This document shows, one piece after another, positions 1-64,000 of a stretch of DNA of 64,000 bases. Position 1 is the stretch's first letter, and every line of letters starts with the position of its first letter. The DNA comes from Syntrophotalea acetylenica (GTDB lineage Bacteria > Desulfobacterota > Desulfuromonadia > Desulfuromonadales > Syntrophotaleaceae), in NCBI RefSeq assembly GCF_001888165.1, contig NZ_CP015455.1, positions 62,001 to 126,000 on the forward strand, in the 5' to 3' direction. The position numbers were made by a program, and so were the translations under genes. The notes under the pieces are model-generated. The model was given only the letters and a program-made list of their open reading frames with translations. It was not told where the DNA came from and did not search any database.

Positions 1-371
1 AAAAAGCGCGCCGGCAACCGCAGCAAATGCCGGAACCCCCGACTGCGAAGCTCGGCGGTTATTTTCTGCCCGACGCCCTGTGCCAGATAGCCCTGCCAGA
101 AACCGATCAGGCTTTCGGCACAGGCGGCAGCCAGAAACAGCAAGGCGATGTTTCCCAATCCCTGCAGTTGACCGAGGACGATATGCCGGTCGATGGCGAT
201 TTTAAGCAGAAAGGGTTGAATCAGGCGTGCTGCCGATGCCAACGGCAGTAGAATCACAGCCCCGGTCGCCGATACACGATAGGGATGAATGAGCCTCATG
301 AAACGCCGGAACAGGGACCAGTCCAGATGCCTTCCGGTGATTTCATCCATGTCGAACATGCCGCGCTTCAC
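1..371 (-). CDS. ABC transporter half, N-terminal membrane part (partial)
   Basis: This is the beginning of an ABC exporter half-transporter running off the left edge. About 120 residues are visible: a short cytoplasmic lead, hydrophobic segments (AVILLPLASAARLI, ALLFLAACAESLIGFW) separated by an IDRHIV loop typical of type IV ABC exporter membrane domains, then KITAELRSRGFRHLLRLP, the usual first intracellular coupling region. I place the start at GTG 371 because GGAGGG lies six bases upstream and the GTG overlaps the stop of the preceding ABC gene (GTGA), implying translational coupling. ATG 359 in the same frame is the alternative. The ATPase domain is outside the window. Together with the upstream half it should form a heterodimeric exporter in the inner membrane; the substrate cannot be told. 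Confidence 0.85.
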   Translation of the reverse strand, partial: MKRGMFDMDEITGRHLDWSLFRRFMRLIHPYRVSATGAVILLPLASAARLIQPFLLKIAIDRHIVLGQLQGLGNIALLFLAAACAESLIGFWQGYLAQGVGQKITAELRSRGFRHLLRLPARF

Positions 372-2096
372 GCCAGACCCTCCAGTTCCCGCTGCAATCG
401 CTCCTTCTCGACAAGCCGGGCATACCAGCCGCCCTCGGCCAGCAACTGCTGGTGGCTGCCACACTCCTGCAGCCGACCGTTTTCCAGAATGGCGATGCAA
501 TCGGCGGCCGCCAGCAATGACGCCTGCCCGGAAACCAGAAAAACGGTTTTTCCCGCCAGCAAGCGCAGCAGCCGGCGCCAGATCCGCTGCGACGTGGCGG
601 CATCAAGATGACTGAAAGGATCGTCCAGCAACCATAATCCGCCGCCGCGGCCGAGGGCACGCCCCAGACACACCCTCTGGCGCTGCCCACCGGACAGGGC
701 CTGGCCCCCTCGCCGACCCGGGTATCGAAGCCCTCGCTGAAATTTGCCACTTCCGCATCCAGGCTGACAGTCCGCGAAAGCCGCTTCAGCAGCGACGCCT
801 GCGCGCCCGGCGTGGCATACAGCAGGTTTTCCCCGACCGAACCGGAAAACAGGCGACTTTCCTGGGGCACCATGGCAACCCGCAGGCGGTGTGCTTCACC
901 ATCCAGCATTGCCAGATCCTGTCCTCCAATCAACACCTGTCCCGCCGGTACCGGATAAAGTCCCGCCAACAGGTGCAGCAGCGTGCTTTTTCCACAGCCG
1001 GTCGGTCCTGCTATACCGATCAGACTGCCGGCCGGAACCTCCAGGCTCAGCCCCCGCAGAACCGGCTTTTGATTATATCCGAAACACAGGTTTTTCAGAG
1101 AGACGGATGGCGGCCGGGCGGCAGCGACCACCGGCTGGCCCCCGAAGGCGGGGAGCTGCCCAGAATCTCGCCAAGGCGCTCGGCACTGGCGGCACCACGC
1201 TGTACCAGCCCCAGAATCCAGCCAAGCATCAAGGTCGGCATGGCGAGCTGCGCCAGATAAGCATTGAAAGCCACCAACTCGCCCAGCGACATACGATGGG
1301 CTATGACCTGCCGGCCGCCAAGATAAAAAATCGCCATTGTGCTCAACGGGGCTATCAAGGCCATGCTGGGCCCAAGAGCGCTGCGCAGTCGTGCAAGGCT
1401 GAGGCTGGCATCCAGATAATCGTTATTGTGCCCATCGAATCGGTCGGCGCGCAGGGCCTGCAAGCCGCTGCTGCGGATCACGGCTTGCCCGCTGATGCCT
1501 TCTTCCAGAGCTTCGCTGACCTGCCCCAGGCCCATCTGGACCCGTGCCGAGGCGGTCTGCAGACGCGTCGAAAGATAGCGGGTCAGCAGCAGCAACAACG
1601 GGTACGGCAGCAAAGCCGCCAGTGTCAGAGGTGCAGACATGCGCAGCAAAACGACAAGGGTCATGCCATATACAGCCAGAGTGTTGACGAAGATCATCAG
1701 CCCGAACCCTGCGAGGGTCCGCAAGTTGTTGATATCGTTGGTGAACCTCGATAAAAGATCTCCGGTTCGAAAGCGATCGAAAAAAGACCCGTTCTGCGCA
1801 AGCAAACGATTCAGAAGATCGTGACGCAGAGCGTTTTCCAGACGACAGGCGGCATGCAGAAACGGATACCGGGACCAGCTGCGCGTCACAAAGCGCACCA
1901 GCGCCGCCCCTGCCAGCAGCCCGCCGACAGTGGTCAATTGCCCGTATCGAGCCATCTGCACGCTGTCGATCCCCTCCTTGATCAGCCAGGGGATCAACAA
2001 GCCAAGCAAATCCGTCAGCAGCAGCCAGACAAGACCCGAAAGCAGCAGCGCCCGGTAGGTTTTCAGATAAGGCAGCAAAAACAGCAGGCGGCGCAT
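368..2096 (-). pseudogene. ABC exporter half-transporter with two frameshifts
   Basis: A fused membrane-ATPase half-transporter (MdlA/BmrC-like family) broken by two single-base losses. The membrane domain is read from ATG 2096 (AGGAGG six bases upstream) to about 1143; the ATPase domain continues in a second frame (Walker A GPTGCGKST, Q-loop VPQESRLFSG) to about 709, then in a third (signature LSGGQRQRV after correction, Walker B LWLLDDPFSHLD). Both lesions are in runs of five G (minus strand) in the context GGGGGCCAG; six G restores the frame. The span is 1729 bases and adding two gives exactly 577 codons, the normal family length. Walker B carries Asp where the catalytic Glu normally sits, and the switch His region reads VSGQAS, so this is the degenerate-site partner of a heterodimer. 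It could be a true pseudogene or a sequencing artefact. Confidence 0.88.
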
Positions 2097-2131
2097 GCAG
2101 GCCTCCTCTCGAAAAAATCGGCTCAGCGGAA

Positions 2132-2665
2132 TCAGGGACACCGCGCCAGACGCAACCGCAGCCGCTGCAGCAGCAGATCGGCAGCGAGGCCGTTGAAGGC
2201 TCCGGTTACCACGGCCAGCATCAGCAGCGGCGGAAAAAGACGCCACACGCCCGGATGCCGCAGCAGCCAGGCGGCCATCAGCAACTGACCGAGAATATGC
2301 CCGGCGGCCCCCAGAACTGAAATGCCAACCGTGCCCAGCCGCCCGCCGGCGAGCATGTGCGCCAGGGTCATCATGGCGGTTGCCGCCACGCCACCACTTA
2401 ACGCCAGAAAAAAGGTCGGCGACAGCAGCGTCCCGAGGAGCAGCCCGCCAAGACAGATTCGGGTCAGCGCCACCAGCCATGCGGCACGGCCCCCATACAG
2501 AAACAGGGCGCACAGTGTCAGGATATTAGCCAAACCAGGCCGCAACCAGGGCACCGGGGAGGGAAGCAAAAACTCAAAGGCATGGATGGCGATGGCCAAC
2601 GCACTGAACAGTGCCAGAAGAGCCTCGCGACGGGCCCGCAGACGGTCAATGGCTGAGGAAATCAT
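2132..2665 (-). CDS. Gx transporter family membrane protein
   Basis: A 177-residue, very hydrophobic protein of the Gx transporter family (Pfam Hpre_diP_synt_I, often mislabelled heptaprenyl diphosphate synthase component I). Five to six membrane segments are visible, with the family-like PWLRPGLANILTLCAL stretch near residues 39-54 and a Gly/Ala-rich core (LSGGVAATAMMTL, GAAGHILGQLL). The start overlaps the end of the NusG domain II gene by 20 bases, and the pair lies directly after apbE. In this context the family is linked to membrane flavinylation and quinone or electron-transfer systems; whether it transports a substrate is not established. It is a membrane component, not an enzyme of prenyl synthesis, since no prenyltransferase motif is present. 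Confidence 0.82.
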   Translation of the reverse strand: MISSAIDRLRARREALLALFSALAIAIHAFEFLLPSPVPWLRPGLANILTLCALFLYGGRAAWLVALTRICLGGLLLGTLLSPTFFLALSGGVAATAMMTLAHMLAGGRLGTVGISVLGAAGHILGQLLMAAWLLRHPGVWRLFPPLLMLAVVTGAFNGLAADLLLQRLRLRLARCP

Positions 2666-3026
2666 AAGGCTCCGGGACCGACACCGGACCTGCGACCCGG
2701 ATCACAAGCCCGTTGGGCAGACAGGCCAGCATCTCGCCAGCCCGGCGGATGGCCTTGTGGTGCTGGCAGAGATGCCGCGGACAGGAAGATTTTTCAACCC
2801 GGACCCAACCGTTCTCGATGCTGATCACCGTTGGGCCCAAAGGCCCGTCCAGACTAACCTCGCGCCGGCAGTGGAGCGGGGCCCTGAACAGCACACGCCC
2901 CTGCCGTTCGACGATCACCATTGCGCCGTCGGCGTGCGGCATGAGCAACCAGGAGGCCAGGGCGGTGATCAGGAGGACGGCTACGACCAGACAATCCCAG
3001 AGGGTGAAGCATTTCCGGGCCATCAC
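2646..3026 (-). CDS. NusG domain II-containing membrane-anchored protein
   Basis: 126 residues: one N-terminal membrane segment (about residues 11-29, LVVAVLLITALASWLLM) followed by a roughly 95-residue extracytoplasmic NusG domain II beta-fold. The family's Cys-containing motif SCPRHLCQHHKAIRRAGEMLACLPNGLVI is near residues 80-108 (two segments either side of RAG), with three cysteines that may be redox active or bind metal. The start ATG overlaps the apbE stop (ATGA), so it is translationally coupled to the flavin transferase. Proteins of this kind accompany ApbE and Gx transporters in Rnf-like and flavin-based extracellular electron-transfer loci. The exact role is unknown; it is not the transcription factor NusG, since the NGN and KOW domains are absent. 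Confidence 0.8.
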   Translation of the reverse strand: MMARKCFTLWDCLVVAVLLITALASWLLMPHADGAMVIVERQGRVLFRAPLHCRREVSLDGPLGPTVISIENGWVRVEKSSCPRHLCQHHKAIRRAGEMLACLPNGLVIRVAGPVSVPEPYDFLSH

Positions 3027-4021
3027 GGCCAGACCACCTGACTGCGCAAGCCGCGACTGACATGAACAACTCCCGCGGCGTCGACGACCAGCCCGCCGGT
3101 TCGGGAATAACGCTCGAGCAGCGCCAGCCCGGCATCCGGCCCCATAACGAATACTGCCGTCGCCAGGGCATCGGCCAGAGCGGCTTCCGGCGAAACGACG
3201 GTAACGCTGCGGCAGCGATTGGCGGGCATGCCCGTGGCCGGATCGAACAGATGGTGGTAACGCACCCCGCCCTGTTCAAAAAACCGCTCGTAATCCCCGG
3301 AGGTGACTACTGCCAAAGGTTCGGCAAGAACCAGGGTGGCCAGCAGCGCATCGCTGTGCCGGGGATGACGAATGGCGATGCGCCAGGGAACAGCGCGACG
3401 ACCGATGAGCCGCAGATCGCCGCCGGCATTAATGGCGGCACAGCGCACACCTGCCCGCTGCAGCAGCGCCGCCGCACGGTCTATGATATAGCCCTTGGCG
3501 ATACCGCCCAGATCGATCCGGGCATTGGTATGCTTGAGGACACGCCCCTGTTCGATGGACAGGGCCTCGCTGCCGCTTCCCTGCAAAGCCTCCCTGATAT
3601 CCTCCGGAGCCGGCCGCCGCGGATGCGGCGAGCCAAACCCCCACAGCGCCTTGAGCCGTCCCAGCGTCATATCGAAGGCGCCATCGCTGGCTCTGGATAT
3701 TTTTAATCCCTGCTTCAGGATTTCAAGAACTTCCGGTGCGGCAGCAAAAGTGCCTGTGGTCGAGGACAGGCGCGTCACATCGCTTTGGGGCTGGTGAAAA
3801 CTGGTCAGACTTTCAATGCGGGCCATTTCCTGGAAAGCGGCATCGACGCTGTCGGCAAACCGCTGCGGCCGTTCATCGTAGATTGTGATCTCCACCACCG
3901 TTCCGAGCAACAGGCGGGTTCGGCTTAAGGGATGTTGTTCCCTGTTTTGCACCACATGCCAGAAGGCGGCGGCGACGCCAATCCACAAAACACCAATGAC
4001 CAGCAGGCGCCAGGGCGACAA
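3023..4021 (-). CDS. apbE: FAD:protein FMN transferase
   Basis: 332 residues, the usual ApbE length. It covalently attaches FMN from FAD to a Thr or Ser of target proteins such as RnfG/RnfD or NqrB/NqrC in the periplasm or at the outer face of the membrane. An N-terminal hydrophobic segment (about residues 6-22, LLVIGVLWIGVAAAFW) has no lipobox Cys, so it is an anchor or uncleaved signal. Family motifs are visible: GTVVEITIYD near 40, GAFDMTLGRL near 112, DLGGIAKGYIIDRA near 170, INAGGDLRLIG near 196, HHLFDPATGMPA near 255 and the metal-binding DALATAVFVMG near 284. It sits 26 bases after rimO and overlaps the NusG domain II gene by four bases. Confidence 0.93.
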   Translation of the reverse strand: MSPWRLLVIGVLWIGVAAAFWHVVQNREQHPLSRTRLLLGTVVEITIYDERPQRFADSVDAAFQEMARIESLTSFHQPQSDVTRLSSTTGTFAAAPEVLEILKQGLKISRASDGAFDMTLGRLKALWGFGSPHPRRPAPEDIREALQGSGSEALSIEQGRVLKHTNARIDLGGIAKGYIIDRAAALLQRAGVRCAAINAGGDLRLIGRRAVPWRIAIRHPRHSDALLATLVLAEPLAVVTSGDYERFFEQGGVRYHHLFDPATGMPANRCRSVTVVSPEAALADALATAVFVMGPDAGLALLERYSRTGGLVVDAAGVVHVSRGLRSQVVWP

Positions 4022-4047
4022 GGCTTGTCCTCCGAAACAGGAACAGG

Positions 4048-5406
4048 TCAGGTTGACAGTGGCGGGAACTCGTCGACGATCTCCCCGATGAGATCGTATT
4101 CGGACGAATCGGTAATGCGCAGCGGCACGATCTGCCCGATATCGGCCTGCCCGGCGGTAATATAGACCTGGCCATCGACATCGGGAGCCTGCCGGACGCT
4201 GCGGCCGCTGAGCAGCAGGTCGGTCTCTTCGCTGTACCCTTCAACCAGGACCGGCTCGATGCGTCCGACCAGAGCCCGGTTGCGCCGGAAAGAGACCCTT
4301 TGCTGCGCCTTCATCAGTTTATTGTAGCGGCTCTGTTTGACCCGCTCGGGCACCTGGCCCGGCAGTGCCGCCGCCGGGGTCCCTTCTTCGCGGGAGTAGC
4401 GGAACACCCCGACCCGGTCGAAATACCCCTCCTCGACAAACGCCAGCAACTTGGCAAACTCGGCCTCCGTCTCACCGGGAAATCCGACGATAAAGGAGGT
4501 GCGCAGGGTCAGGTCAGGGATGCGCCGGCGCATACGCGCGACCAGGTCGCGGATGGCGTCTTCCCCGACCCGGCGATTCATGCTCGCCAACACACGATCG
4601 TCGATATGCTGCAATGGCACATCGAAGTAGCTGCAGATCTTGTCTTCCGTCGCCACCAGTTCGATAAGCCCGTCGGTGATACCGTCCGGATATGCATACA
4701 ACAGCCGCAGCCAGTGCAGCTCGGGAATCGTTACCAGCTCACGTAACAGACCCTCCAGGTGCGCACCGTCATGACGATCGGCGCCGAAAGCGGTGATATC
4801 CTGGGCTATGAGATTGATTTCCTGCACCCCGGACGCAACCAGCCTCTGCACTTCCGCCTTTACCGAAGCGATGGAGCGAGAGCGCAGCGGACCGCGCAGT
4901 TGCGGGATAATGCAGTAGGAACAGAGATTGTTGCAACCTTCGGCGATTTTCACATAGGCCGAATAGAACGGAGAAGACGCAACCCGGGGCGTGGCATGGT
5001 CATAAAGGTATTGCGGCAGCCCTACCGACTGGCGGACCGCTTCCCCGCGATCGTGTGCCTCGATAAACTCAAGAATGCGTGGCACTTCGCCGGTGCCGAG
5101 CAGGATATCGACCTCCGGCATTTCCACGGCCAGTTCCTCGGGATAACGCTGCGACAGGCAGCCCGTAACGATCAGCAGGCTGCAACGCCCCGATTTCTTG
5201 CATTCGATGGCTTCCAGCAGGGTTTCCACCGACTCTTCCTTGGCGTCGCTGATGAAACCGCAGGTATTGACGATGATGATGTCGGCCTCGGCCTCGTCGG
5301 TGACGATTTCGAAACGGTCCGGCGGCAGATGCCCCAGCATCACCTCGGCATCCACCAGATTTTTCGGACAGCCAAGGCTGATCATACTGACTTTGCGTTT
5401 TTTCAC
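4048..5406 (-). CDS. rimO: Ribosomal protein S12 methylthiotransferase RimO
   Basis: A 452-residue radical SAM enzyme that adds a methylthio group to an Asp of ribosomal protein S12. The N-terminal UPF0004 domain begins [16 protein letters not shown] and contains the cluster-binding cysteines ([22 protein letters not shown]). The central radical SAM motif is [16 protein letters not shown] near residue 155, and the C-terminal TRAM domain ([20 protein letters not shown] onwards) ends at EFPPLST. The [10 protein letters not shown] start and PQLRG after the CxxxCxxC motif favour RimO over MiaB. It lies between yajQ and apbE on the same strand with short gaps (38 and 26 bases). The length and all motifs are normal. 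Confidence 0.96.
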
Positions 5407-5444
5407 AATTTTTGATTCCTTCAGGTCCGGCGCCTTGTGCCGGA

Positions 5445-5930
5445 TCAGGAGCGCATATTCACGAACTGCAATTCGATGCCAAGATCCCGCCCTTTGAGAA
5501 GCTGCATGACTTCCTGCAGATCATCGATTTTTTTGCCCGAGACCCGCACCTGGTCCTCCATGATCTGGGCCTGGACCTTGAGTTTGCTGTCTTTGACAAG
5601 CTTGATGATTTCCTTGCCTTTTTCCTTGGAAACGCCCTGTATGATCGAGACCCTCTGCCGCACCGCGCCGCCGGAAGCCGGCTCCTTCTTGCCGAAATCG
5701 AGGCATTTGGCTGAAACGTTGCGCCGGGCCAGCTTGCCCTTGAGCACGTCGATTACGGCCTCCAGTTTGTAATCATCCGCACCCAGCATAACAATGGCCT
5801 CGTTGTCCAGATCGATTTCATTGTGCGTGCCCTTGAAATCGTAGCGCTGGGCAATTTCCTTGCGTGTCTGGTTGACGGCATTGTCGATCTCCTGCATGTC
5901 GACTTTGGAAACAATATCAAAACTCGGCAT
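5445..5930 (-). CDS. YajQ family nucleotide-binding protein
   Basis: 161 residues, the standard length of the YajQ (DUF520) family, beginning [21 protein letters not shown] and containing [12 protein letters not shown], both hallmark stretches. The family has two ferredoxin-like domains; some members bind cyclic di-GMP or other nucleotides and act as regulators, but the role in this group of organisms is unknown. A good ribosome site (GAAGGGA, six bases before ATG) supports the start. The 169 bases between this gene and lolA hold no convincing gene; the minus strand there has a TATAAG that could be part of a promoter for yajQ, without a clear -35. Confidence 0.93.
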
Positions 5931-6099
5931 GTTTTGTCCCTTCTTGCAGAAAATTCTTGGATGATCAATGGCTTATATCACAGCCCGGATGGCAGGAAAA
6001 GAAATTAGTGATTTCCCGAGCCGAAGGGAGGCCAACACCGGCGCCCCCGCCATAGAAACCTGGAACACCATTCACTCCCCCTTTGCGGGCCGCTCGATG

Positions 6100-6849
6100 T
6101 CATGGCTCGAAGGCTGTGCCCTTGCCGGGCCGTATGATTTCCGTGCCAGGTGGCGGACTGAACCGGTATAAGGAAGGTGCCGGGGATCGGTTGAGAGAGA
6201 CCTCGCTGAAACGCACGGTGGTGCGGTTGTCGCCGGTGCCGAAAAGGGTTGCCGTCAGCAGCGGATAGCCCGTTTTGCCGGCCACCACGTTTTTATCCAC
6301 CTCCACCGCCAGCTTCTCGATATACGCGGACGGTTGCCGCGGTTGCAGAACCAGCCGGAAATGCCCCTCCGGGCTTTTCCGTGGGGAACCCCAGCTTATG
6401 GTGAACTGGCGGGACAGATTGCCCAGATCGGTAAGGAAAGCCAGCGGATTGTCCTCTCCGGCCTGTGCGCCTGCCGGCACGGGAGACTCGATAACCTGCC
6501 GGTTTTCGGGAACATAAACCCAGAGCGTACGGCCATCGGAAACGATCAGTTGCGGATCCGGTTGCAGGTATTCCCAACGAAAACGAGCCACTGGCGTCTG
6601 CTGGTCGGCGAAGCTCACCACCACCCGTCCGCTGGCGGTCTGCAATTGATCCAGGGATCCCAGATAGGCTTCCTGGGTGAAGCGGGCCTGAAAATCCCGA
6701 ATGCGGTTCTGCCGGGTTGTCGGCTGAAACGGCTTCTGCAATGCGGCAACAACGGTCTCCAGGCTGGTCTGCGCGGCCTGAGCGCAGGGTGCGACCAGCC
6801 CGATCAGTGCCAACAGGAACGCCATTGGCGCCAGAAAGTTCAGATGCAT
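6100..6849 (-). CDS. lolA: Outer membrane lipoprotein carrier protein LolA
   Basis: 249 residues from ATG 6849, preceded by GGAGAG. An N-terminal signal peptide (FLAPMAFLLALIGLVAPCAQA) precedes the mature periplasmic chaperone that moves lipoproteins from LolCDE to LolB or its substitute. LolA features: RDFQARFTQEAYLGSLDQLQ near residues 46-65, GRVVVSFADQQ, FRWEYLQPDPQLIVSDGRTLWVYVPENRQV near 90-120, and the C-terminal beta-strands ATLFGTGDNRTTVRFSEV. The gene begins inside the last codons of cheA (10-base overlap), so it ends the chemosensory transcript. Such a coupling of lolA with a che cluster is unusual and may only reflect close packing. Confidence 0.9.
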   Translation of the reverse strand: MHLNFLAPMAFLLALIGLVAPCAQAAQTSLETVVAALQKPFQPTTRQNRIRDFQARFTQEAYLGSLDQLQTASGRVVVSFADQQTPVARFRWEYLQPDPQLIVSDGRTLWVYVPENRQVIESPVPAGAQAGEDNPLAFLTDLGNLSRQFTISWGSPRKSPEGHFRLVLQPRQPSAYIEKLAVEVDKNVVAGKTGYPLLTATLFGTGDNRTTVRFSEVSLNRSPAPSLYRFSPPPGTEIIRPGKGTAFEP

Positions 6850-8633
6850 GATGTCTCTCCTTGAAAAACTACCCCGTGTTGGCTCGACAGCAGGCTGCCT
6901 GGGTCGAGCAAAAATATTACACGACCATCCCCCAGAATGGTGGAACCGGTCAATCCCGGGACGCAATCCAGCGGGAAAAGCAATGGTTTGACGTAGACCT
7001 CCTTCTGCCCGATGATCGTGTCCACCGCAAGACCGGCATGCCCGCCTCTTAATTCGCAGACGACCGTCGATGCGCAAGGCTTCGAGGCCGGGGAAAGCCC
7101 CAGCAATCCGGCGAGAGGAAAAACCGGCAGTTGCCGCGGCCCCAGGTCGGCGACATATCCTCCATTGGCGGGATGCAAAGCCTGTCGTGGCACCTCCATG
7201 GTTTTTTCAATCCACATCAGCGGCAAGCCCAGCGTCCTCCCTGCCGATTCCACCAAAAGAACCGGTAAAATGGCAACGGTCAGCGGCAGGATGAAGCGAA
7301 AGCTGGCTCCCTCGCCCGGTCCGGAAAGAATTTCGAGCGAACCGCCGAGCTTGTCGACGGTATGACGAACCACATCCATGCCAATGCCACGACCGGAGGT
7401 TTCGGTAATGGCCGCAGAGGTCGTGAAGCCCGGCAGGCAGAGGACTTTGAGCATCTGGTCGGCGTCCAGCTTCGCTTCCCGGGATGGCGGCAGCAGACCT
7501 TCCTGGCGGGCACGACGAACCAGCTCCGTCATATCGAAGCCGCGCCCGTCGTCACTGACATCAAGGGTTATCCGGTCATGGTCGCGACGCGCCGCGATGG
7601 TGATGGTGCCGCTGTCTTCAATCCCGTGATCCACAGCATTGCGAACCATGTGCAGCAGCGGTTCGGATAGGGCTTCCAGAATAGCCCGGTCCAGCCGCAC
7701 TTCGGTGCCGATCAGGTTGAGGCGGATTTTTTTTCCCGTGACGCGGCACGATTCCCTGACCTGCCGGAAAAGCGGCGCTGTGATCGTTTCCAGCGGCACC
7801 ATGCGCGCATCAAGCACCTGCCGGCGCAACACGGCAAGCAAATGGTCGAGTTGCTGGCAGCTGCCTTCAATCGCCTCCGGCTGCCCGAGGCGCAGCGCCT
7901 CTTGCAGTCGGTGACGCACTGTCAGAAGCTCTCCGCTCAGTCCTGCCAAGCGGTCCAGCACCTGGGTCGCGATGCGCACCGTGCTCTCGCCGACACCCTG
8001 TTGCAGGGACAAGGCCGGCATCGATATCGATTTCGTGCTATCTGTTATTCGCAGATTCTCATGGATCTTTCGGCAGCGGCGCTCAATCTGTTCCCGGTCA
8101 ACAACCCCACGCAACTCAACTTCCAACTCCTGCGGCAGGATCCCCCCGGCGATGGCGTCAGGGTCGGGCCGGCAGACTTCCAGGTTTCCCAGCCGCATCA
8201 ACTCGTTGAGCAACAAAAGCCATTGACAGCAGCTGGCGCCCGGCATGCGGATCACCAGTGCATGAAGGGTCGCCCCACGCGAACCATCGCCGTCGGTGCC
8301 ATCGGCGGCATCCGGCTTGCCGGCCGCCGCGTCGGTCAGCTTACCGTCGAGATAATCGAGCCCCCGGTACAACTGTCCAAGAGCCTCCTTTGGCAGACTG
8401 TCTGAACGGCGCAAACGATCAAGACCATCTTCCATGACATGCGCCATGTCCGCCATGCGTCGATAACCGAGACTGGCTGCCATGCCCTTGATGGAATGCA
8501 GGCAACGAAACAGGTCATCGAGCACCTGCCGGTTTTGAGGGTCACCTGCCAGTACCGAAAGCCAGGTCCTGGCGTTGAGCAGATGCTCCTGACTTTCCGC
8601 CAGAAAAATCTGCTTGTACTCCTGCGCCATCAT
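6840..8633 (-). CDS. cheA: Chemotaxis histidine kinase CheA
   Basis: 597 residues from ATG 8633 (GGGAGG about six bases upstream; ATG 8630 also possible). Domains in order: Hpt with phosphorylatable His46 (LHSIKGMAASLGY), a variable linker/P2-like stretch at about 110-215, dimerisation helices around RIATQVLDRLAGLSGELLTVRHRL, HATPase with N-box HMVRNAVDHGIE, G1 DDGRGFD and G2 GRGIGMDVV, then a C-terminal CheW-like domain ending in LLDPGSLL. It is a complete kinase. It overlaps cheW by four bases and follows a minimal MCP; no cheY, cheR or cheB is adjacent, so the output partner must be elsewhere. This kind of short cluster can control functions other than flagella. Confidence 0.93.
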   Translation of the reverse strand: MMAQEYKQIFLAESQEHLLNARTWLSVLAGDPQNRQVLDDLFRCLHSIKGMAASLGYRRMADMAHVMEDGLDRLRRSDSLPKEALGQLYRGLDYLDGKLTDAAAGKPDAADGTDGDGSRGATLHALVIRMPGASCCQWLLLLNELMRLGNLEVCRPDPDAIAGGILPQELEVELRGVVDREQIERRCRKIHENLRITDSTKSISMPALSLQQGVGESTVRIATQVLDRLAGLSGELLTVRHRLQEALRLGQPEAIEGSCQQLDHLLAVLRRQVLDARMVPLETITAPLFRQVRESCRVTGKKIRLNLIGTEVRLDRAILEALSEPLLHMVRNAVDHGIEDSGTITIAARRDHDRITLDVSDDGRGFDMTELVRRARQEGLLPPSREAKLDADQMLKVLCLPGFTTSAAITETSGRGIGMDVVRHTVDKLGGSLEILSGPGEGASFRFILPLTVAILPVLLVESAGRTLGLPLMWIEKTMEVPRQALHPANGGYVADLGPRQLPVFPLAGLLGLSPASKPCASTVVCELRGGHAGLAVDTIIGQKEVYVKPLLFPLDCVPGLTGSTILGDGRVIFLLDPGSLLSSQHGVVFQGETSCI

Positions 8634-9076
8634 CGGCCCTCCCAGGCCGCCAGCGAATCGCCGAAAAAGCAACGGGTGGCGAGCAGACTCTGTTTCAGAA
8701 AATCCGTCAAGGCACCGGGGTCGATCAGGCCGGCCAGACCCCGGGAACAGATGAACATTTCAACCACCCAGGGAAGATGCAGGGCGCCCGGCATCCCAAA
8801 CCCGCGCTGCGTCAGGCCATGCACCACGGTGACCGCCAGGGACAGGCGCCCCCCGTCCAACACCACGATCTGCCCCTTCTCCCCCTGGCGGGTTCCGTGC
8901 AGGCATGCCAGATCGATCACCGGCAACACCCTGTCGTGCCGGCCAACCGCCCCCAGCACCCATGACGGCGCCCGCGGCACCGGATATACCGGCCGGGGAT
9001 CGAGAACCTCTGCTACATCCTTCACAGCAAGGCCGAACAGCGATGATCCCGATGTCAGAAGCAGAGTCTGATTCAT
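8630..9076 (-). CDS. cheW: CheW-like adaptor protein
   Basis: 148 residues consisting of one CheW domain: [28 protein letters not shown] at the N-terminus, then [29 protein letters not shown] (the typical PxxxxGxxxxRGxxxPVxDL pattern, with GRHD in place of the usual RG) and [13 protein letters not shown]. It couples chemoreceptors to CheA. The gene overlaps the MCP stop by four bases upstream and the cheA start by four bases downstream, so the three proteins are made from one coupled message. The C-terminal 35 residues diverge from the canonical fold, which could reflect specialisation to this receptor. Confidence 0.88.
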
Positions 9077-10353
9077 TCCTGTTCCCGCGAAAGTCCAAGC
9101 TGGAAACGGCTGACCCGCCCTTGCAGGTCTTCGGCCAGAGCATGAAGGCTTCGGGCCGACAGAGCCAGATTCTCCATGGCGGCCGACTGTTGTTCGCTGG
9201 CTGCCGAGGCTTCCTCGCTGGCGGCGGCATTTTCCGTAACCACGCGTGCGATCTCTTCGACGACATCGGCCGTTTTTCCAACTTCTTCGACCTGCTTCCG
9301 GGAAAGCATGCTGATGGCCTCCGCCCGCTCCCCGGCAAGCTTGGCCGTGGTGACAATCTCTTCAAACGCCTGGCCTGTCCGACGTACGGCAGAGCGACCC
9401 GCGCCCATGTCCGCCACATGTTCTTTCAGATCTGCCTGGATACGGACGCTTTCGTCCTGTAATACTTCGATCATGGCCATAATATCCGCCATGGCCCGTT
9501 CCGACGAATCGGCCAGTTTGCAGATTTCCTCGGCAACTACGGTGAAGCCCCGGCCGTGCTCTCCGGCACGCGCCGCTTCAATGGATGCATTGAGCGCCAG
9601 AAGATTGGTTTTTTGAGAAAGACCGGTTATGAGATCGGCCACCTTTCCAATCTTCTGCACCCGGGCGCTAAAGGACAGCATCTGCTGGCCGTGCTGCTCC
9701 ACACCGTCAAAAACCTGCCCGAGCTTGCCCATGGCGACATTCACCACCTGGCCGCCACGTTCCGCCGTGTGCATGGTTTCATTCGCGGCACCGGCCGCTG
9801 CCCGGGCGGCATCGGCAACCTGCTCGACCGTCAGGGTCATGTGCCGGAAGTGATCGGAGGCTTGTTCCACCATGGCCGACTGGGTTTCCGCTCCGCGGCT
9901 TATCATTTCCACGGCACCGTTCACCTCATGGGCCGAAGCCATGACTTGCTGGGACATGGCGGCAAGGCCCTGCGCTTCTTCGGCGACCCTCAAGGAAGAA
10001 GAACGGATATAGCCAACCAGCTCCCGCAAGTTGACCGTCACCAGATTGAGGGACTCGGCCAGTTCCGCTGTTTCGTCGGGCAGCAGATTGCTGGGCAGAC
10101 ACACCGTCTGGGAAAGATCGCCTCCACTGATGCGCCCTGCCGCTGTTTTAAGAACGAGAATATTGGCCGTGAATGCTTTTGAAAAAATCCACCCGAGCAA
10201 CAGGCCGACCAGCAGGGCACAGGCTGTCGAAAGAGCCTGTTCCATATAATGCGGCACCAGCCCTGCCGCCGGAACCAGATAGTTCAGAGCCACGATCGAG
10301 GCGACCACGATGATGAACCCCATGATGAATTTGTAGGTAATTTCAACTCTCAT
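9073..10353 (-). CDS. Methyl-accepting chemotaxis protein without periplasmic sensor
   Basis: 426 residues from ATG 10353, preceded by AAAGGAGC. Two membrane helices (about residues 9-28 and 40-58) are separated by only about a dozen residues, so there is no periplasmic ligand domain. A HAMP-like segment follows ([24 protein letters not shown]), then the long signalling coiled coil with the conserved hairpin tip ([35 protein letters not shown]). No C-terminal NWETF-type tether is present. It starts the coupled MCP-cheW-cheA-lolA run. It may sense membrane state or pair with another sensor. Longer reading from 10584 overlaps thiL and is not supported by a ribosome site. Confidence 0.92.
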
Positions 10354-10522
10354 CGACCAGCTCCTTTGACGCGGGCGAGTGGCGGGCCACCTGGCCGGGC
10401 GGCTTGAAACGTCCTGATTGTTTTCGGTTTCGGGCAAGGATCGTTCCAGCCGGCCGGTGGCTGCTGCTAGGACGTTACCGGCGGCTTTAAGGTTTACGAC
10501 CCGTTTCCGAAAAAGGCGCCGG

Positions 10523-11515
10523 TCAGCCCCCGGCAAAATGATTGAAACCTCGGCGATCGGCCGCCCGCACCTCCCCGGCAGCATTGCGCAGGCACAACCC
10601 TTCGCCAGCCGGAATTATGGTGCCGATTCGGGTAATCGGCACCGCCAGTTGATTGGCCAGAGCCTGCAAGGCACCCTCCTGTTCCGGCTGCGCGGCAAAC
10701 AGCAGCTCATAATCTTCGCCACCGCTCAGGGCGAGCGGCAAGAGCTGCGGTTCCAACGCCAGGGCAGACTGGAAAGGCCCGGAAAGAGGCAGGCAGGATT
10801 CTTCCAGCATGGCACCGACATTCGACGCCTTCAGAATATGCCCAAGGTCGGCAAGCAGGCCATCGGACACATCGATCATGGCGCGGGCCAGACCGTTTTC
10901 CGACAGAGCTTTCCCCAGGGCAACGCGGGCCACGGGATCGTGATGTCGGGAGGCAAGCCAGGGGTCGAGCGGTTGGCCGGCGGTATGCCGATGCAAAGCC
11001 AGGGCACTGTCTCCCAGGGTGCCGGAGACGTATATGGCCTGTCCCGGCGCAGCACCGGCACGGCGTACCTCCCGGCCTGCCGCAACCGCGCCTTCGGCGG
11101 TCACGCTGATCAGCAGCGGTCCCGGGGAGCGGCAGGTATCGCCGCCAACCAGGCAGGCTCCGTATTCCGCGGCGGCCTCAAGAAAACCATCCATGAACAA
11201 TTGCAGTTCTTCCACCGGGAAGTCAGCCGGAACCCCGAGGCCAAGGTAGAGATGGCGCGGCCGACCACCCATAGCCGCGATATCGCTGACGTTGACCGAC
11301 ACACTTTTGCGGCCCAGACGACGGCTGTCGGTCCAGCAACGCTGGAAATGGATTCCCTCGATGAGCAGATCCTTGCTGGTCAGAAGACGCTCGCCACGAG
11401 GCAATTCAAGAACCGCACAATCGTCGCCGATGCCGTGACAGACCCCCTCGCCGGTTACTGCAGCGGCACGGATACGTTCAATGAAACCGAACTCGCCAAG
11501 CTCCGAAAGTCTCAT
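10523..11515 (-). CDS. thiL: Thiamine-monophosphate kinase
   Basis: 330 residues, the standard ThiL length. It phosphorylates thiamine monophosphate to the active cofactor thiamine diphosphate in the cytoplasm. The AIRS-type fold is recognised by [10 protein letters not shown] at the start, [10 protein letters not shown] near residue 29, [11 protein letters not shown] near 47, [13 protein letters not shown] near 73, [11 protein letters not shown] near 122, [14 protein letters not shown] near 214 and [10 protein letters not shown] near 264. The start overlaps the lon stop by four bases. Window genes that need thiamine diphosphate include transketolase at 56103. The 169 bases between this gene and the MCP hold nothing I recognise. 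Confidence 0.95.
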
Positions 11516-13923
11516 GCCCTTTCCTCCAGGGCCGCCGCCAGGACATCCTCCACCCGGTCGGCAAAAACCAGCCGCAGCTTGCGCTTCATCGCCGCGGGCA
11601 CATCCGCCAGATCCTTCTGGTTGCGCCGTGGCAGCACCACGACCTGCATGCCGGCCCGCACTGCGGCCAGAAGCTTCTCCTTGACCCCGCCGACGGGCAA
11701 CACCTGGCCACGCAGAGTGATTTCTCCGGTCATGGCCACCTCACGATTGACCGGTCGCCGGGAGAGAATCGAAACCAGCGCGGTAAGCATCGTGACGCCG
11801 GCGCTCGGGCCATCCTTCGGGATGGCACCGGCCGGAACATGAACGTGCACATCGATCTTGTGGTGAAAATCGGGATCGATGCCGTATTGCTCGGCATGGG
11901 CCCGGGCATAGCTGAGGGCGGCCTGGGCGCTTTCCTTCATAACCGTGCCAAGTTGACCGGTCAGATGCAGTTGGCCGCTACCGGGCATGGCGCTGGCCTC
12001 GACATGCAGAATCTGACCGCCAACTTCGGTCCAGGCCAGTCCGGTAGCCACGCCTGTCTCGTGGCAACCCAGCTTGTCCTCGTCAGCAAACCGGGGCGGA
12101 CCAAGATAGGTGGCCACCGTGGCGCCGCTCACCCGCACCGGGCGCGAATTACCCTCGGCCCGTCGTCGCGCGATTTTGCGGCAGATACTGCCGATTTCCC
12201 GTTCCAGGTTTCGCAAGCCGGCCTCGGCGGTATATTCGGTTATCACGCGATGCAGAGCGTTGTTTGAAAAATCAAGATCGCCCGTTTGTAAACCGTTGGC
12301 CTCCAACTGTCTGGGAATCAGGTAGCGTCGGGCTATGGCAAGTTTCTGCTCGGCACTGTAACCGGCCAGGCGTATCACTTCCAGGCGATCCCTGAGCGCT
12401 GAAGGGACGCTGTCGAGAACGTTGGCCGTGGCGATAAACAGAACCTTGGAAAGATCAAAGGGCAAATGGATGTAATGGTCGGAAAAAGCATGATTCTGCT
12501 CGGGATCGAGCAATTCCAGCAACGCCGAGGACGGGTCGCCACGGAAATCGGCGCCGCCGACCTTATCCAGTTCATCCAGCATGAAAACCGGGTTGTTGCT
12601 GCCGGCCTGCTTCATTGCCTGAATGATACGCCCGGGCAGGGCGCCCACATAGGTGCGCCGATGGCCGCGAATCTCCGCCTCATCGCGCAATCCGCCGAGG
12701 GAAACGCGCACAAATTTGCGACCCAGGGCGCGGGCTATCGATTTACCGAGGCTGGTCTTTCCGACCCCCGGCGGGCCGACAAAACACAGCACCGGGCCTT
12801 TCAGTTTCTTTTTGAGCTTGCACACCGCCAGAAATTCCAGAATACGTTCCTTGACCTTTTCCAGATCGTAGTGATCCTCGTCAAGAATGACGCGGGACCC
12901 GGCCAGATCGATGCTGTCACGGGTTCCGGTCTGCCAGGGAAGTTCGGCCAGCCATTCCAGGTAGGTGCGCAGCATGGAATACTCGGCCGCTTCGACCGGC
13001 ATGGTTTCCAGGCGCTGCAGCTGTTTGCGGGCCTCCTTGCCGACATCGGCGGGCAATCGCGCCTTGTCGAGCTGGGCCCGCAGTTCCAGCAGGTCCTCCG
13101 CTTTGGCATCGGCTTCGCCGAGTTCGGCCTGAATCGCCCGCAGCTGCTCGCGCAGGAAAAATTCCCGCTGGGAACGGCCCATCTCGTCACGGGCCTGGCT
13201 CTGGATGCGGTGCTGGGTGGTTACCAGCTCCAGTTCCCGGACCAGAAGATCGTTGACCCGCTGCAGCCGACTCGACGCTCCGGTTTCTTCCAGCAACTGC
13301 TGTGCGATCGCGACCTTGAGCCCGAGATTGCTGGCCACCACGTCAGCCAGGCTGCCGGGATCCTCGATATTTTCCGCGGCAACCAGCATATCGTTGGGAA
13401 AGGTGCGGCCCAGACCCTGCAATTCGGTCAGCTGTTCGCGAACGCTGCGCATCAGGGCCTCGACCTCAAGGTCCGCTGCCGCTGCGACCGGCTCTTCCAG
13501 CGTTTCGATGGTCACGGTAAAGCAGGGCGAGTCGGCCAGATAGTCGACAATTCGCGCCTTGGCAAGACCCTGAACGAGAATCTTGCTGCGTCCATCGGGC
13601 AGCTTGAAAGATCGCATGATCAAGGCCAGGCTGCCGATGGAATAAATATCGTCAGCGGTGGGATCTTCCTGCCCGAGTTCCTTCTGGGCGGCAAGCATGA
13701 TCATGCGATCCCCGGCCAAAGCCTGTTCGACAGCGGCAAGCGACTGACTGCGGCCGATAAACAGGGGCAGAATCATATGTGGAAAAACGACGGCGTCCCG
13801 CACTGGCAGCAAAGGCACCCGGGCAGGAATATCAAAATCTCGAATGGGCTGTTGCAAGGTTTTCTCCTTGGGCGATTCCAGGGTTGGCAAAAAGGCGGAG
13901 AAGTCGCGGCGAGAAAACCGCAT
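11512..13923 (-). CDS. lon: ATP-dependent protease Lon
   Basis: Up to 803 residues: N-terminal substrate domain (VPLLPVRDAVVFPHMILPLFIGR), coiled coil, AAA module with Walker A GPPGVGKTSLGK and Walker B PVFMLDELDK, then the protease domain with catalytic Ser in KDGPSAGVTM and Lys about 43 residues on (GGVKEKLLAA). It degrades misfolded and regulatory proteins as a hexamer. ATG 13923 has no ribosome site; in the same frame TTG 13857 has AAGGAG six bases upstream, and would remove 22 atypical residues, so 13857 is probably the true start. It leads a packed run with thiL and the che genes (four-base overlaps). Confidence 0.96.
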   Translation of the reverse strand: MRFSRRDFSAFLPTLESPKEKTLQQPIRDFDIPARVPLLPVRDAVVFPHMILPLFIGRSQSLAAVEQALAGDRMIMLAAQKELGQEDPTADDIYSIGSLALIMRSFKLPDGRSKILVQGLAKARIVDYLADSPCFTVTIETLEEPVAAAADLEVEALMRSVREQLTELQGLGRTFPNDMLVAAENIEDPGSLADVVASNLGLKVAIAQQLLEETGASSRLQRVNDLLVRELELVTTQHRIQSQARDEMGRSQREFFLREQLRAIQAELGEADAKAEDLLELRAQLDKARLPADVGKEARKQLQRLETMPVEAAEYSMLRTYLEWLAELPWQTGTRDSIDLAGSRVILDEDHYDLEKVKERILEFLAVCKLKKKLKGPVLCFVGPPGVGKTSLGKSIARALGRKFVRVSLGGLRDEAEIRGHRRTYVGALPGRIIQAMKQAGSNNPVFMLDELDKVGGADFRGDPSSALLELLDPEQNHAFSDHYIHLPFDLSKVLFIATANVLDSVPSALRDRLEVIRLAGYSAEQKLAIARRYLIPRQLEANGLQTGDLDFSNNALHRVITEYTAEAGLRNLEREIGSICRKIARRRAEGNSRPVRVSGATVATYLGPPRFADEDKLGCHETGVATGLAWTEVGGQILHVEASAMPGSGQLHLTGQLGTVMKESAQAALSYARAHAEQYGIDPDFHHKIDVHVHVPAGAIPKDGPSAGVTMLTALVSILSRRPVNREVAMTGEITLRGQVLPVGGVKEKLLAAVRAGMQVVVLPRRNQKDLADVPAAMKRKLRLVFADRVEDVLAAALEERA

Positions 13924-13982
13924 CGCCGTAATGTGGAGGATTCATCATGGAGCACCCTTGGTGATTGACACCGGCAGCGCTG

Positions 13983-14747
13983 TCAGTTGTGCACCATGAA
14001 GCGGAAAGGGCTTTCCCCCTCGATATGGCCATTTTTACCGAAACGACGCTCGATAAGACTGACATGGCCGTCGTACGTGATTGCCAACACAGTGGAACAA
14101 CGCGTTCCGTAATCGGGCAAATGCACAAAAATAGCGCCAAGAGCCCGTTCCATATAACCGGGCAGGCCGGTTTCCGGCAAGGCCTCGGCCGGGGGTAAAT
14201 GTCGGTCGGCCAACACTTTCCATAGCTGTCCGGGATCAAAATCCGGTCGCGCCAAAAGCTTCTTTACCCGGTTTTTGGCCCGTTCCAGCTTGGGCCAGGG
14301 GGTATCCAGATGGTGATTGCTGAGCCCATAACAACCCGGAGCCAAAACCTGAAGGCCACCATCATCATTGGAAAAACAGGCCAGCGTGCGACTGTCTCCA
14401 GCCAGCAGGTTGAACCCGGCGTAACGGTGGGCCTGTGCGGCTATGCGTTCCAGGTAGTTCCGCGGCGCCTCGTCGCCCCGCAGATAGCCACTCACCAGAA
14501 GGCCGCGGGACGGCGCAGCGGAAACGGACCGCGAACCGCGCACGTTGGTCAGGGCCGCCCAGCGTCCCTGACTGGTCACCCCGAGCCAGGTGCCTCCGCC
14601 CTGCAGATCGCGCCCGGCCAGCACCTGCGGGGCATCGGACCAGAATGCGGCGGCGGCCGTCGGCCGCCGATAATATTCGTCCCGGTTGGCCGCGAGCACC
14701 AGGGCATAGTCGGGGTGCGCTCTGTGCGCCACGACGATCAGGCACAT
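13983..14747 (-). CDS. NRDE (TANGO2-like) family protein
   Basis: 254 residues starting MCLIVVAHRAHPDYALVLAANRDE, which holds the family's invariant N-terminal Cys2 and the NRDE motif. Other family stretches are GGTWLGVTSQGRWAALTNVR near residue 49, GFNLLAGD near 109, YGLSNHHLDTPWPK near 138 and RCSTVLAI near 221. The family has an Ntn-hydrolase-like fold with unknown biochemical function; the eukaryotic relative TANGO2 is tied to lipid or haem metabolism. The start is set at the MCLI methionine (14747), inside the last codons of the upstream methyltransferase gene (10-base overlap), rather than at the ATG three codons earlier. Confidence 0.9.
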   Translation of the reverse strand: MCLIVVAHRAHPDYALVLAANRDEYYRRPTAAAAFWSDAPQVLAGRDLQGGGTWLGVTSQGRWAALTNVRGSRSVSAAPSRGLLVSGYLRGDEAPRNYLERIAAQAHRYAGFNLLAGDSRTLACFSNDDGGLQVLAPGCYGLSNHHLDTPWPKLERAKNRVKKLLARPDFDPGQLWKVLADRHLPPAEALPETGLPGYMERALGAIFVHLPDYGTRCSTVLAITYDGHVSLIERRFGKNGHIEGESPFRFMVHN

Positions 14748-15325
14748 CTGCCACACGCTTCCGGCAGCGGTCGGCGTGCCACGACACCGGCAAGGCTTCC
14801 GCCTCGATGGGCCTGGTCGATTCCCTCCTCGTGCATCAGTATCTGCCAGCCATCGAGCAATTTCGGCAATTCTCCGGGATCGAGAGCAAAAGCCGGATTC
14901 CCCGGCCCCCCGGGGAACGCCCCCGCGCGGCTGAAAGTGCGCACGATCATAAATCCGCCCGGACGCACCAGTCGCCGCAGTTCGGGCAACAGGGAGCGCT
15001 GCAGATAAAAGAACTGCATAACGACATCAAACGGCGGCAAATCCAGGATGGGGCAGTCTTCCATATTCTGCTGCAACGTATCGATATGCAGGCCGCGCCG
15101 CCGCGCCTCGGCATCGACCTGCGCCAGGGCCTCGGCGGAGGCATCGACCGCTGTCACCCGATACCCTCGCATGGCCAAATACAGCGCATTGCGCCCGCGC
15201 CCGCAGGCCAGATCAAGCACCCGACCGGCCGGCGGCAACAGGTGCAGGCTCCGCACAAGCCAGGGGTCGGGATTACGTTCGCTGTGGGCCCGTTCCCGCC
15301 AGATTTGATTCCAGTCATTGGCCAT
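14738..15325 (-). CDS. SAM-dependent methyltransferase (TehB-like)
   Basis: 195 residues from ATG 15325 (an ATG seven codons upstream is possible). A class I Rossmann methyltransferase: motif I VLDLACGRGRNALYLAMRGYRV near residue 38, acidic loop AVDAS near 60, motif IV PPFDVVMQFFYLQRSLLPELRRLVRPGGFMIV around 95-128 (read in two parts). The NDWNQIWRERAHSER opening resembles small TehB/UbiE-like enzymes often annotated as tellurite resistance. The substrate is unknown. It is coupled to the NRDE gene by a 10-base overlap. The 74 bases between this gene and hldD are too short for another gene. Confidence 0.85.
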   Translation of the reverse strand: MANDWNQIWRERAHSERNPDPWLVRSLHLLPPAGRVLDLACGRGRNALYLAMRGYRVTAVDASAEALAQVDAEARRRGLHIDTLQQNMEDCPILDLPPFDVVMQFFYLQRSLLPELRRLVRPGGFMIVRTFSRAGAFPGGPGNPAFALDPGELPKLLDGWQILMHEEGIDQAHRGGSLAGVVARRPLPEACGRCA

Positions 15326-15399
15326 ATCCGGTTTTGAACGCCTCAAAATTAAGTATTTTTGCCAGGTCGGGCAATCCGCGCTGCGCCATCAGGTTCCGG

Positions 15400-16350
15400 C
15401 TAGCCGTTTTGCTGCAGCCACTCCATATAAAGCGCCACACCCTGTTCCACGGTACGAAAGCACCCATCGTAACCGGCCGCGCGCAGGCGGCTCAGATCCG
15501 CTTCGGTAAAACTCTGGTAGTGCCCCTTGAGATGCTCGGGAAACGGCACATACTGCAGTTCGCCGTGGTTGTGTGCCTTCAGTACCGCATGCGCGACATC
15601 GTTGAAGGTCTGGCTGCGGCCGGTACCGACGTTGTAAATCCCGGAGACTTCAGGATGATCGAGGAACCAGAGGTTGACATCCACAACGTCCCCCACATAA
15701 ACGAAATCCCGGCGCTGCTCCCCGTCGCCGAAGCCGTCGCAGCCTTCGAACAACCTGACACGGCCATCCTTTTGCAGCTGATTGCGCAAATGAAAAGCAA
15801 CGCTGGCCATACTCCCTTTGTGCTGCTCGCGGGGGCCGTAGACGTTGAAATAGCGGAAACCCGACACCTGACTGCGGGCCTGCGGAAGAAAACGCCGCAC
15901 GTACTGGTCAAACAGCGCCTTGGAATAGCCATACACGTTGAGCGGCCGCTCGAACTGAGGTTCCTCGCGAAACACCTGCCCACCCCCATAGGTTGCCGCG
16001 CTGGAGGCATACAGAAAAGGAATGCGCCGCTCCAGGCAATAGTGCAGCAGCGCCTTGGAATAGGCATAGTTGGTCTGCATCATGTAGCGGCCATCCCACT
16101 CGGTGGTGGTGGAACAGGCGCCCTGATGAATGATGGCATCGACGCGCTCGCCGAAGACCTCTTTGGAGGAGATGCGGGTCAGAAATTCATCCTTGTCCAG
16201 ATAGTCATGCAACCGCGCATCAGCAAGATTGGCAAACTTGGTGCCGTCGGTCAGGTCGTCGACAACCAGCAGGTCGTCGCGCCCCCGCGCATTGAGAGCC
16301 TGAACAATGTTGCTGCCAATAAAACCGGCGCCGCCGGTGACAATGATCAT
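15400..16350 (-). CDS. hldD: ADP-L-glycero-D-manno-heptose 6-epimerase
   Basis: 316 residues from ATG 16350, supported by AAGGAG nine bases upstream. It makes the heptose donor for the lipopolysaccharide inner core. The extended SDR fold shows the NADP-binding [20 protein letters not shown] start, the catalytic Ser-Tyr-Lys set ([11 protein letters not shown] and the YGYSKALFD motif with Tyr and Lys about 25 residues later), [12 protein letters not shown] near 170 and VGDVVDVN near 240. The HldD signature FNVYGPRE...[10 protein letters not shown] is clear. Standing alone, not in an LPS cluster within this window. It implies the cell builds a heptose-containing LPS core. Confidence 0.95.
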
Positions 16351-16462
16351 AGATATTTTCTCCTTGTCCAGTGTTTGTGCCGCACTGCGGACGTCGGCAG
16401 ATCGCCCGGCATTTTCGTCTTCTAGCATGGGGTCGACGACGGTGCAAGCAAAAGCGGCCGGA

Positions 16463-19017
16463 TCAGGCCGGAACCGGTGTAAGGGGGCTGCCTTCCGCGG
16501 CCGGTGGCGTCAGAAAATCCGCCAGTACGCGCATGACATCCTCGGTACAGCCTCTGGCCACCGGCACTTCGGGGAGCGACCGCAAAAACATCCGCCCATA
16601 GCCCTTGTTGACCACGCGGCTGTCAAGAATGAGGACCACGCCGCGGTCCGCACGATGACGGATCAAGCGGCCGAAGCCCTGCTTGAATTTAATCACGGCC
16701 TGCGGCACGGTATATCCCATGAATGGATCACCGCCCGCCGCCGCAATCGCTTCGGCTCGGGCTTCCTGCACCGGCTCGGTGGGCACCTTGAACGGCAGGC
16801 GTGTAATGATGACCTGTTCCAGGGCGCGCCCGGGCACATCGACACCTTCCCAGAAGGAGTCGGTGCCGAACAGTACGCTGGACGGATCCCCGGCAAAGGT
16901 TTTAAGCAGGCGATGGCGGTTTTCCTCCCCCTGGCGCAGACAGTGAATGCCCCGTGCCTGCAGCACTGGCGCCAACTCGCCATGCACCTGCCGCAGCAGG
17001 CCGTAAGCCGTGAAAAGCACGAAGCTGCGGCCATCGGCTGCCACCACCGCGCGTTCCGTCAAGTCGCGTACCATGCCCGGATAACCGGTGCGGCCCGGCT
17101 CCGGAACGTCGTCCGGCACCACGACCAGAGCCTGGCGCGCAAAATCGAAGGGGAATGAAGCAGCAATTCCCGCACCCGGCCCGCCGCCACACGGTCGAGC
17201 CCGATGCGGTTTTCAAGATAGTCGAAAGTATGTCCGACTGCCAGGGTGGCACTGGTCAGCACCACGCTGCGAAACCGGTCATAAAGGCCAGTCTTGAGCT
17301 GCCCGGCAACCTCAAGCGGGGCGGCGCATAAGCGGGTGATGAGGCCGCGACCGCGGCCGATGCGACCCTCGGCCACCTCGAACCAGGCACAGGTGTGGTC
17401 GTCGCAGGCGATGAAAAATCGCAGGTCGGCGGCCATGGCATGCAAACGGTCGGCAACGCCGCCCAGGTCGGTCAGAGGCGAAATCAGCTTGTCCGCCACT
17501 GCCTCGGGCAGGGTCTCGCTGTCTTTCAACAGACCGTCAAGCTTCCGGGCCAGGTCTCCGGTGGCGGCGGCCAGCTCCCGCAGGCGATCAACCGCCGAAG
17601 GCCAGAATTCGCCGGTCCTGAGTTCCGGCACCACGCGCTGGCGCAGTTCTTCGTGGCCAATTCCGCCGCCAAAGGTCGCGACCAGATCGAGCCCAACCCC
17701 TTCGAGAACCTGGAGCGCACGTTCGTATAGAGCATGGCAGTCTCCGGAAAGAGTCTCCACCATTTCGTAAAAACGCCGATAAACCGCATCCTCGGTATCC
17801 GGAAGCTCCCGGGCCAGCTGATGCATGAACCGTGGCAGCAAACCCTTGTCCGGTTTTCGAAAGTGCCGTAATTTTCCCAGAACCCGCGCAAAACCGAAAC
17901 GGGTTACCTGACAGGCGAAATAGTGGGTCGCCACATCTTCGAGATGGTGCGCCTCATCGATAACGATGCGATCAAATGGCGGCAACACGGCAGCGGCGCT
18001 GTAATTGTCAGTCTGCTGGCGCAGGGCCAGATCGGACAGCAGCAGGGCGTGATTGACCACCAGAAGATCGGCCCCGGCAGCCTGGCGACGGGCCCGATGG
18101 AAAAAGCAGTTTCCGTATTGATGGCAGCGCACCCGCGCGCACTGGTCGGCCTCGCAACGCACTTCTTCCCACACCTCGGCGCGCGGCTGAAAGGACAGTT
18201 CCTCACGGGATCCTTCATGGGTGGCAGCCGCCCATTCGAGAATCGCGGCAAATTCCGCATTCGATTCGCTGTCGAACAGCCCCGGTTCCAGCCGCGCGGT
18301 TTCAGCCCGTCGGCGGCACAGGTAGTTGTTCCGGCCCTTGACCAGCACGGCACGAAACTTCAGCCCGGTAGCCCGCTGCAGAAAGGGCAGGTCCTTGCGG
18401 ATCAGCTGCTCCTGAAGATTGATGGTGTTGGTCGACACCACCACCCGTTCTTCATTGTCCAGCGCCCAGAGTATGGCTGGCACAAGGTAGGCCAGACTTT
18501 TGCCGGTGCCGGTGCCGGCCTCGATAACCGCCAACTGATCACGATTGAACGCCTCGGCGACGGCAAAGGCCATGCGCAGCTGTTCCGGCCGCTCCTCGTA
18601 ACCGGACAGGGTTGCGGCCACCACCCCGCCTGGACCAAGCAGCGCGGCAATACTTTCCGGCGCCAGGTGCTTGAGCTGACGCGGCGCAAAGGGTTCCACC
18701 ACCTTATACACATGTTCCACAGGGTTATCCACAACCAGGAAACCAACTCCGAGCGCCCCCAGTCGCGAAGCGATTTCCAGATCGGCCAGGGATGGTTCCA
18801 GATTTCCGGAGGGATGGTTGTGGATAACGACTTCACCATAATCGCAGTCCTGAATAACGGCAGGCACGGCATCGGCGTTGCCCCGCGCAAGCACCCGAAC
18901 CTTTTCAATCCGCAGTTCCGCATCGGTGACCCCACGAAAAAAGACTTCCCGCCCACCGGCTTCGGAGATGGCCTGGCGCATGGTTTCAACAACATCGGAT
19001 GTAAAGGTCTTCAGCAT
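16463..19017 (-). pseudogene. RadC/JAB-DinG helicase fusion, frameshifted
   Basis: A superfamily 2 XPD/DinG-type helicase with an extra N-terminal domain. Residues 1-110 carry the RadC/JAB metalloprotease-like signature HNHPSG (66-71) followed by PSLADLE with the third metal ligand Asp79. The helicase starts near 140: Walker A AGTGTGKS (167-174), cysteines of an XPD-like 4Fe-4S cluster (YLCRRR; CARVRCHQYGNC), VNHALL, DEAH box (VIDEAHHLEDVA), then helicase C motifs (SFVLFTAYG, SVLFGTDSFWEGVDVPG, QGFGRLIRHRADRG). The frame breaks in HSP|FDFARQALVVVPDD: the plus strand has GGGG at 17150-17153 where five are needed. Span 2555 plus one base gives 852 codons exactly. Probably an active gene with a base-calling loss; otherwise a recent pseudogene. 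Confidence 0.9.
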
Positions 19018-19120
19018 ACTCTGCTCTCCCAGGTCAACTGCTGGCCATTATAGGAAAGTAGCTGCGAAAAAGAAAGTCCGACCCAGGTTGAAAACCGGCG
19101 GCTTCAAGACCGTGCGGTCG

Positions 19121-19148
19121 TTGACAGGCCGTTCGGGAATGATACATT
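19121..19148 (+). promoter_or_regulatory. Sigma-70-like promoter before doxX-type gene
   Basis: TTGACA (19121-19126), a 16-base spacer and TACATT (19143-19148), oriented toward the DoxX gene starting at 19229. It lies in the 211-base divergent gap between the DinG fusion and the DoxX gene. The -35 is perfect and the -10 matches four of six positions. Confidence 0.5.
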
Positions 19149-19228
19149 GCTAACATGTTTTCATCGGCAAACATAAACATCCTTGAACCAAAGCCGGCAA
19201 CCATCGATGCAGACCGAGGAGGACAACC

Positions 19229-19669
19229 ATGTATCTTTCCCTGTGCAGAACCGATAACAACACGGCCAGCCTGGTATTGCGAATCGTTCTGGGATGCGTC
19301 TTTTTTCCTCACGGCGCCCAGAAAGCCCTGGGTTGGTTCGGTGGTCATGGCATGGATGCAACGATAGGTTTCTTGACAGCCACCTTCGGCATTCCCGTGC
19401 TGCTGGCGTACCTGGTGATTGCCGCCGAATTTCTTGGCGCCATGGCATTGTTGATCGGTTTTTTGACCCGCTTCGCGGCCTTCGGCCTGTTTGCTGTCAT
19501 GACCGGCGCCCTCTGGCTGGTTCACTGGCAGAACGGGTTTTTCATGAACTGGAGCGGTAACCAGCCAGGGGAAGGGATTGAATACCATCTGCTGGTCATG
19601 GGCATGACCCTGGCCTTGATGATCCGCGGCGGCGGCCGGGCCTCCATTGACCAATTATTGAGCCGCTGA
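19229..19669 (+). CDS. DoxX family membrane protein
   Basis: 146 residues with four membrane helices, matching the DoxX family: SLVLRIVLGCVFFPHGAQKALGWFGG at about 14-40, then LLAYLVIAAEFLGAMALLIGFLTRFAA around 58-85, a third hydrophobic stretch to 100 and LLVMGMTLALMIRG near the C-terminus. A strong ribosome site (GAGGAGG, six bases before ATG) supports the start. Family members are thought to work with thiol or quinone oxidoreductases, but the biochemical role is not settled. It is a single gene with its own candidate promoter, and is separated from the scaffold gene by 160 bases. Confidence 0.88.
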   Translation: MYLSLCRTDNNTASLVLRIVLGCVFFPHGAQKALGWFGGHGMDATIGFLTATFGIPVLLAYLVIAAEFLGAMALLIGFLTRFAAFGLFAVMTGALWLVHWQNGFFMNWSGNQPGEGIEYHLLVMGMTLALMIRGGGRASIDQLLSR

Positions 19670-19741
19670 AACGAAACCAGGCGGGCGTGATGCCAGGCCC
19701 CCCAAAACAGAAGATGAGGGACTTCACCGACAGCGAACAGC

Positions 19742-19770
19742 TTGACCCGCAGGCTTATGTTTTTTAGGAT
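19742..19770 (+). promoter_or_regulatory. Sigma-70-like promoter before Fe-S scaffold gene
   Basis: TTGACC (19742-19747), a 17-base spacer and TAGGAT (19765-19770), 60 bases upstream of the iron-sulfur scaffold start at 19830. No IscR-like palindrome was recognised around it. Confidence 0.45.
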
Positions 19771-19829
19771 CGAGAGTCTGAACGCGAAAAGCACGACGCT
19801 TTATCCAGACTTTTTCGAGAGGCACGCGC

Positions 19830-20258
19830 ATGTACAGCAAACTCGTCATGGAACACTTCAATCAACCACGCAACGTCGGTTATCTGGATAATCCCAGTGT
19901 TGCCATCCAGTATGGCGACCCGGCCTGCGGAGACTGTCTTCTGGTGTTCCTGAAAATCGAACAGGGGATCATCACCGACATGAAATATAAGGTGATGGGC
20001 TGCGCCGCGGCGATTGCTACCGCCTCCATCACCAGTGAAATGAGCATCGGCCTCACCGTGGAACAAGCCCTGGAACTGACCGAAAAAGATGTCGTCATTG
20101 CCCTGGGTGGGCTTCCTCCACAAAAAGTGCACTGCTCCAACCTGGCGGTAGGCGCCCTCAAGGCGGCCCTGAGGGTCTACCTCGCCGGCGACAGGGAACC
20201 CGAGGCCGTCATCAACGCCGGGCACGACGCAAAGGGTCCCTCAAACCAGGGAGACTGA
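19830..20258 (+). CDS. Iron-sulfur cluster scaffold protein (IscU/NifU N-terminal type)
   Basis: 142 residues beginning MYSKLVMEHFNQPRNVGYLDNP, the classic NifU_N/IscU opening. The three cluster cysteines appear in GDPACGDCLLVFLKI (AxCGD motif, near residue 32-38; one Cys next to it) , MGCAAAIATASITSEM near residue 64, and VHCSNLAVGAL near 107. It assembles 2Fe-2S or 4Fe-4S clusters on sulfur delivered by a cysteine desulfurase; no iscS/nifS is adjacent. ACGDC replaces the common ACGDT/ACGDV, adding one extra Cys. This short stand-alone type is widespread in anaerobes. It converges on the rtcB gene with a 20-base gap and no clear terminator. Confidence 0.9.
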   Translation: MYSKLVMEHFNQPRNVGYLDNPSVAIQYGDPACGDCLLVFLKIEQGIITDMKYKVMGCAAAIATASITSEMSIGLTVEQALELTEKDVVIALGGLPPQKVHCSNLAVGALKAALRVYLAGDREPEAVINAGHDAKGPSNQGD

Positions 20259-20278
20259 GGCTGAAAAAACCCTGCAGC

Positions 20279-21721
20279 CTACCCCTTGATAACCGCGAGC
20301 GGCCGCAGTCTGGCAACAATGCGGCCGATGCCGGCCTGCTGCACCACCTCCACCACCTCCGTGACATCCTTATAGGCTTCGGATATCTCCTCGGCCACGG
20401 TACCGCGCCCGGCAGCCCGCAAAACAATGCCACGGGCGGCAAGCTCCTCCTCGATGCGACGCCCCGATGCCAATTTTTTTGCGGCATGCCGCGACAGTAA
20501 CCTTCCGGCACCGTGGCAAGTGGAGCCGAATGTCTCTTCAAAACCGGCAGCGGTGCCGACCAGCACATAGGAATAGCGCCCCATGTCACCGGGGATCAGA
20601 ACCGGCTGGCCGATGGCGCGATAACATGCCGGAACGTCGGGATGCCCCGGCGGAAAGGCCCGCGTAGCACCTTTGCGGTGCACGCACAGTCGGCGCGGGA
20701 CACCGGCAACGATATGTTGCTCGTATTTGGCGATATTGTGGCAAACATCATAAATCACCGACAGACCCATGGCGGCTGCACTTTGATGCAGTACCTGCTC
20801 GAAGGATTCGCGCACCCAGGCGGTTATCAGTTGCCGGTTGGCAAACGCAAAATTCGCCGCGCAGGCCATGGCGGCGAGATACTGGCGGCCCTCCGGACTG
20901 TTCAGCGGCGCGCAGCACAGCTGCCGATCTGGCAGGGAAATGCCGTATCTGGCTGCGGCCCGCAGCATAATGCGCAAATAATCGTCGCAGACCTGATAAC
21001 CGAGTCCGCGACTGCCGGTGTGGATAGTGACCGTCACCTGCCCTGGGAACAGGCCGAGTACATCGGCCAGACGTGGTTCGCGAATCTCGTCCACCATCTG
21101 GATTTCCAGAAAATGGTTGCCGCTGCCAAGCGTCCCGAGCTGGTCGCGGCCCCGCTCCAGAGCCCGCTCCGAAAGCAGGTCAGGATCGGCTCCGGCAAGA
21201 CATCCGCCGTCCTCGATGTGCTGCAGATCCAGTTCGTTGCCCATGCCTTGGGCTACCGCCCAGCGCGCCCCCTGCTGCAGCACCTTGCGCTCTTGCGCCA
21301 AGGTCAACCTGAGATCCCGCCGATGCGAGCCGACCCCGGAGGGCACATTGCGAAACAGCGCATCGGCCAGTTGCTGCAGACAGGAACGCAATTCCTGCGC
21401 CTGGAGATTTGACCGCAGCAAACGTACCCCGCAGTTGATGTCGTAACCGACCCCGCCGGGCGAAACGATGCCTTCATCGGCATCGAAGGCCGCCACGCCA
21501 CCAATGGGAAAGCCGTATCCCCAGTGAATGTCGGGCATGGCCAGTGATGGCCCCACAATACCGGGCAAGGTCGCCACATTGCGCACCTGCTCCAGAGCCT
21601 GCTCTTTTTGCAGGGCGGCCATCATGGCACGGTTGGCGAAAACCAGGCCATCAGTGCGCATGGCACCTTCCCTCGGTAGGCGCCAGCGACAAGCATCGAG
21701 CTGTTGCACCTTGACTGTCAT
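20279..21721 (-). CDS. rtcB: RNA-splicing ligase RtcB
   Basis: 480 residues from ATG 21721 (GAAGGT upstream). RtcB joins 2',3'-cyclic phosphate and 5'-OH RNA ends using GTP and manganese. Conserved motifs: MPDIHWGYGFPIGGVAAFD near 62, SPGGVGYDINCGVRLL near 83-98 with the metal-binding Asp and Cys, LGSGNHFLEIQ near 190 with His, HTGSRGLG near 222, CHNIAKYE near 322, and the guanylylation region TCHGAGRLLSR near 410-420. The YDINCGVRLL form is typical of the archaeal/metazoan-like group that works with archease, encoded 19 bases upstream. The length and motifs are normal, so it should be active in RNA repair. Confidence 0.96.
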   Translation of the reverse strand: MTVKVQQLDACRWRLPREGAMRTDGLVFANRAMMAALQKEQALEQVRNVATLPGIVGPSLAMPDIHWGYGFPIGGVAAFDADEGIVSPGGVGYDINCGVRLLRSNLQAQELRSCLQQLADALFRNVPSGVGSHRRDLRLTLAQERKVLQQGARWAVAQGMGNELDLQHIEDGGCLAGADPDLLSERALERGRDQLGTLGSGNHFLEIQMVDEIREPRLADVLGLFPGQVTVTIHTGSRGLGYQVCDDYLRIMLRAAARYGISLPDRQLCCAPLNSPEGRQYLAAMACAANFAFANRQLITAWVRESFEQVLHQSAAAMGLSVIYDVCHNIAKYEQHIVAGVPRRLCVHRKGATRAFPPGHPDVPACYRAIGQPVLIPGDMGRYSYVLVGTAAGFEETFGSTCHGAGRLLSRHAAKKLASGRRIEEELAARGIVLRAAGRGTVAEEISEAYKDVTEVVEVVQQAGIGRIVARLRPLAVIKG

Positions 21722-21740
21722 GGCGATTACCTTCGAAAGA

Positions 21741-22220
21741 TTATAAATCGAGATAGACACGCGCCCGCCACTGGCCGTGGCGATGTGTCACCAGCAGGTG
21801 GTGATAAGTGACCGCTTTGATCTCCCGTTCCGGATTGGCGGCCAGGGGAACAACCCTGAGGCGCATCTCCAAAGCCCCTGCATGAATACGGACCACAGCC
21901 ATATCCAGCGGCCACAGGCCTCTTGCCTGTATCATGAACAGCAACTCATTCAGCCAAACGACAAGAAGTTCCTCCATGTCGCCGGCTGTCACTTCAATGG
22001 TCCGTTCCTGAACGTCTCCAAAAGCCCGCCCCTGGCCTGCCAGAATGGAGAGCAAGGCCTTTGCGGCCTGCACAAAGAGTTCGTCGCAGGTGGGAGCAAC
22101 CGCTTCGATCCCCATGTCGGCCGTGTGCTCCAAAAGCCGAAAGGCGGCCCTGCCGCCTTTCTTGGTGTGCTGTCCGCAATTTGCACACGGAATGTGTCGC
22201 GCCTTTTGTTGAAAATTCAT
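21741..22220 (-). CDS. Archease, RtcB activator
   Basis: 159 residues from ATG 22220 (AGGGGTGAG three bases upstream). Family hallmarks are FRLLEHTADMGIEAVAPTCDELFVQAA near 27-53 with the calcium-binding Asp, and the C-terminal REIKAVTYHHLLV followed by the terminal VYLDL whose Asp also binds metal. Archease promotes guanylylation of RtcB and widens its nucleotide use. An N-terminal extension of about 25 residues holds a CANC pair (residues 11-14), unusual for the family. It is immediately upstream of rtcB in the same direction, which strongly supports both calls. Confidence 0.93.
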   Translation of the reverse strand: MNFQQKARHIPCANCGQHTKKGGRAAFRLLEHTADMGIEAVAPTCDELFVQAAKALLSILAGQGRAFGDVQERTIEVTAGDMEELLVVWLNELLFMIQARGLWPLDMAVVRIHAGALEMRLRVVPLAANPEREIKAVTYHHLLVTHRHGQWRARVYLDL

Positions 22221-22370
22221 GGACTCACCCCTGATACCCTCTGGCAACAACCGCTCGATGCCAAGCATAAACTTCAACCTGCGAGGCCTGGCGCTTTTTC
22301 AGGGGTAATGGCAAACCTGCGTGGGTCGAATTCCTGAAAAACCACCGTGAATCGAACCTTCAGAATGCCT

Positions 22371-22889
22371 TCATTTTTCACGCTGCCAGCTAACACGGCA
22401 AATGGCGTGATCGTCCGTCCAGACAACCTTCAGATCTCCCTGGTGCGCTTTATTCAGAGCGCGACCGAGGTGTTCGGCAAGTTTCTCCTCGGTCGTTTCG
22501 ATCACCAGCTCGTCACCTTCGCGATCCATGCGAATGATCCGCTCCAGGGGGTTCTTTGCCATGGCCTTGGCTTCTTCGTTTCTGAGTATATTGCGGATCT
22601 CCGCTTCGTGTGCCCACAGATAGGAGCCGCCCAGGGTCACATATCCTTCGGCATACCCGTCCTTGATTTTCCGACAAGCCGGGCACAACTGCCTGGCCAC
22701 TTTCGCATCCCTGGCCAGCGCTTCGTAGGCCTGCGCGTCGAGATACCAGCGTTTATGGCGATAAACAGCCTGACACCCCGGACAGAGAGTCGGCTCCGGC
22801 AAGCCTTCGGCCTGAACATAGGGGTCGGAACTGGTTTCGCAGCGACCGCGTTTGTCACCGATGCCAAACTTTCCGGATTCTTTTCGCAT
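22371..22889 (-). CDS. BCAM0308-type zinc-ribbon protein
   Basis: 172 residues of a family known mainly as BCAM0308, function unknown. Two CxxC pairs (LCPGCQAVY near residue 36-44 and LCPACRKIKDGYAEGY near 68-83) should bind zinc, in a manner recalling NMD3 and zinc-ribbon RNA-binding proteins. The C-terminal half (ITEEKLAEHLGRAL region and VWTDDHAICRVSWQREK) looks like a small alpha-beta domain. The start is backed by AAAGGGG seven bases upstream; a TATACT about 40 bases further may be its -10 box. It precedes archease and rtcB with a 150-base gap, so a link to RNA repair is possible but not shown. Confidence 0.8.
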   Translation of the reverse strand: MRKESGKFGIGDKRGRCETSSDPYVQAEGLPEPTLCPGCQAVYRHKRWYLDAQAYEALARDAKVARQLCPACRKIKDGYAEGYVTLGGSYLWAHEAEIRNILRNEEAKAMAKNPLERIIRMDREGDELVIETTEEKLAEHLGRALNKAHQGDLKVVWTDDHAICRVSWQREK

Positions 22890-22992
22890 AGACTAACCCC
22901 TTTCCAAGAATTGTTAAGGTCGCCCTACAATTGAGTATAGCATCCGGATGGGGCTTGTGGGAAAAGAGAGCGTTTGGATTTTCCGGCAGGGA

Positions 22993-23622
22993 TTACCGGC
23001 GTAAAAGTGCCCGGCAGGGAGCGCCATCAGCACAGGCAAGCTTCAATGGCAGACAGATAAGTTCGTAGGCCCCCGCATCGATGGCGGAAAGATCCAGGCC
23101 TTCAAGGATCACTCCTCCATCGCGAAGCAGACGGTGATGTACTTCGCCGTCCCCATCCCAGGCCTCGATGGAAAGATAATCGATGCCAACCAGCTCGATA
23201 CCGAGATCGCCAAGAAAGCGTGCGCCATCCAGACCCAGAGACTGGTAGTCCATGCAAAACCCGGGCTTCTGCCAAAGATGCGAATTGTTGGTTTTAAGAA
23301 GCAATCGCCGGCATTCGGCAAGATCCAAGGACCGCAGATGTTCCGCGCCGATCAATCCTGAAACGTGGCGCAGGTCGACCACACGACAGGGACCGATAAG
23401 CGCCTTCAGCGGCAGGTCGGAACCGGTATACCCCCACAACCCCGCATGCCCGGCAAGGTCGAGGTGGGTACCGACATGGCTGCTGCAGGACAATTGACTG
23501 ACATGGAACCCCCCCGCTTGCGCAGCGACAGAGGCGATGCGGCAGGGAGGATCCTGGGGAAACCCGGGGAGAGCCGGATGAAGGGAGACGCTGATATCGA
23601 AAAGCTGGGGAGGGTGGCTCAT
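22993..23622 (-). CDS. Cyclase family protein (kynurenine formamidase-like)
   Basis: 209 residues from ATG 23622, which overlaps the atpI stop by four bases. The metal-binding signature HxGTHxD is seen as HVGTHLDLAGH near residue 48-58; other family features are FDISVSLHPALPGFP at the start, GPCRVVDLRHV near 77, LLLKTNNS near 108, GARFLGDLGIELVGIDYLSIEA near 132 and the LICLPLKLACADGAPCRALLRR ending. Relatives hydrolyse N-formylkynurenine, isatin or similar amides and lactones. No tryptophan catabolism genes are near, so the substrate is open. Confidence 0.88.
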   Translation of the reverse strand: MSHPPQLFDISVSLHPALPGFPQDPPCRIASVAAQAGGFHVSQLSCSSHVGTHLDLAGHAGLWGYTGSDLPLKALIGPCRVVDLRHVSGLIGAEHLRSLDLAECRRLLLKTNNSHLWQKPGFCMDYQSLGLDGARFLGDLGIELVGIDYLSIEAWDGDGEVHHRLLRDGGVILEGLDLSAIDAGAYELICLPLKLACADGAPCRALLRR

Positions 23623-24005
23623 GGATTCTCTCTTTTGCAGGTCCAAACACGCATCACGGCTGTAAGCATCAGGTTGATAACCACCACTGAGAGGCCTGCC
23701 ACCAGAGACAGGGGATGAACCCCCAACGGCCCGACCAGAACAGATATGACCAAAGCAATTGCCAGCAGCCTGAAAGGCGTAGCGCAGAAAAATACGATGA
23801 CGGACCGGCGACCCCGATTCAGGAGCAGACGAACCAGTGATCTGTGCAACGAGTGGAAACCGGCAATCACCAGCAGCCCCCCACCTAGCACGCCCAGGAC
23901 AATCGGCGCCGAACGCCACCATAGGCTCGCCGCAAGCATGACGCAGAGAATAATCCAGTTTCTGCAAGCCAGCTCCCTGATCAGATGATCGTCACCGGTG
24001 GCCAT
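23619..24005 (-). CDS. atpI: ATP synthase subunit I
   Basis: 128 residues with about four membrane helices: NWIILCVMLAASLWW near 16, APIVLGVLGGGLLVIAGF near 33, VIVFFCATPFRLLAIALVISVLVG near 69-92 and PLSLVAGLSVVVINLMLTAVM near 98. This fits the ATP synthase I (AtpI/AtpR) family, which helps assemble the rotor c-ring and import magnesium. It overlaps atpZ upstream by 14 bases and the cyclase downstream by four. Unexpectedly the atpB/atpE genes that normally follow are not here; they must be elsewhere. Confidence 0.8.
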   Translation of the reverse strand: MATGDDHLIRELACRNWIILCVMLAASLWWRSAPIVLGVLGGGLLVIAGFHSLHRSLVRLLLNRGRRSVIVFFCATPFRLLAIALVISVLVGPLGVHPLSLVAGLSVVVINLMLTAVMRVWTCKRENP

Positions 24006-24234
24006 CTTCTTCGCTCTGCCGGCGCAATTCCCGCCGCGTAAGAATAAAAATATTGCGAAAACCGGCGGCGATTCCGAAACCGAGAAACACCAGGGTCAGC
24101 CACGGAGAAGTCCCCAGCCAGCGATCGAGATAATACCCCATGGCCAGGCCGATCAATGTCGCGGCCACCATCGAAATGCCGACCCCGGAGAGAAAGCCGA
24201 TGGACCTTATCAGCTTTTGTCTGTCTTCAGCCAT
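23992..24234 (-). CDS. AtpZ/AtpI family small membrane protein
   Basis: 80 residues with two membrane helices and the family core GVGISMVAATLIGLAMGYYLDRWLG at 17-41 and PWLTLVFLGFGIAAGFRNIFIL at 44-65. The GYYLDRWLGTSPW stretch is diagnostic. AtpZ and AtpI together form an import channel or assembly helper for the F1Fo ATP synthase. The gene starts 122 bases after the HD-GYP gene stop and overlaps atpI, so the pair is one translational unit. Confidence 0.88.
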   Translation of the reverse strand: MAEDRQKLIRSIGFLSGVGISMVAATLIGLAMGYYLDRWLGTSPWLTLVFLGFGIAAGFRNIFILTRRELRRQSEEDGHR

Positions 24235-24356
24235 ATACGAATTTTTCCAGGAAAAATGCTAAGACCAACCGCTTACCCGATCTTCGTCACAGGCGGAGCA
24301 ATAAAGAACCGTGTCTTCGGAAAAAACCGCCCTCGCATGAATACAACAGCCGGGAT

Positions 24357-25376
24357 TCAGCCCGCGAACAATTGCAGAAAATGCGCAAACAAGGCCTTGT
24401 CCACATCCGCCACCTCCTGCTCCTTCATAATCCGCAGAGCGTCGAAGGTGGAGCGCCTGCGGTGATAGGGCCGTTCAGCGGTCAGCGCTTCATAGATATC
24501 GGCGATGCGGCAAATACGCGCATAGGGATGGATATCCGCCCCCATCTTTCCGCGGGGGTACCCTTTACCGTTATCTTTCTCATGGTGCTCAAGGGTAATG
24601 GTGCGGGCTTCATCGGTAATGATGCCGTTTTCTTCCAGGATCCGGAACCCTTCCTCCACGTGGCAATTCACGACCTGCCGCTCCTGCTCGGTCAGCGGGC
24701 CCGGCTTGTTGAGAATTTCAATGGGAATCCGGCATTTGCCGAGATCATGGAGGAAAAACCCCATGCCCAGGTTGTGCATGTCGTGTGCCCTGTCCAGACC
24801 GAAAAACAGCCGCGCCAGGGCCACCGCAAAAATTCCGACATTGGTGGAATGAACATAGGTGGCGTGGTCGAAAGAGGTCAACTGTATCAGATACCGGGTG
24901 GCCTGATCGCTCTGAACAATCAGATCGACCGTCGGCACGATCATATCGCAGGCTTGCCTGATGAAAGGACCTCGTGGATCATCGAAGGCACGTCGCATGG
25001 CGTCCCGGCAACTGGCCTGCACCACTCTCGCCTTGACAGACGCCTCAATGTGGGGATTCTTGACGATTTCATCGAGCCTGGTGCGCAATATGCGGCTGAA
25101 ACATCCCGAATCCTGCCCCTGCACGAACAGTTGCCCAATGCCAAAAAACTGCAATCTTTTCAAGGCGTCCCGGTCCAGGGTGCTGGACCGGGACGCCAGC
25201 AGTACGTATTGGCCGCTTGCGTTGCGCCGATATAGATCGCACGGAGCCTTGTCAACGCAATCGAGGATATCGACGTTTACGGAAAAAAATGATTCTTCAG
25301 CGGCAATTTCCGCCCCCTCGGGGGCTTTCCCGGCATCGGACAACCTCGGATTATCAGGATCTCCAGTTAAATCCAA
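24357..25376 (-). CDS. HD-GYP domain protein (cyclic di-GMP phosphodiesterase)
   Basis: 339 residues. An N-terminal DUF3391-like region at about 30-130 (FFSVNVDILDCVDKAPCDLYRR, then RDALKRLQFFGIGQLFV) precedes the HD-GYP domain: HSTNVGIFAVALAR near 175, HDLGK near 209, LEHHEKDNGKGYPRG near 263 carrying the GYP triplet, and CRIADIYEALTAERPY near 289. Metal and GYP residues are intact, so it should degrade cyclic di-GMP. It lies 22 bases after the aminotransferase gene, with the atp helpers downstream. No receiver domain is present, so its input is unclear. Confidence 0.92.
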   Translation of the reverse strand: MDLTGDPDNPRLSDAGKAPEGAEIAAEESFFSVNVDILDCVDKAPCDLYRRNASGQYVLLASRSSTLDRDALKRLQFFGIGQLFVQGQDSGCFSRILRTRLDEIVKNPHIEASVKARVVQASCRDAMRRAFDDPRGPFIRQACDMIVPTVDLIVQSDQATRYLIQLTSFDHATYVHSTNVGIFAVALARLFFGLDRAHDMHNLGMGFFLHDLGKCRIPIEILNKPGPLTEQERQVVNCHVEEGFRILEENGIITDEARTITLEHHEKDNGKGYPRGKMGADIHPYARICRIADIYEALTAERPYHRRRSTFDALRIMKEQEVADVDKALFAHFLQLFAG

Positions 25377-25398
25377 TGGCGATCAACTCCTGTAAGGA

Positions 25399-26703
25399 TC
25401 AGGACTCCAGATAAGCGGTTATGCTTTCGGCAATGGTCTGGAAAATACGTCTGAACTCTTTTTCATTGCGTTCCAGCAAAGTGATGCGGAAGCCCATTTC
25501 CCGAGTGCAGAAAGATGACAGGGGAACCACACAAATACCCGTTGATGCCAACAGATAGTAAACGAAACGTTTGTCAAGGGAGACCCCGGGCTGGTTGACA
25601 AGTCGCTCGACGAGAGCCCGAACCTCCTGGTTTTCGATGGGAAGAGTCTGCTGGTGGGTCAAACATTCGGTTTTTATCACGACGCTCATGTAAAAAGCGC
25701 CGTTGGTGCGGTTGACTTTGGTGCGGGGCACGTCTTTAAGGATTTCATACGCGATGTTCGAACAATGCTCGTAACGTGCCCGTCGTTCGTCGAGATAAGC
25801 GGGATACTCAGGATGACTCAGAATGTGGGGTATGGCCTTCTGCGGCAAGGTGGTGGAACAGACCTCCACCATCTTGGCGTTGAGAATGCTCTGGACATAG
25901 CGCTTGAATACCGGGTCCCGATCGGCATTATAGATCTCGATCCATCCGCAGCGCGCCCCGGGCCAGGGGACTTCCTTGCTGATGCCGCGCAACGCCATGC
26001 CGGGCACATCGCCGATCAGATCGGAAAGGGGCTTGGTGGACTGTCCGTTGTAAACGATATTCAGATAGACCTCGTCACAGATGACAAACAGGTCGTATTC
26101 CCGCGCGATGGCTATCATTTCCCGAAGAATTCTTTCAGGATAAACGGAGCCGGTCGGGTTGTCCGGATTGATAATCAGGATACCGGAAATCGCCGGATTG
26201 TATTTCACGGACAGGCGCAGGTCGTCCAGATCCGGATACCAGTGATTGTCAGGATCCAGGCGATAGGAGATCGGACGTTGCCCGGCATGCGCGGCCTCGG
26301 CCGAAGAATGGGTTGAATAGGTCGGTGACGGCCCTATGACCCGTGCTTCCCGGCGCAGGAAACCATAAACTTTCTGGATGGCGTCGCCCAAACCGTTAAA
26401 AAACAGAATATCATCGGAGGTGATCTGCGCCTTCCCCCGCTTGTTGGTGCGTTCCGCCAGATACTGACGGGTCTCCAGAACCCCCTTGGTCGGACAATAT
26501 CCGTAGGAACAGTCTTCCATAACCAGGTCGGCAATCAGTTTCTTCATCCATTTGGGGATTTTCTCACCCTTGGCCACGGGATCGCCGATATTCTCCATAT
26601 TGATCTTGATTCCCATCCGCTGGAGCGTATCGGCTATCTCGACGATAGCGCGAATTTCATAGGTCAACTCACCCGCACCGATATGTACGATATCGTTTCT
26701 CAT
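25399..26703 (-). CDS. Pyridoxal phosphate-dependent class I aminotransferase
   Basis: 434 residues of the fold-type I aspartate/alanine aminotransferase group. It has INMENIGDPVAKGE near the N-terminus, YGYCPTKGVLETRQYLA near 67, LFFNGLGDAIQKVY near 100, IINPDNPTGSVYP near 180, CDEVYLNIVYNG near 213 and the PLP-lysine region GISKEVPWPGARCGW near 244, plus Arg in FRITLLER near the C-terminus. The closest named relatives I can suggest are AlaA-like or tyrosine-type enzymes; the amino acid is not determined by sequence alone. No good ribosome site precedes ATG 26703. A small ORF and terminator stand upstream in the same orientation. Confidence 0.88.
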   Translation of the reverse strand: MRNDIVHIGAGELTYEIRAIVEIADTLQRMGIKINMENIGDPVAKGEKIPKWMKKLIADLVMEDCSYGYCPTKGVLETRQYLAERTNKRGKAQITSDDILFFNGLGDAIQKVYGFLRREARVIGPSPTYSTHSSAEAAHAGQRPISYRLDPDNHWYPDLDDLRLSVKYNPAISGILIINPDNPTGSVYPERILREMIAIAREYDLFVICDEVYLNIVYNGQSTKPLSDLIGDVPGMALRGISKEVPWPGARCGWIEIYNADRDPVFKRYVQSILNAKMVEVCSTTLPQKAIPHILSHPEYPAYLDERRARYEHCSNIAYEILKDVPRTKVNRTNGAFYMSVVIKTECLTHQQTLPIENQEVRALVERLVNQPGVSLDKRFVYYLLASTGICVVPLSSFCTREMGFRITLLERNEKEFRRIFQTIAESITAYLES

Positions 26704-26763
26704 AAATCTGACCGCTATCCCTTCCTAGGCCCCGGTTCACATCAACGACACATCAAACACCAA

Positions 26764-26796
26764 ATAAAAAAGCCATGAGCGTTTAAATCTCATGGC
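26764..26796 (-). terminator. Intrinsic terminator upstream of aminotransferase
   Basis: On the minus strand an 8-bp perfect stem, GCCATGAG with CTCATGGC and a nine-base loop (26772-26796), is followed at once by TTTTTTATT. It is a textbook rho-independent terminator located 60 bases before the aminotransferase ATG and 34 bases after the small ORF stop. Confidence 0.85.
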
Positions 26797-26829
26797 CTTA
26801 CTGCAGGATATCCCCGACTTCCCGGAAAT

Positions 26830-26931
26830 TCAGACAGCAAGACAACGAGCACCGGCGCGGCCTTGTGCCGCCCTGCTCTTCGCTCGCTCTGCCTGTGCCG
26901 GAACCATCCGCCGATCCAAAAGGTAAATCAT
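26830..26931 (-). CDS. Candidate 33-residue small protein or leader peptide
   Basis: A short ORF (MIYLLDRRMVPAQAERAKSR start; 33 residues, strongly basic with one Cys) preceded by an excellent ribosome site AAAAGGAGAA seven bases before ATG 26931, by a sigma-70-like promoter at 26958-26986, and followed by an intrinsic terminator at 26764-26796. No known leader-peptide codon run (repeated Tyr, Phe, His or Trp) is present, so classical ribosome stalling at a single amino acid is not obvious. It may encode a small RNA-binding or regulatory peptide, or be a leader controlling the aminotransferase gene. I do not recognise it. Conservation of the ORF is the deciding evidence needed. Confidence 0.5.
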   Translation of the reverse strand: MIYLLDRRMVPAQAERAKSRAAQGRAGARCLAV

Positions 26932-26957
26932 GGGATATTCTCCTTTTATCTTCCGGT

Positions 26958-26986
26958 TGGTTAGCACAGACAGCTGGGAAAGTCAA
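26958..26986 (-). promoter_or_regulatory. Sigma-70-like promoter for the small ORF
   Basis: On the minus strand TTGACT (26981-26986), a 17-base spacer and TAACCA (26958-26963) precede the small ORF by about 27 bases. The -35 has five of six and the -10 four of six consensus bases. Confidence 0.5.
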
Positions 26987-27082
26987 TCCCCAACAAGTCC
27001 CTTCCGGCGCCCCCGCGGGTTTTCCAAAATAGTTCAGAAGCCCTTTTCTGGCCCGTTTCGATAGATGCCCGAAGTAAAGAAT

Positions 27083-27112
27083 TTGGCCTACATGGTCGGA
27101 TTATGGTATAAA
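27083..27112 (+). promoter_or_regulatory. Sigma-70-like promoter for PBP1A gene
   Basis: TTGGCC (27083-27088), an 18-base spacer and TATAAA (27107-27112), 35 bases upstream of the PBP1A start at 27147. Adjacent AAGGAG supplies the ribosome site. The promoter shares a divergent gap with the small ORF promoter on the other strand. Confidence 0.55.
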
Positions 27113-27146
27113 AAGGCCTTATTTTTTCAAGGAGACCTGTTTCCTC

Positions 27147-29540
27147 ATGAATATAAAGCGCATCCTGAAAATCTCTTTGTGGGCCTGTTTTGGACTGTTT
27201 CTGGCAAGCTGCCTGATGCTTGGGGTTGCCTATTGGTCGGTCTCTGCCTCGCTGCCAAAAGTCGACACCCTGTCCGATTATCGCCCACCTATCGTCACGA
27301 CCATCTATGCCGACGATGAAACCGTCATCAGCGAATTTTCCCAGGAAAGAAGGATTCTCGTCCCCATCTCACGGATACCCCGGCAACTGGTTCAGGCGTT
27401 TGTCGCCGCGGAAGATTCGAAATTCTATCAGCACCGCGGCATCGACCTTTTTTCGATCGTGCGCGCCGCGCTCAAAAACCTGATGGCCGGAGGCATCCGC
27501 CAGGGCGGCAGCACCATTACCCAACAGGTTGCCAAAAGCCTGTTACTGACGCCGGAAAAAAAATTTTCCCGCAAATTCAAAGAAGCGATCCTGGCCCGCC
27601 GCATGGAACGAAGCCTGTCAAAAGACGACATTCTCTTTTTGTATCTGAATCAGATCTACCTTGGGCACGGTGCTTACGGCGTTCAGGCTGCGGCGGAAAA
27701 TTATTTCGACAAGAATGTCGGCGACCTGTCACTTGCGGAAAGCGCCATGCTGGCCGGACTGCCGCAGGCTCCGAGCCGCTATTCCCCTTTTCACAATTAT
27801 GAAAAAGCCAAAACCCGCCAGATCTATGTATTGAATCGTATGGTCGAGGACGGCTATATCACGCGACAACAGGCGGATAAGGCCGTATCGGAAAATGTCG
27901 TGATCCACCCTCGTAACGAACGCCAGATTCCCGGAGCGGCCTATTTCACGGAGCAGGTGCGTCGATATCTGGAAGAGAGATACGGTACCGAGGTCCTCAA
28001 TACCGGCGGACTGAAAGTCTACACCACCATGAACGTGGCCATGCAGCAAGCCGCTCAACTGGCGGTACGGTCCAACCTTGTCCAACATGACATCCGCCGC
28101 GGTTATCGTGGCCCCCTGAAGACTTTCGACAGCGACCGGCAAGCCGAATTTTTATCCAAACAGGAAGCAATCTACAAACAGCCACCGGAGCCCGGAACTC
28201 TGGTCGAAGGCGTTGTCATCGGCTCCCGCGACCATCGGGCGATTGTGCGCATCGGTCGTTTTACCGGAATCATTCCCCTTAACCAGGGTGGCCTCGCCCA
28301 TAAACTGCGGGTCGTCGACCGTGGTCAGAAAGTCAAATTTGTCGGGGAGCGCGCCACCACTCTGCCGATCGGTTCGGTGGTGCAGGTAAAAATCAAGCAA
28401 AGCTCCGATACGGAAATGACTCTGTCCCTCTACCAGGAGCCGGCCGCACAGGGCGCTCTCATCGCTCTTGCGCCCCATACCGGTGAGGTCAAGGCGCTGG
28501 TGGGCGGTTACGATTTTAATCGCAGCCAGTTCAATCGAGCCATTCAGGCACACCGCCTGCCGGGTTCCGCGTTCAAACCCCTGATCTATGCAGCCGCTCT
28601 GGATAAAGGCTACACGCCGGCAACCATCATGCTCGATACTCCCGTGATCTATCGACAGAAAGGCGAAGACGGCACGGAAACGGAATGGAAACCGAAAAAC
28701 TATGCCGAAAAATTCACCGGGGTAACAACCCTGCGCCAGGCATTGGCACAATCCTATAACGTGGTAACCATCAAAATGCTGCAGGATATCGGCGTGGGTT
28801 ATGCCATCAATTATGCCAAAAAGCTGGGTATCGAATCACCCTTGAACCGGGATCTGACTTTAGCTCTTGGATCTTCCGCCGTCTCCCCCATGGAACTGGC
28901 CTCGGCATACTGCGTCTTTGCCAACGGTGGCGTACTTCTCCGGCCTGTGTACATCACGAAGGTTGTCGATCGCCATGGAAGGATTCTGGAATCACGGGAT
29001 CCCGCCGATTTTCCCGGAGGACCCGATCCCGATCAGACACTGATCAATCAATTTCCGCGAAGGGTGATCTCCCCGGAAACAGCCTATCTGATTACCAACC
29101 TGATGGAAAGCGTGGTGCAGGATGGCACCGGCTACCGCGCCAAAGCGCTGCAAAGACCCGTGGCCTGCAAGACCGGAACCACCAACGATCAGAAAGATGC
29201 CTGGTTCGTCGGATACGGCCCGCGGCTGCTGGCCGTGTCCTGGGTAGGTTACGATCAGGAGCGGTCTCTGGGACCCCTCGAAACCGGCTCCAAGGCCGCG
29301 GCTCCGGCATGGGTCGAGTTCATGCGACAGGCTCTTGAAAACCAGCCTGTCGAACATTTTCCGGTTCCGGACGGCATCGAATTCCGCCCCATTGATCCGG
29401 CTACCGGACTTCTGGTTCCCGAGGATGCTTCCACCATGACTGTGGAGGCGTTCGCTCCGGGAACAGCTCCGACCCGTTACGCTCTGGAAGCGCAGCAGCC
29501 CCAGGCCATTGATTTTTTCCAGATGGACATGGAGGAGTGA
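27147..29540 (+). CDS. mrcA: Penicillin-binding protein 1A (bifunctional)
   Basis: 797 residues. An N-terminal membrane anchor (about 7-29, ISLWACFGLFLASCLML) leads to a GT51 glycosyltransferase domain (EDSKFYQHRGIDLFSIVRA with the catalytic Glu, GGSTITQQVAKSLLL, KEAILARRME), an OB-fold insert (about 330-430, VVIGSRDHRAIVRIGRF, VVQVKIKQ) and a transpeptidase domain with SxxK (PGSAFKPLIY), SxN (QSYNVVTIKM) and KTG (ACKTGTTND). It polymerises and crosslinks peptidoglycan in the periplasm. The start has AAGGAG nine bases upstream. It converges with nth with only three bases between stops. Confidence 0.96.
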   Translation: MNIKRILKISLWACFGLFLASCLMLGVAYWSVSASLPKVDTLSDYRPPIVTTIYADDETVISEFSQERRILVPISRIPRQLVQAFVAAEDSKFYQHRGIDLFSIVRAALKNLMAGGIRQGGSTITQQVAKSLLLTPEKKFSRKFKEAILARRMERSLSKDDILFLYLNQIYLGHGAYGVQAAAENYFDKNVGDLSLAESAMLAGLPQAPSRYSPFHNYEKAKTRQIYVLNRMVEDGYITRQQADKAVSENVVIHPRNERQIPGAAYFTEQVRRYLEERYGTEVLNTGGLKVYTTMNVAMQQAAQLAVRSNLVQHDIRRGYRGPLKTFDSDRQAEFLSKQEAIYKQPPEPGTLVEGVVIGSRDHRAIVRIGRFTGIIPLNQGGLAHKLRVVDRGQKVKFVGERATTLPIGSVVQVKIKQSSDTEMTLSLYQEPAAQGALIALAPHTGEVKALVGGYDFNRSQFNRAIQAHRLPGSAFKPLIYAAALDKGYTPATIMLDTPVIYRQKGEDGTETEWKPKNYAEKFTGVTTLRQALAQSYNVVTIKMLQDIGVGYAINYAKKLGIESPLNRDLTLALGSSAVSPMELASAYCVFANGGVLLRPVYITKVVDRHGRILESRDPADFPGGPDPDQTLINQFPRRVISPETAYLITNLMESVVQDGTGYRAKALQRPVACKTGTTNDQKDAWFVGYGPRLLAVSWVGYDQERSLGPLETGSKAAAPAWVEFMRQALENQPVEHFPVPDGIEFRPIDPATGLLVPEDASTMTVEAFAPGTAPTRYALEAQQPQAIDFFQMDMEE

Positions 29541-29543
29541 GCT

Positions 29544-30206
29544 CTATTTCCTGATGTGAATGTCAGGCAGCCCGATCCTGGGACAATCGGCTTGCAACGG
29601 ACATTGGTCGCACAGCGGACGCTGAGCTTTGCATAACCGTCGTCCGTGATGGATCAGCAAATGGCTTGTTTTGGTCCAGCAGGATGGCGGCAGAATCTGG
29701 CACAGTTCCGACTCGATGCCTTCCGGATCGCTCCGGCGGCTCCAACCCAGACGCCGCACAAGGCGCTTGACATGTGTGTCGACAGCCAGACCGGGTATGT
29801 CAAACGCGTTACCCAGCACCACGTTCGCGGTTTTACGCCCCACACCCGGCAATGTCACAAGCTCCTCCATGCGACGCGGAACCTGGCCGTTACATTGGTT
29901 AACGACCTGCGCCGCACAGGCAATCAGGTTTTTGGCCTTGTTACGAAAAAACCCTGTACTGCGTATAACGGCTTCAACCTCTTCGGGATCCGCAGCAGCC
30001 AGCTGTCGGGGGCCTGGATAAAGAGAGAACAAATTTTTTGTCACCTTGTTGACCTGACGGTCCGTACACTGGGCCGACAGAATGGTTGCCACCAGCAGCT
30101 GCCAGGGATTTGCAAAATCGAGGGCACAGCGGGCTTCGGGATAAAGATCCTCCAGAACATCCAAAATCCCCATCATGGCATCCATCCGTTGTTTCGTTCG
30201 GGACAT
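29544..30206 (-). CDS. nth: Endonuclease III
   Basis: 220 residues, standard Nth length. A DNA glycosylase/AP lyase for oxidised pyrimidines. The helix-hairpin-helix LPGVGRKTANVVLGNAF near 125 includes the catalytic Lys, the catalytic Asp is in GLAVDTHVKRL near 149, and the 4Fe-4S cysteine cluster is CKAQRPLCDQCPLQADCP near 192-209. The start has GAGGAGG five bases before ATG. A perfect DnaA box (30317-30325) lies in the 127-base gap upstream, which otherwise contains only weak promoter-like TTGATA/TATGCG elements. Confidence 0.96.
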   Translation of the reverse strand: MSRTKQRMDAMMGILDVLEDLYPEARCALDFANPWQLLVATILSAQCTDRQVNKVTKNLFSLYPGPRQLAAADPEEVEAVIRSTGFFRNKAKNLIACAAQVVNQCNGQVPRRMEELVTLPGVGRKTANVVLGNAFDIPGLAVDTHVKRLVRRLGWSRRSDPEGIESELCQILPPSCWTKTSHLLIHHGRRLCKAQRPLCDQCPLQADCPRIGLPDIHIRK

Positions 30207-30316
30207 GCTGCCTCCTCGTCAAATCAACAAAAAGGGTCGACCGGTCAACACCGGACAACCCCCATCGCAACACCCGCATAGCCTTTTCATGTATCTTATC
30301 AACGCCATCAACAGTT

Positions 30317-30325
30317 TTATCCACA
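30317..30325 (+). promoter_or_regulatory. Isolated perfect DnaA box
   Basis: TTATCCACA, identical to the DnaA consensus, sits between the end of the EEP-family gene and the start of nth, within about 11.5 kb of the origin. It could titrate DnaA or link nth transcription to initiation; one 9-mer alone is weak evidence. Confidence 0.35.
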
Positions 30326-30333
30326 GGCTGTGT

Positions 30334-31068
30334 CTAACCCGGCGCGATTTCCATTCTTCGGTGTTTCAGTTCCTTTATTTTCACATAATTGCGTGGATCG
30401 GCCACCCGCACGGTCAGCACCAACGGTAAATGACTGGAAGCCCTGCGTGCCAGACTGTGCCGATATATGCGAGAATCAATGATTCGGAGCTGGCCGCCGA
30501 GATAAGCCCGGTCCCGCCCACACAGCGGCAGCCATGCAGGAAAGGTCGCCCTGTACAGGGGTCTTTTGGCGGGACGCAGACAAGGCAAAAACAGTCCCTG
30601 GTCGAAGGGCCATAGCACATCGGCAAAATCGCCGAGCATCAGCAGCGGGCAGCCTGATGAATAAAACCGGACCCCATCCCGATCATCGAGCAAACGCCTG
30701 ATTTGCCGGCGTCTAACCCCGGGATGCTTATGCAACCGCACATTGAACAGATGCAGGCAGCGGCCGGAGATATTTACATCCGCACAGAGGCAGCTGCCGC
30801 CCTCCAATTCTATGGTGCGTACGCCGTGCAGCGGATAATAGGAAAGGAAAGCGTTACCGCCAGGGGTGGCGGGGCCGTAATAATTCATGGCCAGGCGCTC
30901 CCCGAACCAGGCAACCTGGTCTCCGTCCCGTAATGTGTCCACTTCCTGCAATGCGATAATATCGGGTCCCGCGCAGCCGATAACATCAAGTACCCTGCCC
31001 GGATCCCTCCGGCCATCCGTCCCCAGGCAACCGTGAATGTTATAGGTCATGACCCGGATGGTGTACAT
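30334..31068 (-). CDS. Endonuclease/exonuclease/phosphatase family protein
   Basis: 244 residues of the EEP (DNase I/APE-like) fold: MTYNIHGCLGTDGRRDPGRV opening with the Asn, IALQEVD with the metal-binding Glu near residue 40, LFNVRLHKHPGVRRRQIRRLL with the family's third motif near 105-127, LMLGDFADV near 143 and SSHLPLVLTV near 212. Two normally catalytic positions are altered: GDFN is GDFA (Asn to Ala) and SDH is SSH (Asp to Ser). The protein may therefore have altered chemistry or none. It lies between nth and gpsA with 37 bases to the latter. A role in lipid or DNA phosphodiester cleavage is possible. Confidence 0.82.
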   Translation of the reverse strand: MYTIRVMTYNIHGCLGTDGRRDPGRVLDVIGCAGPDIIALQEVDTLRDGDQVAWFGERLAMNYYGPATPGGNAFLSYYPLHGVRTIELEGGSCLCADVNISGRCLHLFNVRLHKHPGVRRRQIRRLLDDRDGVRFYSSGCPLLMLGDFADVLWPFDQGLFLPCLRPAKRPLYRATFPAWLPLCGRDRAYLGGQLRIIDSRIYRHSLARRASSHLPLVLTVRVADPRNYVKIKELKHRRMEIAPG

Positions 31069-31104
31069 TCTGCCCCCGAAAAGTGCGAGCGTTCCTATCC
31101 GTTC

Positions 31105-32109
31105 TTATCGGTTCATTTCCGCTTTGAGCGAACGTTGCATGAGATCGGAAACCGCCGCGCGTGGATCCTTGTTTTCAAACAAAATCAGGTACATCTGCTC
31201 AATTATAGGTGTCTCTACAGACAACTTTTTAGCCAACTGATAAGCGGACAGAGTGGTTTTTACCCCCTCGGCAACCATCTTCATACCAGAAAGTATATCG
31301 TCCAGCTTGCGCCCGCGGCCCAGTTCCAGTCCCACACTGCGATTGCGGGAAAGGTCTCCGGTGCAGGTCAGTACCAGATCCCCCATTCCGGATAATCCCA
31401 TAAAGGTCTGTTCCCGGGCTCCCATAGCCATCCCGATCCGCGTCATTTCCACCAGACCACGGGTTATGAGCGCCGCGCGCGCATTGTAGCCGTAGCCCAG
31501 ACCATCGGAAACACCCGCGGCCAATGCAATGACGTTTTTTAATGCCCCGCCAAGTTCCACCCCGACAATATCACTGCTGCGATAGACTCGGAAATAATGG
31601 CAGCTGAAAGTAGTCTGTACCAATCGGGCTATGCGCTCGTCGTTCGAGGCTACGGTTAGTGCCGTAGGCACTTCAGCCGCCACTTCGCGGGCAAAGGTCG
31701 GTCCGGATAAAAATGCCGTGTTTTCAAGACGATGCGCAGGCAGAATCTCGCGCAGGACTTCGGACATTGGCATAAGCGTATCGTTTTCAATGCCTTTGGC
31801 AGCAGAAACCAGGATGGTATTGTCTGCCAGATACGGCTCGGCTTGCCTCACGACAGCCCGCATGACCTGGGAGGGAGCGACCAGAACCACCATTTCCTTG
31901 CCGCCGGCGACTTCGGGCAATTCGGAGGTGAACTCCAGCTTTTCATCCAAGGTAAAGTCCGGAAGAAAAAGATCATTCTTGCGATTGGCACGCATGCGCT
32001 TAACCAGATCTTCTTCATAGGCCCAGAGAGTTACCGTATGGCCGTTTTTTGACAACAGGTCCGCCAATGTGGTTCCCCAACTGCCTGCCCCGATAACGCC
32101 TATTTTCAT
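31105..32109 (-). CDS. gpsA: NAD(P)-dependent glycerol-3-phosphate dehydrogenase
   Basis: 334 residues. It reduces dihydroxyacetone phosphate to sn-glycerol 3-phosphate for phospholipid synthesis. The N-terminal nucleotide-binding loop is MKIGVIGAGSWGTTLADLL, followed by VSAAKGIE near 107, FLSGPTFAREVA near 136, GALKNVIALAAGVSDGLGYG with the catalytic Lys near 189, and the C-terminal ETPIIEQMYLIL. The length and all motifs are typical. The upstream TPR gene ends 13 bases before the start, which suggests one transcript from gyrA or the TPR gene into gpsA. Confidence 0.95.
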   Translation of the reverse strand: MKIGVIGAGSWGTTLADLLSKNGHTVTLWAYEEDLVKRMRANRKNDLFLPDFTLDEKLEFTSELPEVAGGKEMVVLVAPSQVMRAVVRQAEPYLADNTILVSAAKGIENDTLMPMSEVLREILPAHRLENTAFLSGPTFAREVAAEVPTALTVASNDERIARLVQTTFSCHYFRVYRSSDIVGVELGGALKNVIALAAGVSDGLGYGYNARAALITRGLVEMTRIGMAMGAREQTFMGLSGMGDLVLTCTGDLSRNRSVGLELGRGRKLDDILSGMKMVAEGVKTTLSAYQLAKKLSVETPIIEQMYLILFENKDPRAAVSDLMQRSLKAEMNR

Positions 32110-32122
32110 ACATGTCTCCTGG

Positions 32123-33004
32123 TCAGATGGCCTTGTTCTTTTTTTTCAATCGCTGCCTGATGTGCATGCTCCGCTGGTCAAGAATGGCTTTTCTGGCGTA
32201 GCGGCCCTTCAGCTTCTCGAGTATCTGCAGGGCCTTGTGCAAATCACCGCGCTCCTCATGAACCTGAGCCAGAGTAAAAAAACCTTCCAGCGCAAAGGAA
32301 TTTTGCGGATATTCCCGACAGAGACGGTTTAACACCTGCTCGGATTCATCTGTTTTCCCTTCCAGGAAAAAAGAAGAACCAATTTGATATAAAGACTGCG
32401 GCACAAGTTTGCTCTGCGGATAATCAGCAAGCAAGATTTCGAACTCGATACGCGCTTGTTCAAAATTATTCATGCGGAAGTAGGTGTCCGCTATTTCATA
32501 CTGTATGTGATCGGTTTGCGGCATTTGACTGTCGAGCATCTTCTGGTAACTCACCAGAGCTCTACCGTAATCCTTCAGATGGTATTTATAGATATCCGCC
32601 ACCTGCCTGCGTGCGGCATCACACCAGGGTGTTTCAGGGTAATCCCTCTCTACCAGCAGAAAGGCAAGCAGCGCTTCCTGTTCCCTGTGCAGGTGCAACA
32701 GCATGATATCCCCCGCAAGCAACAAAGCCTTGGCTCCGGCGGCAGTGCGGGGATAGTGCTCATGAAGGCTGCGCAACTGACTTATTGCCCGCTGATACCG
32801 TTGTTTTTCAACGAGCTTTTCTGCCCTTCTCAACAGGGTTCCCGGTATTTTTTCCTGCCAGGCTCGATATCCATACCAGCTGCCGACAGCTGTCAGCAAC
32901 CCCAATAAACCAATCGTCAGGCAGAAATACCGGCTATTCCACGTCTTCCGGGTTCTCCGTTTCTCCTCCTTCAAGAGATTCTTCTTCAATCTCGCCAGTT
33001 CCAT
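32123..33004 (-). CDS. Membrane-anchored tetratricopeptide repeat protein
   Basis: 293 residues from ATG 33004 (AAGAGGAA immediately upstream), although a longer frame is open to 33043. A basic N-terminus ([16 protein letters not shown]) is followed by one membrane helix (about 29-45, [15 protein letters not shown]) and then several TPR units of 34-37 residues ([66 protein letters not shown] and others) in the YbgF/BamD-like style. The first 71 bases overlap the 3' end of gyrA. It probably forms a periplasm-facing scaffold; the partner is unknown. Confidence 0.8.
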
Positions 33005-35441
33005 TTTCCTCTTCTTTTTCGGCCAGTTTAGCCACTGCGACAATACGTTCCCCAGGCTCCAGTACCATCAGTCTGACCCCTTGGGTATTACGCCCGATAA
33101 CCGAAAGATCAACAACCCGGGTGCGCAGAACCTTGCCGCCATCAGTGATGAACATCAGGTCAAAATCGTCGTTTATCAATTTAATGTCGACAACCTGCCC
33201 ATTGCGTTCCGAGGTTTTTATGGTGATGATTCCCTTGCCGCCACGTCCTTGCTGGCGGTATTCATCGAGATAGGTCCTCTTGCCGTAGCCTTTTTCAGTA
33301 ACAGTCACCAGGGTGGCGGCAGTGGTATCGGAAACAACTTCCATGCCGATAACCCGGTCATCTTTCTCCAAATGCATGCCTCGCACCCCGCGCGAAGTCC
33401 TGCCCATGGGCCGGGCCTCTTTCTCGGGAAAACGGATGGCCTTGCCGCTCTGGCTGGCCAGCAGAATATCCATGTTACCGTCCGACAGGCGCGTCGAAAC
33501 CAGACGATCGCCTTCATCGACGGTCAGAGCGATAATACCGCCGGAGCGGGGATTGGCATAAGCCATCAGATCCGTCTTTTTAACAATGCCGTTCTGGGTA
33601 GCGAATACGATATAGCGATCTTCTATGAACTCTTTTACCGGAAGAATACTGGTGACGTTTTCCCCGCTGGCCAGTTGCAGAAGGTTTACAATGGCCTTGC
33701 CGCGGGAAGCCCTTCCCCCCTGGGGAATCTCATGGACCTTAAGCCAGTAAACCTTGCCTGCGTCGGTAAATACGAGAACGAAAGAATGCGTAGATGCAAT
33801 AAACAGCTGTTCGACGAAATCTTCTTCCTTGGGCCGCATACCGGTGACGCCTTTCCCCCCGCGCCGCTGGGCGCGGTATAAAGACACGGCATTGCGCTTT
33901 ATGTAACCGGCATGAGATACCGTTACCACCATATCCTCGTCGACAATCAAATCCTCCAGTGACAGGTCGCCACGCTGATCCACAATTTCAGTTCGACGCT
34001 CATCGGCAAATTTATCCTTGATATCAAGCAGCTCGGTCTTGATGATATTTAGAATTTCCACATCGCTGGCAAGAATCTCCTTCAGCCGCTGAATCAGAGT
34101 CTGAATTTCCCGATATTCTTCGAGAATCTTGTCCCGTTCCATGCCTGTAAGCCGATGAAGGCGCATATCAAGAATCGCCTGGGACTGAACATCCGACAGA
34201 GCAAACCGCATTATGAGGCGTTCTTTCGCCTCACGGGGATTCGCCGACTGCTTGATTATGGCGATCACTTCATCCAGGTTTTCCAGAGCAATCTTGAAAC
34301 CTTCGAGAATGTGGGCCTTTTCCTCGGCTTTGCGCAGATCGAAAATGCAGCGCCGGGTGACGATCTCCCTGCGATGATCCACAAAATGTTCCAGCACTTC
34401 CCGAAGGCTCAGCACACGGGGCTGACCATTGACAATGGCCAGCATGATAATACCGAAAGAAGACTGCATGGCCGTCATTTTATAGAGTTGATTGAGAATA
34501 ACGTCGGGAATGACGTCCTTTTTCAACTCCACCACGACCCTTATGCCCTCACGGTCCGATTCATCGCGAAGATCGGAAATGCCTTCAATTTTACGGGTTT
34601 TTACCAGCTCGGCAATTTTTTCGATCAACTTGGCTTTATTGACCTGATAGGGGATTTCGGTAATGACAATTTTTTCGCGACCGGTACGGCGATCTTTTTC
34701 CACCAGCGCCCGGGCCCGCATATGCACGATCCCCCGCCCGGTTTCATAAGCCTGGCGGATACCTTCCCTGCCTAGAATAAAGCCCGCCGTGGGAAAATCG
34801 GGGCCCGGTATAAGGCGAAGCAGATCTTGGTTGTCGACAGTCGGATCATCCATGATGCTGATGAGTCCATTTATAACCTCACCCAGATTGTGAGGTGGTA
34901 TCTTTGTGGCCATGCCAACGGCAATGCCCTCGGAACCATTTACCAGAAGATTGGGAAACTTGCAGGGCAATACCAATGGTTCCTGCAGTGAATCGTCATA
35001 GTTCGGTCCGAAATCGACGGTTTCCTTCTCCAGATCGGCCAGCAGTTCGTGCGCCAGTTTGTCCATACGCACTTCCGTATAACGCATGGCGGCGGCGCTG
35101 TCGCCGTCAAGAGAACCAAAATTCCCCTGCCCGTCAACCAGGGGGTAGCGCATGGAAAAATCCTGTGCCAAGCGAACGATAGTATCGTAAACGGCAGAAT
35201 CTCCGTGAGGATGATATTTACCGATAACGTCGCCGACCACGCGTGCGGATTTTTTATATGGCTTATTGTAGGCGTTACCCAGTTCGTGCATGGCATACAA
35301 GACCCGCCGGTGCACAGGTTTCAGCCCGTCCCTTATATCCGGAAGAGCCCTGCCGATTATAACGCTCATGGCATAGTCCATGTAGGACTTGCGCAGTTCA
35401 TCTTCTATATTGACGGTTTTTTTGTTCTGTTCCGATAGCAT
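32934..35441 (-). CDS. gyrA: DNA gyrase subunit A
   Basis: 835 residues. The breakage-reunion domain opens [41 protein letters not shown] (read in parts, residues 5-45), with the QRDR region [14 protein letters not shown] near 75 and catalytic Tyr in [10 protein letters not shown] near 119. The C-terminal beta-pinwheel contains the GyrA box QRRGGKGV near 555. The tail is strongly acidic ([15 protein letters not shown]). With GyrB it introduces negative supercoils. The stop region overlaps the TPR gene by 71 bases. It is 65 bases after gyrB. Confidence 0.97.
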
Positions 35442-35506
35442 CTTTTATCCTCCGGGAAAAACCGGGACTCTGCGCCGGACAGTCCTGCCGTGGGCGCCAG
35501 ATTTCA

Positions 35507-39008
<3,502 letters not shown>

Positions 39009-39060
39009 GAAAGATTTATTGACAGTGTGATTCTTCAAATTTGCCTATCGCTGTACGGTA

Positions 39061-40179
39061 CTATAGCCTCATTGGCATTATGACCGCAAGATAGTCGTCC
39101 GTATCCGCAGGTGTGATAAGCCCCGGCGAAAGATGATCGCGTAAAGCCAGATTGATCTTTTCAGAATCAAGGGTCCCGAGGATATCGATGAGATACCGTG
39201 CATTGAAACCTATGGAAAGATTATTGTCGGGGTAATCAATTTCGAAATCTTCTCGTGCATCTCCAAACTCGGGGTTTGACGAGGAAAGAGTTAGATGATT
39301 TTTTTCAAAATCTATTTTGACTCCCTTTGATTTTTCACTCGAGAGTATTGCCATGCGGCGCAACGCATGAAAAAATTCTTCCCTGGGAATGTTTGCTTTT
39401 AAATCATTGCTGCTTGGAATAACACGTGTGTAATCAGGGAATTCACCATCAACAAGTCGCATTATTATTATTGTCTGTTCTTTCTTAATAACTGCGTTGT
39501 TGTCCATAAAACCGATTGATATTTCAGTATCACTCTCTTCGGTAATTTTTCGTAATTCTAAAATTCCCTTGCGAGGAAATATAACCCCTTTTATGAGTTG
39601 CTCGATATGAGAACAATCGATTGGAGTTTGATATAAAGATAAACGATGTCCGTCTGTAGCAACGAATCTTAGAAACTGAGAACCTTTATCTTCAATTGAT
39701 TTTACATATATGCCATTAAGGTTATACTTTGTTTCGTCCAATGACATAGAAAATGATGTTTTTTCAATCATTTGTCGCAAGATTGAACTGGATATATTGA
39801 AAAAGTTTTGTTTTTCTATTTGTGGAAAATATGGAAATTCGTCTGCAGATAAACCTACTATATTAAATAGTGCTTTTCCACATCGTATTTCTATCCAGCA
39901 ATTGTCTTTTGCTGTAAAGGAAATTTCTTTTTCTGGAAGTTCTTTAATTATTTCAAAAAGTTTTTTAGCTGATACGGTAATTCGGCCTTGAGTTTTGACC
40001 TGGGCCGGATAATTGGCTTTCATGCCCACTTCAAGATCCGTTGCTGTTAAGCGGACATAATCGGATTCCGCTTCAATAAGAACATTGGCCAGAATCGGAA
40101 TGGTGTTCTTTTTTTCGACTATTCCCTGAATTTTAGCCAGACCCTTAAGAAAGATTTCTTTTTCAATGGAAAAGATCAT
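39061..40179 (-). CDS. dnaN: DNA polymerase III sliding clamp (beta subunit)
   Basis: 372 residues from ATG 40179 (GGGAGGGAA three bases before). The three clamp domains are recognised by MIFSIEKEIFLKGLAKIQGIVEKK, LRFVATDGHRLSLYQ near 170 and PREEFFHALRRMAILSSEKSKGVK near 265; the hydrophobic C-terminus LAVIMPMRL is the classic binding-pocket end. The gene is clearly richer in A+T than gyrA or the distal genes. It lies 240 bases downstream of dnaA with TTATCAACA, a near DnaA box (40345-40353, minus strand), in the gap. Confidence 0.96.
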   Translation of the reverse strand: MIFSIEKEIFLKGLAKIQGIVEKKNTIPILANVLIEAESDYVRLTATDLEVGMKANYPAQVKTQGRITVSAKKLFEIIKELPEKEISFTAKDNCWIEIRCGKALFNIVGLSADEFPYFPQIEKQNFFNISSSILRQMIEKTSFSMSLDETKYNLNGIYVKSIEDKGSQFLRFVATDGHRLSLYQTPIDCSHIEQLIKGVIFPRKGILELRKITEESDTEISIGFMDNNAVIKKEQTIIIMRLVDGEFPDYTRVIPSSNDLKANIPREEFFHALRRMAILSSEKSKGVKIDFEKNHLTLSSSNPEFGDAREDFEIDYPDNNLSIGFNARYLIDILGTLDSEKINLALRDHLSPGLITPADTDDYLAVIMPMRL

Positions 40180-40344
40180 GTTCCCTCCCGTCAACAGGAA
40201 ACTGTTTTTATTATGGTTTTAAATCTTTTATAGTCGTAGTAGTAGATGCCTGTGAATTTGTTTATATGTCAAAAAGTCCTTTATTTTCAGTAAATTAAAA
40301 AGATTTTGAGGGTGTTGGTAAATGTCTCGCCAATGGGTCTGTTT

Positions 40345-40353
40345 TGTTGATAA
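40345..40353 (-). promoter_or_regulatory. DnaA-box-like site in the dnaA-dnaN gap
   Basis: On the minus strand TTATCAACA, one base from the DnaA consensus TTATCCACA, in the 239 bases between dnaA and dnaN. This gap is A+T-rich and otherwise contains no gene. Confidence 0.35.
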
Positions 40354-40418
40354 CCGGGATCTGGTGCTTTTTTCCCCTGTCTGTCAAGGGCGGATGCACA
40401 GGTTTTGAATGAACTGTT

Positions 40419-41771
40419 TCAGGCACTGAGTTCTTTTTTTAAATTATTTATAACCGAACGCAACTGGTAATCCTCTTCCATATTTTTCTCTATTTTTTTA
40501 ATGGCATGAATTATCGTTGAATGATCTTTGCCACCAAAGCGTTCGCCTATTTCCGGATACGAGCATGAGGTAAGCTGCCGTGAAAGGTACATGGCTATTT
40601 GCCTGGGCAGCACAAGCGCCTTCATTCGTTTTGCCGATTTTAGATCAGACAATTTAATGGAATAGTGATTGGCAACCAGCTTTTGAATTTCTTCAACGGT
40701 TAATTCCCGACGTTTTTCCACGAGAATATCTTTCAAAACCTCCTGGGCCATGGCCAGGCTTATCGGCGTAGCGGTAAGACTGGCATATGCGCCTATGCGG
40801 ACAAGATATCCTTCCAGTTCACGAATATTGCTGCTGACTGAATTTGCCAGGAAAAAAGCAACCTCGTGAGGTAAGTCGATGCCGTTCTGTTCTGCTTTCA
40901 TTTTAAGAATGGCTTGTTTTGTTTCCATATCGGGGGCTTGAATATCAGCAATCAGTCCCCATTCAAAGCGGGATCGTAATCGTTCTTCGAGACCGGGAAT
41001 TTCCTTGGGGAACTTGTCGGAGGTAACAACTATCTGTTTATGAGAGTCGTACAGTGCATTGAATGTATGAAAAAACTCTTCCTGGGTTCTCTCTTTGCCT
41101 GCAATAAACTGTACATCGTCGATCAACAGTACATCCATGGATCGAAATTTGGTTCTGAATTCGTCCATTTTTGCATAGCGCAGCGAGTTTATGAGTTCAT
41201 TCATGAACTTTTCCGACGTATAGTAACATACCTTCATGTCGGGATTTCTTTTTAAAATTTCATTACCGACAGCGTTGATGAGGTGTGTTTTTCCAAGACC
41301 CACTCCTCCATAGATAAAAAGTGGATTGTAGGTCGTAGCCGGATTATTGGCTACAGCTGTGGCGGCGGCGCTGGCGAACTGGTTGGATGAACCCAGAACG
41401 AACGTTTTGAATGTATAGCGGGAATTGAGATTGTAAACGTTTCCTCGCTGGGGATGGTGTTCCTCCTGGACTTTGGCAGGAACAGGAGGAGTCGGATTTT
41501 CAGTGACCGGCACAGCATCTGGTTTAATGGGGGTGCGTGCAACACAGAGCTTAATTCTATAGGAAGCACCTGCCGCATTGGAAATACAGCTTTGAATCGC
41601 GTCCTGATAATGTTTTTTAATCCAATCGAGCACGAAGCGGTTGGGGACCTCAAGTTCCACTTCCTCATTTTTTACACCAACGAATCGAATAGGCTTTATC
41701 CAGGTAACGAATTGTTGGTCCGCGAGGGTTTGTTTGAGGATATCCAATGTTTTTTGCCAGATTTTATCCAT
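40419..41771 (-). CDS. dnaA: Chromosomal replication initiator DnaA
   Basis: 450 residues. Domain I (MDKIWQKTLDILKQTLADQQF) and a proline-rich linker (about 90-115) precede the AAA+ domain III with Walker A GGVGLGKTHLINAVG near 155, Walker B VLLIDDVQFIAGKERTQEEFFHTFN near 215-240 and sensor RLRSRFEWGL near 268. Domain IV holds the DNA-binding helix-turn-helix AMYLSRQLTSCSYPEIGERFGGKDHSTIIHA near 391-421 (in two parts). It melts oriC and loads DnaB. The start codon lies in ATTTTATCCATGG, itself a partial DnaA box. The 333-base gap upstream is the origin candidate. Confidence 0.97.
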   Translation of the reverse strand: MDKIWQKTLDILKQTLADQQFVTWIKPIRFVGVKNEEVELEVPNRFVLDWIKKHYQDAIQSCISNAAGASYRIKLCVARTPIKPDAVPVTENPTPPVPAKVQEEHHPQRGNVYNLNSRYTFKTFVLGSSNQFASAAATAVANNPATTYNPLFIYGGVGLGKTHLINAVGNEILKRNPDMKVCYYTSEKFMNELINSLRYAKMDEFRTKFRSMDVLLIDDVQFIAGKERTQEEFFHTFNALYDSHKQIVVTSDKFPKEIPGLEERLRSRFEWGLIADIQAPDMETKQAILKMKAEQNGIDLPHEVAFFLANSVSSNIRELEGYLVRIGAYASLTATPISLAMAQEVLKDILVEKRRELTVEEIQKLVANHYSIKLSDLKSAKRMKALVLPRQIAMYLSRQLTSCSYPEIGERFGGKDHSTIIHAIKKIEKNMEEDYQLRSVINNLKKELSA

Positions 41772-42104
41772 GGACTTTCAATTTTTGAAAAACGGAGTTT
41801 AAAAATACAGGTTGGACAGGAAGGCATCCGAAAATAAATAATCCACATTGTTATAAACAGCTGTGGATATTTAATTTATGGTTGGTTTTCTGGGTCTTTG
41901 GCGGATCTTATTGCCTGAAAATGGTTCAGCTAAGCTAACAGAGGGGCCGGTATTTGGCAAGGGATTTTTTACCTGTGGGCAGGCTGTGGGCGGATGTGCC
42001 GATCTTTTCTTGCTTGACAAAACAAGTACAACATGTTTAATAATGCGTTTCGCTTAAACGTCTATAAAATAACAACTTAACCTCATAGTGTAAGGAGTTT
42101 TAAA
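41772..42104. other. Candidate replication origin (dnaA-rpmH gap)
   Basis: A 333-base gene-free, A+T-rich stretch between the divergent dnaA and rpmH genes. DnaA-box-like nonamers are TAATCCACA (41839-41847, plus), TTATAAACA (41851-41859, plus, weaker) and ATATCCACA (41862-41870, minus). Two TGTGGGC repeats follow at about 41974-41990. The main gene strand switches here (mostly minus before, mostly plus after), as expected at an origin. The rpmH promoter occupies its right end (42014-42043). Confidence 0.65.
42014..42043 (+). promoter_or_regulatory. Sigma-70-like promoter for rpmH operon
   Basis: TTGACA (42014-42019), an 18-base spacer and TAATAA (42038-42043), 62 bases before rpmH. Perfect -35 and A+T-rich -10. 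It should drive rpmH-rnpA-yidD-yidC. Confidence 0.6.
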
Positions 42105-42257
42105 ATGTCGAAAAGGACATATCAACCGAGTCGTATTCGCCGGAAAAGAACCCATGGATTCCGTGCCCGCATGCAGAATAAAAATGGTCAGGCTGTTATT
42201 CGCCGCCGTCGGGCCAGGGGTCGTAAGCGTCTGGTAGTTACCATTCCGGTCAAGTAA
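42105..42257 (+). CDS. rpmH: 50S ribosomal protein L34
   Basis: 50 residues beginning [20 protein letters not shown], with [17 protein letters not shown] in the second half; the high Arg/Lys content and length are those of L34. TAAGGAG is eight bases before ATG. This is the first gene of the plus-strand origin-side operon; rnpA follows after 11 bases. The C-terminal VVTIPVK tail is a little longer than in E. coli L34. Confidence 0.98.
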
Positions 42258-42268
42258 ACCTTGATCTG

Positions 42269-42634
42269 ATGGAGAAAACGGATTTTACTTTTCCCCGTTG
42301 CGCCAGATTGAGGCGATCCCGGGATTATGCAGTGTTGCGCAACAAAGGTCGCAAGCTGCAATCGCGGAATTTTATTGTATATATTTTGGTACGTGAACGT
42401 GATGGCTCTGCCAGGTTGGGGTTGACCGTCAGTCGCAAGGTTGGCAGAGCTGTTACACGTAACCATGTCAAACGGCGGGTAAGAGAATTTTTTCGGCTTC
42501 ATCGATCAATTATCGGTAGTGGGTGGGAATTATCCATCGTCGCCAAACCGGGAGCCGCCCATCTTGACTTTTTCCAGATCTGTGATGAGTTGAAGTATCT
42601 GCTTCAGTTCACCATATTAAAAACCAATTCATGA
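42269..42634 (+). CDS. rnpA: Ribonuclease P protein component
   Basis: 121 residues. The protein subunit that helps the RNase P RNA cut 5' leaders from tRNA precursors. It contains [22 protein letters not shown] near the N-terminus, [31 protein letters not shown] near 50-80 (in two parts), which is the RNR signature, and [16 protein letters not shown]. The start follows rpmH by 11 bases and the stop overlaps yidD by four (ATGA), indicating coupled translation. Confidence 0.96.
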
Positions 42635-42843
42635 TCCGGAAAATATTCATCCTGTTGATCATTACTTATCAGCGATATATTTCGCCTCTGAAGGCGCCTT
42701 CCTGTCGGTTTTATCCCACCTGTTCCGAATACGCCCGCCAAGCCCTGATCAAGTACGGTTTGATAAAAGGTTTGGTCATAACCTGCGGACGGCTATGCCG
42801 CTGTCACCCCTTTCATCCCGGGGGGTACGATCCTGTTCCTTGA
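42631..42843 (+). CDS. yidD: Membrane protein insertion efficiency factor YidD
   Basis: 70 residues with the family core [37 protein letters not shown] (read in parts, residues 11-46) and C-terminal [15 protein letters not shown]. It sits at the inner face of the membrane as an amphipathic helix and assists YidC. The conserved cysteines near 25, 31 and 52-58 are all present. Overlap with rnpA and a 39-base gap to yidC fit the usual operon. Confidence 0.96.
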
Positions 42844-42882
42844 ATATTTCCGTTATCCCGGGTAATTGGAGTATCCTGCCAT

Positions 42883-44508
42883 ATGGAAAATAAAAATGTG
42901 TTGATGGCTCTTGTTTTGATGCTTGCGGTTTGGACGGGTTATAGCATGTTTTTCGCCAAACCAGCTCCGCAGGAAAATGGCCAAAATTTAGAGACTGTTG
43001 CTGACAATAAATCGTCTGTGTCTTCTTTGAATGATATCGTAGCCGAAAAATCTCCTGTCAGTGAGCGTGTTTTGGCTGCCGACAACAATAAGATTCTGCC
43101 CTTGGATATTGTTGTTGAAACAGAGGACTTTCGTGCTGTTTTCACAAATATCGGAGCGAGGCTGAAAAATCTTGAATTAAAGCACTACAAACAAACAATG
43201 GATTCTGGATCAGCACTGGTTTCACTTGTTGATGCCCAAAGTGAAACCAATACCTTTGATACATTTGGTACTGGAGATATTAGTATTCCGGCAGACCATC
43301 TTTATGCCGTGGATATTTCAGATGCAAATTTTGTGGTTGGTTCCGGAGAGAAAAAACAATTACGTTTTTACTCTGTATTGAATAAAGATTTGATCATCGA
43401 AAAGACTTATTATTTTAAAGGAAACGGATATGATTTAGAGCTTGAAGTCAATCTTTATAACAAAGGAAAAGATTCAAAAAAGGGAAATCTGGCTTTTATG
43501 CTGGTTCAACCTTGGGATGACGATCGTGAAATATCACGGTACTCCTTTGTTGGTCCTGCTTTATATAAAGATGGTGAAGTAGTTACCCATAAAATAAAAA
43601 GTATAATTGAAAGTCCTGTAAAGTATAGTGAAAAATTCGAGTGGACAGCTTTTGAAGAGAAATATTTTATGATTGCCGCTGTACCACTTGATGGTAACAG
43701 ATATTCTCTGACGATTGATAAAACAAATACTTCTATAAGAAATACTATTGATAGTGAATCAATTAAAATTGATCCCGATAATTCTTACAATCAAAAATTT
43801 ATGCTTTACTGTGGGCCAAGGGATCTCGATATACTGAAAAGTATAAATTATAATCTTGATAAAGCCATCAATTTCGGGTTTTTTGACATGTTGGCTCGCC
43901 CCCTGTTAAGCTTTTTGAAATTTTTCTATAATAATATAATTCAGAATTACGGGGTGGCTATTATTCTACTTACAGTTTTTATAAAAATATTATTTTGGCC
44001 ACTAACACATAAAAGTTATAAATCCATGCGCGATATGCAACGGTTGCAACCCGAAATGCAACGCTTGCGCGAAAAGTTTAAAAAAGACAAAGAAAAATTA
44101 AATCGTGAAATAATGGAACTTTACAGGAAAAACAGGGTCAACCCTATGGGTGGATGTCTTCCGATGTTTGCGCAAATTCCTGTTTTTTTCGCCCTATATA
44201 AAGTTTTACTGGAATCCATTGCATTAAGGCACGAGCCTTTCATCTTCTGGATTCAGGATTTGTCCGCCAAAGATCCTTATTATATTACACCTGTGATTAT
44301 GGGTGTTACCATGTTTATTCAACAGAAAATGAGCCCTACCAGTATGGATTCCCAACAGGCAAAAATTATGTTGTTCATGCCTGTTATTTTTACCTTTATG
44401 TTTTTGAATTTTCCATCGGGTCTGGTTATTTATTGGCTCGTCAATAATGTGCTCACTATTTTACAGCAATGGACTATTAATCGCGGCGCTTCAGCAACTA
44501 TCGCATAA
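42883..44508 (+). CDS. yidC: Membrane protein insertase YidC
   Basis: 541 residues. An N-terminal membrane helix (VLMALVLMLAVWTGYSMFF) is followed by a large periplasmic beta domain (about 50-330) and a C-terminal five-helix insertase core (GVAIILLTVFIKILFWPLTHKSYKSM near 368, PEMQRLREKFKKD near 395, GGCLPMFAQIPVFFALYKVL near 430, WLVNNVLTILQQW near 515). The positively charged cytoplasmic helices suit insertion. Its base composition is distinctly A+T-rich (roughly a third G+C by eye in the periplasmic-domain half), unlike mnmE-mnmG downstream. No khpB/jag follows. Confidence 0.96.
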   Translation: MENKNVLMALVLMLAVWTGYSMFFAKPAPQENGQNLETVADNKSSVSSLNDIVAEKSPVSERVLAADNNKILPLDIVVETEDFRAVFTNIGARLKNLELKHYKQTMDSGSALVSLVDAQSETNTFDTFGTGDISIPADHLYAVDISDANFVVGSGEKKQLRFYSVLNKDLIIEKTYYFKGNGYDLELEVNLYNKGKDSKKGNLAFMLVQPWDDDREISRYSFVGPALYKDGEVVTHKIKSIIESPVKYSEKFEWTAFEEKYFMIAAVPLDGNRYSLTIDKTNTSIRNTIDSESIKIDPDNSYNQKFMLYCGPRDLDILKSINYNLDKAINFGFFDMLARPLLSFLKFFYNNIIQNYGVAIILLTVFIKILFWPLTHKSYKSMRDMQRLQPEMQRLREKFKKDKEKLNREIMELYRKNRVNPMGGCLPMFAQIPVFFALYKVLLESIALRHEPFIFWIQDLSAKDPYYITPVIMGVTMFIQQKMSPTSMDSQQAKIMLFMPVIFTFMFLNFPSGLVIYWLVNNVLTILQQWTINRGASATIA

Positions 44509-44528
44509 GTTTTTAACTGTTTTTCATT

Positions 44529-44716
44529 CGGAAACGGCCCTTTTCGGCTGTGGCGTTGTCAATCCGCAGGCTTTCTTGTGCGGCGTACCGATGTACGCCT
44601 CCGCGCAACCTTTTGGTTTCCTTGCCACGGCGAAAAAAGCCGCACTTTCCCTATATACTACACTGTCTCCATCCGGAGTTCCCGGATGGAGACTGACTGT
44701 CATTCATTTTAAATAT
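44529..44716 (+). repeat. Hairpin-rich intergenic element (candidate dispersed repeat)
   Basis: The gap after yidC contains GGCGTAC-CGAT-GTACGCC (44582-44599, perfect 7-bp stem), an outer pairing of GGCTGTGGC (near 44550) with GCCACGGC (near 44627), and a perfect 12-bp stem GTCTCCATCCGG/CCGGATGGAGAC with a five-base loop (44665-44693). The sequence resembles intergenic repeats with GTACGCC stems seen in proteobacterial genomes, by memory only. The last hairpin lacks a following T run, so it is not a canonical terminator. An open frame across it is not credible as a gene. Confidence 0.55.
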
Positions 44717-45065
44717 TATGTTGATTCCTGGCTTTTTTCCGTACGCAACCGTGGATGGATACAGAGCGTTACCCGGACTGGAGTGCGCTGTCGGTTTTTA
44801 GCATCTAATTTGGGCATGGCGTCATCATGGCTGCAGTCATGCTTCAATTATATCAAGGGTTTATCTCTTCTCGGTCTATTTGAAATGGAGCGTTTCTGCA
44901 TGATGCAGGTTTGTCATCGCTACTTTTTTGTAGAGTGATCGCCGGCTGACTTTTTGTGCCTCCCTTGCTTCATTGTTCTGGAAAAACATTTGCTACGCAA
45001 ATGCTTCAATACGGTTTATTTCTATGGTCTGCCACGGGAATCACTAATCTGGATCGAATCTTTTT
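44717..45065. other. Gene-free stretch before mnmE
   Basis: 349 bases without a convincing gene. The only strong structure is the palindrome CATTTGC-TAC-GCAAATG (44987-45003), 63 bases upstream of mnmE, which may be an operator or the stem of a small hairpin. No R3H/KH coding sequence of khpB/jag was recognised in any frame. Confidence 0.5.
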
Positions 45066-46451
45066 ATGCATATCGTCAATGTTTTTGAAAAGGATACGAT
45101 TGTAGCACCTGCAACGCCTCCTGGCGAAGGAGGCATAGGTATTGTTCGTTTATCGGGTTTAAAGGCAGAGGAATTCCTCTGTGATTATTTTTCCCCAAGC
45201 AGTGCCACCGGTCGATTGGAATCGAATTACCTCTATCACGGATTTTTAAAAGATCATCGGGGGCATGTTTTGGATGAGGTTATGGCCGTTATTATGCGCC
45301 AACCCCGCTCCTATACTCGGGAAGATGTTTGTGAAATTCATTGTCACGGTGGGGGATTGATTGTACGGAGGGTAGTTGACCTCTTTTTGAGGGCCGGCGC
45401 GCGGATGGCCAGGCCAGGTGAATTTACCCTGCGGGCATTTCTCAACGGGAGAATTGATCTAACACGCGCCGAGGCCGTTATTGATCTGATTCGTTCCCGC
45501 TCGGAGCTTGCAAGCAATATAGCTATAAATCAATTAAATGGCGGGTTGGCCGATAAGATAGCTTTTCTCAGGGAAAAATTGATATTGCTTCTTGCGGAAG
45601 TTGAGGCTGCCATTGATTTTTCAGAAGAAGATATTGAAATAGAGGGTTCTTGCTCTCTTGGAAAGACTGCCGGGCAAATGATGTCCGAGATGGACGATCT
45701 GATCCAGAGTTTTGAATGTGGGCGGATTGCAAAAGAGGGGGTTAATATACTCATTCTCGGTCGCCCGAATGTTGGAAAAAGCTCTCTGCTGAATTCTCTG
45801 CTTGGAGAAGCTCGAGCTATCGTCACGGATATTCCCGGGACTACCCGTGATACGATCGAGGAAGATTTGGTACTTGGCGGTTTGCCTCTGAGGCTTGTCG
45901 ATACAGCCGGTATTCGGCACACCGAGGATCCCGTAGAAGCCGAAGGCGTTCGTCGTGCTCGTTCCAAAATCGAAGGCGCTGATCTTGTGCTACTGGTCGT
46001 GGACGGCAGCATGTCTTTGGATAATGACGATCTGCTGGCAATCGATGCCTGTCGCCACAAAGATGTTCTGGTGGTTTTAAATAAGGCTGATCTTGGCAGT
46101 CTGCCTTTTCCCGACTGTCTCGGACAATTTCCGGTTGTAAAAATTTCTGCGCTTCAGGGTCTCGGTTTGACTGATCTTGTTGATAAAATCTCACAACACT
46201 TTACGTTTCGGCCTGAAGTATCCGAAGCACGTGAAACAGTCATATTGACCGAGTTTAGACATAAGCAGGCGCTAATGGCGGCCCGCGACTCACTGGGCCG
46301 ATTCCGGGAGTCGCTTGTTCAGGGTATGTCACCCGAGTTCAGTGCTGTTGAAATAGGGGAAGCTCTTGATAGGGTTGGTGAAATTACAGGAGAGACCACC
46401 CCTGACGATGTTTTGGATCGTATTTTCACCAAATTCTGTATCGGGAAATAG
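45066..46451 (+). CDS. mnmE: tRNA modification GTPase MnmE
   Basis: 461 residues. With MnmG it makes cmnm5U at the tRNA wobble position. The N-terminal domain (TIVAPATPPGEGGIGIVRLSG) binds folate; CEIHCHGGGLIVRRVVD and LTRAEAVIDLIRS follow. The G domain has P-loop GRPNVGKSSLLNSLLG near 222, DIPGTTRDTI near 246 and NKAD near 336. The C-terminal hexapeptide-like ending FCIGK with the catalytic Cys is intact. The start is ATG 45066, without a strong ribosome site. A perfect parS follows two bases after the stop. Confidence 0.97.
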   Translation: MHIVNVFEKDTIVAPATPPGEGGIGIVRLSGLKAEEFLCDYFSPSSATGRLESNYLYHGFLKDHRGHVLDEVMAVIMRQPRSYTREDVCEIHCHGGGLIVRRVVDLFLRAGARMARPGEFTLRAFLNGRIDLTRAEAVIDLIRSRSELASNIAINQLNGGLADKIAFLREKLILLLAEVEAAIDFSEEDIEIEGSCSLGKTAGQMMSEMDDLIQSFECGRIAKEGVNILILGRPNVGKSSLLNSLLGEARAIVTDIPGTTRDTIEEDLVLGGLPLRLVDTAGIRHTEDPVEAEGVRRARSKIEGADLVLLVVDGSMSLDNDDLLAIDACRHKDVLVVLNKADLGSLPFPDCLGQFPVVKISALQGLGLTDLVDKISQHFTFRPEVSEARETVILTEFRHKQALMAARDSLGRFRESLVQGMSPEFSAVEIGEALDRVGEITGETTPDDVLDRIFTKFCIGK

Positions 46452-46453
46452 AT

Positions 46454-46469
46454 TGTTTCACGTGAAACA
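46454..46469. promoter_or_regulatory. parS centromere site
   Basis: TGTTTCACGTGAAACA, the exact 16-bp ParB-binding palindrome, between mnmE and mnmG, about 4.6 kb from the candidate origin and 3.4 kb from parB. A degenerate relative (12 of 16, right half perfect) lies inside mnmE at 46223-46238. It should be where ParB loads and spreads as a CTP-dependent clamp. Confidence 0.92.
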
Positions 46470-46511
46470 TTTATGCGAGAGCGGACCCGTTCTGAATAAG
46501 GCAGGATGAAT

Positions 46512-48371
46512 ATGGCAGAGTTCGGAAAACAATATGATGTTATTGTGGTTGGAGCCGGACATGCCGGTTGTGAAGCGGCGCTGGCTGCGGCCCGCATGGG
46601 TTGTCTTACCTTGTTGCTTACCTTGCATCTCGATGCCGTGGGGCAAATGTCCTGCAACCCGGCAATCGGGGGGTTGGCCAAGGGGCACTTGGTTCGGGAA
46701 ATTGACGCCCTGGGTGGAGAAATGGCGCGTGCTATTGATGCAACGGGCATTCAGTTTCGCACTCTGAACACAAAAAAAGGTCCAGCGGTTCGCGCATCCA
46801 GGGCCCAGGCTGACAGGCGCGCTTACCAGGACTACATGAAAAGGGTTCTTGAGGACCAGGACAATCTGGATTTAAAACAAGGCTCGGTTGTGAGGTTGGT
46901 GCTGCGGGGAGGTGAGGTTTGCGGGGTTGAAACCATGGACGGCCTCGTTCATTCTGGACGAAAGGTGGTTCTGACAACCGGCACGTTCATGCGCGGGCTT
47001 ATTCATATAGGATTGCAAAACTTTCCGGGTGGACGCGCAGGAGAGCCACCGTCGGTTGGTTTGTCCGAGCATTTAATGGAGCTTGGCCTTGTTGTTGGTC
47101 GCCTGAAGACGGGGACGCCGGCCCGTCTCGATGGTAGAACCATAGATTTTAAAAAACTGGTTCCGCAGTATGGCGATGTGCCTGTCTGCTCATTTTCCGC
47201 GGATACGGAGGTTGTTAGCGGTCGGCAGGTACCATGTTATATTACAGCGACAAATTACCGTACTCATGAAATCATTCGCTCGGCGTTGGACAGGTCTCCT
47301 CTGTTCCAGGGGGTTATAGAGGGTGTCGGGCCGAGATATTGCCCCTCGATCGAGGACAAGGTCGTGCGCTTTCCTGAAAAGGAGAGTCATCATGTTTTCC
47401 TTGAGCCTGAAGGTTTGGACACATCCGAGGTGTATCCCAATGGGGTGTCGACTTCATTGCCCCCTGAAGTGCAATTGGCGTTTCTGCGAACAATACCGGG
47501 GTTGGAAAATGTCGAAATAATGCGTCCCGGGTATGCTATCGAATATGATTTTGTCGACCCTATTCAGCTTTTGCCAAGTCTGGAAGTCAAGTCCCTGAAA
47601 AATCTTTATCATGCCGGGCAAATCAATGGTACTTCCGGTTACGAAGAGGCCGCTGCCCAGGGGTTGATGGCTGGAATCAATGCTGTGCGAGACCTGCGAA
47701 ATCAGGAGCCGCTGGTTTTGGGTAGGGACGAGGCTTATATTGGTGTCTTGATTGATGATCTGGTCACCTGTGGCACAACAGAGCCGTACCGGATGTTCAC
47801 TTCCAGGGCAGAATATCGGCTGCTTCTAAGGGAAGATAACGCGGATCGGCGACTGACGCCGCAAGGCTATGAACTCGGATTGATCAGCGAAGCGCGATGG
47901 AAGAAGTTTTCCTTCAAGATGGAGCAGGTTGAAAAGGGGAGACAATTGCTCGCGTCAAAACGTCTGCTGCCACGGGATGGCGAAATTCTGTCACGCCTGG
48001 GTGTGTCCGATCTTAAAAATGGCGTGTCAATGTCTCATCTTCTGAGGCGACCGGATGTTGATGTCGGAACCCTGGCTGATTGTGATGAAGAGTTGTCTGT
48101 CCTGCCAGCGGCAGTGCTTGAGCAGTTGGAGATAGAAATCAAGTATGAGGGATATATCGCAAGGCAACGTGAAATGGTTGCGCGCTTCCGCCGGTCGGAA
48201 GATATCGCGATGCCGGCCGATATGGATTATCTGTCCATTGCCGGTTTGTCTACCGAGGTAAGGGAGAAACTGGACCGCGTGCGTCCTTTGAGTTTGGGGC
48301 AGGCAGCAAGAATACCAGGCGTAACCCCGGCGGCTATAGCGATTTTGTCGGTGCTTTTACGCAGGAAATAA
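46512..48371 (+). CDS. mnmG: tRNA uridine 5-carboxymethylaminomethyl modification enzyme MnmG
   Basis: 619 residues from ATG 46512 (AAGGCAGG about five bases upstream; ATG 46506 is the alternative). FAD-binding GAGHAGCEAALAAARMG near the start, SCNPAIGGLAKGHLVREIDALGG near 47, LTTGTFMRGLIHIG near 155, RLKTGTPARLDGR near 200 and the GIDA C-terminal domain with RFRRSEDIAMPADMDY are all present. The partner of MnmE. It shares the operon with rsmG (4 bases on). No frame problems. Confidence 0.97.
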   Translation: MAEFGKQYDVIVVGAGHAGCEAALAAARMGCLTLLLTLHLDAVGQMSCNPAIGGLAKGHLVREIDALGGEMARAIDATGIQFRTLNTKKGPAVRASRAQADRRAYQDYMKRVLEDQDNLDLKQGSVVRLVLRGGEVCGVETMDGLVHSGRKVVLTTGTFMRGLIHIGLQNFPGGRAGEPPSVGLSEHLMELGLVVGRLKTGTPARLDGRTIDFKKLVPQYGDVPVCSFSADTEVVSGRQVPCYITATNYRTHEIIRSALDRSPLFQGVIEGVGPRYCPSIEDKVVRFPEKESHHVFLEPEGLDTSEVYPNGVSTSLPPEVQLAFLRTIPGLENVEIMRPGYAIEYDFVDPIQLLPSLEVKSLKNLYHAGQINGTSGYEEAAAQGLMAGINAVRDLRNQEPLVLGRDEAYIGVLIDDLVTCGTTEPYRMFTSRAEYRLLLREDNADRRLTPQGYELGLISEARWKKFSFKMEQVEKGRQLLASKRLLPRDGEILSRLGVSDLKNGVSMSHLLRRPDVDVGTLADCDEELSVLPAAVLEQLEIEIKYEGYIARQREMVARFRRSEDIAMPADMDYLSIAGLSTEVREKLDRVRPLSLGQAARIPGVTPAAIAILSVLLRRK

Positions 48372-48375
48372 GGTT

Positions 48376-49032
48376 ATGGCGAAACAGGAACATTTGCACA
48401 AACTCCTGTCTGAAATGGATATCGTTCTTGATATTCATGTCTGCGAAAAACTGATCTGGTATGTTGAAGAACTTCTCCGTTGGAATCGGCGCATCAACCT
48501 CACCTCCATCGATAACATCGACGAAGCCTTGGAAAAGCATCTGCTCGATGCTTTGACCTTGCTTCCGCTGCTAAATAGAGGTGAGCGATTGCTGGATATG
48601 GGATCGGGGGCCGGGTTGCCGGGCATCCCTCTTTCTCTGGCAATGCCTATACTGGGGGTTTGTTCGGTGGACCGGGTGTTTAAAAAAATAGCCTTCCAGC
48701 AACATATAGCACGCTTGTTGCGTTTGCAGAATTTTGAAGCAAGAACGGACCGTCTCCAGGTTCTGGCGGCGAAGGAAGGATATCGCACCACTTTTGATGT
48801 CGTGACCGCACGGGCGCTGGCCGAATTGAGAGACTTGATTTCCTTGGGCATGCCGTTTCTCAAGCCAGCTGGTCGACTGATTGCCATGAAGGGGCCAGAA
48901 GGGACAAGGGAGTTGTCGGATTGCCTTGATTTGTTGGAACGCCAGGGATTGGTCGTGGAAAAGCAACAGGAGTTACGACTTCCGATGTCTGGAGCCGAGC
49001 GGACCCTGCTCGTGTTGAAACGCTGCCGGTAA
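48376..49032 (+). CDS. rsmG: 16S rRNA m7G527 methyltransferase RsmG (GidB)
   Basis: 218 residues. It methylates G527 in 16S rRNA. The SAM motif is LLDMGSGAGLPGIPLSLAMP near 73-92; WNRRINLTSIDN near 36, DVVTARALAELRDLISLGMPFLKPAGRLIAMKGPEG near 139-175 (in parts) match the family. It follows mnmG by four bases. Loss of this enzyme typically confers low-level streptomycin resistance; here it is intact. A 95-base gap separates it from parA. Confidence 0.96.
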   Translation: MAKQEHLHKLLSEMDIVLDIHVCEKLIWYVEELLRWNRRINLTSIDNIDEALEKHLLDALTLLPLLNRGERLLDMGSGAGLPGIPLSLAMPILGVCSVDRVFKKIAFQQHIARLLRLQNFEARTDRLQVLAAKEGYRTTFDVVTARALAELRDLISLGMPFLKPAGRLIAMKGPEGTRELSDCLDLLERQGLVVEKQQELRLPMSGAERTLLVLKRCR

Positions 49033-49065
49033 TTGATTCGGATGAGGGTTGCCGAGCTTTTCACT

Positions 49066-49093
49066 TTGTTGAAGTCGCCAAGTATGGTAGCAT
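49066..49093 (+). promoter_or_regulatory. Possible parA promoter
   Basis: TTGTTG (49066-49071), a 16-base spacer and TAGCAT (49088-49093) in the rsmG-parA gap, 35 bases before parA; AAGGAG supplies the ribosome site. The match to consensus is moderate, so read-through from mnmG-rsmG is equally possible. Confidence 0.3.
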
Positions 49094-49127
49094 TTTCCAC
49101 CGCAAAGAGGCTAAAGGAGTTCCGAAC

Positions 49128-49892
49128 ATGGGTCAAATTATCGCCGTAGCCAATCAAAAAGGCGGCGTCGGGAAGACTACCACCTCAATCAATCTCGCTG
49201 CATCTCTTGCGGTCGCAGAAAAGAGAACCCTTCTGGTTGATCTCGATCCCCAATCCAATGCCAGCAGCGGTGTTGGCGTTCTGTCGGAACAGGCCAAACA
49301 CACAACCTATCAGGCGTTGCTCGGAGAAGTGACCGTGGAGAGGGCGATCGCGCCTACCGGAATCGAGTTTCTCAAGGTTTTGCCTTCAACCACGGATCTT
49401 ATCGGTGCAGAGGTCGAGTTGATCGGAGAGGTCGGGCGGGAAAAAAAATTAAAGAATGCCTTGAGCCAGATCCGGGATGCCTTCGATTATATACTGATCG
49501 ACTGCCCGCCTTCTCTGGGGTTGTTGACGATTAACGCTCTAACGGCCGCCGACTCGGTTCTCGTTCCCCTTCAGTGTGAATATTATGCAATGGAAGGGCT
49601 TTCTCAGCTGACACGTACCATTGCTCTTATACAGCGGGAGCTCAATCCGGCATTGTCGCTGCGTGGGATATTGTTGACCATGTTTGATGGTCGCAACAAT
49701 CTTTCCCATCAGGTGAGCGAAGAGATTCGCCGCCATTTTGCCGATCGCGTTTTTCAAACTGTGATTCCCCGTAATGTTCGTTTATCCGAAGCACCCAGCC
49801 ATGGTCTGCCGGTACTGCAGTATGACATCTCGTCAAAGGGTGCTGAAGCCTATCTGGCCCTTGCCAGGGAAATAATAGATACAGGCCATTGA
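49128..49892 (+). CDS. parA: Chromosome partitioning ATPase ParA (Soj)
   Basis: 254 residues. A deviant Walker A KGGVGKTTTSINLAASLA near 10-27 with the signature Lys, Walker B YILIDCPPSLGLL near 123, and VPLQCEYYAMEGLSQL near 147. A small Soj-type ParA without N-terminal DNA-binding domain, typical of chromosomal systems. It forms DNA-bound ATP dimers that ParB-parS complexes pull against. parB begins two bases after its stop. Confidence 0.97.
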   Translation: MGQIIAVANQKGGVGKTTTSINLAASLAVAEKRTLLVDLDPQSNASSGVGVLSEQAKHTTYQALLGEVTVERAIAPTGIEFLKVLPSTTDLIGAEVELIGEVGREKKLKNALSQIRDAFDYILIDCPPSLGLLTINALTAADSVLVPLQCEYYAMEGLSQLTRTIALIQRELNPALSLRGILLTMFDGRNNLSHQVSEEIRRHFADRVFQTVIPRNVRLSEAPSHGLPVLQYDISSKGAEAYLALAREIIDTGH

Positions 49893-49893
49893 T

Positions 49894-50748
49894 ATGTCGA
49901 AAAGACCAGCACTCGGTAAGGGGATCGGCGCTTTGCTGGATCCCGGCATCAGGGAAGAATCCCACCGTTTCTTTTTTTGTCCCATCGAGGAATTGCGTCC
50001 CTTAAAGAATCAGCCCCGAAAGGTTTTTGACGATCAGAAGTTGTCGGAGCTGGAAGCTTCCATCCGGGCCCGGGGCATAATACAGCCCCTGGTGGTGCGG
50101 CGCTTGCCCGACCATTATCAGATCATAGCCGGAGAACGCCGCTGGCGTGCCGCGCAGCGAGCCGGCCTGAAAAAGGTGCCGGTACTTATTCAGGAGGCGA
50201 CCGAAGATGCGGCGGTAGAAATGGCGCTGATCGAAAATATACAGCGTGAAAATCTAAATCCTATCGAAGAGGCGGCTGCTTATCAGAGCCTGATTCAGGC
50301 CTTCCAACTTACCCAGGAAGAGGTAGCCGGCAGGGTTGGCAAGGATCGCTCTACCGTCACCAATTGCCTACGGTTGTTGCGCTTGCCCGAGGTTGTCAGG
50401 GAAGATCTTGCGACTGGCACCCTGGCCATGGGGCATGCCCGCGCCCTTTTATCGCTGGAAGCCGTTCCCGCTCAGCTATTGCGAGTTCGGGAACAGGTTC
50501 TCGCAAAAAATTTATCGGTAAGAGAAACCGAAGCGCTGGTCAAGCGTGCCAAAAAGGCCGCATTGTCACCCCCGCCGCCACCCAAAAAAATCGATCCCAA
50601 TCTGCAGGCTCTGGAAGACAGCCTCAAGCAGAGTCTTGGTACCAAAGTCAAAATAGTGAGCAGAAAAAAAGGCGGTAAGATAGAAATCAACTTTTTTTCA
50701 GCGCAAGATCTCGACCGACTTCTGGAAAAACTTGGGATATCCTGCTAG
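49894..50748 (+). CDS. parB: Chromosome partitioning protein ParB (Spo0J)
   Basis: 284 residues. N-terminal LGKGIGALLDPG (ParA-stimulating tail), the ParB/Srx CTPase domain with IIQPLVVRRLPDHYQIIAGERRWRAAQRAG near 67-95 (the GERRWRA CTP-binding box) and AVEMALIENIQRENLNPIEEA near 108, then the helix-turn-helix QEEVAGRVGKDRSTVTNCLRLL near 135-156, and a C-terminal dimerisation region after a Pro-rich linker (PPPPPKK). It binds the parS at 46454. The start follows parA by two bases. Confidence 0.97.
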   Translation: MSKRPALGKGIGALLDPGIREESHRFFFCPIEELRPLKNQPRKVFDDQKLSELEASIRARGIIQPLVVRRLPDHYQIIAGERRWRAAQRAGLKKVPVLIQEATEDAAVEMALIENIQRENLNPIEEAAAYQSLIQAFQLTQEEVAGRVGKDRSTVTNCLRLLRLPEVVREDLATGTLAMGHARALLSLEAVPAQLLRVREQVLAKNLSVRETEALVKRAKKAALSPPPPPKKIDPNLQALEDSLKQSLGTKVKIVSRKKGGKIEINFFSAQDLDRLLEKLGISC

Positions 50749-50763
50749 GGCTTGGAGAGGATG

Positions 50764-51171
50764 ATGATAGGACGCAAGGAAAAACGGTCAGCAAAAAATT
50801 CACCCACACAGACTGGGGAGATAAGAGCCTTTCTCGGAGAGGGGAGCAGGTTTGAAGGGGTCCTGGTATTTGACGACATCGTTCGCATGGATGGTCATTT
50901 CCAGGGCAGCATAACCTCCACGGATACCCTGATTGCCGGACATACCGCCCAAATCCAGGCGGATATTCGTGTGGGGACTCTTATTCTGTCCGGTTATTTC
51001 AAAGGTACGATCGAGGCCCGGAACAAAGTGGAGTTGCGCGCACCGGCGGTTGTTGATGGCACGATTCAAACCCCGGTACTGGTGGTTGAAGAAGGGGTTG
51101 TTCTTAACAGTTCCATTACCATGCCATCCGAATCTTCCGTAGTCGACGCACCAGCCGTTCACCCTGAATAG
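50764..51171 (+). CDS. Bactofilin (polymer-forming cytoskeletal protein)
   Basis: 135 residues from ATG 50764 (GGAG six bases upstream); an in-frame TTG at 50752 is less likely. Short disordered ends flank the bactofilin beta-helix (TRAFLGEGSRFEGVLVFDDIVRMDGHFQGSI-like opening near 20-50, then repeated GTLILSGYFKGTIEARNKVELRAPAVVDGTI). Bactofilins polymerise without nucleotide. It begins 16 bases after parB and shares its transcript, as in the Myxococcus bacNOP-parAB arrangement where bactofilin scaffolds position ParABS. That suggests a similar segregation role here. Confidence 0.93.
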   Translation: MIGRKEKRSAKNSPTQTGEIRAFLGEGSRFEGVLVFDDIVRMDGHFQGSITSTDTLIAGHTAQIQADIRVGTLILSGYFKGTIEARNKVELRAPAVVDGTIQTPVLVVEEGVVLNSSITMPSESSVVDAPAVHPE

Positions 51172-51427
51172 CACCGGCACATCCTTTTGTTTTTCCATGC
51201 AGTCAAGGTCCTGTCGAATGAACAAGACAGGGAAAGAACCATCCCCGATCGTAATAGGCCAGCCACTGAGGCTGCTGTCGACGGTTGATCCGCGCCAGAC
51301 GTCACCATACATTTTGAAAAAGTTATCCCTGGTTTAGTCGCTACCCGCCGAGAAGGCCGGTGTTTTTTGATTGCCTGCACGGCTTTTCCGGGATGCGGGG
51401 TGGATAAAGATATTGGAAAAGCAGCGT
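51172..51427. other. Gap between bactofilin and dinB
   Basis: 256 bases without a gene. It contains the inverted repeat CCTGTC-GAATGAACAA-GACAGG (51210-51231), whose spacing is too long for a canonical LexA box. No promoter was convincing. Confidence 0.4.
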
Positions 51428-52609
51428 GTGATAAGAGACATTCTGCATCTGGATCTGGATGCATTCTATGCAAGCGTAGAGCAGCTGGATTACCCGGAAC
51501 TTCGCGGCTTGCCGGTGATAGTCGGAGGGCATCCCGGGCGTGGGGTGGTCTGCGCATGCTCCTATGAAGCACGACGCTTCGGCGTGCATTCCGCCATGCC
51601 GATGTTTCGGGCCTTGCGGTTGTGTCCTGGCGCCAAGGTTCGTCCGGTGCGCATTTCCCGCTATAAACAGATTTCCAGGCAGGTTTTTAATGTCTTTGGC
51701 CGATATACCGACCTTGTTGAGCCATTGAGTGTCGATGAGGCGTTTCTGGATGTGACAGGCAGCCGCCGTCTGTTTGGTAGTGCCCGCCAGATCGCAGAGA
51801 CAATCCGGCATGACATACGTACAGACCTTGGTCTGACCATCAGTGCGGGGATTGCCCACAACAAGTTTCTCGCAAAACTTGCGTCTGAGCGGGCAAAACC
51901 GGATGGGTTTTTCGAAGTTCCCGATAATATTGATGAATTTTTACTTCCGTTAGAGCTGAAGTGCTTGTGGGGGGTGGGGCCGGTTATGCTGGAGGAGTTG
52001 CGGGGCCTGGGCCTGTGCACGGTGGGGGATCTGCGCAAAATGCCGCTGGCGGATCTAAAATGGCGATTCGGCAAAGCGGGAATCCAGCTGCATCGCCTGG
52101 CGCATGGCGAGGATTCACGGCCTGTTGAACCCGATTCGGTCGTGAAGTCGATAAGTCATGAGGAAACTTTCGACAAGGATATTCGAGACCGGGATACCAT
52201 CCATGCAGCTTTGCTTGACCTGGCGGAGCGTGTGGCGGCCCGTCTGCGACGAACCGGACTGAGCGCTAAAACCTTGACCCTTAAGGTACGATACGCCGAC
52301 TTTACGACGGTAAGCCGGTCCAGAACCTTCGGCAGCGGCTTTCAGCAGGTGAAACAGATACACAGAGTGGCCATGGAGCTTCTGCAAAAAACGGAAGCAG
52401 GGGCCAAACCGGTTCGTCTGCTCGGAATCAACCTTCATGCCCTGAATAAAGGTTTAGGTTCCCAGGGCATGCTGTTCGATGAGGATCACGATAAACGATC
52501 GATGCAACTGGACCAGACACTCGATCTGCTCCGGGCACGCTATGGAGAAAAAGGTATCTGCCGTGCTACCCTGATGGGGTGGAGAGGCGGAGAATCACCA
52601 CAGGATTGA
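51428..52609 (+). CDS. dinB: DNA polymerase IV
   Basis: 393 residues if translation begins at GTG 51428; the frame is open with TTG at 51371 and the start is uncertain. Y-family polymerase motifs: ILHLDLDAFYASVEQLDYPELRG near the N-terminus (catalytic Asp), VVCACSYEARRFGVHSAMP near 45, LVEPLSVDEAFLDVTGS near 95-111 (catalytic SVDE), SAGIAHNKFLAKLASERAKPDG near 138, helix-hairpin-helix WGVGPVMLEELRGLGLCTVGDL near 180 and the little finger domain with SFSGSGFQQ-like TFGSGFQQ. A C-terminal clamp-binding motif (QGMLF) near 358 is seen. It performs error-prone translesion synthesis. Confidence 0.93.
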   Translation: MIRDILHLDLDAFYASVEQLDYPELRGLPVIVGGHPGRGVVCACSYEARRFGVHSAMPMFRALRLCPGAKVRPVRISRYKQISRQVFNVFGRYTDLVEPLSVDEAFLDVTGSRRLFGSARQIAETIRHDIRTDLGLTISAGIAHNKFLAKLASERAKPDGFFEVPDNIDEFLLPLELKCLWGVGPVMLEELRGLGLCTVGDLRKMPLADLKWRFGKAGIQLHRLAHGEDSRPVEPDSVVKSISHEETFDKDIRDRDTIHAALLDLAERVAARLRRTGLSAKTLTLKVRYADFTTVSRSRTFGSGFQQVKQIHRVAMELLQKTEAGAKPVRLLGINLHALNKGLGSQGMLFDEDHDKRSMQLDQTLDLLRARYGEKGICRATLMGWRGGESPQD

Positions 52610-52653
52610 CCCCCCGTAGAAACCCAGCCCGCCGCTTCCCCGGCCGGATCTTT

Positions 52654-53427
52654 TTAAAAACCTCTTAAAATCCCGATGCTGCGGACGCAGCGCAGCAGCG
52701 CCTCGCAGTCATGAACTTCCAGGGTCATGGAGGGTGGTATTTGCTCTGTGTCGACCAGCTTGAACAGTTGGTGAAAATCGATATCGCCCTCTCCTATCGC
52801 CAGGTGGGCGTCGCGGTCTCCGCTGTTGTCATGCACATGCAGATGCCGGATCCAGGGACCGAGTACGGAAAACCACTGCTCCATGGAGCACTTGCCGAAC
52901 AAACGCCAATGCCCGACGTCAAAGCAATGTCCCAGCCAGGGAGAGTCGAGGGTTTGCAGCACAGCCCGCAAGGTATCGGGATTTTCCTCGAAAATATTTT
53001 CCAGAACCAGGAGACACTCAATCCGTGCGGCGTGTTCCAGCAAGGGAGGGAAGAAATCAAGGCAGGCATTAATCCATGGCTGGCTCTGCCCACCGTAACG
53101 CCAGCGATCGTACCCGGGGTGCAGAACAACCAGGCGTGCACCCAGCATGTCGGCGACTTCAAGGGTTTCGGTCCAGCGCCGCATGGTGGCATCCCGAACA
53201 AGAGGCTCCAGTGCGCCGGGATTGAGATCCATAAAAGGCGCATGCACCGTTACGGCCAGGCCTTCGGCAGCCAGTTGCCGGCCGGCCTGTTTCACGGCGC
53301 TTTGCAAGGTCGGGTCGAGGTCTGGCCATTTAAAGGCGATTTCCGGCTGAAGACGGTGTTTCTTGAGCAGCGGAAAGTGCTTTTGCCATTGACTGAACGG
53401 TATGTGAACATGAAGTCGATCAGGCAT
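52654..53427 (-). CDS. Sugar phosphate isomerase/AP endonuclease-type TIM-barrel protein (CbiR-like)
   Basis: 257 residues from ATG 53427 (GGAG nine bases upstream), overlapping the channel gene stop by eight bases. A PF01261 TIM barrel: MPDRLHVHIPFSQW start, VTVHAPFMDLNPGALEPLV near 60, LVVLHPGYD near 103, LLVLENIFEENPDTL near 142, GHCFDVGHWRLFGK near 168 and IRHLHVHDNSGDRDAHLAIGEGDIDF near 195-220; the metal ligands (His, Glu, Asp, His) are intact. Such sequences include sugar isomerases, AP endonuclease relatives and the cobamide-remodelling phosphodiesterase CbiR. The last fits the HVHIP/HPGY style best, but I cannot prove it. Confidence 0.78.
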   Translation of the reverse strand: MPDRLHVHIPFSQWQKHFPLLKKHRLQPEIAFKWPDLDPTLQSAVKQAGRQLAAEGLAVTVHAPFMDLNPGALEPLVRDATMRRWTETLEVADMLGARLVVLHPGYDRWRYGGQSQPWINACLDFFPPLLEHAARIECLLVLENIFEENPDTLRAVLQTLDSPWLGHCFDVGHWRLFGKCSMEQWFSVLGPWIRHLHVHDNSGDRDAHLAIGEGDIDFHQLFKLVDTEQIPPSMTLEVHDCEALLRCVRSIGILRGF

Positions 53428-54433
53428 CGCTGGATTCTCCACAGGCGACCTTTTCAAGGTTGCGGATGTCTGGCGGCTTTCCAAGAATGATGAGGATATC
53501 CTCGGCGTCGATGGTGGTGCTGGACTCGGGATTGAAAAGCATGGCGCCGCTGCTTTTTTTTATGGCGATAATCATAATTCCCCAGGCCCGTCGAATTCCG
53601 GCGGATATCAGCGTTCTTGCGACCAGCGAAGAATTTGGGGCAACACGGATTTCCTCCAGCTGCAACTCCAGACTTTCGCTGCCGATGGCGATATCGATGA
53701 AATCAACCACCGAGGGACGTAAAACCGCCCAGGCCATGCGATTGGCACCTATGCGGTATGGGGAAATGACCTTGGTGGCGCCGGCACGTTTGAGTTTGAT
53801 TTCCGAGCCTTCTTCCACGCTGCGGGCCAGAATAAACAGGTCAGGATTGAGCCCCCGGGCCGTGAGAGTGATATAGACGTTGGCGGATTCCGAAGTGACG
53901 GCTGTAATCAATCCTTTGGCGCGCAGGATGCCGGCCTGGATAAGGGTATCGTCATCGGTGGCATCGCCCTGAACGAACAGGATTTTTTCCTTGGCGAGAC
54001 GTTCGCAGATGACCGGATCCCGTTCCACGACGATAAATGCCACCGGGCGTGACAGAAATTCCTGGCTGACGAGGGTACCTATGCGTCCGTAACCGCAGAC
54101 GATGTAGTGTCCTTCCAGCTGGTTGATGCGCTTTTCCAATTTTCTTCTCCCCAGAATGCGGAGGATTTGTCCTTCGACCATCAGTTGCAGAAGGCTACCG
54201 AAAGCATAGGCAATGGCAGCGACACCGAACAGGATCAGCCCGATGGTAAAAATCTTGCCATTCGTGGAAAGGTCGTGTACCTCTTTATAACCGACGGTCG
54301 CCAAAGTAATGACCGTCATGTATAGAGCATCCAGAAAATCCCAGCCTTCCAGCACAATGTAACCAGCGGTTCCCAGGCCGAGCGTCAGAACCAGAATCAA
54401 CAGGGAAACGCGCAGGTTGCGGACAGGTCTCAT
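53420..54433 (-). CDS. Potassium channel with TrkA (RCK) domains
   Basis: 337 residues: two membrane helices around a pore with the selectivity filter TLATVGYKEV (residues 43-52, TVGY), TrkA-N/RCK domain (YIVCGYGRIGTLVSQEFL near 109, FIVVERDP near 133, VQGDATDDDTLIQAGI near 155, AVTSESANVYITLTARGLNP near 178) and TrkA-C (about 252-325, ELQLEEIRVAPNSSLVARTL). It is a MthK/Kch-like 2-TM channel probably gated by a ligand bound to the RCK ring. The start GTCTC-upstream has no strong ribosome site in view. It faces a divergent gap of 223 bases shared with gshA. Confidence 0.92.
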   Translation of the reverse strand: MRPVRNLRVSLLILVLTLGLGTAGYIVLEGWDFLDALYMTVITLATVGYKEVHDLSTNGKIFTIGLILFGVAAIAYAFGSLLQLMVEGQILRILGRRKLEKRINQLEGHYIVCGYGRIGTLVSQEFLSRPVAFIVVERDPVICERLAKEKILFVQGDATDDDTLIQAGILRAKGLITAVTSESANVYITLTARGLNPDLFILARSVEEGSEIKLKRAGATKVISPYRIGANRMAWAVLRPSVVDFIDIAIGSESLELQLEEIRVAPNSSLVARTLISAGIRRAWGIMIIAIKKSSGAMLFNPESSTTIDAEDILIILGKPPDIRNLEKVACGESSDA

Positions 54434-54529
54434 GGTTTCTCCAGGATCCAGAGTATGGGGATCATAGCTTCGAACCGTTCAAAAGGCAAGGTGCTCCCCG
54501 CCGGGTCGCTTCCTGCGGGTGAGCTGAGT

Positions 54530-54558
54530 TTTTCATGGTACCGCGGATTTTATAGTAT
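54530..54558 (+). promoter_or_regulatory. Possible promoter for glutamate-cysteine ligase gene
   Basis: TTTTCA (54530-54535), a 17-base spacer and TAGTAT (54553-54558), 99 bases before gshA in the divergent gap. An A+T-rich patch (TTTATAGTATTATAG) surrounds the -10. Weak -35. Confidence 0.35.
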
Positions 54559-54656
54559 TATAGATTGAATTTGAGAACCTGCCGCAAACAGCGGCCCTGA
54601 CATGCCCGTCATGCATTCTTGATCGTCAGACGCCCACATGCCGCAAATGGAAGATC

Positions 54657-56045
54657 ATGACAACCTTCGTTAAAACACATCTGGCACAACCGGTACGGCA
54701 GTTTTCCGACCTGCTGGATTACCTGTTGCGGAAAACCCGCCCCCAGGAACAATGGGGGGTCGGTATAGAAGTCGAGAAACTCGTCGTGGACCAGCGCTCC
54801 GGTGAGGCTGCAGGTTTTGATCAGATCGAGGGCCTGCTGAAAATCCTGGAGGCAGCCGATGGGTGGGAGAGCGTCACAGAGTCCGGGCACCTGATAGCTC
54901 TGGTCGGGCCTTCCTCGTCGATAACGCTGGAACCTGGCGGTCAGCTCGAACTTTCCGGAAAGTTATGTGCCGATCTTTGCTGCTGCCGCCGGGACCTGGC
55001 CAATCACATCCAAAAAATCGTTGCCGCTGCCGGGGCTCTCGGCCTCGCCTTTCTGGGGCTGGGCGTTCAGCCGATAACACCGTTGCAAAGCATCGGCTGG
55101 CTTCCCAAGCCGCGTTATGACATCATGCGCGCCTATATGCTGCGTAGCGGTGACCGCGGCCAACATATGATGAAACTCACGGCCGGCCTGCAGGTCAATC
55201 TCGATTTTTGCGACGAGGCCGATTGCATCGATAAAATGCGTACGGGCCAATTACTGGCACCTCTGTTTTATGCCCTGTTCGCCAATTCGCCTCTGATGAA
55301 CGGTGAACCCACGGGGTATCTATCCACGCGGGGGGAAATATGGGACCGGACCGATCCTGACCGGTCCGGGCTGATTCTGGAGCTGTTTCATCCGGAGGCG
55401 GGGCTGGCCACCTACGTTGACTATGCTCTCGATGTTCCGATGTACTTTATCCTGCGCCAGGGCAGACTGGTCGATCTGACGCGTCATCGTTTTACGTTTC
55501 GGCGTTTTATGGCTGAAGGATTCGAAGATCACCGCCCGACCTTTGCCGACTGGGATCTTCACCTTTCCACGCTGTTTCCAGAGGTGCGACTGCGGCCCCA
55601 GATCGAATTGCGCAGCGCCGACAGTCAGCCTCCCCACCTGGTCATGGCGGTTGCCGCCTTGGCCAAAGGACTGATGTACGATGCGGAAGCCCGCCGTCAG
55701 GTGCAAAGAATGCTCGATCCAGGCGATGATGCCGGGCGGCTTGCAATGTACCGCGAGTCATGGCGCCTTGGCCTGCGCACCCCTTGTGGTGGTCACACGC
55801 TGCGGGATATCGCCTGCGAGCTGCTGTCTGTTGCCAGGGAGTCCCTGTCGCGGCAGGGGCCGCGGTGTCTCAGGGGGGCGGATGAAGGTGTTTTTCTGGA
55901 CGGGATCGAAGAAGTGGCGCGCAGTGGCGTGACGCTGGCCGAACGTTTGTTGCTCGCCTGGAAAGGTTCCAGGCAGGAACAGATTGGGACGTTGCTGGCC
56001 CACTGTGGCTATCCTGGACAGTCTCTGGGAGATCTTTGCCTTTAA
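54657..56045 (+). CDS. Glutamate-cysteine ligase (plant/alphaproteobacterial type)
   Basis: 462 residues of the GCS2-type family. It joins glutamate and cysteine to gamma-glutamylcysteine, the first step of glutathione synthesis. Motifs: GVGIEVEKLVVDQRSG near 35, TLEPGGQLELSGK near 93-105, LGLGVQPITPLQSIGWLPKPRYDIMRAYM near 125-155 (in parts), MMKLTAGLQVNLDF near 167 and FANSPLMNGEPTGYLSTRGEIWDRTDPDR near 205. No gshB lies nearby, so the cell may stop at gamma-glutamylcysteine, have gshB elsewhere or use the dipeptide for another thiol. A GGAAG ribosome site precedes ATG 54657. Confidence 0.88.
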   Translation: MTTFVKTHLAQPVRQFSDLLDYLLRKTRPQEQWGVGIEVEKLVVDQRSGEAAGFDQIEGLLKILEAADGWESVTESGHLIALVGPSSSITLEPGGQLELSGKLCADLCCCRRDLANHIQKIVAAAGALGLAFLGLGVQPITPLQSIGWLPKPRYDIMRAYMLRSGDRGQHMMKLTAGLQVNLDFCDEADCIDKMRTGQLLAPLFYALFANSPLMNGEPTGYLSTRGEIWDRTDPDRSGLILELFHPEAGLATYVDYALDVPMYFILRQGRLVDLTRHRFTFRRFMAEGFEDHRPTFADWDLHLSTLFPEVRLRPQIELRSADSQPPHLVMAVAALAKGLMYDAEARRQVQRMLDPGDDAGRLAMYRESWRLGLRTPCGGHTLRDIACELLSVARESLSRQGPRCLRGADEGVFLDGIEEVARSGVTLAERLLLAWKGSRQEQIGTLLAHCGYPGQSLGDLCL

Positions 56046-56102
56046 CCTGTTCCGAGGCCCTGCTTCCAGCGAGAGGCCTGCGGATGCGACAAGGAGGCCG
56101 TT

Positions 56103-58094
56103 ATGGATATGGAAATCCTGGACCGAAACCTGGCGCGCACATCGATCGATACGATCCGCCTGCTGGCAGCCGACGGGGTGGAAAAGGCCTGTTCGGGGCA
56201 TCCCGGAACTCCCATGGAAGCCGCTCCGATTGCCTATCTGCTTTTTACCCGCCACCTTCGGCACAACCCGGCCAATCCCGACTGGCCGGGCCGCGACCGA
56301 TTCATCCTGTCCTGCGGCCATGCTTCCATGCTGCTTTACAGTATGCTGCACCTGACCGGTTACGATCTCGCCCTGGATGATCTCAAACAGTTCCGGCAAA
56401 TGGGAAGCCGCACCCCGGGCCATCCCGAGTTCGGCCACACACCGGGTGTCGAAACCACGACCGGACCCCTCGGTCAAGGTTTCGCGGTCGGCGTCGGCAT
56501 GGCCATGGGCGCCCGTCTGCTCGCGGAACAGGTACATGCCGAACTGTTCGATTATCGCGTTTTTACCCTGTGTTCCGATGGCGACATGATGGAAGGCGTT
56601 GCGGCAGAGGCAGCCTCCCTGGCGGGGCATCTGCGACTTGACAACCTGACTTGCATCTATCTCGACAACCGCATCACCATCGAAGGGCGCACCGAACTGA
56701 CCTTCAGCGATAATACGGCCAGCCGGTTTCTGGCTTATGGCTGGCACGTGCAGCAGGTCGAGGGAGAAAACCTGCCTGAAATCGATGAGGCCCTGGTGCG
56801 CGCCACAAAAGATCCACGCCCTTCCCTGATCATTGCCCGTACCCATATCGGCTACGGAGCCCCCCGCAAGCAGGATACCGCGGAGGCTCATGGCGCGCCC
56901 CTCGGGGCGGAGGAGCTGCGTCAGACCAAACTGTTTTTCGGTCGTGACCCCGAACGGTTTTTTGATGTACCCGATGCGGTGAAGGAACATATGCTGCGGG
57001 TCAGGCAGCGGGGCATCGTCCTCGAAGAATCCTGGCGAAACGGGCTGAATGAAGCGGTTGCCGGCGGGAATTCAGCCCTCCAGTCATGGCTTCAGGCCGC
57101 AGAGCAGCCCTTGCCGCCCGGCTGGGATGCCGCCCTGCCCCACTTCCCAGCCGGGAAGGACATGGCGACGCGTCAGGCCAGCGGGGTTACCCTCAACGCC
57201 CTGGCCGAGGTCATCCCGCTGCTGCTGGGAGGCTCCGCCGACCTGGCACCTTCCAACAACACCCACCTTGAGAACGCAGAGGCTTTCGGTTCCGCCGTCA
57301 GCGGCCGAAATATCCATTTCGGCGTGCGTGAGCACGCCATGGGCGCGATCCTCAATGGCCTGGCTCACACCCCGGGACTGGTCCCTTTCGGCGGCACCTT
57401 TCTGGTTTTCTCCGACTACATGCGGCCTCCGATGCGCCTGGCCGCCATGATGGGATTGGCGCCGATTTATGTTTTTACCCATGATTCCATCGGGCTTGGC
57501 GAAGACGGTCCGACCCATCAGCCCGTCGAGCACCTTGCCGCTTTGCGCGCCATTCCCAATCTGGCGGTGATCCGGCCCTGCGATGCCAACGAAACGGCGC
57601 AGGCCTGGCGGGCGGCCCTGTCCAACCGGCAGGGTCCCACGGCGCTGATTTTGACCCGGCAGAAGCTGGAAACACTTGATCGGAATATTTACGCCTCCGC
57701 CGAAGGGGTGTTGCGCGGAGGGTATATTCTGGCTTCTGAAGAATCTCCGCTGCGCGTGGTGCTGGTTGCCAGCGGCTCGGAAATTCAGGTGGCCTTAAGG
57801 ACGCGAATGCTGCTGCAGGCCGAAGGATATGGGGCCCGGGTGGTTTCCCTGCCCTGTTGGGAGCTGTTCGATGCTCAAGGCCAGGCATACCGGGATCAGG
57901 TGCTTGCCTCCGGGGAGGTTTTGCGAGTGGCTGTAGAAGCTGGCGTCGGTATGGGATGGGAGCGTTATATCGGCACTGCTGGCCTGACGCTTTGCATGCG
58001 TAGCTTCGGGGCCAGTGCGCCCTTCGAACAGCTGATGGAAAAATACGGTTTCACGGCCGAGCAGTTGGTGGCATGCATCAAACAACGGCTGTGA
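56103..58094 (+). CDS. tkt: Transketolase
   Basis: 663 residues. A thiamine diphosphate enzyme moving two-carbon units in the pentose phosphate pathway. Features: GVEKACSGHPGTPMEAAPIAYLLFTRHLRHN near 19-50 (His in GHPGTPM), GPLGQGFAVGVGMAM near 121, cofactor loop SDGDMMEGVAAEAASLAG near 160, YLDNRITIEG near 186, the Pyr domain GTFLVFSDYMRPPMRLAAMM near 433, and HDSIGLGEDGPTHQPVEHLAALRAIPN near 462-488. AAGGAG upstream supports the start. The substitution of the common GDGC by SDGD is minor. The gene precedes the sigma operon by 93 bases without a terminator. Confidence 0.96.
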   Translation: MDMEILDRNLARTSIDTIRLLAADGVEKACSGHPGTPMEAAPIAYLLFTRHLRHNPANPDWPGRDRFILSCGHASMLLYSMLHLTGYDLALDDLKQFRQMGSRTPGHPEFGHTPGVETTTGPLGQGFAVGVGMAMGARLLAEQVHAELFDYRVFTLCSDGDMMEGVAAEAASLAGHLRLDNLTCIYLDNRITIEGRTELTFSDNTASRFLAYGWHVQQVEGENLPEIDEALVRATKDPRPSLIIARTHIGYGAPRKQDTAEAHGAPLGAEELRQTKLFFGRDPERFFDVPDAVKEHMLRVRQRGIVLEESWRNGLNEAVAGGNSALQSWLQAAEQPLPPGWDAALPHFPAGKDMATRQASGVTLNALAEVIPLLLGGSADLAPSNNTHLENAEAFGSAVSGRNIHFGVREHAMGAILNGLAHTPGLVPFGGTFLVFSDYMRPPMRLAAMMGLAPIYVFTHDSIGLGEDGPTHQPVEHLAALRAIPNLAVIRPCDANETAQAWRAALSNRQGPTALILTRQKLETLDRNIYASAEGVLRGGYILASEESPLRVVLVASGSEIQVALRTRMLLQAEGYGARVVSLPCWELFDAQGQAYRDQVLASGEVLRVAVEAGVGMGWERYIGTAGLTLCMRSFGASAPFEQLMEKYGFTAEQLVACIKQRL

Positions 58095-58187
58095 TGCGGC
58101 ATTCCAAAAAAAAGTTTGTCAGGCTGTAAACCTTTAAACCCGGTATCCGTCCTACCCTCAGAGTGTGATGCATTTGAGGGAGTGGCT

Positions 58188-58832
58188 ATGAGTTACCAGA
58201 GCGCGGCAGCCGTCATGAATGTGGACAAAATCCCGGACCAGTCAGCTGATCAAGCCAGGGACAGGGAGTCCCTGCTTCTTGAGAGGATTCGCCTGGGTGA
58301 TGAAAGGGCTTTCGCGCAGTTGGTCTCTGAGCACCTGTCGCAAGTGATCAACCTTGCCTACCGCATGCTGGGGGATCGTCAGGAAGCCGAGGATCTGTCG
58401 CAGGAAGCTTTTTTGCGGCTGCACCGCGCCCTGCCCTCGTTCCGTGGCGAGTGCCGGATCAAAACCTGGCTGTATCGTGTGGTATCCAGACTGGTCATCG
58501 ATCATCTCCGGCGTGAAAAAGTGAAAAGGCGCATATTCTTTTTTCGCAAGGATGAGGATGCGCCGGACCCCGTTGCCGATTGCGCCGATCCCGGAGCTTC
58601 TCCCAGCGATCTGGTGCTGGGCGAGGAGGCTCGACAGCGCCTGTTCAGGGCGTTGTCGAGACTTTCCGCAAGGCAGCGGGCCGTTTTTGTCTTGCGTCAT
58701 CAGGAAGGCCTTCCCCTTAAGGATATCGCCGAGGTGCTGCATTTGAAGGAGGGAACGGTCAAGGTCCATCTGCACCGGGCGGTGCAATGTTTGCGGCAGG
58801 AATTCAGCGACGAAGATGGGGTTCTATCATGA
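58188..58832 (+). CDS. ECF-type RNA polymerase sigma factor
   Basis: 214 residues from ATG 58188 (GAGGGAG five bases upstream). Region 2 is NLAYRMLGDRQEAEDLSQEAFLRLHRALPSFRGECRIKTWLYRVVSRLVIDHLRR (residues about 62-116, in parts) and region 4 is LSARQRAVFVLRHQEGLPLKDIAEVLHLKEGTVKVHLHRA near 165-203. An acidic spacer (DEDAPDPVADCADPG) lies between. The anti-sigma gene follows with an ATGA overlap, so the pair is co-made. The family is RpoE/SigW-like; its promoter targets are unknown, but it probably responds to envelope signals given DUF3106 downstream. Confidence 0.92.
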   Translation: MSYQSAAAVMNVDKIPDQSADQARDRESLLLERIRLGDERAFAQLVSEHLSQVINLAYRMLGDRQEAEDLSQEAFLRLHRALPSFRGECRIKTWLYRVVSRLVIDHLRREKVKRRIFFFRKDEDAPDPVADCADPGASPSDLVLGEEARQRLFRALSRLSARQRAVFVLRHQEGLPLKDIAEVLHLKEGTVKVHLHRAVQCLRQEFSDEDGVLS

Positions 58833-59278
58833 AACGTACGGTTAACTGCAACGACCAGGACCTGGTTCTTTTTCATTACGGAGATCTCGATGCCGAGACA
58901 CGGCTGCGGGTGCGGGAGCATCTGACGCATTGCCATGCCTGCCGACTGAAACTTGCCGGACTGCGGGATGCGCTGGATCGCCTGCCGGTTCCCGAACTTT
59001 GCCTCTCCGAAGGGGAAAAACAGCGCTTTGCCGCGGTCATCAATGACCGTATTGCGCACAAGTCGCGGCCCAGGCAGTGGCTGTGGGGATCGGCTCTGGC
59101 GACCCTGGCGGTGCTTACGATTTGCCTGCGGATCCTGCCGGGAGGACCGGCAACCTTCACCGGGGGGGTGCCGAAATCGGCAACCGAAATCGGCATGTTG
59201 CAGGATATGGAGCTGTTGCAGAACCTGGATCTGCTGGAAAATCTCGATCTGCTTCAGGACTTCGATCGTATAGGGTAA
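58829..59278 (+). CDS. Zinc-finger anti-sigma factor
   Basis: 149 residues beginning MKRTVNCNDQDLVLFHYGDLD. The ZAS-type motif is Cys7 (NCND), then HLTHCHACRLKL near 31-42 with HxxxCxxC-like spacing, which holds zinc. One membrane helix (about 91-107, SALATLAVLTICLRIL) separates a cytoplasmic zinc finger from a short periplasmic tail. That tail ends in a repeated Leu-Asp pattern (MELLQNLDLLENLDLLQDFD), which may form an amphipathic helix or a protein-interaction motif. It overlaps the sigma gene by four bases (ATGA). It is a membrane anti-sigma factor for the preceding ECF sigma. Confidence 0.88.
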   Translation: MKRTVNCNDQDLVLFHYGDLDAETRLRVREHLTHCHACRLKLAGLRDALDRLPVPELCLSEGEKQRFAAVINDRIAHKSRPRQWLWGSALATLAVLTICLRILPGGPATFTGGVPKSATEIGMLQDMELLQNLDLLENLDLLQDFDRIG

Positions 59279-59371
59279 TGGCGGTCCGCCAGCGCTGATG
59301 ACCAGACGCGGGGCTTCGGATCGACAGTGCGGGGAACAGCTGTTTCAGCATGGAAGCCGGGTGGTGGCATA

Positions 59372-59868
59372 ATGACAAGGCATGGAATGAAAAACACATG
59401 GTGCTATATCCTGCTTGTGGCAGGATTGCTAATGGCCCCCATCAGCAAGGTCTGGGCACGGCAAGCCTGGCCTCAGGATGCGCCGTCGGCCTTTCTGGTG
59501 GCTGACGACGGCAGGCGTTGGGAGGATCTGACCCCGGAGCAGCGCCGGCAGTTGAAGGGCCGCTATCGCCAATACAAGGAAATGGCGCCGGATGAGCAGC
59601 AGCGCCTGCGGCAGAGGTACGACCAGTATCAGGACCTCCCCCCCGCCGAGCGCGAGCGTCTCAAGCAACGCATGGAGCGCTGGCAGAGACTTCCGGAAGA
59701 TAAACGACAGGAAATCAAACAGCGCTATCAACGCTATCGTCAGTTGCCACCCGAAAAACAGCAGGAACTTCGAAAACAGTGGCGGGAACAGAAGAAACTC
59801 CCCCCGAGCAGCGGGACAAACGCCACAAACAGCCGCATCAGGAGTATTACCGGGACAGTCAACGGTAA
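59372..59868 (+). pseudogene. DUF3106 periplasmic protein, frameshifted near the end
   Basis: A signal peptide (CYILLVAGLLMAPISKVWA) precedes about 110 residues of near-tandem helical repeats: WEDLTPEQRRQL, YKEMAPDEQQRL, YQDLPPAERERL, WQRLPEDKRQEI, YRQLPPEKQQEL, then QKKLPP. After KKLPP the reading frame shifts: six C at 59800-59805 where seven give EQRDKRHKQPHQEYYRDSQR and a TAA at 59868. Span 497 plus one base is exactly 166 codons. The intact version ends 25 bases before the terminator at 59893; the unshifted frame would run through that hairpin to 59929, which is unlikely. Start at ATG 59372, ATG 59387 possible. It is the third gene of the sigma operon. Confidence 0.85.
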
Positions 59869-59887
59869 ACGATGGCCTGTCATTTTC

Positions 59888-59923
59888 AAAAAACGCCCCT
59901 GTGCGCGTGCAGGGGCGTTTTTT
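59888..59923. terminator. Bidirectional intrinsic terminator
   Basis: AAAAAA, then ACGCCCCTG (59893-59901), an eight-base loop, CAGGGGCGT (59910-59918) and TTTTTT. The 9-bp perfect stem with A run on one side and T run on the other serves both the sigma operon (plus) and the ComM-like gene (minus, ending at 59989). Confidence 0.92.
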
Positions 59924-59988
59924 GTCTAAAAAGAAGGGGCGGGCTGAAGGAAAACCGGCACGCGGAGGTTTGGCCCTTTAAAAAGGCA

Positions 59989-61518
59989 TCAAAAGGTTTT
60001 GCGGTCCAGCGAGCGGTACTGGATCGCTTCGGCCAGATGCTCCCGGCGGATCTGTTCCTGCCCGGCGAGATCGGCGATGGTGCGGGCCACCTTGAGAATG
60101 CGGGTATAGGTACGGGCGGAGTAGCCGAGCCGGTCGGTGACCATCTCCATCAGCTGTCGGCCCGGATCGTCGAGACGGCAGAAACGTCGCAGTTGCCTGC
60201 TGGTCATGTGAGCGTTGCAGACAATGTCCGATCCGGCGAACCGCTGCCGCTGGAGTTCGCGGGCGGCGTCGACGCGGGCACGGATGGCGGCACTGCTTTC
60301 CGCATCGGCGGGATTGGACAAGTCCCGGTGAGGAATGCGCGGCACTTCGACGTGCAGGTCGATGCGGTCGAGCAGCGGCCCGGACAGGCGCGAACGGTAA
60401 CGCTGAATCATCTGCGGTGTGCAGCTGCATGACTGCAGGCTGTCGCCGAGATAGCCGCAGGGACAGGGATTGGTGGCTGCCACCAGCATGAAGCGGGCCG
60501 GATAGGTCAGGGTGGTGGCGGCGCGGCTGATGGTGACCTGGCCGTCCTCCAGCGGCTGACGCAGCATTTCCAGCACGTTTTTCTTGAATTCGAGCAGTTC
60601 GTCGAGAAACAGCACGCCGTTGTGGGCCAGCGAGACCTCGCCCGGTCGCGGCACCGTGCCGCCGCCGATCAGACCGGCATCGGAAATGGTATGGTGAGGG
60701 CTGCGGAAGGGGCGGCAGGCGACCAGCGCGTCCTGTCCCGGCAGCAGCCCCATGATCGAATGAATTTTGGTGGTTTCCAGGGCTTCGTCAAAACTCTGGG
60801 TGGAAAGAATCGATGGCAGGCGTCGCGCCAGCATGGTTTTGCCGCTGCCAGGCGGTCCCATCATCAGCAGATTGTGCTGTCCGGCCGCTGCCACTTCCAT
60901 GGCGCGTTTAACGTGCTCCTGGCCGCGCACTTCAGCGAAATCGACATCCGGCATACTGTCGCGGGTGAACAGGGCGTCGACATCGACCTGGCAGGGCTCC
61001 AGGGGTTGGGCTCCGTTGAGAAAATCAACCAGCTGACCCAGGTCGCGCACCCCGTATATCGGCACGCCATCGACGATGGCGCCTTCGCGGGCGTTTTCTT
61101 CCGGCAGCACCAGCCCGGAGACGGACCATTGCCGCGCCGCCACCGCCACCGGCAGGGCGCCACGCACCGGTTTTATGCGCCCGTCAAGGGACAATTCACC
61201 AAGGAATGCCAGTGGTGCCTCCCGACGCTCCCGGATCACCCCGGTAGCGGTGAGGATGCCGATGGCCATGGGCAGATCGAAGGCCGCCCCGTCCTTCTTG
61301 ATACCGGCCGGGGCCAGATTGATGGTGATGCGGCGTACCGGAAATTCGTAGCCGGAATTCTTGATAGCCGATTTGACCCGGTCTTTGCTCTCCTTGACGG
61401 CTCCCTCGGGCAGGCCGACGGTGGCGAATTGCGGCAACCCCTGGCTGATATCGACTTCCACCTCGACCGGATAGGCGTCGATGCCGAGCAGGGCGCCGGA
61501 CAGAATCTTGGCAAGCAT
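59989..61518 (-). CDS. comM: YifB/ComM family Mg-chelatase-like AAA+ ATPase
   Basis: 509 residues. An N-terminal Lon-protease-like domain (LSGALLGIDAYPVEVEVDISQGLPQFATVGLPEGAVKESKDRVKSA near 6-50, in parts) precedes the Mg-chelatase AAA+ module with Walker A GPPGSGKTMLARRLPSI near 218 and Walker B GVLFLDELLEF near 299, then the C-terminal MG_chelatase_C segment (YSARTYTRILKVARTIADLAG). ComM is a helicase promoting branch migration during natural transformation in some gamma-proteobacteria; here the name only marks the family. The gene stands alone, with 85 bases between it and trxB. Confidence 0.93.
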   Translation of the reverse strand: MLAKILSGALLGIDAYPVEVEVDISQGLPQFATVGLPEGAVKESKDRVKSAIKNSGYEFPVRRITINLAPAGIKKDGAAFDLPMAIGILTATGVIRERREAPLAFLGELSLDGRIKPVRGALPVAVAARQWSVSGLVLPEENAREGAIVDGVPIYGVRDLGQLVDFLNGAQPLEPCQVDVDALFTRDSMPDVDFAEVRGQEHVKRAMEVAAAGQHNLLMMGPPGSGKTMLARRLPSILSTQSFDEALETTKIHSIMGLLPGQDALVACRPFRSPHHTISDAGLIGGGTVPRPGEVSLAHNGVLFLDELLEFKKNVLEMLRQPLEDGQVTISRAATTLTYPARFMLVAATNPCPCGYLGDSLQSCSCTPQMIQRYRSRLSGPLLDRIDLHVEVPRIPHRDLSNPADAESSAAIRARVDAARELQRQRFAGSDIVCNAHMTSRQLRRFCRLDDPGRQLMEMVTDRLGYSARTYTRILKVARTIADLAGQEQIRREHLAEAIQYRSLDRKTF

Positions 61519-61603
61519 GGTTACTCCTTGAACGGTTGTTTTAGTCGGACCCCGACCGCAACCGGCAAGTACAACCTAACTACCCTGCCGCGCACTCAGG
61601 CGG

Positions 61604-62536
61604 TTATTTTTTCTGTTCGTCGAGAAATTTTTCCGCGGCAATGGCGGCCACCGCTCCGTCTCCGACAGCGGTTGCGATCTGCTTGAGCATCTTGTTGCGT
61701 ACATCTCCGGCGGCGAAGACGCCGGGCATGGAGGTGCCACAGTTCGCATCGGTCATGATGTAACCGTCCTTGTTAAGTTCAAGGACATCGGCGAGGAAAT
61801 GGGCCTTGGGGATCACCCCGATGGCGAAAAACACCCCTTCGAGATCCAGCGTGCGGGTCTCGCCTGAATTTTTGTTGCGGATTTCCAGTCCGGAAACACC
61901 GCGGTCGTTGCTCAGAACCTGCACCGGGAGGCTGTCCCAGACAACTTCGATCTTGTCGTTGGCAAAGATGCGCTCCTGCAGGATGCGGGTCGCCCGCAGG
62001 GCATCGCGGCGGTGGACAAGATAGACTCTGGAAGCGAAGCGGCTTAAAAACAGGGCTTCCTCCGCGGCAGTATCACCGCCACCGATCACCGCTACCGGCA
62101 CATTGCGGAAAAATGCGCCGTCGCAGGTGGCACAATAGGACACGCCTCGTCCGACCAGTTCGTTTTCTCCGGGGATTCCGAGCTTGCGCGGTTCGGCGCC
62201 GGTGGCCACAATCACGGCACGCGCCTGCAGGATTTTGTCATCGACCGTTACTTCCTTGCTTGCCCCCCTGTCACGCAGTGCCTGCGCCTGTCCCTGCACG
62301 ATGTGCAAGCCGAATTCCTGGCAGTGTTCATGAAATCGCTGCATCAGTTCAGGGCCGTCAACACCGCCGGGAAATCCGGGATAGTTCTCAATCTTGGTGG
62401 TCGTAATGACCTGTCCGCCGACCATCATGCTTTCGATCAATACTGTTTTCAGGTCGGCACGGGAGGCATACAGGCCTGCGGTAAGACCGGCCGGACCGCC
62501 TCCGATAATCAACACATCATAAAGGGTATCCTGCAT
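61604..62536 (-). CDS. trxB: Thioredoxin-disulfide reductase
   Basis: 310 residues. FAD motif DVLIIGGGPAGLTAGLYASRA near 7-27, the redox pair CATC within GVSYCATCDGAFF near 131-145, NADPH motif VAVIGGGDTAAEEALFL near 150, and TSMPGVFAAGDVRNKMLKQIATAVGDGAVAA near 268-297. It reduces thioredoxin with NADPH in the cytoplasm. No thioredoxin gene is adjacent. The upstream GGAG is eight bases before ATG 62536. Its length is the usual low-molecular-weight type. Confidence 0.96.
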   Translation of the reverse strand: MQDTLYDVLIIGGGPAGLTAGLYASRADLKTVLIESMMVGGQVITTTKIENYPGFPGGVDGPELMQRFHEHCQEFGLHIVQGQAQALRDRGASKEVTVDDKILQARAVIVATGAEPRKLGIPGENELVGRGVSYCATCDGAFFRNVPVAVIGGGDTAAEEALFLSRFASRVYLVHRRDALRATRILQERIFANDKIEVVWDSLPVQVLSNDRGVSGLEIRNKNSGETRTLDLEGVFFAIGVIPKAHFLADVLELNKDGYIMTDANCGTSMPGVFAAGDVRNKMLKQIATAVGDGAVAAIAAEKFLDEQKK

Positions 62537-62810
62537 CGTTTAACTCCTTGCGTGGACTTTTCCGGTCCATGGGACTGCTTTCAGGCATTTCGGCACAAAG
62601 ATTCTCCAGCATGCGGCCATCCCTATATAGCACGCTGCTGCAAAAAAGGGAAACGCTTCGCCTTTCATCACGCAGCGTGGTGGCGTAATGAACTTTCTGT
62701 CATTTTTGCACCTCTGATCCTCTTGCCTTCTCCCGGATGCGGCGCTAAGATGACCGCTTTGAATGTCGTTGTCGGCCTTTTGGCTTTTTGCAATTATTGG
62801 GCAGGTTTCC

Positions 62811-63278
62811 ATGGCACGAAAAGGTAAAACCAGAAGCAAGTCCAAAAAATCATATTCGTTTTCGGGGGTCTTGTGCTGGGTCCTGTGTTTTTTGGCGTTG
62901 CTGCTGGTTGTGGATCAGCTGGCGCTGCGTCTGCGGCTGTCATCGCCGTTGCTGCGGGAATTGCAGGACGGTTATCGCGAGTTTCGCAGCCGCCTGTCTG
63001 GGGCGCGCCCGCAACGGCCTCTGACCATTGAATCGATTATTGAAGAGGCCGATTCCCAAGGGGGGGGCGCTTCTGCCGAAGAGCCTGCGGGCAAAAGTTC
63101 CACCAATACGTCTCAAACACCGCCCCTGCATCCACGGTCGACGCCCGGTGCAGCTGATTACCAGGTAAAAACCCGACGTTACCTTTACGTTGATGCCGAC
63201 GGAGAGCTGCATTTTGCCGATCGGATGGAGGATATCCCCGTGTCTCTGCGCGACGGTGCCCAGCCGTTGCGGGATTGA
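62811..63278 (+). CDS. Membrane-anchored hypothetical protein
   Basis: 155 residues from ATG 62811 (GGGCAGG upstream). A basic N-terminus (RKGKTRSKSKKSYS) leads into one membrane helix (about 19-37, VLCWVLCFLALLLVVDQLAL), a coiled or helical stretch to 65, a Ser/Pro/Gly-rich linker to about 112, and a C-terminal segment YLYVDADGELHFADRMEDIPVSLR that resembles DUF4124-like beta folds. I do not recognise a named family. It may be a periplasmic-facing envelope protein. Flanking gaps (274 bases before, 403 after) carry no other gene. Confidence 0.6.
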   Translation: MARKGKTRSKSKKSYSFSGVLCWVLCFLALLLVVDQLALRLRLSSPLLRELQDGYREFRSRLSGARPQRPLTIESIIEEADSQGGGASAEEPAGKSSTNTSQTPPLHPRSTPGAADYQVKTRRYLYVDADGELHFADRMEDIPVSLRDGAQPLRD

Positions 63279-63681
63279 TGCTGGCGCAAAAACCACTGCG
63301 CCGCGACATGTCATGCATGCCTTCGCACCTGAAAGACACCAGGACTTGCCTGATGCACTTTTTGACGGGTATTCAACCGCTTTCATCTTTTTTTGCGGAA
63401 ACGTCGTGTCCCTGTCTCCGCATGCCCTTGCGCAGGCCGAAAAGGTTTGCTTCCCCGGCCGAAAACTGTTAAGTTCGCTCCATTGTCATACATACATAAA
63501 TGAATGTATGCGCGGGGGCAAATCCATTGAGAATGCTTCATGGCAGCAGGCATGCCTGTCCCGATGGTGGCTGGATAAAATGGAACGATCCATGCAGAAA
63601 TGTCTGCCCGTGCATCCATCTTGAAAATTGACGATTATCCCGCTTTTCCCATAGCGATATTTTGACGTTAGGAGTTACACC
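63279..63681. other. Gap before the ATPase subunit gene
   Basis: 403 bases without a convincing gene. It includes an inverted repeat with 11-base arms and one mismatch (CATACATACAT/ATGAATGTATG, 63487-63510, two-base loop), operator-like, and a weak TTGACG (63627-63632) before the ATPase gene. An open frame to 63624 is a shadow with poor codon pattern. Confidence 0.45.
63487..63510. repeat. Operator-like inverted repeat upstream of ATPase genes
   Basis: CATACATACAT and ATGAATGTATG around AA, 10 of 11 paired, A+T-rich in a G+C-rich setting, 170 bases before the subunit E start. It may bind a regulator; no matching copy was noticed elsewhere in the window. Confidence 0.4.
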
Positions 63682-64000
63682 ATGGCCGAAGAACTCGACG
63701 CTTTTTTGTCCCGTATCCATGATCAGGGCATCCGCCAGGCCGAGCAGGAGGCGGAAAAGATTCTGGCCGAAGCCCGTGCCAGGGCCGAGCATACCGTAAA
63801 ACATGCGGAATTGAAGGCGGAGAAAATCCTTGCGCAGGCCGAAAAAGACGCGAGCCTGATGGTCTCTCACGGCAGGACCACCCTCAAGCAGGCGGCTCGC
63901 GATGTGCTTCTGGGGCTGCGCCAGCAGATGCAGGAGCGGATGCAGACGGTCGTCAGGACGTTCGTCGGTCAGGTTCTCGATACGGAGAAAACTGCCGAAA
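63682..64000 (+). CDS. V-type ATP synthase subunit E-like (partial)
   Basis: 106 residues visible, C-terminus beyond the window. The start ATG 63682 has TAGGAG seven bases upstream. The sequence is a long amphipathic helix (AEELDAFLSRIHDQGIRQAEQEAEKILAEARARAEHTVKHAELKAEKILAQAEKDASL, in parts, residues 2-60) with Glu/Ala/Lys repeats and no N-terminal membrane segment, which favours the peripheral-stalk E subunit of a V/A-type ATPase over an F-type b subunit. Downstream V-type genes should follow outside the window. Such enzymes may pump Na+ or H+ in anaerobes. Confidence 0.65.
   Translation, partial: MAEELDAFLSRIHDQGIRQAEQEAEKILAEARARAEHTVKHAELKAEKILAQAEKDASLMVSHGRTTLKQAARDVLLGLRQQMQERMQTVVRTFVGQVLDTEKTAE

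Follow-up and report, generated by a model that had tools for sequence, protein, structure and literature searches.

The minus strand of the DNA analysed here (a stretch of 64,000 nucleotides from Syntrophotalea acetylenica, below called the window) carries a short leader that is very probably a ribosome-mediated, trp-type transcription attenuator, one which would read the supply of alanine and control the aminotransferase gene that follows. On that strand the elements stand in the order TTGACT, TGTGCTAACC, Shine-Dalgarno sequence, 33-codon ORF, terminator and aminotransferase start (Table 1). The original prediction had listed a promoter, a ribosome site, the ORF, a terminator and the aminotransferase start, and all of these are found as it described them, although the -10 region is weak. 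Its proposal of an attenuation-leader layout is now strongly supported: this layout is conserved across the class, the ORF is enriched in alanine at the level of the amino acid, and two alternative helices both covary. A consensus scan of the window lists neither the leader promoter nor the terminator, the former because its -10 region is a poor sigma-70 match, the latter because its loop has 9 nt where the scan allows at most 8; with the scan blank on both elements, the case is therefore built on conservation and not on consensus matching. Chance is ruled out by the recurrence of the same element order before the aminotransferase across two orders.

Table 1. Leader elements and downstream genes, with positions counted from the first letter of the window
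Feature	Position	Strand	Conservation or remark
-35 hexamer TTGACT, leader promoter	26981..26986	-	TTGAC(T) in equivalent position before the aminotransferase class-wide
TGTGCTAACC, extended -10 region, weak sigma-70 match	26959..26968	-	invariant in four congeners; TGTGnTAnC in most relatives
Shine-Dalgarno AAAAGGAGAA of the leader ORF	26938..26947	-	GGAG-type site kept in congeners
Leader ORF, 33 codons and stop TGA, peptide MIYLLDRRMVPAQAERAKSRAAQGRAGARCLAV, 8 Ala	26830..26931	-	indel-free homologues in five genus members
Putative alanine sensing stretch, codons 12-22 (Ala12, 14, 17, 21, 22)	26866..26898	-	a ribosome waiting here is predicted to leave region 2 free
Region 2, antiterminator half-site GCTCGTTGTCTTGCTG, within the last ORF codons	26835..26850	-	homologous helix covaries
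Region 3, CAGTAAGGCCATGAG	26789..26803	-	pairs with region 2; overlaps terminator 5' arm
Intrinsic terminator hairpin, 11 pairs, -14.5 kcal/mol, loop 9 nt	26769..26799	-	
Terminator T-tract	26762..26771	-	
PRK06855-family class I/II aminotransferase, probable alanine transaminase, controlled gene, ATG at 26703	25399..26703	-	
HD-domain (HD-GYP-like) gene, 22 nt downstream of the aminotransferase	24357..25376	-	outside the conserved leader

In the mechanism that we propose, RNA polymerase would transcribe the leader as a ribosome translates the 33-codon ORF. Since region 2 lies within the last codons of that ORF, it would be covered by a ribosome at the stop codon and uncovered with a ribosome at the Ala codons. 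When charged alanyl-tRNA is ample, the ribosome would arrive at the stop codon and cover region 2, leaving region 3 to form the terminator, and transcription would end before the aminotransferase gene. When alanine is scarce, the ribosome would wait at the alanine codons, which in the window are codons 12-22, and the free region 2 would capture region 3 as an antiterminator, allowing the aminotransferase gene to be transcribed; its product, which homology marks as a glutamate-pyruvate (alanine) aminotransferase, would then restore alanine. We infer that the leader responds to alanine shortage in the cell in this way.

A search with the 33-residue peptide gave matches in three congeners (50-55% identity), each immediately 5' of the orthologous aminotransferase, and throughout the order the region upstream of the orthologues has an equal layout, with diverged peptides. 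The original prediction had looked to relatives for conservation of both the ORF and the terminator position; both recur before the orthologue in 78/89 same-order genomes, as found by a rule that is blind to amino-acid content (a terminator and a preceding ORF of 18-50 codons, a score for start and ribosome site, and a stop at most 60 nt from the hairpin). The leader-less genomes of the order belong mainly to one family, f18, which has a similar promoter near the gene and neither ORF nor terminator. In a second order most of the sampled genomes show the element order, and about 27 genomes there have an Ala-rich leader ORF. In Geobacterales-like families, which belong to the class as well, the orthologous aminotransferase is preceded by leaders like MNGIALNMAAAPARAISAAASFAAGLPAAM and by a terminator of the GGCCGTGGG type, and at these loci (L186-L217) the ORF starts 31-34 nt after TTGAC in 27 genomes, a count that leaves out two mis-picked ORFs and in which second-order starts were set by promoter distance and not by the 5'-most ATG. 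This start coincides with the expected start of the transcript, so that the Geobacterales-like leader ORFs are probably translated from a leaderless transcript. The names of orders and class were inferred from named relatives and established taxonomy.

Outside the class, orthologues of the aminotransferase are mostly without a leader. An Ala-rich ORF and a terminator, differing in sequence, were nonetheless seen before orthologous aminotransferases there at L155, L156, L160, L260 (G233) and L261 (G287), and these out-of-class leaders suggest either a wider spread or convergence. There is also some variation among the relatives themselves: one congener (L012, in G003) has ~180 nt extra between terminator and aminotransferase start, one genome (G153) has a second aminotransferase copy without leader (L219) in addition to its leader-bearing copy, and one orthologue (G188:C194:21093-22391) contains one in-frame TAG.

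Against an attenuator, the absence of a diagnostic codon run from the peptide had been raised. Reading the relatives removes this objection: the codon in question is that of alanine, and the window has a thinned copy, with 8 Ala in 33 residues, a longest run of two, and an enrichment that is weak in the window alone. The leader peptides of relatives have outright runs, for example SAAAAAAAA and MAAAAAAAAKAAAA, and further Ala-rich leader ORFs from the order are MTICQQTIETIPSAARASSAAAAAAAAMLSACCPGRNC, MMFSLKGYTMAAAAAAAAKAAAAGCRTHARILAR and MIHTAAAAARAIQAASSSLTTVHHP. Over the 78 leader ORFs alanine makes up 31.3% of residues, compared to 8.3% and 4.5% in the other two frames. At least 4 Ala in 10 codons are reached in 78/78 of them, while 0/21 control ORFs, picked elsewhere by the same rule, do so; from this control set 14 ORFs had been removed which were themselves leaders of the alanine family picked up by the control windows. 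Columns occupied by Ala are replaced in 25% of within-family comparisons versus 48% elsewhere, and synonymous Ala-codon differences number 136; few replacements together with many synonymous changes point to selection that acts on alanine as an amino acid in the leader ORFs.

Within the genus of the window, Ala17, 21 and 22 are present in 5/5 genomes and Ala12 and Ala14 in 4/5, and we infer that the thinned Ala stretch still senses alanine. It is unlikely that the copy in the window is an attenuator for some other condition, such as arginine supply or a general slow-down of translation, with the Ala run lost in Syntrophotalea-like bacteria. Arg is indeed the second commonest leader residue (9.7%) and occurs often in the window's peptide, and this genus has a short Ala run, but the alanines just listed are among the residues upstream of region 2 that the congeners have kept, and the enzyme probably belongs to alanine metabolism.

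The alanine reading also requires a switch in the RNA, and region 2, at the end of the ORF, is complementary to region 3, in the 5' arm of the terminator, in nearly all leaders. In 39 leaders, aligned from sequence alone, the helix formed by regions 2 and 3 is 90.6% paired and changes on both sides in 6/9 pairs; its covariation is 0.306, whereas shuffles give 0.247 (none of 500 reaches the native value) and slid registers no more than 0.099. The terminator helix, which shares region 3, is 97.4% paired, with both-side changes in 7/10 pairs. Both helices thus covary above 500/500 shuffles, a control that does not preserve relatedness, and far above the slid registers, a control that does. Antiterminator and terminator are mutually exclusive, as alignment columns 91-100 are common to both helices. 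When region 3 was swapped between families, the native region 2:3 pairing beat region 3 from other families in 84/105 cases. A test for ungapped 12-mer complementarity was non-significant for several Syntrophotalea-like leaders, including that of the window, and is only partly informative because region 2 is gapped in this genus.

These helices bear on the original prediction's other suggestion, that of an independent small protein or small RNA, which is disfavoured: conservation falls on the Ala codons, on the half-site of the antiterminator and on the terminator, and in every case the aminotransferase follows immediately. A functional, basic 33-residue peptide, whose gene would end at the hairpin and leave the aminotransferase to a separate promoter, would fit the good ribosome site and the C-terminal ARCLAV that is kept in congeners. 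It is nevertheless very improbable, given that class-wide conservation of the peptide is limited to stretches rich in Ala and to those residues whose codons form region 2, that the end of the ORF covaries with a terminator arm, and that the leader always lies immediately 5' of the orthologous aminotransferase and is single-copy in the window's genome, where the only match to our leader covariance model is the window leader itself (E = 6e-13). Searched against Pfam and NCBIfam profiles, the 33-residue peptide gave no match.

To model the attenuation switch, we folded 93 leaders with a ribosome-sized mask and scored antiterminator pairing before the 3' arm of the terminator is made. The mean antiterminator pairing of the 5' arm was 0.76 with the ribosome at Ala and 0.17 with the ribosome at the stop codon, where terminator pairing was 0.94. 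For the window's own genome (G000) the fixed rule chose Ala26, which is too near region 2, and the leader stayed below its shuffles until codons were scanned one by one; with the A site at codons 12-22 antiterminator pairing then came to 0.83-0.91, the antiterminator being favoured up to codon 23 and lost afterwards. Dinucleotide shuffles of the free segment already reach 0.59 (native 0.76), and folding by itself is therefore weak evidence. In many full-length thermodynamic folds the terminator wins despite the stalled ribosome, so that the switch must be kinetic and decided during transcription, which is also how established attenuators work. Within these limits the model has a stall at the Ala codons freeing region 2, and arrival at the stop masking it.

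As the original prediction had stated, no named riboswitch matches: a search of Rfam with the window and 20 relatives gave no family, T-box, riboswitch or known leader at gathering score, and the best permissive match was isrK (E = 2.1). 6S RNA (RF00013) was considered and rejected, as it has no match at the leader; two copies above cut-off lie elsewhere in the same genome (C1:2155067 and C1:1780340). The least probable reading is a small RNA that acts in trans, has its 3' end at the terminator and contains the ORF only by coincidence: a terminated transcript of ~190 nt is expected and the leader folds strongly (z = -3.6 against shuffles), but the reading frame and its Ala codons are preserved with synonymous variation, and Rfam yields neither a family for the leader nor a 6S RNA at this site.

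The enzyme under the proposed alanine control is a PRK06855 aminotransferase (762 bits, cut-off 443), which NCBIfam names no more specifically than 'aminotransferase'. Among solved structures E. coli AlaA (4cvq, E = 7e-43) is the closest relative, and the transaminase 1xi9 is also among the nearest. AlaA is the glutamate-pyruvate (alanine) aminotransferase of E. coli, and 1xi9, an aminotransferase of Pyrococcus furiosus, served as search model for AlaA (PMC4094517). Four other class I/II aminotransferases of the window's genome were tested, and no alanine transaminase profile scores above its cut-off with any of them. By homology, the controlled enzyme is likely an alanine transaminase. The HD-GYP-like gene behind it (24357-25376, minus strand) is possibly co-transcribed with the aminotransferase, as an operon, in the window's family.

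Besides the leader, ten weaker secondary matches to the covariance model were inspected, of which three stand before DAHP synthase and the rest resemble ordinary terminators. The three, weak matches in family f18, where the aminotransferase has no leader, adjoin a Phe-rich leader (MRFSFSSFFNFYFWCDFFRSS...) before DAHP synthase: at L246 (G061), L247 (G052) and L248 (G068) a Phe-rich leader peptide (MRFSFSSFFNFYFWCDFFRSSARGGGLLA in G061) is followed by hairpins, a terminator and then 3-deoxy-7-phosphoheptulonate synthase. The Phe-rich leader before DAHP synthase is likely a phenylalanine or aromatic attenuator, and it suggests that leader-peptide attenuation operates for further amino acids in these bacteria.

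In a 2013 survey, the attenuators then in Rfam were those for His, Leu, Thr and Trp, and those for Ile/Val and Phe had also been characterised (PMC3766115). Like the trp, his, leu, thr, phe and ilv leaders, the one described here has a translated ORF rich in the amino acid that would be regulated, a terminator and an antiterminator that share a strand, and downstream a metabolic gene that probably matches; unlike them, it would be specific for alanine, and it has no Rfam match. Two alanine-related cases come closer. Upstream of alaS in Streptomyces lividans lies alaL, a leader whose peptide has 6/22 Ala and for which attenuation was proposed, of a type that its authors called previously undescribed (PMC8079986). 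It shares with our leader the Ala-containing peptide and the proposed attenuation, but it concerns a tRNA synthetase gene in one genome of an actinobacterium, whereas here a probable biosynthetic transaminase is preceded by the leader throughout a class, with both helices covarying. For the mycobacterial whiB7 upstream ORF, PMC13236596 describes how ribosomes stalled in it allow transcription past the terminator, with aspC, an alanine biosynthesis gene, expressed as a result; work cited there makes a link to alanine starvation. The two systems would be alike in this route from a stalled ribosome to the expression of an alanine gene; that of whiB7 works through a transcription factor and has antibiotics as a further trigger, whereas our leader lies immediately before the transaminase gene that it would control.

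Leaderless Cys attenuators of mycobacteria were reportedly described by Canestrari in 2020 as translation attenuation. They resemble the leaders predicted for Geobacterales-like members in having a leaderless leader ORF, and differ in specificity (cysteine there, probably alanine here) and in level (translation attenuation there, proposed transcription attenuation here). Our literature search on alanine attenuation, in which coverage of subscription papers was thin, returned only the alaL and whiB7 leads. We conclude that the leader very probably represents a new alanine specificity and a new lineage of a known attenuation mechanism.

As far as we found, no attenuator that controls alanine biosynthesis directly had been established before; if true, the present case would add an amino-acid specificity to a textbook mechanism. 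It also illustrates that a diagnostic codon run can be overlooked when a single genome is read, and the leader covariance model is ready for use. We consider it likely, with somewhat less assurance than for the leader of the window, that control of an alanine transaminase by a previously unrecognised alanine attenuator is ancestral to Desulfuromonadia and extends over the whole class (Desulfuromonadales and Geobacterales). The leader would be translated from a Shine-Dalgarno site in one of the two orders and leaderless in the second, and a few Desulfobacterota outside the class would have looser or independent versions. Between the two orders, leader translation from a ribosome site can be compared, in a natural setting and for one controlled gene, with leaderless translation and, if our reading is correct, the likely alanine transaminase would be identified for a whole class of bacteria that includes metal reducers and syntrophs.
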